From: a virus
IMG/VR virus record: IMGVR_UViG_3300040959_000128
Location: 1 to 28,121 of that record
Reading direction: 5' to 3' (one strand)
Length of the DNA stretch: 28,121 nt
Shown: positions 1 to 28,121 of the stretch, piece by piece
Position numbering within the stretch: position 1 is the first letter of the stretch
Layout: each line of letters opens with the position of its first letter
Made by a program: the position numbers and the translations under genes
Notes under the pieces: generated by a model
Database searches by the model: none
What the model saw: the letters and a program-made list of their open reading frames with translations, nothing else
What the model was told of the DNA's origin: nothing

Positions 1-2394
1 CGAGATGCTAGATACGTCGAGCATAAATTTGAATGCCGTGCCACCCCCTGCGCCATTAGTCCCTGTGTACTCACCGCCGCCTTGGCTAACAGACCGCCCG
101 CCGCCGCCGCCGCCAGTGACGTAGATCTTGACCTTGGTGATCCCGGCGGGGCGGGTCCAAGTGCCAGACGATGTGAAAACCTGCACAGACTGCAAGCCAC
201 CGCCGCCAACACCAGTAAGCCCAGAACCATCTCCAGTAAACGCAGTAGCATTCACTGTGCCATTAACATCCAGCTTGCTGCTAGGCGAACTCGTCCCAAT
301 GCCCACGTTCCCGCTGCTGTCGATGCGCATGGCATTTGCAGGAACCCCATCCTTGACGGTCAGCCAGTTATTCCCGTTGTTGTTAAAGGTAAGATCGCCG
401 ATGGATGTTGTGGTTAGCTGATTGTAGCCGCCAGAAGAAGTCGATCTTATCCCACCAAAAACATCTAAGTCCGTGCTAGGCGAACTCGTCCCAATGCCCA
501 ACCGCTCAGCACTCGCATCCCAGAAAAACTTTGGCGTGGTGCCTGTGTCCTCGTAGAAGCTTATGTCGCCGTTGCTGTTAATCAACTGACGGAAAGCGCC
601 ATTTGTTTTAAGGTAAAGGTTTGTGGCATCATCCGTCCCAAGGATAGAATAAGTGCCAGCGGAAAGAGAAAAGGCTGATCCGTCTGTTCGCTCTACAGAA
701 ATAGTAGACCCTGTGCCAGTATTACTCACAGTCAGCCCATCGCTGGTCAAAGTACCCGTGACGTCTACGCCTGTGCTGTTCCATTTTAAAACACCACTGC
801 CACCTACGGCTAGATAAGAACTGCTCCCCGACAAGCCATTAATCCATGCGCCATTTGCGTAAGAACCATACGAAATGTCTGAAGTACCTGCATTAGAAGT
901 GCCTTGGACAATGTATCGGCTATCAGCCGTCACACCGCCTGTGATGTCTACGCCTGTGCTGGTGGTGGAGAGTTTGGATGCATTGTTGTAATAGATGTCT
1001 ACGCCAGCGCCATCCGTTGCGGTCAAGTAGTTTGCAGTCCATGCATCATTTGCAAAACTTAGATTGCTTGCACGGATAAGAAGATTACCAGTCCCTGCAT
1101 CATGAATAACACTTTTCGACCCATCATGATAAATCTGTAGGTCAGACCCAGCACCGAAGATGGCTTTGTCGTTGTCACCGAAAGACAAGTCACCAGTCAT
1201 GGTGCCGCCAGCAAAGGTCGGGCTGTCTGCCGTGCCAAGACCAAGGTTGGTTCGAGAAGCGGCAGCGTCAGCAACATCGGACAGGTTGTTCGAAACAAGC
1301 AGTGCGCCTGACAGAGAAGCATAGGCAGCAACCCAAACGCTTCCTTCATAGACCTTCATCACATCATCAGTCGTGTTGAAGTAAAGTGCACCAGTGATAA
1401 GAGGATCGCCATCATTGTCAGTCGTAGGGTCACTTGCCTTCTGACCAAGATAACGATCATCGAAGTTATCAAGTGCAGCCAATGCAGCATCAGCAGCAGT
1501 CTGAGCATTTGATGCCTGAGTGGTTGCTGTAGCGGCAGACGTTGAAGCAGAAGACGCAGAGGCCGCGGCGTTTGTTTCGCTAGTCGCCGCATTTGTTGCG
1601 GAGGTTGCAGCATTCGTTTCGCTCGTTGCTGCATTGCTGGCAGAGATAGCAGCAGCAGACTCAGATGCAGCAGCGTTGGTTTCCGAAGAAGCGGCAGCAG
1701 TTTCACTTGAAGCTGCATTTGTTTCAGAGGTCGCCGCGTTGGTTTCGCTCGTGGCAGCAGCCGTGGCAGAGGAAGCAGCATTGGTCTCAGAAGTGAAAGC
1801 ATTCGATTCAGAAGCAGCAGCCGCCGTTGCACTCGCCGCAGCGTTGGTGGCGTGAGTGCTGGCAGCAGCAACATCAGTTACCAGAGGGCCGACTTCAGCG
1901 TCACCAGTCGAGGCATTGAAGGCAAGAGTGTAACCCTTGCGGCTATCCAGAGAAGGCAGCGTGACAGATGCCGCAGTCTCATAATCATTCAGTTGCAGAG
2001 AGCGGCTGGCCCGGTCATCAACGTCAGCAATCAAACCAATGATGGTATCAAGCTGAGTGTTCAGTGCGGCCCGGTTGATGTCAGCACCAGCAGTGAAGTC
2101 AGTGGTGCGCTCAATCGGAATGTCGCGAACAATGGTGACAGTGCTGCCGCCAGAAGCGCCAGTTACTTGCTGAGTCTCACCCGGATCAGCAGTCACGAAC
2201 TGAATCGTGCCAGTTGAGCCGTCACCACCAGTTACCGAGTAATCAGTCGTGATCGTCTTCTCTACGCCATCGACGTATACCGTCAGATCGCCATCCTCAA
2301 AGAACTCAAACGGAACAGAGAAGGTCGTCTGAGTAACGCCTTCCGCCACCGAGTAGTTAATCCGAGGGTTATTGTTTGAGATGTCGATGGTCAT
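1..2394 (-). CDS. Tail fibre protein, T7 gp17-type N-terminus (C-terminal end cut by window edge)
   Basis: The frame is open from the ATG at 2394 to the left edge, giving 798 codons without a stop, so the C-terminus is missing. The first ~135 residues (starting MTIDISNNNPRINYSVAEG, then PFEFFEDGDLTVYVDG and VTIVRDIPIERTTDF) match the N-terminal tail-attachment domain of T7-like fibres. Next comes an Ala/Ser/Thr/Asn-rich stretch of repeats like TSETNAA (about 1500-1860), a likely trimeric coiled-coil shaft. Beta-type fibre repeats follow (GIGTSSPS...LDV twice), and the visible end is glycine-rich (about 60-125), as in receptor-binding tips. The start is preceded by AAGGTG. By family this is the host-recognition fibre attached to the tail tube; the receptor cannot be inferred. 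It is the last gene of the minus-strand late block and has its own promoter-like motif at 2443-2453. Confidence 0.9.
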   Translation of the reverse strand, partial: MTIDISNNNPRINYSVAEGVTQTTFSVPFEFFEDGDLTVYVDGVEKTITTDYSVTGGDGSTGTIQFVTADPGETQQVTGASGGSTVTIVRDIPIERTTDFTAGADINRAALNTQLDTIIGLIADVDDRASRSLQLNDYETAASVTLPSLDSRKGYTLAFNASTGDAEVGPLVTDVAAASTHATNAAASATAAAASESNAFTSETNAASSATAAATSETNAATSETNAASSETAAASSETNAAASESAAAISASNAATSETNAATSATNAATSETNAAASASSASTSAATATTQASNAQTAADAALAALDNFDDRYLGQKASDPTTDNDGDPLITGALYFNTTDDVMKVYEGSVWVAAYASLSGALLVSNNLSDVADAAASRTNLGLGTADSPTFAGGTMTGDLSFGDNDKAIFGAGSDLQIYHDGSKSVIHDAGTGNLLIRASNLSFANDAWTANYLTATDGAGVDIYYNNASKLSTTSTGVDITGGVTADSRYIVQGTSNAGTSDISYGSYANGAWINGLSGSSSYLAVGGSGVLKWNSTGVDVTGTLTSDGLTVSNTGTGSTISVERTDGSAFSLSAGTYSILGTDDATNLYLKTNGAFRQLINSNGDISFYEDTGTTPKFFWDASAERLGIGTSSPSTDLDVFGGIRSTSSGGYNQLTTTSIGDLTFNNNGNNWLTVKDGVPANAMRIDSSGNVGIGTSSPSSKLDVNGTVNATAFTGDGSGLTGVGGGGLQSVQVFTSSGTWTRPAGITKVKIYVTGGGGGGRSVSQGGGEYTGTNGAGGGTAFKFMLDVSSIS

Positions 2395-2408
2395 GCGTCA
2401 CCTTTGCT

Positions 2409-2432
2409 TCCTCTCTTGTTTCCCAGAGAGGA
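2409..2432 (-). promoter_or_regulatory. Hairpin in the leader of the tail fibre gene
   Basis: Perfect 8-bp inverted repeat TCCTCTCT/AGAGAGGA with an 8-base loop, 15 bases upstream of the fibre ATG and just downstream of the TTTGTGCGTTG motif. It has no U tract, so it is more likely a 5' leader stem-loop or mRNA stabiliser than a terminator. The function is inference. Confidence 0.45.
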
Positions 2433-2442
2433 CGCGTCACAG

Positions 2443-2453
2443 CAACGCACAAA
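2443..2453 (-). promoter_or_regulatory. Candidate late promoter core, copy D (TTTGTGCGTTG)
   Basis: TTTGTGCGTTG on the minus strand in the short gap between the gp16-like gene and the tail fibre, 49 bases upstream of the fibre ATG. It is one of four copies in the window, all on the minus strand and all ahead of late genes. Promoter function is inferred from position and recurrence. Confidence 0.55.
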
Positions 2454-2467
2454 GATACTAGGACAGA

Positions 2468-5400
2468 TTATCCGGCCCAAGCGCGCGTCAACTGATTTAC
2501 CTCGTCTTTGATAAACCAGAGCCGCATGAACGGTAGGTCTCTGAAGATGCGCCGCGCTCCTGCACCATACTCGCCGCTATACATCTCATAGAACCCCTCC
2601 CCAACGTCAGCAGCCCAAGAGGGACCAGCGCCAGCAAGGCCAGTGACCGCATCAAACAAACTGGTTCGTTGCGGAAACTTGGGAGAAATCAATCCGCCAG
2701 TAATGTTTGGACCACCAAGAGCAAGGGCAGTGTGCATCCCGGTGTAAAACAGATCGGAGTAGAGAGCGGCAACACCAGACATATCAAACGAGCGGGCAAA
2801 TCTGTCGCGCCAGTTCATGTCTTCCCAGATGTAATCCGGAGTGCGCATACCCACGACCATGTATCCAAGGCCAAGAGAAGCGGCCAAGCCAATCATCCGA
2901 TTCTTGATCTGTCCTTGAGCAAATGCACCCATCGTCCTGTTTACATTCGCCAGTGCGTAGTTAAAGAACTGGAAGGGAAGGCCAAGGAAACCGTTCTCAA
3001 TGCGGGCATAGCCGGGGGTCGATGCACTTTCCCTCATGCCAAACCGAGCGGCCACGCTCATTGGAATGTAGACCACACCATCAGTAATGATCGGTCGGTC
3101 GGCAGGAGTGCCTGACATAATGGTGTTCAGAACGCCAGTGTGAAGAGCAGAGCGGAATGCCTCGACGGCATCAGCGGAAATGGCTTGAGACTCACGGTGT
3201 GCCTGCATTGCCATTTCGTTGATGCGGTTCTCATAAGCAGCGATGTTCACACGTGACGGGCGAGACGCCTCAAGACCACGAAGAAGTGCATCAACATCAA
3301 GACCATCATGGACTTCCGGGCTGTGAAACATAGAGCGAGAAGCGGCATCATCCTCGCCATTCCGGCGAATGTATTCTTTCGCAACATTAAGCCACTCAGC
3401 ATAGGTATCAATCTGCCGTGCTGAATATCCACGAAGCCGACTGAACTCACGCCAATCTCCGCGCTCATGAGCAGCCCGCTCCGCAGCAGTCCAATCAGCC
3501 GGATTGCTGTCTTTCTCTTCCCTTGAGGTGATCTCCGACAGGTAGTCGAAAAGAGAACCAAGGTCGTCATCGCTGATGTCGCGAAGGTTGGGCCTCTCAA
3601 CAAACCCAAGGCTGTCGGCCGAATGCCGTGTGTGCGCAATCTCATGGTGCATTACGAAGTTTGCCCAAGACCGAGGCGTTGGGAATGCGTCATCAGGAAG
3701 AGGCGTGACGCCTTCGATTTTCGGATTGGCCCAAGGGCGCTGATTATACATCTCGCCTTCGATGTAATCCCGATCAAAGTAAATTGTGCCGCCGGGACCG
3801 TTTTCGTTGGGTCGATAGTAAGCAGGAATGTATCGGTTGCCACGGAACTTACCGACAGGCTCACCGCCCTCAACATACTCAACGATAGTAACCCGATTGT
3901 CATCGACAGTCGGCACTCGGTAGTTGTTCACCCAGTTTTCAGTGTTAGCCAGATGCAGCCCGTAGTTGGTAGTTTCAAACGGAGCGCTAGCAATCTCACG
4001 CGCCATCCGCTCGTCAATGCCGTGCTTCGCCAGCCAGATCGTGCTTTGCTCGTCAAGCTGACCCCGCGTCAACTTGATAGAGTAATCAATGATGGTGTGC
4101 GCATCGACGATGCCAGCGAAATTCTTGAGCATCACGGTTACTGGGCCAAGACCGTTCATTACAAAGAAGGCATTGCGCGCGTTGTTGATTAGTCCGTTGT
4201 TGGTAAAGTTGGTTTGCCCTTCGGACATCATGCGTAGATGGCTTGAGTTAAGAGTCAGTTCCGCTGCCTGCGCACCGCGCCGAGTCTCAGCAATGGACAT
4301 CTTCAAGGCATACTGATCCATCACGCCTTGCATACCGCGAATGATATGCTCCATGTCGTATTCCATGACGACACGGCCAAAGTCGGCAAACGCAGCGAAG
4401 CCAGACGACCCAAGGTAGTTCATCGACGCCAGTTCACGCAGGGTGTCTGCCGTTCTGTGGCTCCAAGAGTCAGGGTTGTGGCGAGTAGTGCCAGCAACCC
4501 GCTCGTAGAGAGCTATATAGTCCTTGTTCATCCGATTGATTTCACGCTGAGAGGCACCCTGCTCAATCATGTCAAGGCGCAGGTTTAGCCGGACATCATC
4601 GACTTCCATGCCAAACATGCGGGAGTATTCGTAGCGCGGCTCAATCCGGTTGGCATATGCCTTCATCACCGACATTACATCAGTGTGCATAAACTTGGTG
4701 ACGAGTCGGTTAGGAATATCCAACTCGCGACTGCGGAAGTGCTTAGAGCGACCATATCCAAACGTGGCCGACTCAATGCTGGTCGGATCGCGCTCACCAA
4801 GAATCTGGTCAATCGTTTGCGAGACTCGCTTCTCTATGTCAGCGCGGCGCGTAGACAAACGCACCTGCTCGAAGCGACCAGTTCTTTCATTGTATTCTCG
4901 AATAACCGGGTTGTTTGAATACCAGTCATACAGAATGCGAGAGAACTCTTCTCGGTTGTTGCGGATAGCCGCATGGTCCCAGAAACGCGGGTTGAACACG
5001 TCAGGGTTAGCGATGTCAGTCTCAGAGAAATCTGCAAGCGTTGCCCTTGTAAAGCGAAGGTTGCCCTCAAGCTCTTTAATCCGAGACTCGATTAGTGGGC
5101 GGGCGCGGGTATTCGCAGAATTAAGGCGAGTCTGAAGCTCCTCAATGCGAGTCTCCATCCGAGTGATTCGATTCTCAAGGCCAGCCCGCGTTCCAATCAA
5201 ACCAACCTCCTCCAAGCGCCCCTGCGCATCAAGGAAGTAATCATTCATGATGTTAACCGCTTCCTGTTCGCGCGGCGTCAGATTGGTATCACCTTGAATG
5301 CGCTTCTCGTTTACGCGCTCAAGCCATGCGCTGAAGGTGTCGTCAGAACGATTTACACGCCGAGCAAGATCGGTTGTCCTTGCCGCAGCGGCAGATGGAC

Positions 5401-6562
5401 CAATGCCAGTCTCTTCAGCCCAGAGGCGAGTGAAGCGATCATAAGACTGAATGACCCGCCCCATCGCAACCTGACTACGAATAAAGACAGTCGGAGGAGA
5501 TGCTTGACCAATAGAGTTCAGACCAAGGGCAATGCTGTGGTCGCCAAAGGAGCGGTAGAAGGTTTCCTTAACGGAGCTGCCCCATTGAGACTGAAGCGCT
5601 CGACGCATCGGAGTCGTCACAGCACGATAGAAGATGCTGTTGGTAAACATGTTAGGCAGAATGCCATATGGATCGTCAACACCACGGGCATTCATTTCTT
5701 CAATGGAGCGAAGGCCAGACTCATTCCTGTAGCGCTGCGCTTCTAATTGAATCTCCTGAGCCTGCTCACGAGCGGCTTGACCACCCGGCCCCTCTTCAGC
5801 GGTTTCCATGAGGCGGGATGCCCGAGCTTCTAGGGAAGAGATGTTGCGGCCCAACTCTTCATTAGACATAGCGCCAAACTCTCGCTCAGTGCGAGGTGCT
5901 GCATCCCGAATCTGCTGCGCCGACATGCCTTCAAGATTGCGTAGACGCTCCATTGCCTGAGAGACTTCGCCCATTCCCTGCTGAATGCGAGAGTAAGAAG
6001 CGTCGGCTATAGCGCGTGGGGCACTAAGGGCAGAGCCAACAACGCCACCAAAAAGCGCAGATGTCACAACGTTCATGGCGCTTTCTTCTACGGTCTGCAC
6101 CGGATCAAGCTGCATGACAGTGGCTTCGTATCCAGCCTCAACCATGCCAACGCCAAGAGCAGCTCGGCCAGCAGTTCGAAGAAGATTGCTACCCGGCCCT
6201 ATGGGAATTGCAATCAAGTTGATTGGGTCAAAGATGCCAGCAAGAAACTGGTTGCCAAGAGTGGCATCTGCAAGAACGCGCCTGCGCTCCATGCTTTCAT
6301 CAATACCTTGCATCAAGAAGGCACGATGCTCCGGGCTAGTCGCGCGATAGAGATCAGCAGAATACGGAATGTAGGAGTCAGGCAAATCAGTCAACGGATT
6401 ATATCCGGGCTGTCGATCTCTTCCAAAACGAGCAGCCTCAATGCCTCGCTGAATCAAAGGCTCAAGTCGATAGCCAACAGTTGCCTCGACCGCTTCATGA
6501 AACTCTGTCCTCGGACCTACAAAAGTGTTTTGCCGAGTTAGCGGAACATAGGGTTGGTTCAT
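2468..6562 (-). CDS. Large internal virion protein, gp16-like, with embedded HEXXH metallopeptidase-like segment
   Basis: This 1364-residue protein is the last internal virion gene before the fibre and is close in length to T7 gp16 (about 1318). By family it would be an ejected core protein that helps DNA cross the cell envelope. The N-terminal ~180 residues carry hydrophobic, Gly/Ala-rich stretches (around GIFDPINLIAIPIGPG and ALFGGVVGSAL). A helical middle part includes a coiled coil (NRITRMETRIEELQTRL). Residues ~880-1070 look like a zinc peptidase insert: a beta-like stretch (GGTIYFDRDYIEGE), then HEIAH at 973-977, with possible third ligands H980, E1010 or E1015. No lytic transglycosylase signature of the T7 gp16 N-terminus was seen. 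The start overlaps the upstream stop (ATGA). The internal virion role is well supported by order and length; peptidase activity is inference. Confidence 0.8.
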   Translation of the reverse strand: MNQPYVPLTRQNTFVGPRTEFHEAVEATVGYRLEPLIQRGIEAARFGRDRQPGYNPLTDLPDSYIPYSADLYRATSPEHRAFLMQGIDESMERRRVLADATLGNQFLAGIFDPINLIAIPIGPGSNLLRTAGRAALGVGMVEAGYEATVMQLDPVQTVEESAMNVVTSALFGGVVGSALSAPRAIADASYSRIQQGMGEVSQAMERLRNLEGMSAQQIRDAAPRTEREFGAMSNEELGRNISSLEARASRLMETAEEGPGGQAAREQAQEIQLEAQRYRNESGLRSIEEMNARGVDDPYGILPNMFTNSIFYRAVTTPMRRALQSQWGSSVKETFYRSFGDHSIALGLNSIGQASPPTVFIRSQVAMGRVIQSYDRFTRLWAEETGIGPSAAAARTTDLARRVNRSDDTFSAWLERVNEKRIQGDTNLTPREQEAVNIMNDYFLDAQGRLEEVGLIGTRAGLENRITRMETRIEELQTRLNSANTRARPLIESRIKELEGNLRFTRATLADFSETDIANPDVFNPRFWDHAAIRNNREEFSRILYDWYSNNPVIREYNERTGRFEQVRLSTRRADIEKRVSQTIDQILGERDPTSIESATFGYGRSKHFRSRELDIPNRLVTKFMHTDVMSVMKAYANRIEPRYEYSRMFGMEVDDVRLNLRLDMIEQGASQREINRMNKDYIALYERVAGTTRHNPDSWSHRTADTLRELASMNYLGSSGFAAFADFGRVVMEYDMEHIIRGMQGVMDQYALKMSIAETRRGAQAAELTLNSSHLRMMSEGQTNFTNNGLINNARNAFFVMNGLGPVTVMLKNFAGIVDAHTIIDYSIKLTRGQLDEQSTIWLAKHGIDERMAREIASAPFETTNYGLHLANTENWVNNYRVPTVDDNRVTIVEYVEGGEPVGKFRGNRYIPAYYRPNENGPGGTIYFDRDYIEGEMYNQRPWANPKIEGVTPLPDDAFPTPRSWANFVMHHEIAHTRHSADSLGFVERPNLRDISDDDLGSLFDYLSEITSREEKDSNPADWTAAERAAHERGDWREFSRLRGYSARQIDTYAEWLNVAKEYIRRNGEDDAASRSMFHSPEVHDGLDVDALLRGLEASRPSRVNIAAYENRINEMAMQAHRESQAISADAVEAFRSALHTGVLNTIMSGTPADRPIITDGVVYIPMSVAARFGMRESASTPGYARIENGFLGLPFQFFNYALANVNRTMGAFAQGQIKNRMIGLAASLGLGYMVVGMRTPDYIWEDMNWRDRFARSFDMSGVAALYSDLFYTGMHTALALGGPNITGGLISPKFPQRTSLFDAVTGLAGAGPSWAADVGEGFYEMYSGEYGAGARRIFRDLPFMRLWFIKDEVNQLTRAWAG

Positions 6563-9500
6563 GGCATAGCCTGTTCTGTTGCTGCTTGCACTCGATCTTC
6601 TAGAGTGGCCGCACGGCGCTCGACACCAGTAATTAGGCTCTGCTGATACCCAAGAACATAACGGCGGTATTCTCTGTCATTCACATCAATGATCAGTGGG
6701 CGCCTGCCCTCTTGGGTATTGCCCTCAAAGTCAGTGAACTGAAAGTCTTCCAGCACTCGGACAATCCCACCCTGTTCCGGCGGAAGTATCTGAATGACTT
6801 CATAGCGGACGTTGCCCGGAGAGTAAGCGCCAATCGGACGAAGGGCGTATCGGTTCTCTAGGTTTGCCGCATCAGCCAAGCCTTCGGTTCCAGTGCGCCC
6901 CAAAGAACCAAGAAGAATATCCGTCATGGTCAGATCAGTCATCGACGGATAGCCAAGGGTTGCACGGTAATCAGTTGCTTCGATTATTCGCTGTGTTGCG
7001 TATTGCTCAAAGACAGGAGCTAAGTTGCCAACAGCCATTGCAAGCGAAGCGGAGGTTCGAGTAGAGAGGCCAACGCCCTCAAATACAATGCCACCACCAT
7101 CTTGGAATACGCGATCAAACTGCTCGTTGATCCGGCGATCAAACTCAGCGCGGTCAATGTTGGGAACCAGAGAAAAGATAGCACGAGCAGCAGCAGTCAT
7201 GGCATTAGCCGCAGACGGCGGGGCAGCAGACATACCGGGAATGCTCATGACATACTCGGCAACAGTTCGGCTGTCACCATCTCCACCAAGGAACCGCTCA
7301 AACCTTTCGCGGAACTCAGATTGTTGCAGGAATCTGTTCCTCTGAATAAGCACCTCTTCAAGATTAGCAGACACCATTCCAGCGTCTGTCAAATAGTCCA
7401 ACGTTGCGATTGTGCCAGCACTCAGAGCGCCAGCAACCGCAGGAGAGGGAACCTCAACACCATTGATCACGGTGTTGCGCATGTTCGTCCAGTGCGTCAA
7501 AACCTCGTTGACGTAGCGGATGTCACCAGCAGCGACCCGGTTGAACTGATTCACCAAAGCCTCGGGCAGAACATTGAGTCGCGCCATAGAGGAGAACATG
7601 GGTTGCAGCGCCGGGTCAGCGATAGCTGCCGGATCAAGAAGAACTTGCTCAAGCGGCCTGCCGTTCAGCGCAGAGGCATAAGCATCCTCAATCATATCTT
7701 CAACAAGGGCGCGATCACTTGCGGAAGTTGAGTCGCCAGCACCAGCATCAATCAAGCTCATTCGAGTCTGACGCTCTCTGGCTTGCTCTGCTGCTTCAAT
7801 AGCGTTTCGAGCGGCAGCGCCTTGCTGGTTGTAGTAGGTCGTGATGTTTGCCGATCTGCCAGAGGCAACCTCAAGAGTGCTTGCTTGACCCAAGAGGTCT
7901 CGCTGATATTGGCTAAGGAATGCGCCGCCCTCTGCATCGGGATTGCGCATGTAAGCCAAGCCTTGCTCAATCTGCTGCCGACTTGGGCTGGTGCCGAAGA
8001 AAGCATTGATGAAGCCCTGAGCGCCAGCAAAGTTGGCGTTTGCAATCATACGGTTGCGGTCAGTCTCACCAAGGTCTTGAATGCTGCCAATGCCAGCAAT
8101 GATGCTTTGGACATCAGTCACAATGTTTTGGGGATTTGCACCAGCAATGCGATTGATGAACGGAATATATCCGTTAGCCTGAGAGATAGCCGCCGCTTCA
8201 TTCTGAGCCGCTATATAGTCACCAGCTTGATCAGCATAGTTGCTAATAAACGGAAAGAAGTCGTCAATTAAATCCTGATTGCCAGTTCCTTGGGACAGCC
8301 GAAACAAGCCACGAAGCGCTCCCTGAGAAGAGGCGGGTGCGAGACTTGCATTGCCAAAATTCACCGCACGCTCTAGCTGCTGAATGTCTTCGCCAGTGGC
8401 AAGTCCATTAACTGCTTCGAGATAAAGAGCGCGCGCCGTGCCTTGGATTGCATTGTCGCGAACAGACAGCGCATCAGTGGCAAGCGAGCCTCGCCCATTG
8501 GCAGCATATTCCCGAGCCTCTTCAGTAAAGAGTCGCCAGCCATTGATTGCAAAATCAACCGTTCCAGTAACAGAAACGCCTGCGCTTCTCTGTGCTTGAA
8601 AGACTGAAATCGCAGAAGCAGTAGCGGTGTCCGCGCTTTGCTCTAGACCAAATTCAATTTGAGCGGCAATGCGATCTGCCGCTTCAGCTTGCTGTCGCTC
8701 AACAACCTCAAGATAAGCAATCTGATCGCCAAACACGCCATCAGACATGCGCTCGAAATCGGCAAGCTCCTCGTAAGAAGCAGAAGCTATATATTCGCCA
8801 ATAGCCTCGTAACCCGGAGGAAGAAGGTTTCGATTCTGAGTGCCAATTGCATGTTGAATCATGCGGGCTTCGTCTGAGCTTGCAGCATTTGCCGCAGCGT
8901 AACGAACAAGGCCGCGAGCAGTTGCGGCGGCTACCTCTCGCCCCTGACCAGTAACGGCAAGGTCACTGAAGTTTGGGAGACCAGCGGCATTCCCCTCAGT
9001 GCTAATATTTCCAACTTCAGCAATAGTTGCGCTTACAACGGTATCGCCTTGAAGAACTGTCGGACCACCTTGAGCCACCGCAGACTCAATGCTGTTCAAG
9101 CCAGCATCAAATGCAGCGCGCTGAGCAGCCGCCGCAGCAGCCCGTTCACGACGAATCTGCGCAATGCCAAGGTTGGTTCTAGTCTGATTCAGATAGTGAG
9201 TGCCGAAGTTCTGGATGTAACCAGCCCATTCGCCCTGCGCCACGTTGGACATCTGAGCGATGTAGTCAGACATCGCCTCCTCATACATGCCCACTGCATT
9301 CGGATGGTTCTCAAACTCAACCGCCAGTTCGCGAGAGCGGCTCTGGATTTCTTCTTCCAAAGACTGAGTGTAGCGGCGGCGAATGATGTTCTGGTAGGCG
9401 TCAGTCGCAATCGAACCAAAGCTGGCATCCGCTTGGAATGCCTGCGGTGCGCCAGTGGTCGGATCAATCGTCAGGATCGCTTCAGGTGATGCAGCCTGCG

Positions 9501-9672
9501 CCCGCTCTTCACCAATTTGCTGTGCCTGTCGCGCGCCAGCCTCGAACAACATTTCAGCAATCTGATTAGCGCTGCTAGAGATTTGCTGACCGACGATGCG
9601 CCCGCCCTCAGAAGCACGGGCCACCCCGATGTTACCAATCTGGAAGCGGCGTTGTTCTCTGACGACAGGCAT
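6559..9672 (-). CDS. Internal virion protein, gp15-like
   Basis: A 1037-residue, Ala/Gln/Glu-rich, mostly helical protein between the small gp14-like gene and the large gp16-like gene, which is the T7 position of gp15 (747 residues there, so this one is longer). The N-terminus MPVVREQRRFQIGNIGVARA is followed by long helical segments (SANQIAEMLFEAGARQAQQIGEERAQ and RRERAAAAAAQRAAFDAGLNS regions). No catalytic motif was recognised. By analogy it forms part of the ejected core or periplasmic tunnel. AAGGTG precedes the ATG at 9672, and the stop overlaps the next start by four bases, implying translational coupling. The assignment rests mainly on synteny, length and composition. Confidence 0.7.
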   Translation of the reverse strand: MPVVREQRRFQIGNIGVARASEGGRIVGQQISSSANQIAEMLFEAGARQAQQIGEERAQAASPEAILTIDPTTGAPQAFQADASFGSIATDAYQNIIRRRYTQSLEEEIQSRSRELAVEFENHPNAVGMYEEAMSDYIAQMSNVAQGEWAGYIQNFGTHYLNQTRTNLGIAQIRRERAAAAAAQRAAFDAGLNSIESAVAQGGPTVLQGDTVVSATIAEVGNISTEGNAAGLPNFSDLAVTGQGREVAAATARGLVRYAAANAASSDEARMIQHAIGTQNRNLLPPGYEAIGEYIASASYEELADFERMSDGVFGDQIAYLEVVERQQAEAADRIAAQIEFGLEQSADTATASAISVFQAQRSAGVSVTGTVDFAINGWRLFTEEAREYAANGRGSLATDALSVRDNAIQGTARALYLEAVNGLATGEDIQQLERAVNFGNASLAPASSQGALRGLFRLSQGTGNQDLIDDFFPFISNYADQAGDYIAAQNEAAAISQANGYIPFINRIAGANPQNIVTDVQSIIAGIGSIQDLGETDRNRMIANANFAGAQGFINAFFGTSPSRQQIEQGLAYMRNPDAEGGAFLSQYQRDLLGQASTLEVASGRSANITTYYNQQGAAARNAIEAAEQARERQTRMSLIDAGAGDSTSASDRALVEDMIEDAYASALNGRPLEQVLLDPAAIADPALQPMFSSMARLNVLPEALVNQFNRVAAGDIRYVNEVLTHWTNMRNTVINGVEVPSPAVAGALSAGTIATLDYLTDAGMVSANLEEVLIQRNRFLQQSEFRERFERFLGGDGDSRTVAEYVMSIPGMSAAPPSAANAMTAAARAIFSLVPNIDRAEFDRRINEQFDRVFQDGGGIVFEGVGLSTRTSASLAMAVGNLAPVFEQYATQRIIEATDYRATLGYPSMTDLTMTDILLGSLGRTGTEGLADAANLENRYALRPIGAYSPGNVRYEVIQILPPEQGGIVRVLEDFQFTDFEGNTQEGRRPLIIDVNDREYRRYVLGYQQSLITGVERRAATLEDRVQAATEQAMP

Positions 9673-9674
9673 GA

Positions 9675-10133
9675 TTACACCTTGATTTGATTGTAGCGGT
9701 AAAGCGCACCAGCCATCGTGGTGAATGCGCTAATGCGAGAGGCTTGAGCCGCAGCGCGACCCTCAGCACGAGTAGCAGCAGCTTGAGCAGTCAGCGTCAT
9801 GGATTCCATTGCACCCATGAAGTCAGAGCGGGCAGTGTCGCTCGACGCAATCTCCTTCTGCCGCTCAAGGAAGGCAGCAACAGATCGGTCAACGCCACTG
9901 ACATCGCGCCCCATAGAGGCAAACGATGCAACGTTGGCCGAGAGATTGTTGCGATACATCTCAAGTCGGTCGTTGTGGCTTTGCCGCGCCTTGGCCTCAT
10001 TCACCGAGCGCTGCGTCTCAATGTTGAAGGCGTTGAGTTCAGCGGCGTTCTTCTGTGCTTGACCAGCCGCAAGGGTGCCCATTGCGCCAACCGCAGAGGA
10101 CAGTCCCATCAATGCTGCAAAAGGAAAGGGCAT
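9675..10133 (-). CDS. Internal virion protein, gp14-like
   Basis: 152 residues with a hydrophobic N-terminus (FPFAALMGLSSAVGAMGTLA) followed by an amphipathic Ala/Arg/Glu-rich helical body. This is the usual look of gp14-type internal core proteins, which insert in the outer membrane during ejection (T7 gp14 is 196 residues). It starts directly on the stop of the tail tubular protein B gene (TAATG) and ends two bases before the gp15-like ATG, so the three genes are tightly coupled. There are no enzymatic motifs. An unrelated small structural protein is possible, but position and hydrophobic N-terminus favour gp14-like. Confidence 0.7.
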   Translation of the reverse strand: MPFPFAALMGLSSAVGAMGTLAAGQAQKNAAELNAFNIETQRSVNEAKARQSHNDRLEMYRNNLSANVASFASMGRDVSGVDRSVAAFLERQKEIASSDTARSDFMGAMESMTLTAQAAATRAEGRAAAQASRISAFTTMAGALYRYNQIKV

Positions 10134-12334
10134 TAGACTATCAACTCCGCAATCATGCCGTTCATCTGAAACGACAGGGGTTCATTCTGAGTTACCACAA
10201 TCTGTGGGTCACGACTATAACCGAGCAGCCTGATCTCCTTCTTGCCGCTGAACGGCGCTGTAGTGACCAGAGAGGTGGTGTTGAACTTTGCGGAGCGTGT
10301 CTCCCTCAAATCAACCACAATCGTTCCTACCCCCCTTACAGCGCCTGTGGCGGGGCCTGTGCCAAGGTTGGCATCAATCGGGTTGGTCGTCACGTTGACA
10401 GTGAAGGAGTAGCCGATATAGGCGCTCACATATGCCGAGTAGAGCGACAGGTCGATGTTACCAGACGCAACAGTCTTCTCGCCCAGATAGTCCTCGTTGC
10501 CATCAGCATCGACAGCAATGACATGCACTGAGGTTCCGTCATCAAAGTCAGCACTGACATTCGCAACGTTGGCGGTCAGAGTGTAGGACTTGGCGTTATC
10601 AAGCTGGTAGGTGTCGTCAAATTCGCAGAGGCGCAGGTCGGTATCGTCAAACCAGACCGAGGCAAAGAGACGGTCGTCAATCGAAACGATAGAGTGGAAG
10701 TCACCCTGCGTAGTCATACGCACCCAACCCGCCCGCTTTTCAGCGCGGTTTGAGTTGAACACTGCGCAGATGCCAGACTCCGAGGTATAGACCGCGTAAG
10801 TCTCAGCGCGCTCAAACGCACCGTTGACCACGGCAAAGTCGCGGAAGCCATCAATCAAATGCGAGGCAGGAGAGGACACCGAGGTCGAGGTGTAGGCGTC
10901 CTCGTCATCGGTGTAGAGGTATTCCCGAACCACGCGCCCGCCAGACTGCACAAAGATTGTCGCCCCATCCACGGAGGCAGGCTCAACGAAGTTGCACCCA
11001 TACGGAGTCTGCTTCCGGATTTGCGCATTAGTCGGCGTCAGCGCTTGGTTCAGGAATGTCGGAATGTATAGCTCAGAGGTCGCAGTGAAGACCTGCAAGT
11101 CCCGGTTTGAAACAAGATAGCGAATCTCGTTCACGTCCCCGGTCGAGGCAACAAGGGCAATAGCATCATCATCAGCAGCTTCGCCCACATCGAAGTTGAA
11201 GAAGCTGCCAGACTTGCTCAGCCAGATTGCATCAGGTTCATCAATGGTCCCACCAAAGGCCAAACGCCCTTCATGGAACTGCACAGCAGCAGGATAGCCG
11301 CGCACCGCAGAGAAGGATTGCTCAGACCAGTTGTTCGTCGGGGCATGGGTTACAACCTTGACGTAACCACCGCCATCTTCAGAAGCGTTTGCCGCAGAGC
11401 CAACAGTGATTGTGTAGGTGTTCTCGTCAATGATTGAACCAATGGTGCGAGTGCCGTTGATCTGACTGGCGTTGATACCACCAACAGCAGCAGCATCCTC
11501 AATGACGATAGTTTCGCCACCTTGATAACCATGATTGAGGTGAGTCACCTCAACGGTAGTGCTACCATCAATCGTGCGCAGTGGATTAAGAACAGCGAGA
11601 CGAATCTTCAGTTCATCAACCACAGTGCCAGTGGCAACCGTGGCAGAAGTCACGCTGGTAATCTCAATCTCCGATTCGCCGTAGCGCAGAATGACACCCT
11701 CGTGTGCGCCAGTCGTATCGAAGTAATCCTCGCTCGTGGTCAGCGTGACAGAGCCAGTCGTGCCAGACGGATCAAGCGTAACCGCTGCGCCATGGAATAC
11801 ACTGTAGGGCTGGTAGATTTGGTTGCCGTCAGCGCGCTGGTCAAAGCTGAACGGAGTAATCTCAAAGCTGGTCAGGCCAGTCCGGATAAGCATACGCGGC
11901 GCAAAGAGCGGGTGGGCAATGAACATGACATCGCCAGATTGCGCATGGGTATACTGGTAGATGTAGTCATGATCAAACGGCAGGGCGTCACCATTGGTGT
12001 CCTGCGTCAGCGTCGAAACCAGAGTGACCGTGCCGTTCTCAATCCGGAAGCAACGCACCTGCGCGTTCTCAATGGATATGATGTAGCGCTCGTCATCGGA
12101 GAAGATGAAGTGAACCAGCTTCGATTGCAGCGGCTTGGTGGTGTCACGAGTAATGCCAAAGTCATAGATGTTGCGCAGGCCGGGACGCTTAACCACACCG
12201 CCCTCAGCGCGCACCAAAACGTTTTCAAGCCTCTGAGCAGAGGCTTGGTAAATGGCAGAGTCAGTGCGGAAAATCGTGGAGTCGCTGATCTCGCCAAACT
12301 GGAAGCTGTTGATTGGAACGCGAACAGTCTGCAT
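10133..12334 (-). CDS. Tail tubular protein B, gp12-like (tail nozzle)
   Basis: 733 residues, close to T7 gp12 (794). The opening VPINSFQFGEISDSTIFRTD, then LENVLVRAEGGVVKRPGLR, is typical of podoviral tail nozzle proteins, as is the FHEGRLAFGGTIDEPDAIWLSKSG segment near the middle and the VQSGGRVVREYLYTDDEDAY segment later. It is expected to form the distal tail tube below the gp11-like adaptor. The ATG at 12334 overlaps the stop of the tail tubular A gene (TGATG), and the stop overlaps the gp14-like start. The protein is beta-rich with no catalytic motifs. Family identification is good. Confidence 0.9.
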   Translation of the reverse strand: MQTVRVPINSFQFGEISDSTIFRTDSAIYQASAQRLENVLVRAEGGVVKRPGLRNIYDFGITRDTTKPLQSKLVHFIFSDDERYIISIENAQVRCFRIENGTVTLVSTLTQDTNGDALPFDHDYIYQYTHAQSGDVMFIAHPLFAPRMLIRTGLTSFEITPFSFDQRADGNQIYQPYSVFHGAAVTLDPSGTTGSVTLTTSEDYFDTTGAHEGVILRYGESEIEITSVTSATVATGTVVDELKIRLAVLNPLRTIDGSTTVEVTHLNHGYQGGETIVIEDAAAVGGINASQINGTRTIGSIIDENTYTITVGSAANASEDGGGYVKVVTHAPTNNWSEQSFSAVRGYPAAVQFHEGRLAFGGTIDEPDAIWLSKSGSFFNFDVGEAADDDAIALVASTGDVNEIRYLVSNRDLQVFTATSELYIPTFLNQALTPTNAQIRKQTPYGCNFVEPASVDGATIFVQSGGRVVREYLYTDDEDAYTSTSVSSPASHLIDGFRDFAVVNGAFERAETYAVYTSESGICAVFNSNRAEKRAGWVRMTTQGDFHSIVSIDDRLFASVWFDDTDLRLCEFDDTYQLDNAKSYTLTANVANVSADFDDGTSVHVIAVDADGNEDYLGEKTVASGNIDLSLYSAYVSAYIGYSFTVNVTTNPIDANLGTGPATGAVRGVGTIVVDLRETRSAKFNTTSLVTTAPFSGKKEIRLLGYSRDPQIVVTQNEPLSFQMNGMIAELIV

Positions 12335-12918
12335 CAGCTACGCCTTTGTGCGATAAACCTCGAAGTGTTCAGCTTGCGCGTGGTCTGAGACTGCGAATCC
12401 AGACGGCGAGCTTGGATCATGAAGTAGTTGGCCTTCTGCTCCATCAGCGAAGAAAGCTGAGAGTCACGGGCAACCGAAGTCGCAAACACACCAGCCATCA
12501 TGTATTCAACCGCCACCACAAAGTAGGGAGGCCAGTTCGATTCGTCAGCGCGGAAGATGTAATCGGCAATCAGCGTCTCGTTCTCAGACGCATCGCAATA
12601 CACCTTGCGGCCATAGACATCATACTTGATCGGGCTGTCGTTGATCGTCACCGCATTCAGCATGATGCACTCAGACGGAAGCTGATAAGCCGCATCGAAG
12701 CGACCAGTCGGTGCAGAGGCAATCCGGTTAAGCTGCGCTTGGTCAGTGGCAAAGCGCCAGCGACTATTCGTCAGGGCAGACCGAGCAATGTCTTCATACA
12801 TTGCATCTGCAACAGAGGACTCCGCAGTGCCGTCCTCAAAAGACTGAATCGCCTCCCCACCAATCAGAAGGGAAGCGCGCGAACAAATCTTGATCGGAGT
12901 GTTGGCAACTGAGGTCAT
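12334..12918 (-). CDS. Tail tubular protein A, gp11-like (adaptor)
   Basis: 194 residues, almost the same as T7 gp11 (196), with the family pattern: an N-terminal KICSRASLLIGGEAIQSFEDGTAE segment, an ARSALTNSRWRFATDQAQLNR segment and a central Tyr/Asp-rich part. It would form the ring joining portal to nozzle. The gene follows the capsid gene across a UUCG hairpin. The ATG at 12918 has no clear Shine-Dalgarno; the bases before it are the hairpin's 3' arm and GACTTTCC. Expression may therefore be low relative to capsid, which would fit stoichiometry (inference). Confidence 0.88.
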   Translation of the reverse strand: MTSVANTPIKICSRASLLIGGEAIQSFEDGTAESSVADAMYEDIARSALTNSRWRFATDQAQLNRIASAPTGRFDAAYQLPSECIMLNAVTINDSPIKYDVYGRKVYCDASENETLIADYIFRADESNWPPYFVVAVEYMMAGVFATSVARDSQLSSLMEQKANYFMIQARRLDSQSQTTRKLNTSRFIAQRRS

Positions 12919-12925
12919 GGAAAGT

Positions 12926-12945
12926 CGGGGGGCCGAAGCCCCCCG
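12926..12945 (-). terminator. C(UUCG)G hairpin after the major capsid gene
   Basis: Read on the minus strand it is CGGGGGGC-TTCG-GCCCCCCG, an 8-bp all-GC stem closed by the very stable C(UUCG)G tetraloop, followed by GACTTTCC. It begins 7 bases after the capsid stop. The U tract is short, so it may be a partial terminator that favours capsid mRNA over downstream tail genes. The structure is seen directly; attenuation is inference. Confidence 0.8.
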
Positions 12946-12951
12946 TCCCTA

Positions 12952-13761
12952 TTAGTTGTTGTCGAGGACTTCGTAGACGCCGTTGGAATCAATCACAACA
13001 GCACCCATCGACATCATCGAATTGGCGAGGTGCGCTGCCTTCATCGGGACGTAGTTCACTTCCGTCTGAATGTCAGCGTTCACGCCAAGGCCAACTGCCG
13101 AGGTGTGGTAGAGGTAGTTCTTACCACCAGCAACAGCCGAGGTCGAGAAGACCTTGATGCCCATGAATTCCTTCATGGTCATGCCGCCTGCGAAGGGCAG
13201 GTTCTGCGGACCAACATAATCCGAGCTTGCAAACTCGGTGATGTTGAACAGATCGGCGTAGCCTGCGGGCGACATGGCGAGGTAACGCTGACCGTCTTCC
13301 GGGATGTCGGCAGTGCCGAGAGTCTCGAACATGGTCAGGAAGTCACCCTTAACCAGAGCGCCGGAAGTGTCGGCAATCTGAGTCGCGTTGGCACCTGCAT
13401 CAAGAGCGGTGGTGATGATGTCGTCGGTCTTGCGGCCAAGGGCAGCAGCAGCCGACTGAGCAACAGCCTGACGCTCGTTGATATTGATCTTCAGCTCGTC
13501 GAGCTTGTCGATCAGTTCCGGCGCGTAGTAGTCCGCCATGGTGCATTCGGCGTAGGTGTGCGCCAGCTCCATGGTGGTAACGTCACCGTTACGGGATTTC
13601 GTGGAAGCAGTGCCTGCACCAATTTTCTGGAAGCGGGCAGTCGAGCCAGTCACGTTGGTAGTGCGAACGGTGTTCCGGAGCTTGGAACCCATGCGCTGAT
13701 ACGCAAGGTGAACTTCAGTCTCGAACTGCTTGATGAAGGCTTGGTCGATAGTGTTAGCCAT
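12952..13761 (-). CDS. Major capsid protein
   Basis: 269 residues starting MANTIDQAFIKQFETEVHLA. It has the pattern of podoviral HK97-fold capsid proteins: an N-terminal helix, a basic strand region (RFQKIGAGTA), a MELAHTYAECTMADYYAPE segment, a long spine-like helix (INERQAVAQSAAAALGRKTDDII), and a C-terminal domain with LAMSPAGYADLF and a hydrophobic end (MSMGAVVIDSNGVYEVLDNN). It is shorter than T7 gp10A (345). It lies after scaffold and the gp13-like gene and before a strong hairpin. AGGA lies ahead of the ATG at 13761. A promoter-like motif lies 133 bases upstream. This is expected to be the most abundant virion protein. Confidence 0.9.
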   Translation of the reverse strand: MANTIDQAFIKQFETEVHLAYQRMGSKLRNTVRTTNVTGSTARFQKIGAGTASTKSRNGDVTTMELAHTYAECTMADYYAPELIDKLDELKININERQAVAQSAAAALGRKTDDIITTALDAGANATQIADTSGALVKGDFLTMFETLGTADIPEDGQRYLAMSPAGYADLFNITEFASSDYVGPQNLPFAGGMTMKEFMGIKVFSTSAVAGGKNYLYHTSAVGLGVNADIQTEVNYVPMKAAHLANSMMSMGAVVIDSNGVYEVLDNN

Positions 13762-13793
13762 TTCTACAGTCCTAGTTTGAGTTGCGTTCAGAC

Positions 13794-13827
13794 GGGTATC
13801 CGCTCTCTCACATCACAGAGGGTATCC
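13794..13827 (-). repeat. Paired GGATACCC repeats in the capsid leader
   Basis: The octamer GGATACCC occurs twice on the minus strand, at 13794-13801 and 13820-13827, in the 77-base gap between the gp13-like stop and the capsid ATG. The repeats are seen directly; their role is unknown. Confidence 0.3.
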
Positions 13828-13838
13828 TTGCGGGCCTC

Positions 13839-14369
13839 TCAGTGCATTACGGGCCGTGACATCAAACTATGAACATTGTCTTGGTTTTCTTTGCAACGCA
13901 CAAAATGCACAAAGTCTACGCCATCGACTCCGGACATTCCGACTGCTTCAAAGCCAAGATGGGCCAGCCATTGATGAATCATGCCATTGCGAATCCAGAC
14001 CCGGCATTCAATCTCATCAAAGAAGTGGTGGTAGTAGCGAATCAACTCAGGACTGGCTCTGGCAAAGCGAACCCAGTTCTTGTGCATGTCCTTGGAGAAC
14101 ATGGCCCACATCATGCCCTCGTCAGTCAGTCCAGTCATCGCTAGGATTTTCTCGCCCTTGGTTACAACGAACACCATCTGTTCGTCAGCCAAGTGCAGCA
14201 GCATCGGTAGCTGGTTCTCCCGATCCAAGCCATACGCCTGCTCAAGCTCCTTGATATTGTCGGTGCTGAGGTTTTCGTAGAACGGGATGATGTGCCTGCG
14301 CCGCAACTTGTGCAGCGCAAGGCCATGAGATTCAATCAGCGGCTTAGCCGTAGAGCTTTCTGAAGCCAT
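13839..14369 (-). CDS. gp13/GNAT-like phage protein
   Basis: 176 residues with an acetyltransferase-like pattern: a central FVVTKGEKILAMTGL strand-turn, a helix with RASPELIRYYHHFF, a strand ECRVWIRNG, then MIHQWLAHLGFEAVG, which resembles the last GNAT helix-strand. T7-like phages often carry such a protein near capsid (gp13/DUF2833-type). In T7 gp13 is needed for correct virion core assembly, and enzymatic activity has not been established by this sequence. The ATG at 14369 lies inside the scaffold 3' end (26-base overlap) and follows AGGTGGAAG. The 3' part carries the promoter-like motif at 13894-13904 that would serve the capsid gene. Confidence 0.7.
   Translation of the reverse strand: MASESSTAKPLIESHGLALHKLRRRHIIPFYENLSTDNIKELEQAYGLDRENQLPMLLHLADEQMVFVVTKGEKILAMTGLTDEGMMWAMFSKDMHKNWVRFARASPELIRYYHHFFDEIECRVWIRNGMIHQWLAHLGFEAVGMSGVDGVDFVHFVRCKENQDNVHSLMSRPVMH
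13894..13904 (-). promoter_or_regulatory. Candidate late promoter core, copy C (TTTGTGCGTTG)
   Basis: TTTGTGCGTTG on the minus strand inside the 3' end of the gp13-like gene, 133 bases upstream of the capsid ATG. A second partial copy (TTTGTGCATT) overlaps it immediately upstream at about 13904-13913. See the four-copy motif finding. Confidence 0.5.
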
Positions 14370-15078
14370 CTTCCACCTGCTTTACAAAGTGGGGGTCGCG
14401 GCTAGACGGGTCGAAGTAGCGCGGATCGCGCATCATTTCGCGCAGTGCTTGCTCATTGACGCCACTTGCGGATGCCGTTTCCCCAGAGAAGGAACCATCC
14501 TTAGTAGCCTCCATAATGGCTTCCAATGCAAGTATGCCTTCATGGCTTTCGCACATCCGCTCAATCGCAGGCATGGCCTCCTTGGGGAAGAACTTGCTGG
14601 CAAACATAGAAGCAGCGCTGATCCGGTCGTTGGCATTCTCGCCAAGTTTCTTGGACTCAGCTTCGAGGTTGGGCTGATTCCCCATGACTGCTTCCGCATA
14701 CATGGCAATGCCCTGCTCGAACTCTTCTTGGCTGTAGCCGTTCTCGAAGGCGTGATCAGACCACCACTTCAGCAGCTTGTTATCGACAGCAAGCTCACCA
14801 TCGACAGACTCAGGAAGCTGATAGTCACCAGCAGTAGCAGGCCGATCCTTGTAGGCGTCAGCTTGCAACTCAGCCATAAGCTCTTCGCGCAGGCTTTCCT
14901 TGTTCGAGCCTAGCTTCTTCTCAAGCTCCTTGTAGGCATTCGCCAGATCGTCAGGCGTCTTGTATTTGCCAAGAAGAAGCTCACCCTCGGTAGACGGCGG
15001 AGTCTCAGTGGTCTCGGTGGCCTCAGTGGTCTCGGTGGCTTCGGTGGTTTCACCAGCCGACAGTAGGCTATCGCTCAT
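14344..15078 (-). CDS. Capsid assembly scaffold protein
   Basis: 244 residues, acidic and helix-rich, with a low-complexity N-terminus (TTEATETTEATETTETPP, residues ~11-30) and a central segment LLGKYKTPDDLANAYKELEKKLG, which is typical of podoviral scaffolds. It ends with a basic/aromatic helix (DPHFVKQVEDGFRKLYG), the sort of C-terminal helix-turn-helix that contacts capsid subunits in other phages. Its place between portal and capsid supports the call. The ATG overlaps the upstream stop (ATGA), and the 3' end overlaps the gp13-like start. It should act inside the procapsid and leave before packaging. Confidence 0.88.
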   Translation of the reverse strand: MSDSLLSAGETTEATETTEATETTETPPSTEGELLLGKYKTPDDLANAYKELEKKLGSNKESLREELMAELQADAYKDRPATAGDYQLPESVDGELAVDNKLLKWWSDHAFENGYSQEEFEQGIAMYAEAVMGNQPNLEAESKKLGENANDRISAASMFASKFFPKEAMPAIERMCESHEGILALEAIMEATKDGSFSGETASASGVNEQALREMMRDPRYFDPSSRDPHFVKQVEDGFRKLYG

Positions 15079-15338
15079 TTCTTTTTGCTCCTGTGCGCGT
15101 GTGAGATACGCTGCTCAATAAGGCCAACGAGATACCGCTGGCCTTCGAGGTGGCGTAGTTCCTCAGTGGTCACATTGGGGCCGTTCACCATCTCAATGGT
15201 GATTGAGCGCAGATACCTCAGCACTTCCTTCCCGGTTGGCGTCCCGAATATCTCTGCGATATTCATGCTGACTTCTATGTCGTCTTCCCGCTTTCGCTGG
15301 AGTCCGTCGATGCCAATGTTAACCCGGCTGTTGCTCAA
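15075..15338 (-). CDS. Bbp19-like small phage protein
   Basis: 87 residues with the pattern FGTPTGKEVLRYLR, then GPNVTTEELRHLEGQRYLVGLIEQRI, which I recognise as the Bbp19-type phage family often found between portal and scaffold genes. Function is unknown; a head-assembly or scaffold accessory role is inferred from position. The TTG at 15338 is the earliest plausible start and overlaps the portal 3' end by 20 bases. An ATG 24 codons later (MNIAEIFGTP) is an alternative. The C-terminus is strongly basic (RSKKK), and the stop overlaps the scaffold ATG. Confidence 0.65.
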   Translation of the reverse strand: MSNSRVNIGIDGLQRKREDDIEVSMNIAEIFGTPTGKEVLRYLRSITIEMVNGPNVTTEELRHLEGQRYLVGLIEQRISHAHRSKKK

Positions 15339-16863
15339 GGGGCATACCCTGTTGCTGTTGCTGTTGCTGCATCGCCATCTGCTGCGCCAATGCAGCTATT
15401 TGTTTACGCTGCTCTTCGTCTCGAATCAAGGACTCTGGCACACCAAACTTCTTTGCGAGGTGAATTGCCGTTTGCTCACCGTCGATTAGAAGCTGCAACA
15501 TCTCAGGGCCGAAGACACCGCCGACAAGCTCAAGGAAACGGGCCACCGAAGAGATGTCTTGGTTAGCCTGTGCTTGCGCCAGAGGGGACACAGATTTGAT
15601 CTTGACCTCCCTGCCGTTTACGGTAGGAACCTCAATGCGGCCCTGCTTCTTGAGTATGTAAATTACTCTCTGAAGCACGGGCTGCACGAGTTCCGCTTGC
15701 AGCCGCCCGAAGGCAGCACCGATGCGGCGAGACAGGTCAGCCATCCGCTCAGCAACCTCAGTCGCAGTCGCGGGCGTCTTGTCCGGATTCCCAAGCATAT
15801 CGTTGTAAAGCGCGCGCTTAATGTTCAGACGCATGTCGCTGAGAATGAGCTGCGCTACGTCAAACCTGCCAGCAGCATTGATAGGCTGAAGGCCAGAACT
15901 ACCCATTGCTTTCGGAATGATAGAACCCGGAACAAGGTTGATCGTGTCGGGGTTGATAACGCCATCGTCTTCCATCTGATAAATGCCAGAGATAGACATC
16001 TGCGCATTCTCAAGAATCATCTCAATGGTCAGGTTCGTCGTCTTGATAGCAGCGAGGCCATTGATCAGCGGGCCACGGCCATAGACTTCACCAGCGCACT
16101 TCGACCAGCGGAAGCAGACAAACGGGTTCGAGCCAAGACCCTTCATCTCCTTCTTGTGAAGGACGGTCTCGGTCTTGAGGCAGATCGCGTAGTGGTAATA
16201 CGCCTCTTCGTTTTTCTTGTCGTAGTCACGGCACACCACCTCAAGCACAGTGGTCTCCGCTTCCTTGCCCATCTGATTCATCACCTTCGCATCGAAGGTA
16301 GCGTTGGGATACATCACGGGCAGATGATCAAACTTGACCTTCTTGCGCTCACGATAGACGTGATCAATGCGATCATCCGGCCCAGTATCAAGCACCACAT
16401 GCGGCAACGGGATTGCTGAGAAGACGACCGGGTTTACCGCGTCACCTTCTTCCACGCACAGAATGCCCGTCCCGACCGCCAAATCCATGAAGGACTCGTG
16501 AACCTCTTGTGCGAAGTTGGAGTTTTGAATGACTTCAAAGACATACTCCGTAACTTCGTCCAGTTCATTATCGACCTCATCTCTCTGTTCAGGTGGAACC
16601 TCACTGCCAGAAACCAGATCAGCCCATCGCGCAAAGTTCGGAACAAGACCAGACTGAAGACGGCTGGCAAATTCCTGCACACCGACCACAGCAGTCTCGT
16701 CAAAAATCTTGTCGTCGCGGCGCTGACCCGCTTCTTCATAGTAGAAAGATTCTCGTTGAGGGAGTGCGTATTCATAGCACTCTTCAAAGAGAGGAACCCA
16801 GTTCTCTCGGAACGCCTTCGCCTTGCGATAGCGTTCGATGTATCGTTTGGCGAGACTGTCCAT
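15319..16863 (-). CDS. Portal (head-tail connector) protein, gp8-like
   Basis: 514 residues versus 536 for T7 gp8. The N-terminal YIERYRKAKAFRENWVPLFE, EECYEYALPQRESFY and then FASRLQSGLVPNFARW are hallmark portal segments of T7-like phages. The middle has NPFVCFRWSKCAGEVYGRGP and an IKTTNLTIEMILENAQ helix, and the crown region TPATATEVAERMADLSRRIGA is also typical. It ends in a glutamine run (about eight Gln, CAA/CAG repeats at ~15350-15372). It would form the dodecameric ring at one capsid vertex for DNA packaging and tail attachment. The ATG is coupled to the upstream stop (TAATG). Confidence 0.93.
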   Translation of the reverse strand: MDSLAKRYIERYRKAKAFRENWVPLFEECYEYALPQRESFYYEEAGQRRDDKIFDETAVVGVQEFASRLQSGLVPNFARWADLVSGSEVPPEQRDEVDNELDEVTEYVFEVIQNSNFAQEVHESFMDLAVGTGILCVEEGDAVNPVVFSAIPLPHVVLDTGPDDRIDHVYRERKKVKFDHLPVMYPNATFDAKVMNQMGKEAETTVLEVVCRDYDKKNEEAYYHYAICLKTETVLHKKEMKGLGSNPFVCFRWSKCAGEVYGRGPLINGLAAIKTTNLTIEMILENAQMSISGIYQMEDDGVINPDTINLVPGSIIPKAMGSSGLQPINAAGRFDVAQLILSDMRLNIKRALYNDMLGNPDKTPATATEVAERMADLSRRIGAAFGRLQAELVQPVLQRVIYILKKQGRIEVPTVNGREVKIKSVSPLAQAQANQDISSVARFLELVGGVFGPEMLQLLIDGEQTAIHLAKKFGVPESLIRDEEQRKQIAALAQQMAMQQQQQQQGMPLEQQPG

Positions 16864-17096
16864 TAGCCGAACCTACCAAGGAATCCAGCACCGCTGCCGC
16901 TGGTAATCAGAGAACGGCGACCAGTGCCACCGCCTGTCCCGGCGCGCGTGGTGCGCGAAGAAATGGCTTCACCAATGTCCTCACGCTTTTGCTCGGCGCG
17001 GCGGCGAATCTCTTCCTGCTTCTGAGCTTCAGCCTCAGCGCGTTGAGTGGCTGCGGCTTGCTTCTCGGCCTCGCTCGGCCCACTGCTGAAACACAT
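16863..17096 (-). CDS. Small 'MCF' protein, unknown function
   Basis: 77 residues, MCFSSGPSEAEKQAAATQ, then a charged Glu/Lys/Arg/Gln helix and a Gly-rich C-terminus with GGTGRRSLITSGSGAG. The ATG at 17096 has an excellent GAAGGAG site; the frame could extend to a TTG at 17138, but that has no such site. It lies between terminase and portal and overlaps the portal start (TAATG). It shares its MCF start and a G-x-RRSL motif near the C-terminus with the 58-residue protein at 19168-19344. Likely virion- or packaging-associated by location; no function is known to me. Confidence 0.7.
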   Translation of the reverse strand: MCFSSGPSEAEKQAAATQRAEAEAQKQEEIRRRAEQKREDIGEAISSRTTRAGTGGGTGRRSLITSGSGAGFLGRFG

Positions 17097-17145
17097 GTCT
17101 AACTCCTTCGGTTTGTTCCTGCTAAACACAGGAATCAAATTTTCT

Positions 17146-17156
17146 CAATGCACAAA
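17146..17156 (-). promoter_or_regulatory. Candidate late promoter core, copy B (TTTGTGCATTG)
   Basis: CTAGTTTGTGCATTGA on the minus strand; the TAG is the terminase large subunit stop codon, so the motif abuts the end of that gene. It is 50 bases upstream of the MCF/portal group start. It shares the flanking CTAG and A with copy A. Confidence 0.55.
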
Positions 17157-18680
17157 CTAGAGCCGAGACCAGAGGCTAGGCTTGCGCCGTTGGGTTGATC
17201 CTTTGCGGAAGACATCGAACTCACGCTTGGCAACAGTTGCCTGCGCAGGGCGTTGCGTATTCATCAGCGCGCGGCCCTCACCAGCACCGAGGAACAGATA
17301 CTGCGCCGCATCGTGGACGTGCGAGAACATGTTCTTTTCAGGCTTGTCAGCATAGCGCTCGCCCGAAACCTCCATGCGCTTGTAACAGTATCCGCCCTCG
17401 AAGCCCTTGATTAGCGTAGAACAACGGCGGTCTAGAAGTAGCGCGGGCTTCCCTTCGATCATCTTGGTAAGCTGGGAGGAGACAGCCTCAAGGCGAAGGT
17501 CAACAGAGTTGGAAGGCGCTGGGAACGCCCTCAAGCCCGCGCCGCGCAGAATATGAAAGGGAGTTGATTCATCAGTCTGCGCGCGGAAGTCGCCAGCCGG
17601 ATCACCGTATATGATGACCTCGGAGGCGGCGCTGAAGCGCGTTGCAAGCTCATTGCGAAGCACCTCAGCGAAACGAACAATACCCATGTCCACCGCCACG
17701 ATTTCCGACTGAATCAGCCAGCGGCCTCGAACCTTCTGGCCAAGAACAGCAGCGGGGGTAAGGCCAAAGTCAACGCCCACATAGACCGGGACGCCAGCGG
17801 CAACGGGTATCTCTTCCTTGGCGATGTGAACGTCAGGGGCAAACATCGGGTAGACAGGCTTGCCGTCCTGCACAGAACCCAGACGGTTCATCACATACAC
17901 ATCAATCCAACTCTTTGTCTTACCGCGAATGAGATTCGGGTAGTAAGACTTCATCATGTGCTTTTGGTTCTCGGCGTCCGGATTGGGCTTGTAGTCCTCA
18001 ATCTCGCCTTCCTCATTGCGGTCCTCAACCATCCCGGCAGGCTGCGTAAAGAACCGCCAGTTGTCAGGCTTCACCAGCATTTTCGCTTGCTCACGCGGAA
18101 TGTGATCCGGAATCGGAACCTCGCCCGACATGATCGGCCACCAGTGATCTTCCTCCGGCGCGTTGGTATCTGCAATGACGCCCGTCCAAGTCGGACCACC
18201 GTCACGCATAGAAGGATAACGACCCACGCGCATCGTGCAGGCGTCAATGATCGACTTCGGAACCTCGCGGGCCTCGTTGATCCAGATGCCAGTCAATTCC
18301 AGAGAGAGAAGTTTCTTCACATCCTCGGGGCGATCCAAGGCTAAGAAGATGACCTCAAGGTCAATGTCGCCCTTCTTGATGTGGTGGGTATACGGCACCG
18401 ACCAAGTGAACTTGCCCCAGTCAGACTCAGGAAACCAGTCCAGCCAAGTCTTGATCGTGGTGGTGCGAAGCTGCGGGTTAGTGTTTCGGATGATTGCCCA
18501 GCGACTCTTGCGAACCCCGTTGGGACTTTTCTCTTGCTGAAGGGCGCGGCGGAAAACCTCAACGCAACACCCAACAGACTTGCCAGAACCAACAGGACCG
18601 CGAATGCCGCGAAAGAAGGTGTTGTCCTTCATAAAGCCCTTCAGCACATCACCGTCAGGCTTATACTTGAAGTCAACCAT
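17157..18680 (-). CDS. terL: Terminase large subunit
   Basis: 507 residues with all expected motor parts. Walker A is GPVGSGKS (28-35). Walker B/catalytic Glu is GIWINE (131-136). The C-terminal RNase H-type nuclease has acidic residues D304 (VGVDFG), D360 (IIYGDPAGD) and D457 (HVHDAAQ). It cuts and pumps concatemeric DNA into the procapsid through the portal. The ATG at 18680 shares a base with the stop of the preceding 68-residue gene (TGATG). All nuclease and ATPase residues seem intact. The packaging mode (cos, pac or terminal repeats) cannot be read from this sequence alone. Confidence 0.96.
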   Translation of the reverse strand: MVDFKYKPDGDVLKGFMKDNTFFRGIRGPVGSGKSVGCCVEVFRRALQQEKSPNGVRKSRWAIIRNTNPQLRTTTIKTWLDWFPESDWGKFTWSVPYTHHIKKGDIDLEVIFLALDRPEDVKKLLSLELTGIWINEAREVPKSIIDACTMRVGRYPSMRDGGPTWTGVIADTNAPEEDHWWPIMSGEVPIPDHIPREQAKMLVKPDNWRFFTQPAGMVEDRNEEGEIEDYKPNPDAENQKHMMKSYYPNLIRGKTKSWIDVYVMNRLGSVQDGKPVYPMFAPDVHIAKEEIPVAAGVPVYVGVDFGLTPAAVLGQKVRGRWLIQSEIVAVDMGIVRFAEVLRNELATRFSAASEVIIYGDPAGDFRAQTDESTPFHILRGAGLRAFPAPSNSVDLRLEAVSSQLTKMIEGKPALLLDRRCSTLIKGFEGGYCYKRMEVSGERYADKPEKNMFSHVHDAAQYLFLGAGEGRALMNTQRPAQATVAKREFDVFRKGSTQRRKPSLWSRL

Positions 18681-18886
18681 CAGCGCAGTCCCTTATCAAC
18701 TCCGAACCGAATCATGCGCTCAGCAACCTCCGGACCAATCGACTCAATCAAGCGGTCGCATTCCTTGTCGGTCACAGCAGGATGGTTGGGACCAAACTTC
18801 TTGATGACATGCGCGAAGTGAACCTTGCGCACAATGCCACGAAGAAGGTCCAAGTCCTGCTTCGCTAGCGTCGAGACAAAGCTCAC
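18680..18886 (-). CDS. Small protein upstream of terL, unknown function
   Basis: 68 residues beginning (GTG) MSFVSTLAKQDLDLLRGIVR, helical and mixed-charge. The segment HFAHVIKKFGPNHPAVTDKE ends in a DRLIESIGPEVAERMIRFG helix. The GTG overlaps the stop of the 59-residue gene before it (GTGA), and the stop overlaps the terL start, so it is tightly coupled with packaging genes. I do not recognise a domain. It resembles small conserved proteins seen next to terL in related podoviruses (from memory, not checked). Confidence 0.7.
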   Translation of the reverse strand: MSFVSTLAKQDLDLLRGIVRKVHFAHVIKKFGPNHPAVTDKECDRLIESIGPEVAERMIRFGVDKGLR

Positions 18887-19062
18887 TTCGATGCCTTCTT
18901 CTTCGCCGTGGAAGGCTTAGAAGGGGCGCGAGTAGGGCGCGCAGGCACCTCAATCAAACGCCGGGACTCAGGAGTCCGCGTTGCGCCAGAATAGGTGTGA
19001 CCCGCAAGCTCATGAGTCTCACCCTCATAGTCCTCGCCAGTGTTCGCAAATACCCAAGCCAT
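18883..19062 (-). CDS. 59-residue protein, basic C-terminus, unknown function
   Basis: A short gene under usual length cut-offs. ATG at 19062 with AGGAAG ahead, stop at 18883 overlapping the next GTG start. The product starts MAWVFANTGEDYEGETHELA, continues GHTYSGATRTPESRRLIEVP, and ends in a Lys/Arg/Pro/Ala tail (PARPTRAPSKP, then KKKASK). The basic tail could bind nucleic acid or the acidic capsid interior (inference). Support comes from the ribosome site, the four-base GTGA overlap and the lack of any other gene in this stretch. Confidence 0.65.
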   Translation of the reverse strand: MAWVFANTGEDYEGETHELAGHTYSGATRTPESRRLIEVPARPTRAPSKPSTAKKKASK

Positions 19063-19082
19063 TCATCTTCCTTTCGCTGAGT

Positions 19083-19168
19083 GAGTGCAGGAGCTGCACC
19101 CCAAGAGGAGTATATACATTAACAGGATGTATATCTCTCTTTCTTCTTGGAGTGCAGGAGCTGCACCC
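19083..19168 (-). repeat. Two identical hairpin repeats flanking a third inverted repeat
   Basis: The 19-mer GAGTGCAGGAGCTGCACCC occurs at 19083-19101 and 19150-19168. Each copy is a hairpin (GTGCAG-GAG-CTGCAC). Between them, TATATACAT and ATGTATA form another inverted repeat with partly matching flanks (CCAAGAGGAG versus CTTCTTGG). The element fills the gap between the 58-residue and 59-residue genes, and the right copy begins on the last base of the former's stop codon. It may be a terminator/processing element or a small mobile repeat (inference). Confidence 0.75.
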
Positions 19169-19344
19169 TACTGATCCCTAACCCGGTAAGGACGGAACAG
19201 ACTTCGACGCTGCCCACCAATCCGACCAAGCTCGTCTTCACCCTCACGAGGACGCATACGCAAAGAAGGAAGAGGCTGAGGCTCAACCTTCATCTCCTCG
19301 TAATACTGATCAGCAGTCTTGCCGCCACCACCGCCAAAGCACAT
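19168..19344 (-). CDS. 58-residue 'MCFGGGGG' protein, unknown function
   Basis: ATG at 19344 with AAGGGAG upstream, stop TAG at 19170-19168. The product begins MCFGGGGGKTADQYYEEMKV, is Pro/Arg/Glu-rich in the middle, and ends GGQRRSLFRPYRVRDQ. The MCF-Gly start and the RRSL motif echo the 77-residue protein next to the portal. Such small MCFGGG proteins occur in packaging regions of many podoviruses (from memory). There is no recognised domain. It lies two bases after the DUF6321 gene stop. Confidence 0.65.
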   Translation of the reverse strand: MCFGGGGGKTADQYYEEMKVEPQPLPSLRMRPREGEDELGRIGGQRRSLFRPYRVRDQ

Positions 19345-19345
19345 G

Positions 19346-19657
19346 TCAGTCTCCCTTCGACCGATTGCGGCGGCTAATAGCACGAGCCTTGGCACGAGCA
19401 TCCGCCTTGCTGCTCGCACCCCAAGCCCTCAAGCTAAGAAGAAGACGAGTCGGTCGCCCCTTCTCGTCACGCTCAGGACCATCCATATTCCCCATCCGAG
19501 CCAAGAAAGAAGCCCGCCTAGGATTATCCCCAGAGCGGACAGGAGCCTTCAAATCAGACCCAGGATTCTCACGCTCGTAACTACGACGACCGCGCTCGTT
19601 CAAACCACCAGACGGATTCTTACCCGCCCTTCTTTGCCACGCTGGACTTCTTGCCAT
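19346..19657 (-). CDS. DUF6321 domain protein
   Basis: 103 residues, very basic. The segment SPAWQRRAGKNPSGGLNERG, then APVRSGDNPRRASFLARMGN and TRLLLSLRAWGASSKADARA, is the signature I associate with DUF6321. Function is unknown. The strong positive charge suggests nucleic-acid binding or a packaging role near terminase (inference). The ATG at 19657 lies inside the preceding 37-residue gene (38-base overlap), with AAGGTG upstream, and the gene is followed directly by the MCFGGGGG protein. Confidence 0.8.
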   Translation of the reverse strand: MARSPAWQRRAGKNPSGGLNERGRRSYERENPGSDLKAPVRSGDNPRRASFLARMGNMDGPERDEKGRPTRLLLSLRAWGASSKADARAKARAISRRNRSKGD

Positions 19658-19733
19658 AGGACACCTTCATCTGCGCTTTGGCCGTATCCGACCGCTTCAT
19701 AACCTCAGGCTTCTTGCCGCCATACTTACCCAT
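19620..19733 (-). CDS. 37-residue basic peptide, unknown function
   Basis: ATG at 19733 with GAGGG upstream. The product is MGKYGGKKPEVMKRSDTAKA followed by QMKVSYGKKSSVAKKGG, so nearly a third of the residues are Lys or Arg. It is the first of the small genes after terS and overlaps the DUF6321 start. It is too short for domain assignment. A small DNA-condensing or packaging accessory role is possible but unproven. Confidence 0.5.
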   Translation of the reverse strand: MGKYGGKKPEVMKRSDTAKAQMKVSYGKKSSVAKKGG

Positions 19734-19873
19734 CAGAACCCTCACAGCCAAAAAATATTTTCCAGACTACCACGAACCTTGAAGGGAAAAAATACGAGTG
19801 AGGGACTATTACAGTAACAGTAACTCCGGTTTTTCCCCCCACCCCCGTCCTCGCCGAACCAAGCAGGCTAAAA
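19734..19873 (-). other. Non-coding gap between terS and the small late genes
   Basis: A 140-base gap. On the minus strand it holds a G-rich run followed by AAAAACC, a short TTACTG direct repeat (TTACTGTTACTG) with TAATAG just after, and AT-rich tracts (TATTTTTTCCC, AATATTTTTTGG) ahead of the 37-residue gene. A weak promoter is possible. No TTTGTGCRTTG copy and no convincing terminator stem were seen. Confidence 0.3.
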
Positions 19874-20251
19874 CTACCCTAGGTCTATGCTGACACGGAT
19901 GTCGCCTGCTACCTGCACCTGTGCTCGGTCAATCGGCTTGAAGCCTGCTCGGTCCAGCAAGTCCTTGCTCGCTTCCAACTGGACATACTCACTCTTCGCC
20001 GTCTTAACCAGTCCCGCAAGCTGATGCACGGCAGCCGGAGCGTGTCTGCTAAACTGTTCCGCTATCACCGCCATGAGGTGCTGCTGCACATGCGGCAGCT
20101 TCAAGGTCTTCTGTCCTGTCACTCTTCCAGCGTCTCCTTCAGCGTATCCTGCCTCACGAGCGGCTTGCGTGACATTCCCTCCGTTTGCTACATACGCTTC
20201 CACGAAAGCAGCTTGCTTCTTGGTGAGTTTGCGTTGTGCGACAGCCGTCAT
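19874..20251 (-). CDS. terS: Terminase small subunit
   Basis: 125 residues from the ATG at 20251, which has GAAGGAG seven bases upstream; longer in-frame starts are less likely. The N-terminal LTKKQAAFVEAYVANGGNVT, then QAAREAGYAEGDAGRVTGQKTL with KLPHVQQHL, is the helix-turn-helix DNA-binding pattern of terminase small subunits. The C-terminal helical part would oligomerise and contact TerL. It is the first gene of the leftward late block and faces the plus-strand genes across a strand-switch region. The ATPase partner lies six genes downstream. Confidence 0.9.
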   Translation of the reverse strand: MTAVAQRKLTKKQAAFVEAYVANGGNVTQAAREAGYAEGDAGRVTGQKTLKLPHVQQHLMAVIAEQFSRHAPAAVHQLAGLVKTAKSEYVQLEASKDLLDRAGFKPIDRAQVQVAGDIRVSIDLG

Positions 20252-20321
20252 GCTTAGCTCCTTCAGTAGCCCCCCTCTCCCTCTCTCCCCCCGCAAGCTG
20301 CCCTCTCTCCAGTCCCTGTGT

Positions 20322-20332
20322 CAACGCACAAA
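20322..20332 (-). promoter_or_regulatory. Candidate late promoter core, copy A (TTTGTGCGTTG)
   Basis: CTAGTTTGTGCGTTGACA on the minus strand, 71 bases upstream of the terS ATG. It contains TTGACA, but no -10 hexamer follows at the usual distance, which argues against an ordinary sigma-70 promoter and for a phage-specific one (inference). Confidence 0.55.
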
Positions 20333-20408
20333 CTAGCGACCCGACCGATCCTGTCCTTCAGTGTCTGTCCTTCATTCGCCTGCTAAAACTACTAAAAGGG
20401 CGAGCATC

Positions 20409-20535
20409 ATGGAAACGCGGTCGGGTTGCTATCGGCGTTCTTCTGTTGGTCATCTCCGGCGTTCTCCTAGTCGTGTCCCTGCGGCCACCTCGCGAAATGC
20501 TGGCGTGTCACACTCCCGGAAAAGTTCGCAAGTAG
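20409..20535 (+). pseudogene. Small membrane-protein frame broken by one base next to its ATG
   Basis: After AAAAGGG there is an ATG at 20409, but its own frame is hydrophilic and unlike a protein. One base over, the frame encodes KRGRVAIGVLLLVISGVLLV, then VSLRPPREMLACHTPGKVRK and a TAG at 20533-20535. That is a charged N-terminus followed by a 19-residue hydrophobic helix. Removing one G from ATGG would join the ATG to this frame, giving a 41-residue single-pass protein. It could be a true frameshift, an assembly error, or chance. No standard start lies upstream in the hydrophobic frame except one overlapping terS. Confidence 0.35.
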
Positions 20536-20623
20536 AATCCTTTCTCCGTTTCGAGGTGGGCTTTGGCTTTGTCGTCAGTGCATTCCACAACTGGTGGCTG
20601 GCGCGGATTCCACTTGCGAACTT
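20523..20623. repeat. 19-base inverted repeat, one mismatch
   Basis: Arms 20523-20541 (AAGTTCGCAAGTAGAATCC) and 20605-20623 (GGATTCCACTTGCGAACTT) pair with 18 of 19 positions, enclosing 63 bases with a small inner CCAC/GTGG hairpin. It sits in the strand-switch region before the first plus-strand gene. It could be an RNA leader structure, a protein-binding site or a replication element. Confidence 0.75.
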
Positions 20624-20669
20624 CAAGCCTCGGCAAGCCTCGGTTCCGGGGTGTGCCCCTTGCATTTCA

Positions 20670-20690
20670 TCGCGAGGGTGGTCCTCGCGA
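20670..20690 (+). promoter_or_regulatory. Stem-loop just upstream of the first plus-strand gene's ribosome site
   Basis: Perfect 8-bp stem TCGCGAGG/CCTCGCGA with loop GTGGT, ending 9 bases before the AGGAG of the gene at 20713. No U tract follows. A 5' stabilising hairpin of the early transcript is the simplest reading. Confidence 0.6.
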
Positions 20691-20712
20691 CACACAACTA
20701 GGAGAACTAGAA

Positions 20713-21120
20713 ATGACCAAGCAGAACAACACCTCTGTCAACACCGACCTCGTTTCCCTGAAGCTCGCCGTCATAAAGTTTCATAAGGCAAATGAATACA
20801 CTGAAGGACAAATCGCTCGTGACGCCTGTTTCACTTCTAATAACGGGATTAACTGGAAGAAAGGACAGATGGCAGATGTCGCCGCCGAGATCAGGGAGTT
20901 GGCACCTAGACGAGGTAGCGAAATCGTCAACGTCCAACTGGACCGCCTCATGAACCGTCACGAAGGAATGGAAGCCGAGCTTCACGTCCTCGAAGAGCGG
21001 CACAAGGCCGACCTTGAAGTCTATAAGACGATCACCGGAGAGACTTGGATTCCCCGTCCCAAGCGGACCCACAAGTCGGACGGCCTTGGCCTAGACGACC
21101 GCCTCGCCAAATTCGCCTAA
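20713..21120 (+). CDS. First rightward gene, hypothetical 135-residue protein
   Basis: Starts at ATG 20713 with AGGAG eight bases upstream. The product is MTKQNNTSVNTDLVSLKLAV followed by a charged helical body with a likely coiled coil (DRLMNRHEGMEAELHVLEER) and a basic C-terminus (IPRPKRTHKS). I do not recognise a family. As the first gene after the strand switch it is expected to be expressed early, where phages often place host-takeover proteins; that is inference from position only. It is followed by a GCAA-loop hairpin. Confidence 0.75.
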   Translation: MTKQNNTSVNTDLVSLKLAVIKFHKANEYTEGQIARDACFTSNNGINWKKGQMADVAAEIRELAPRRGSEIVNVQLDRLMNRHEGMEAELHVLEERHKADLEVYKTITGETWIPRPKRTHKSDGLGLDDRLAKFA

Positions 21121-21127
21121 CACAACC

Positions 21128-21149
21128 GGGGGTCACGCAAGTGGCCCCC
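21128..21149 (+). promoter_or_regulatory. GCAA-tetraloop hairpin 1
   Basis: GGGGGTCAC-GCAA-GTGGCCCCC, a 9-bp stem (one G-U pair) with a C(GCAA)G loop, between the stop at 21120 and the AAGGAG of the 26-residue peptide. No U tract follows, so an mRNA-stabilising or processing hairpin fits better than a terminator. Confidence 0.7.
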
Positions 21150-21168
21150 TTCTACAAGGAGACAACCG

Positions 21169-21249
21169 ATGAAATACGAGATGTTCCTCTACGACCTGAT
21201 AGGTTTCCTCTGCATCATTGGCGTCCCGCTGATGTTCCTCTTTGCCTAA
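21169..21249 (+). CDS. 26-residue membrane peptide
   Basis: A very short gene with a strong AAGGAG eight bases before ATG 21169. The product starts MKYEMFLYDLIGFLCIIGVP and ends LMFLFA, essentially one hydrophobic helix. It is set between two GCAA-loop hairpins. Possible roles include a holin-like or superinfection/inner-membrane peptide, but nothing in the sequence decides this. The ribosome site and clear membrane character make it likely real despite its size. Confidence 0.6.
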   Translation: MKYEMFLYDLIGFLCIIGVPLMFLFA

Positions 21250-21250
21250 A

Positions 21251-21270
21251 GGGAGGGCGCAAGCCCTTCC
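21251..21270 (+). promoter_or_regulatory. GCAA-tetraloop hairpin 2
   Basis: GGGAGGGC-GCAA-GCCCTTCC, an 8-bp stem (one G-U) with a GCAA loop, one base after the stop of the 26-residue peptide. A further inverted repeat GAGCAGG/CCTGCTC lies at about 21290-21325. Either could end or protect the upstream transcript before the promoter at 21367. Confidence 0.65.
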
Positions 21271-21366
21271 GCCAACCTTTCAGAACGAGGAGCAGGGGGT
21301 CTCAGAAAGTGTGCGCACCTGCTCAGCGCTAAGCAAAATCCATGAATGAAGTAATTTAATTTTGCC

Positions 21367-21396
21367 TTGCGTTAACTACCATCTTACTGCAATAAT
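21367..21396 (+). promoter_or_regulatory. Possible sigma-70-type promoter for the DUF932 operon
   Basis: TTGCGT (21367-21372) and AATAAT (21391-21396) with 18-base spacing, 28 bases upstream of the ATG at 21424. The -35 match is weak (3 of 6) and the -10 good (5 of 6). The -10 lies inside the 21384-21403 palindrome, as expected for a repressible promoter. Confidence 0.4.
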
Positions 21397-21403
21397 GCAG
21401 TAA
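21384..21403. promoter_or_regulatory. Operator-like palindrome 1 (TTACTGCA-ATAA-TGCAGTAA)
   Basis: Perfect 8+8 inverted repeat with a 4-base centre overlapping the likely -10 of the DUF932 operon. The same core, TACTGCA-N4-TGCAGTA, recurs at 23602-23619 at the start of an HTH regulator gene. Probable binding site of one of the phage HTH proteins (inference). Confidence 0.65.
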
Positions 21404-21423
21404 CAACAACGAGGAGAACACTC

Positions 21424-21654
21424 ATGAAATACCAATACACTGATGGTGCATCAATCAGCATAGCGATTGGTTTCACGATCACCGACATCGACCACATGCT
21501 TCGTTGGTGTCGCGAACTAAAGAAGCCAAGCCACCCCGATGAGTTCTATCTTGGAATCGCAATTCAGCGATTGACTGAGGCGAAGAAGGAAGCAGCAAGC
21601 TCATTGCGTTTGTATGTCAACGACCTTGAGATGGAGAACGAAGATGCCTTTTGA
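21424..21654 (+). CDS. Hypothetical 76-residue protein
   Basis: ATG 21424 with CGAGGAG upstream. The product starts MKYQYTDGASISIAIGFTIT and has a helical C-terminal half (LGIAIQRLTEAKKEAASSLR) with an acidic tail. No family recognised. It is the first gene of the operon controlled by the palindrome at 21384-21403, and its end overlaps the DUF932 start by 11 bases. Confidence 0.75.
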   Translation: MKYQYTDGASISIAIGFTITDIDHMLRWCRELKKPSHPDEFYLGIAIQRLTEAKKEAASSLRLYVNDLEMENEDAF

Positions 21655-22492
21655 TTCCAACAATGACTGGGCATTCCCGGTCGAGATGCAGCCCGTGTTC
21701 GATCAGCATGGCGAACAGATTCCCGGCAGCAAATGCGTGATGCGCACTGACACCAACGAGGTTCTCGGTGTGCATGGCAGTCGCTACCAGATGGTGAGCC
21801 ACGACACCGTGGTCAACTCCATCATGGATGCAGTCGTCGAAGCTGACATCAGTCGTGACTACGAAATGAAAACGTCAATCATCGACGGCGGCAGGAAGTT
21901 GCGAGGAGAGATTCTGTTTCGTGACCTGACAGTCGAGCCTTCGGTTGGTGACTTCGTTCAGTTCCGAGTCAGCTTCTTCAACAGTTACGATGGCATGTGG
22001 TCATTCAGTCAAGCCGCTGATGGCCTTCGCCTTTGGTGTCTGAACGGATGCACCACTCCGATTGGCACGGCGCGCAGTGTGTTCAAGCACACAGTGAGCA
22101 TCAACATCGAAGGCTCGGCGCAGAAGATTGCCAACGGTTTGGACTTCTTCATGAACAACAAAGAGACTTGGCAACAGTGGCAGTCAATCAAGGTCAGTGA
22201 CATGACCGTCGAAGCCTTCTTCAAAGCAACGATTGCCAAGTCAGCCAGCCGCCAGCAACTCGTGACCAAGACCAATGAGAAGCAACTCGAAAACCTTCTC
22301 GGCATTTGGGACAACGAGAAGCGACAGCTCGGCGGCAATCAATGGGCGCTCTACAATGCAATGACCTACTGGGCATCGCACACAAGCGACCTCAAGAATC
22401 CCGAGGTTGCCCGCCGCAATCGTGAGGATGCAATCGCCAAGGCAATGAACCACAAGCGTTGGCAAGAACTAGAACTGGAGAACATCGTATGA
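21644..22492 (+). CDS. DUF932 domain protein
   Basis: 282 residues from ATG 21644 (MPFDSNNDWAFPVEMQPVFD), a start preferred over an upstream ATG at 21614 because it has GGAG nearby and a short overlap. The segment NEVLGVHGSRYQMVSHDTVV, then GGRKLRGEILF and GLRLWCLNGCTTPIGTARSV, is the DUF932 pattern, common in phages and plasmids. Biochemical function is not established; a DNA-metabolism or anti-host role is speculated for the family. The stop overlaps the next start (ATGA). Confidence 0.88.
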   Translation: MPFDSNNDWAFPVEMQPVFDQHGEQIPGSKCVMRTDTNEVLGVHGSRYQMVSHDTVVNSIMDAVVEADISRDYEMKTSIIDGGRKLRGEILFRDLTVEPSVGDFVQFRVSFFNSYDGMWSFSQAADGLRLWCLNGCTTPIGTARSVFKHTVSINIEGSAQKIANGLDFFMNNKETWQQWQSIKVSDMTVEAFFKATIAKSASRQQLVTKTNEKQLENLLGIWDNEKRQLGGNQWALYNAMTYWASHTSDLKNPEVARRNREDAIAKAMNHKRWQELELENIV

Positions 22493-22701
22493 ATGCACCA
22501 CGCATGACACGCGCGCACTTCAACTTCATCGCTGATGTGGTTGGCCCTGCGCTTGGGTTTGCTAGCCAAGCCCACGAGATTGCGGATCATCTTCAAGCAA
22601 CCAACCCGAAGTTTGACCGTGATAAATTCATCGAGCGAACGATCAAGGCATGGGAAGTTAGGAATCCCGCGCCCGATCTTGACGATGAAATCCCCTACTG
22701 A
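22489..22701 (+). CDS. Hypothetical 70-residue protein
   Basis: ATG 22489 overlaps the DUF932 stop (ATGA), with GGAG upstream. The product begins MNAPRMTRAHFNFIADVVGP, has a helical middle and an acidic end (LDDEIPY). The pattern 'FNFIADVV...FDRDKFIERTIKAW' resembles small phage proteins of unknown function found near recombination genes (from memory). No catalytic motif. Translational coupling suggests joint expression with the DUF932 protein. Confidence 0.7.
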   Translation: MNAPRMTRAHFNFIADVVGPALGFASQAHEIADHLQATNPKFDRDKFIERTIKAWEVRNPAPDLDDEIPY

Positions 22702-22721
22702 TCCACAAAAGGAGAATCAAA

Positions 22722-23081
22722 ATGTGGAACAAGATTGTTAAGAAGACCCAGAACAAAATCGAAGCGCCGGGTCTGATGCGCTACAACAAATACGCCAAGG
22801 TGTTCATGCCAAAGAACATGGCACACGCTGGACGTGTTGACTTCTATCACGACAGCAAAGGGCGACTCGCTTATCAGTTCAAAGAGAGCGGCGAATACAA
22901 AGTGCGGATCAACGGTGCGCAAGCTGAGTTCACTTTGCCCGCCAAGCTGCAAGACATGGTTCCGAATGGGACATACCACAACATCAAGATCGTGGTTGAC
23001 GGAGGACTGATTGATGGAATGTATATCATCGACACCCAACAGTTTGAGGCAGAAGATAATCGTCGAGTGCCTGCTGAGTAG
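22722..23081 (+). CDS. Hypothetical 119-residue protein
   Basis: ATG 22722 with AAAGGAG eight bases upstream. A basic N-terminus (MWNKIVKKTQNKIEAPGLMR) is followed by a beta-rich body (GRVDFYHDSKGRLAYQFK, EYKVRINGAQAEFTLPAKLQ). No family recognised. The alternation suggests a small beta-barrel or sandwich. It belongs to the same rightward run as the DUF932 gene. Confidence 0.7.
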   Translation: MWNKIVKKTQNKIEAPGLMRYNKYAKVFMPKNMAHAGRVDFYHDSKGRLAYQFKESGEYKVRINGAQAEFTLPAKLQDMVPNGTYHNIKIVVDGGLIDGMYIIDTQQFEAEDNRRVPAE

Positions 23082-23211
23082 GCAAAGGAACTACGATGAC
23101 GCCAAGAGAGATGGCGTTCCTCGTGACGAATTACTCTTGATGCTGCTAGATATTCGCAAGTATGTCTGGCTTTACAGAAAGGAAGTCGCACCGTTCTCTC
23201 CTCTCCGGTAA
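23014..23211 (+). CDS. Hypothetical 65-residue protein overlapping its neighbour
   Basis: ATG 23014 has GGAGG eight bases upstream, and the frame overlaps the 3' end of the 119-residue gene by 68 bases. After the overlap the product is clearly protein-like: RQRNYDDAKRDGVPRDELLL then MLLDIRKYVWLYRKEV, an amphipathic helix. An alternative is a shorter product from a later start. No known family. The unusual overlap lowers confidence. Confidence 0.5.
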   Translation: MECISSTPNSLRQKIIVECLLSRQRNYDDAKRDGVPRDELLLMLLDIRKYVWLYRKEVAPFSPLR

Positions 23212-23221
23212 GACTTCCCTC

Positions 23222-23297
23222 TCCGGGGGCTGTCACTGCAACCCACACTTCAGTGTTGGTCGCTACCAAACTGCGCCACAGTCCGATGGCCCCCGGA
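23222..23297 (+). ncRNA. Candidate branched structured RNA element
   Basis: Outer stem TCCGGGGGC (23222-23230) pairs with GCCCCCGGA (23289-23297), 9 bp. Inside are three back-to-back hairpins: CACTG/CAGTG (23234-23238/23251-23255), TTGGT/ACCAA (23256-23260/23265-23269) and ACTG/CAGT (23270-23273/23279-23282). The size is close to a tRNA, but no anticodon or T-arm consensus is present. It lies in the 121-base gap before the DUF6378 gene. Existence as an RNA is inference. Confidence 0.4.
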
Positions 23298-23332
23298 ATT
23301 TCCCGCTTAAAACGAAACTTTATGGGGTAGAC

Positions 23333-23590
23333 ATGAAGCCCGCTGACATTCTCGGCCTTGCGAATGACATCATTCACGGCCAGCGCAACGACGACTACGG
23401 CAATCCAGAAGATTGCTTCTCTACCATTGCTCACATGTGGACTGCATACCTTGGCTACCCAGTGCAGCCGAAGGATGTGTGTATGATGATGGTGCTGCTA
23501 AAGGTAGCCCGAGCAACGAACAAGGTGACGGACGATACGCTGATCGACATCTGTGGATATGCCGCCCTCACCGCGAAGACTCTTGACTGA
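23333..23590 (+). CDS. DUF6378 domain protein
   Basis: 85 residues from ATG 23333. The core IIHGQRNDDYGNPEDCFSTI, then AHMWTAYLG, DVCMMMVLLKVARATN and DTLIDICGYAAL, is the DUF6378 signature widespread in phages. The all-helical pattern with conserved His/Asp/Glu/Lys resembles MazG-like nucleotide pyrophosphohydrolases, so a nucleotide-related role is possible but unproven. The frame extends upstream to 23162, but that part crosses the structured element and does not look like protein, so the internal ATG is preferred. GGGG lies just before it. Confidence 0.82.
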   Translation: MKPADILGLANDIIHGQRNDDYGNPEDCFSTIAHMWTAYLGYPVQPKDVCMMMVLLKVARATNKVTDDTLIDICGYAALTAKTLD

Positions 23591-23601
23591 CATGTGCCAC
23601 C

Positions 23602-23619
23602 TACTGCATTGATGCAGTA
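23602..23619. promoter_or_regulatory. Operator-like palindrome 2 (TACTGCAT-TG-ATGCAGTA)
   Basis: Perfect 8+8 inverted repeat; its last base is the A of the ATG of the HTH gene at 23619. It shares the TACTGCA-N4-TGCAGTA core with 21384-21403. Position suggests autoregulation of the regulator. The gene lacks a Shine-Dalgarno, perhaps because the operator occupies that space. Confidence 0.65.
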
Positions 23620-23903
23620 TGGAATCATACCTGAACACACTGAAGAACCGAGCCGAAGAGCTTGGCATCCCTCTCCTGACTGCGTTCAAGAGAGCGGACG
23701 TTCCGACTTCAACCTACTATCGCACTGTCAACGAGACGACAGAGCTGCGATACGATACGGCAAGGAAGGTGATGGAAGCTCTTGAAACAATTCACTCGAT
23801 TCAACAAGCCGTTGAACATACCCGAGAACTACGAGCTACTAATCAGCGAGTTAACAGACGCACGATCCGAGCAGGGATTAAGTCAGGAAGCACTGGCGTA
23901 TAA
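23619..23903 (+). CDS. Small helix-turn-helix regulator (HTH 1)
   Basis: 94 residues, MESYLNTLKNRAEELGIPLL then TAFKRADVPTSTYYRTVNET and LRYDTARKVMEALE, a helix-turn-helix of the phage repressor/Cro type in residues ~8-55. The rest, from about residue 56, overlaps the next HTH gene by 122 bases and has low-complexity Arg/Thr character, so the functional part is probably the N-terminal domain. The start lies inside an inverted repeat also found in the DUF932 operon promoter; it is the best candidate to bind both sites. Confidence 0.75.
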   Translation: MESYLNTLKNRAEELGIPLLTAFKRADVPTSTYYRTVNETTELRYDTARKVMEALETIHSIQQAVEHTRELRATNQRVNRRTIRAGIKSGSTGV

Positions 23904-24030
23904 GATCGGCTGCACTTCCTCGTTGGTTCACAAGTGGGAGACGCACAAGCGAATCCCTTCTGGCTTTCTTCTCATGTGTTGGCTCGACAGTCTTGGCTAC
24001 GAAATCGAAGTTAAAAAAAGGGACAGCTAG
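23782..24030 (+). CDS. Second helix-turn-helix (XRE-type) regulator (HTH 2)
   Basis: 82 residues from a TTG at 23782 (no internal ATG in a sensible place), with GGAAG just upstream. The core NYELLISELTDARSEQGLSQ, then EALAYKIGCTSSLVHKWETH and KRIPSGFLLMCWLDSLGYEI, is a textbook XRE HTH. It lies +1 relative to HTH 1 and overlaps it by 122 bases. It could be a separate gene or be joined to HTH 1 by frameshifting. It ends at an A7 run (23 bases before 24030) beyond which a zinc-ribbon-like frame continues. Confidence 0.75.
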   Translation: MKQFTRFNKPLNIPENYELLISELTDARSEQGLSQEALAYKIGCTSSLVHKWETHKRIPSGFLLMCWLDSLGYEIEVKKRDS

Positions 24031-24313
24031 ATGTGACGCCTGCAAGGATGTCACGCCTGACTTTGTTGCTGTGCTGAAGAACGAGGCAGAGCACAACAGC
24101 AGCACCCAGAAGCACTGGTTCATCTGCCTGCACTGCTACACGGAGGACACATGGCAAACAAGAATAAGCAGAAGGGTAGCTACCACGAGCGCTGGTTCGT
24201 CGAGTGGTTCAAAGCGGCCTCCATTATGGCGAAGCGACAACCCCTCTCAGGAAGCTTGGGAGGAGAGTATAGCGGCGACCTCAAAGTCACGCTCGACGGA
24301 CACGAGCTGGTAG
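23993..24313 (+). CDS. Putative C4 zinc-ribbon protein, start and end uncertain
   Basis: The frame encodes CDACKDVTPDFVAVLKNEAE, then HNSSTQKHWFICLHCYTEDT, with two CxxC pairs about 33 residues apart, the layout of a zinc ribbon, filling the gap between HTH 2 and the nuclease. The only start is TTG 23993, without a ribosome site. The frame runs 163 bases into the nuclease gene, where it looks like out-of-frame sequence. Loss of one A from the A7 run would fuse it to HTH 2. A real ribbon domain is likely; the gene model is not settled. Confidence 0.4.
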   Translation: MATKSKLKKGTARCDACKDVTPDFVAVLKNEAEHNSSTQKHWFICLHCYTEDTWQTRISRRVATTSAGSSSGSKRPPLWRSDNPSQEAWEESIAATSKSRSTDTSW

Positions 24314-24531
24314 CCGAGGTGAAGTATCGGGACACCAGTGGTTTCCCGAGTCCATTCAAAGTCTTAGAGAACCGAGACTTTGCACTCTACAAAAGACGGC
24401 GGGGAACGCCGCAGGTTCTGGTCATCCTGCCGGGTGATCTCTTCCTCAAACTCATGGAGAACAAACATGAACACTCAGAATCAACAGGTCTTGGCGCATC
24501 TGAAGCAGGGGAAAACCCTGACTCCGATTGA
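24151..24531 (+). CDS. PD-(D/E)XK nuclease, Holliday-junction-resolvase-like
   Basis: 126 residues from ATG 24151 with GGAGG upstream. The N-terminal KQKGSYHERWFVEWFKAAS helix with E13, then SGSLGGEYSGDLKV with D43, then LVAEVKYR with E56 and K58, gives the E...D...ExK core of resolvase/VRR-type nucleases. Likely acts on branched DNA during recombination or before packaging (family-level inference). The C-terminal 30 residues are low in structure and overlap the next gene by 65 bases. Confidence 0.78.
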   Translation: MANKNKQKGSYHERWFVEWFKAASIMAKRQPLSGSLGGEYSGDLKVTLDGHELVAEVKYRDTSGFPSPFKVLENRDFALYKRRRGTPQVLVILPGDLFLKLMENKHEHSESTGLGASEAGENPDSD

Positions 24532-24688
24532 AGCGCTGCGTGAGTATGGAATCTTTCGCCTTGCGGCACGGGTCTACAACCTCAAGGAAGATGGCTGGCC
24601 TGTCAAAACGGAGAGGGTTAGAACGGCAACTAACACCTTTGCCAAATACTCTCTTGACTTGGACAAGTCTCTTTGGCCCGAGACGTGA
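24467..24688 (+). CDS. Small helix-turn-helix protein (HTH_39-like)
   Basis: 73 residues from ATG 24467 with GGAG upstream: MNTQNQQVLAHLKQGKTLTP, then IEALREYGIFRLAARVYNLK and EDGWPVKTERVRTATNTFA. This is the winged-helix pattern (HTH_39) common in phage early regions next to replication genes. It probably binds DNA. It overlaps the nuclease gene at its start and touches the replication gene at its end (TGATG). Confidence 0.8.
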   Translation: MNTQNQQVLAHLKQGKTLTPIEALREYGIFRLAARVYNLKEDGWPVKTERVRTATNTFAKYSLDLDKSLWPET

Positions 24689-25335
24689 TGCACTTCGCAG
24701 AAGTCTTCACCAAGGAGGTGATCTCTTGGCGAATACCTAACGGTCCTGCCAAGAGTGTCCTCGTCATTCTCGCCAGCCATGTTAACATGGAAGGGTTGTG
24801 CTACCCGAGCTTGGCGAGACTCAGTGAATTGAGCGGGTTCTCTCCTCGGACAGTGCAACGCTCAATCGACTGGTGTGCGGCGAACGGCCTGATCATTCGC
24901 ACGTCTCATGGCCGCTCGACCGCATATCAGTTCACAACTTTGCAGGAGGATGACATGACGAATGACGTCAGAGTGACCAACGAAGATGATAGTAATATTA
25001 TCTCTATCACTAGTGGTAGTAATACTAATACCTCTTCGGGCGTCAGAGTGACGCCTATTGACCCGACCTTCGATGTGTTCTGGCAGGCTTACCCTCGTCG
25101 CATTGGCAAGGGAGCAGCCCGCGTTTCGTTTGAGCGCGCCAAGAAGCTGGCGTCAGTGAACGAGATTATCCAAGCGGCTCGCGCCTTCTCTCAGCTTTGC
25201 GAAGAGGAGCGCCGCGAGAAGAGATACATCCCTCACCCTGCGACTTGGCTGAACCAAGAGCGGTGGGAGGATGACATCGAAGGCGAGCGAGAAGAGCAGC
25301 AGGGAGGATGGGCGAATGCGCTCAATGAACTTTGA
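24688..25335 (+). CDS. Replication protein, O-like (origin-binding/initiator)
   Basis: 215 residues from ATG 24688, which shares a base with the preceding stop. The N-terminal winged helix (VLVILASHVNMEGLCYPSLA, then RLSELSGFSPRTVQRSIDWC) is followed by a Ser/Thr/Asn-rich linker (residues ~97-125). The C-terminal domain has FWQAYPRRIGKGAARVSFER and YIPHPATWLNQERWEDD. This two-part layout is typical of phage lambda-O-like replication proteins. In O-type genes the origin often lies in the linker-coding region. Here ~24960-25040 is AT-rich with short repeats (TAGTAATATT, TAGTAATACT), which would suit that. Confidence 0.8.
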   Translation: MHFAEVFTKEVISWRIPNGPAKSVLVILASHVNMEGLCYPSLARLSELSGFSPRTVQRSIDWCAANGLIIRTSHGRSTAYQFTTLQEDDMTNDVRVTNEDDSNIISITSGSNTNTSSGVRVTPIDPTFDVFWQAYPRRIGKGAARVSFERAKKLASVNEIIQAARAFSQLCEEERREKRYIPHPATWLNQERWEDDIEGEREEQQGGWANALNEL

Positions 25336-25795
25336 ACAACGAGAGGCCGCTATTAAAGCTTGGTTCAAGACCGAGATGACAACCCGGTTCACACTGCCGA
25401 AGGACATCAACCCGATGAACGTGGCGACTGATGTGATTGAGTCGGTCAATGCCAACATTCCGTCTGGCGTTTCTCAGTCTTACTTCGATCACATGCTGAA
25501 AGAAATCACCAAGCAAGTGACCCGGAATGCGCGCTCTCGACTACTGCCAGTGCCAAAGGACTTCGTGGACGCAGCTAGGAATGCCTCTAAGAGCGCCTCT
25601 GAGGGGGGCTACGGCGGCGCTAGCACTGTTCGGGATATGGACCCCTACAAGATCACTGAGAAGCGGGTCCACCGGGGAGAACCAATAGCCGAGGCATTCC
25701 TTCATGGCAGACAGCGAGCGGCATTGCTTGAGCGAACATCGCTGACCGATGCCGACCTCGACAAATACATTGCGCCGGATGCACATATGCAGTAA
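25316..25795 (+). CDS. Hypothetical 159-residue protein after the replication gene
   Basis: ATG 25316 with AGGGAGG upstream, overlapping the replication gene by 20 bases. The product is helical: MRSMNFEQREAAIKAWFKTE, then PMNVATDVIESVNANIPSGV and QVTRNARSRLLPVPKDFVDA. No motif of a helicase or clamp loader is evident. Position right after an O-like initiator makes a helicase-loader (P-like) role possible, but this is inference. The C-terminal part contains a Gly/Ser-rich turn (EGGYGGAST). Confidence 0.7.
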   Translation: MRSMNFEQREAAIKAWFKTEMTTRFTLPKDINPMNVATDVIESVNANIPSGVSQSYFDHMLKEITKQVTRNARSRLLPVPKDFVDAARNASKSASEGGYGGASTVRDMDPYKITEKRVHRGEPIAEAFLHGRQRAALLERTSLTDADLDKYIAPDAHMQ

Positions 25796-25821
25796 TCTGG
25801 CGTGACAAGGAGAACAAGACA

Positions 25822-26604
25822 ATGAACAGAATCGGATTCATCGGCGGCTCTGACTGCGTTCAGATTATGCAAGGCAACTGGCTTGACCTGTGGCAGATCA
25901 AGACCGGGCGCGCAGAGCCTGCCGACCTTAGCGACAACATCGCTGTCCAGCTTGGCAGTCACACTGAGAGCTTCAACCTTAACTGGTTTAGCAAACAGAA
26001 CGATGCCAAGCTAATCAACTTCCAGACTTCCTACTCAGAAGACATTGGCGACATTCCAGTAGTGGGAACCGTTGATGCCATATGGGGCGGGGCCGTTGTT
26101 GAAGCCAAGCACACCAACTCTCGCAACACGATGGACGGAGTGATCGAATACTACATGCCGCAGATTCAGCTATACGCACGGCTGGCTGACGCTGACGGTA
26201 TCTATCTCTCAGTCATCTTCGGCAACAACAAGTGGGAGTCGTGCTATGTCGCGCGCAACGACCAGTATTTCAGTTCAATGTGGGCAGTGGTGTCGGACTT
26301 CTGGGGTTACGTTAGTCGGGATCAAGAGCCTGTTGGTGTTGAGGTGCCGTCCCTATCAACGGATGGGATTGCGGTGGACCACATGGTCCGTCGAGACGCC
26401 AGCAAAGACAACGGCTTCATCAACGCCGCGCATGACTACATCGAAAACGAAGCTGCGGCTCGTGTATTCGAGGGAGCAAAGAAAGACTTGAAGAGCATGG
26501 TCGCTCAAGATGAACGGGAAGTTTACTGCGACCTGCTAACCGTGAAGCGTGACAAACGAGGCGCGCTTCGCATTACCACGCGCAAGAAGGAGACAGCGCA
26601 ATGA
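25822..26604 (+). CDS. YqaJ/lambda-exonuclease-type recombinase
   Basis: 260 residues from ATG 25822 with AAGGAG upstream. Opening IGFIGGSDCVQIMQGNWLDL matches the YqaJ start (GGSD). Active-site residues follow the family: E49 (SHTES), D85 (GTVDA), E94-x-K96 (VVEAK), then the YYMPQIQLYARL helix with Q114. It should degrade one strand of DNA ends to leave single strands for the annealing protein encoded next. The stop overlaps the next ATG (ATGA), so the two are translated together. Confidence 0.9.
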   Translation: MNRIGFIGGSDCVQIMQGNWLDLWQIKTGRAEPADLSDNIAVQLGSHTESFNLNWFSKQNDAKLINFQTSYSEDIGDIPVVGTVDAIWGGAVVEAKHTNSRNTMDGVIEYYMPQIQLYARLADADGIYLSVIFGNNKWESCYVARNDQYFSSMWAVVSDFWGYVSRDQEPVGVEVPSLSTDGIAVDHMVRRDASKDNGFINAAHDYIENEAAARVFEGAKKDLKSMVAQDEREVYCDLLTVKRDKRGALRITTRKKETAQ

Positions 26605-27044
26605 CACTCGAACTCTGGAACAAGGTCAGCAAGTCCGACCCCAAGTTTCTCAAGAAGGTGAGCTTTGGTCAGCGGAGCTTCACCGCAATCGACCCGCAGT
26701 ATCAGGTGCGGTCGGCAACGGAACAGTTTGGCCCGGTCGGTGAGGGCTGGGGCTGGACTGCCGAGAACAGGTTCATCGACCTGTCCAACGGTGACACCGC
26801 CGTGGTGTCCGATGTCACGATCTGGCACGGCACACCGGGCAACGCCTTCGGCCCCTTCCCCGGTTGCCGCAAGTTCTTCGACGCAGCCAAGCAGCGGCTT
26901 AACGAAGACGCACCCAAGATGGCAGTGACCGATGGCCTGACAAAAGGTCTGTCACATCTGGGCTTTAATGCCGATGTCTTCCTTGGGGAGATGGACGGAA
27001 ACAAATACGCCGCCGACGAAGGCAAAGCAGCAGGCGGCTGGTAA
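26601..27044 (+). CDS. Single-strand annealing protein, Rad52/Sak-like
   Basis: 147 residues. QYQVRSATEQFGPVGEGWGW (33-52), then a beta-strand stretch and APKMAVTDGLTKGLSHLGFN with ADVFLGEMDGNKY (105-136), is the Rad52-type Sak pattern seen in many phages. It would anneal the single strands made by the exonuclease upstream, giving a Red-like recombination pair. ATG 26601 overlaps the exonuclease stop and has AAGGAG upstream. The C-terminus (GKAAGGW) is short. Confidence 0.85.
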   Translation: MTLELWNKVSKSDPKFLKKVSFGQRSFTAIDPQYQVRSATEQFGPVGEGWGWTAENRFIDLSNGDTAVVSDVTIWHGTPGNAFGPFPGCRKFFDAAKQRLNEDAPKMAVTDGLTKGLSHLGFNADVFLGEMDGNKYAADEGKAAGGW

Positions 27045-27051
27045 TAGCACA

Positions 27052-27097
27052 CTGCCCGCTCCGCACCCGCATATATGCGGGGCGGGCAGAGTGCGGA
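27052..27097 (+). promoter_or_regulatory. Competing hairpins before the SSB-like gene
   Basis: Long stem: CTGCCCGC (27052-27059) with GCGGGCAG (27082-27089), enclosing the perfect palindrome CCCGCATATATGCGGG (27066-27081). A second option pairs TCCGCAC (27060-27066) with GTGCGGA (27091-27097) and excludes part of the first. No U run follows. Possible attenuator-like or mRNA processing element. Confidence 0.5.
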
Positions 27098-27119
27098 TGC
27101 TCAATCAAAGGAGACTATC

Positions 27120-27488
27120 ATGAGCGACTTCGACGACACCAATCGTGGTGTGGCATTCACCCCCTTCGATACACAGCAGATGATTCTGCAAGGGAAGATC
27201 AACGACAACGGCAACGAGTCTCGCGTTGTGTTCGTCAAAGACCAGACACGCAGCGGCAAAACTGTGATCGGTGTTTACGAACGAGTCGGCACCTTGTTTC
27301 AAAACGACAAGGGCGAGAACGAGAAGGCACCGGACTACACTGGTGACTTCGGCATGGCTCGCAGGCTGGCAGCATGGCGTCGATCCAAGGACGGCAAGCC
27401 CTACATGTCGCTGTCTGTGTCTGACAAAACGCAGAATGTTGAGACATCCCCCGTCAATTCTGTTGCAGACGACTCCATCCCATTCTAA
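27120..27488 (+). CDS. SSB-like protein with DDSIPF tail
   Basis: 122 residues from ATG 27120 with AAAGGAG upstream. The body (QGKINDNGNESRVVFVKDQT, GVYERVGTLFQNDKGENEKA, GKPYMSLSVSDKT) is a small beta-rich fold resembling DUF736/OB-type phage proteins. The C-terminus DDSIPF closely matches the DDDIPF tip with which bacterial SSB recruits partners. With an exonuclease and an annealing protein just upstream, a single-strand-binding role in recombination or replication is likely. Family assignment is moderate; the tail match is direct. Confidence 0.7.
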   Translation: MSDFDDTNRGVAFTPFDTQQMILQGKINDNGNESRVVFVKDQTRSGKTVIGVYERVGTLFQNDKGENEKAPDYTGDFGMARRLAAWRRSKDGKPYMSLSVSDKTQNVETSPVNSVADDSIPF

Positions 27489-27527
27489 CATAGGGGTGTT
27501 CTCCTTGTTGTGACTGCAACAAACCTT

Positions 27528-27560
27528 GGGGGGTGGTCTCGGCCATCCCCCATTTCTTTT
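27528..27560 (+). terminator. Rho-independent terminator after the SSB-like gene
   Basis: Stem GGGGGGTGG (27528-27536) with CCATCCCCC (27543-27551), 9 bp with one G-U, 6-base loop, followed by ATTTCTTTT. It lies 39 bases after the SSB-like stop and likely ends the recombination operon. The next gene's GGAGG begins right after the T tract. Confidence 0.8.
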
Positions 27561-27569
27561 GGAGGGCTA

Positions 27570-27758
27570 ATGAAAAGCATCAAAGAATTGTGCGCACCGA
27601 TAAGCGCAAGGGTCATGCCCAAGTCAGCGCTTTATGCGCAGGATCACACGCCGCTTGATCCAAGCGATGCCGTGTCGAACCAACGCAAGGCGATTCACTC
27701 AACGGTAAACAAGTTCAAGAAGAGGAAACCCAATGACAGTCGCAATCATTCCGATTGA
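27570..27758 (+). CDS. Hypothetical 62-residue protein
   Basis: ATG 27570 with GGAGG five bases upstream, just after the terminator. The product is MKSIKELCAPISARVMPKSA, then LYAQDHTPLDPSDAVSNQRK and a basic C-terminus (NKFKKRKPN). No family recognised. It overlaps the DnaA-like gene start by 26 bases, so it may be co-translated with it. A longer in-frame start at 27510 would read through the terminator stem and is less likely. Confidence 0.6.
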   Translation: MKSIKELCAPISARVMPKSALYAQDHTPLDPSDAVSNQRKAIHSTVNKFKKRKPNDSRNHSD

Positions 27759-28020
27759 AGCGGAACAGGAGAACGTCAGAGCGGCAGACATCGTGAAGAT
27801 TGTCGCTGAGTTCTGTGGCGTCACCAGCGCTGGACTGATCGGCTACAGTCGTGAGCGCAAATACACAGTGCCCAGACAGGTGGCGATGTATTTGGTGCGC
27901 AAACATTGCGGTTACAGCTACCCGCAGGTCGGCAGCATCTTCCGCCGCGATCACACTACGGTGATGTATGCCTGCCGCCAGATTGAAAAGGAACTTGAGA
28001 AGAAAGGAGACCAGCAATGA
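27733..28020 (+). CDS. Stand-alone DnaA domain IV (DNA-binding) protein
   Basis: 95 residues that match the C-terminal DNA-binding domain of DnaA, with no AAA+ part. VAEFCGVTSAGLIGYSRERK (24-43) gives the first helices and basic loop, then TVPRQVAMYLVRKHCGYSYP (45-64) and the signature FRRDHTTVMYACRQIEK (70-86) with D73, H74 and T75. By family this domain reads DnaA boxes. The phage protein could recruit, compete with or replace host DnaA at origin-like sites (inference). AAGAGGAA precedes ATG 27733, and the stop overlaps the next ATG. Confidence 0.9.
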   Translation: MTVAIIPIEAEQENVRAADIVKIVAEFCGVTSAGLIGYSRERKYTVPRQVAMYLVRKHCGYSYPQVGSIFRRDHTTVMYACRQIEKELEKKGDQQ

Positions 28021-28079
28021 CTGACCTTGTTCGTGACATCCTCGCCCAAACCCCCACTCCGCAAGAAGGAGAAGAGTGA
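28017..28079 (+). CDS. 20-residue peptide
   Basis: ATG 28017 overlaps the DnaA-like stop (ATGA). The product is MTDLVRDILAQTPTPQEGEE, with stop TGA at 28077-28079 overlapping the next ATG. It is very short; it may be a real coupled peptide or just a spacer that carries the next ribosome site (AAGGAG). Confidence 0.4.
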   Translation: MTDLVRDILAQTPTPQEGEE

Positions 28080-28121
28080 TGTCTTGGGAAATCAAGCACC
28101 GGATAAGCGGAAATGTCATCC
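28079..28121 (+). CDS. Start of a further gene, cut by the window edge
   Basis: ATG 28079 (TGATG overlap) with AAGGAG ten bases upstream. Only 14 residues are visible: MSWEIKHRISGNVI. Similar starts occur in phage pentapeptide-repeat-like proteins (from memory), but the fragment is too short to assign. Confidence 0.55.
   Translation, partial: MSWEIKHRISGNVI

Follow-up and report, generated by a model that had tools for sequence, protein, structure and literature searches.

The two matching palindromes found in the genome of an uncultured phage are most likely conserved operators in a regulon of uncultured marine phages. Comparison of related sequences indicates that they are probably the operators of a small phage regulon, in which the helix-turn-helix protein HTH-1 would bind CTGCR-N4-YGCAG as a dimer, repress its own gene, and repress the exonuclease and DUF932 operons. 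The abundant phage group to which this genome belongs thereby gains a testable circuit, in which a single small protein would act through a defined operator at three target promoters.

The Phage and Its Relatives

The window, meaning the whole stretch of DNA analysed, is the 28,121 nt record IMGVR_UViG_3300040959_000128, which is the sole record of its assembly. The longest records of the same phage group are 33-35 kb, so this one is probably incomplete. Its annotated genes include terminase, portal (Head-tail_con), capsid (Phage_capsid_2), DUF932 and DUF6378, together with RusA-like, replication initiator-like, YqaJ exonuclease, SSB-like and DnaA-C-domain genes. The last encodes a stand-alone DnaA C-terminal (DNA-binding) domain (27733-28020; PF08299, 1.3e-24) close to the end of the record. 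Terminator-like hairpins occur at 21216-21234 and 27527-27552, the latter with 11 pairs and a T-rich tail. A DNA search for the region among sequenced phages gave no match. The terminase of Pelagibacter phage EXVC031P Hodr is 65% identical to that of the window phage, and HTH-1 is encoded on no fewer than 431 viral stretches. Among the relatives are contigs of metagenome-assembled genomes (L114-L118, from genome_contigs) that carry the phage module and are labelled Opitutae, Rhodobacterales or "Euryarchaeota"; these are probably phage contigs binned together with cellular genomes.

Palindromes in the Window

A sequence-only reading of the window had pointed out the palindromes TTACTGCA-ATAA-TGCAGTAA at 21384-21403 and TACTGCAT-TG-ATGCAGTA at 23602-23619, and both are present at those positions, letter for letter. 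Their common core, TACTGCA-N4-TGCAGTA, has exactly two perfect matches in the window, both at these sites, and the A at 23619 is indeed the A of the ATG of the HTH-1 frame (23619-23903). Nowhere else in the window do two palindromes share 7-base arms and have equal spacing. No such pair, with any gap from 0 to 8, arose in 300 first-order Markov simulations using the dinucleotide frequencies of the window.

A position weight matrix was derived from the relatives only and then applied to the window. It ranks the sites at 21384 (26.4), 23601 (23.3), 15379 (20.3) and 25776 (16.8) at the top, with the next best at 5.8; the original pair therefore belongs to a set of at least three sites. Operator 1 (TTACTGCAATAATGCAGTAA, 21384-21403), with the highest score, precedes an operon of a 76-aa frame and DUF932. 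Operator 2 (TACTGCATTGATGCAGTA, 23602-23619) lies over a putative extended -10 element, TGC-ATTGAT (23605-23613), and has the A of the HTH-1 start codon as its last base. Operator 3 (CGGATGCACATATGCAGTAA, 25776-25795), overlooked in the sequence-only reading, has a degenerate left half and precedes the YqaJ exonuclease gene, occupying the place of the exonuclease site of the relatives. The possible fourth site (CTGCTGCGCCAATGCAGCTA, 15379-15398) lies within the portal gene, at its 3' end. HTH-1, HTH-2, the two proposed target operons and all three putative promoters are read from the + strand.

Conservation among Relatives

When 2.9 million viral contigs were scanned for exact matches to TTACTGCA-N4-TGCAGTAA, 11 came up, at least 7 of them in relatives of the window phage, where most sit before the exonuclease gene. 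Relatives were then collected by HTH-2, and as a general rule CTGCR-N4-YGCAG precedes both the ATG of HTH-1 and that of the exonuclease gene; counts were made in non-redundant sets. CTGCR-N4-YGCAG is the motif conserved between phages, while the outer TA/TA pairs of the original core vary. In the strict form CTGC-N6-GCAG, within -90 to -1, the site is found in 45/48 distinct relatives for HTH-1 and 37/41 for the exonuclease. Within 90 nt upstream of SSB, Sak, RusA, HTH-2, orf70, DUF932 and rep25, it is found in 0/195. The contrast of 82/89 with 0/195 has a Fisher probability of ~1e-63 before allowing for relatedness. A separate search with HTH-1 supplied 12 further distinct upstream regions, of which 11 have the strict site and all 12 a TTGA box at 29-31 nt. 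Two relatives (L011 and L012) have a perfect site before the exonuclease gene, yet lack a good one before HTH-1.

The sequence-only reading had named lack of conservation in related phages as the observation that would refute it; the sites are kept. Its proposal of a small regulon stands insofar as the conserved putative operators include that of the HTH-1 gene itself, but the number of promoters grows from two to at least three. A search of the literature, with partial coverage, found no description of this regulon.

The HTH-1 Promoter and Start Codon

The HTH-1 promoter has a -35 box, TTGACT (23583-23588), 30 nt before the ATG. All 44 distinct relatives compared have a TTGA(C) box 28-31 nt before the ATG, and this holds for either of two operator positions. 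In position 1, the operator is 1-4 nt before the ATG (23 sequences, including the window); in position 2, it is 9-11 nt before (19 sequences). The start codon is ATG in 46/46, and a Shine-Dalgarno sequence of at least 4 nt is present in only 7/46, as compared to 106/107 of the exonuclease, Sak and SSB genes used as controls. With the A of the ATG taken as +1, TTGACN falls at about -35 to -30. That is the textbook position of a -35 box, and so the transcript is expected to start at the AUG. Because of this spacing, the invariable ATG and the mostly missing Shine-Dalgarno sequence, the HTH-1 mRNA is predicted to be leaderless. An operator over the -10 region of a leaderless gene must then touch the ATG. 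Hence, the placement of the operator on the start codon, which the sequence-only reading had singled out as unusual, is real, but it is explained by the layout of the promoter and is no end in itself.

In both operator registers, a TGCA is located at -14 to -11, supplied by the left arm in one and the right arm in the other, and this half-site may serve at the same time as an extended -10 element. The -10 hexamers are poor matches to sigma-70 (A-n-T-T-A-T in one layout and weaker in the other), so the placement of the start site rests on the spacing between the -35 box and the ATG. A generic promoter scan of the window detected neither this promoter nor that of the DUF932 operon because the hexamers are weak; they are revealed only by comparison among relatives. 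An operator touching a start codon can thus directly signal leaderless transcription, and in phage dark matter such operators would be useful guides to repressor genes and to true start sites. The two registers around one promoter also offer a natural comparison for the effect of operator position on repression.

The Exonuclease and DUF932 Operons

The recombination operon begins with a YqaJ/RecE-like exonuclease gene (25822-26604; PF09588; phrog_434). Its putative promoter (25770-25798) reads TTGCGC-N17-TAATCT, with the spacer filled by operator 3. The same layout, TTG-N17-TARNNT with the operator filling the 17-nt spacer, is found in 38 relatives, in which the TT columns are kept in 36-38/38, the T in 38/38, the A in 37/38 and the last T in 29/38. 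This promoter differs from that of HTH-1 in having a clearer layout and a normal ribosome site. In some relatives (L092, L093, L078, L079 and L095), the exonuclease operator is preceded, ~20-40 nt upstream, by a further palindrome of the GTGACGTNACGTCAC type, possibly the site of another regulator. In the window, there is also a perfect 8+8 palindrome, CCCGCATATATGCGGG, before the SSB-like gene (27066-27081); it is unrelated to the CTGC-N6-GCAG operator.

The DUF932 operon begins with the 76-aa frame (21424-21654), which has a Shine-Dalgarno sequence, GAGGAG, and no Pfam or PHROG match. It is followed by the DUF932 gene (21644-22492; PF06067, 4.1e-17; phrog_1221). As read from the sequence, the putative promoter (21367-21396) would consist of TTGCGT (21367-21372), 18 nt, and the extended -10 element TGC-AATAAT, whose hexamer (21391-21396) is inside operator 1. 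The earlier suggestion that this palindrome covers a -10 box is therefore plausible, with TGC-AATAAT at 21388-21396. Just 11/34 distinct relatives have a site within 1.2 kb upstream of the DUF932 operon, and in some (e.g., L114 and L118) the site precedes another gene, one with a ribosome site.

The HTH-1 Protein and the Choice of Binder

HTH-1 (94 aa, 23619-23903) is the proposed binder. By alignment, AlphaFold2 model, Foldseek and VIA-align, it is predicted to be a lambda-repressor-like DNA-binding protein. The model (pLDDT 83) has helices at residues 4-15, 19-25, 30-37 and 45-74, in keeping with the four- to five-helix HTH domain of the lambda-repressor-like (Cro/CI) proteins. Most of the invariant residues of the alignment are in the predicted third helix (30-37), including S31, T32, Y34 and R35. 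Residues 1-57 of the model align with P22 c2, DdrO, SinR and C proteins at 2.2-2.8 Å with modest Z of 4.8-6.6. The Foldseek matches are weak (best E 0.14), and since all E-values are above 0.1, the structural match counts as support at the level of the fold only. Neither Pfam nor PHROG has a model for this family: a PHROG search of 56 members hit 0 families, and Pfam matched LacI (PF00356) in only 2/56, with a best E of 1.1e-4.

HTH-1 overlaps by ~120 nt, in a different frame, with the gene for a second regulator, HTH-2 (23782-24030; 82 aa; TTG start). A tblastn search with HTH-2 against sequenced phages gave no match. In the overlap (23782-23903), nearly all relatives have TTG as the HTH-2 start, and a few have TCG, TCA or TCC as the aligned codon. 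That HTH-2, or a complex of the two proteins, and not HTH-1 alone is the binder deserves consideration because HTH-2 is a clear XRE protein (PF13560 and PF01381), is better conserved than HTH-1 (mean column identity of 78% vs. 65%), and adjoins it in 71/71 loci. We nevertheless think it unlikely. The putative operator abuts the start of HTH-1. In addition, HTH-1 is absent from 28 Hodr-type (pelagiphage-type) loci, 25 of which encode an HTH-2 homologue, and CTGC-N6-GCAG does not occur anywhere in their 159 kb, whereas the 71 loci with HTH-1 contain it 164 times in 457 kb. EXVC031P itself has homologues of HTH-2, the exonuclease and RusA, and neither HTH-1 nor the palindrome. The motif therefore follows HTH-1 and not HTH-2, although this contrast is one phage lineage deep and base composition there may differ; the Hodr HTH-2 is also ~34% identical, so its specificity could have changed. 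Covariation does not settle the matter because there is hardly any variation in the operator or in either putative recognition helix. On balance, HTH-1 is a better candidate for the binder than the HTH-2 product. Host factors can read palindromic promoter operators too, but binding by a host regulator or by some other phage protein is distinctly improbable given that the motif tracks HTH-1 across phages from many metagenomes, and that related phages without HTH-1 lack it.

It might also be asked whether the palindromes are DNA sites at all. Perfect inverted repeats can form stems, and the 3' part of the palindrome at the DUF932 operon is just ahead of the leader, as might suit an attenuator or a translation block. 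Such a role as RNA hairpins is very improbable, since the HTH-1 site is upstream of the deduced transcript start, the exonuclease and HTH-1 sites are between or over the -35 and -10 boxes at fixed spacing, and a promoter and terminator scan found no terminator at 21384-21403 or 23602-23619. Finally, the match in the portal gene could stem from codon choice, but for the palindromes in general an origin by chance or as a by-product of coding has a negligible probability after the simulations and the comparison among gene types given above, and it is excluded for the HTH-1 and exonuclease sites.

The Proposed Circuit

Since operators over or between the -35 and -10 boxes occupy the positions of repressor sites, autorepression is the simplest role for HTH-1. 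From the sequence comparisons, we infer that HTH-1 is the binder, that it acts as a dimer on CTGCR-N4-YGCAG, and that it represses rather than activates. At its own promoter, where the transcript would start at, or 1-2 bases from, the AUG, HTH-1 bound over the -10 would exclude RNA polymerase, and HTH-1, HTH-2 and downstream genes would be repressed. It would repress the YqaJ-exonuclease recombination operon through the operator in the 17-nt spacer and the DUF932 operon through the operator over the -10. For the autorepression suggested in the sequence-only reading, the same conserved putative operator is indeed present at the HTH-1 promoter and at target promoters, as expected of a regulon (45/48 for HTH-1, 37/41 for the exonuclease and 11/34 for the DUF932 operon); the repression itself is deduced from these positions.

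HTH-1 would thus act as a brake in the manner of Cro, on early genes and on those for replication and recombination. A search for a tyrosine integrase (PF00589) in 9 records of 28-35 kb, possibly incomplete, gave no match. This result would fit a role in lytic timing better than a lysogeny switch, without amounting to proof.

In the portal gene, the CTGC-N6-GCAG at 15379-15398 is encoded as GCT GCA nnn GCG CAG and is kept in 34/53 distinct portal relatives, which suggests more conservation than expected from codon choice alone. As to linkage with the regulator, the contigs without HTH-2 are also without the exonuclease and are partial, and three relatives (G035, G038 and G041) have the regulator but not the portal site; for these reasons the portal site stays a candidate. 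A wider scheme can be drawn, though we regard it as doubtful. In it, a widespread unnamed regulator family would control its regulon with a leaderless promoter that stays fixed and an operator that takes one of two registers, ~8 bp apart. The TGCA, supplied by the left or the right arm, would double as the extended -10, and an extra operator within portal coding sequence would link the late genes to the circuit.

Comparison with Known Systems

Lambda cI transcribed from PRM is a leaderless autoregulated repressor. Other cases are the cI and cro genes of the telomere phage PY54, which are leaderless with nearby or overlapping operators (PMC4488713), and PaaR2 of an E. coli O157 cryptic prophage, a leaderless autoregulated repressor (PMC8630535). 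HTH-1 resembles lambda cI, PY54 cI and cro, and PaaR2 in being an HTH repressor gene with an mRNA predicted to begin at the AUG and an operator near or over the promoter. It differs from them in that its site is not between paired divergent cI and cro genes, there is one palindrome per promoter at three dispersed promoters, no integrase was found in the 9 records, and the protein has no PHROG match.

The restriction-modification C protein C.Csp231I is also autoregulated from a leaderless transcript (PMC4824078). Like the C proteins, HTH-1 is a small HTH protein with a predicted leaderless transcript, an inverted-repeat operator in its own promoter and proposed autoregulation. Unlike them, it has no restriction-modification genes among its annotated neighbours and a single operator per promoter, its proposed targets are the recombination and DUF932 operons, and its structural match to C.Esp1396I is weak (Z ~5.5). 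There is also a weak HTH sequence similarity to the LacI-family headpiece, with CcpA/LacI chains at E 0.4-0.9, but HTH-1 lacks a sensor domain, and the aligned members are mostly 68-94 aa. By analogy, then, the HTH-1 system would work as the known leaderless repressors do, in an unnamed protein family with a proposed three-promoter regulon and an operator in two registers.
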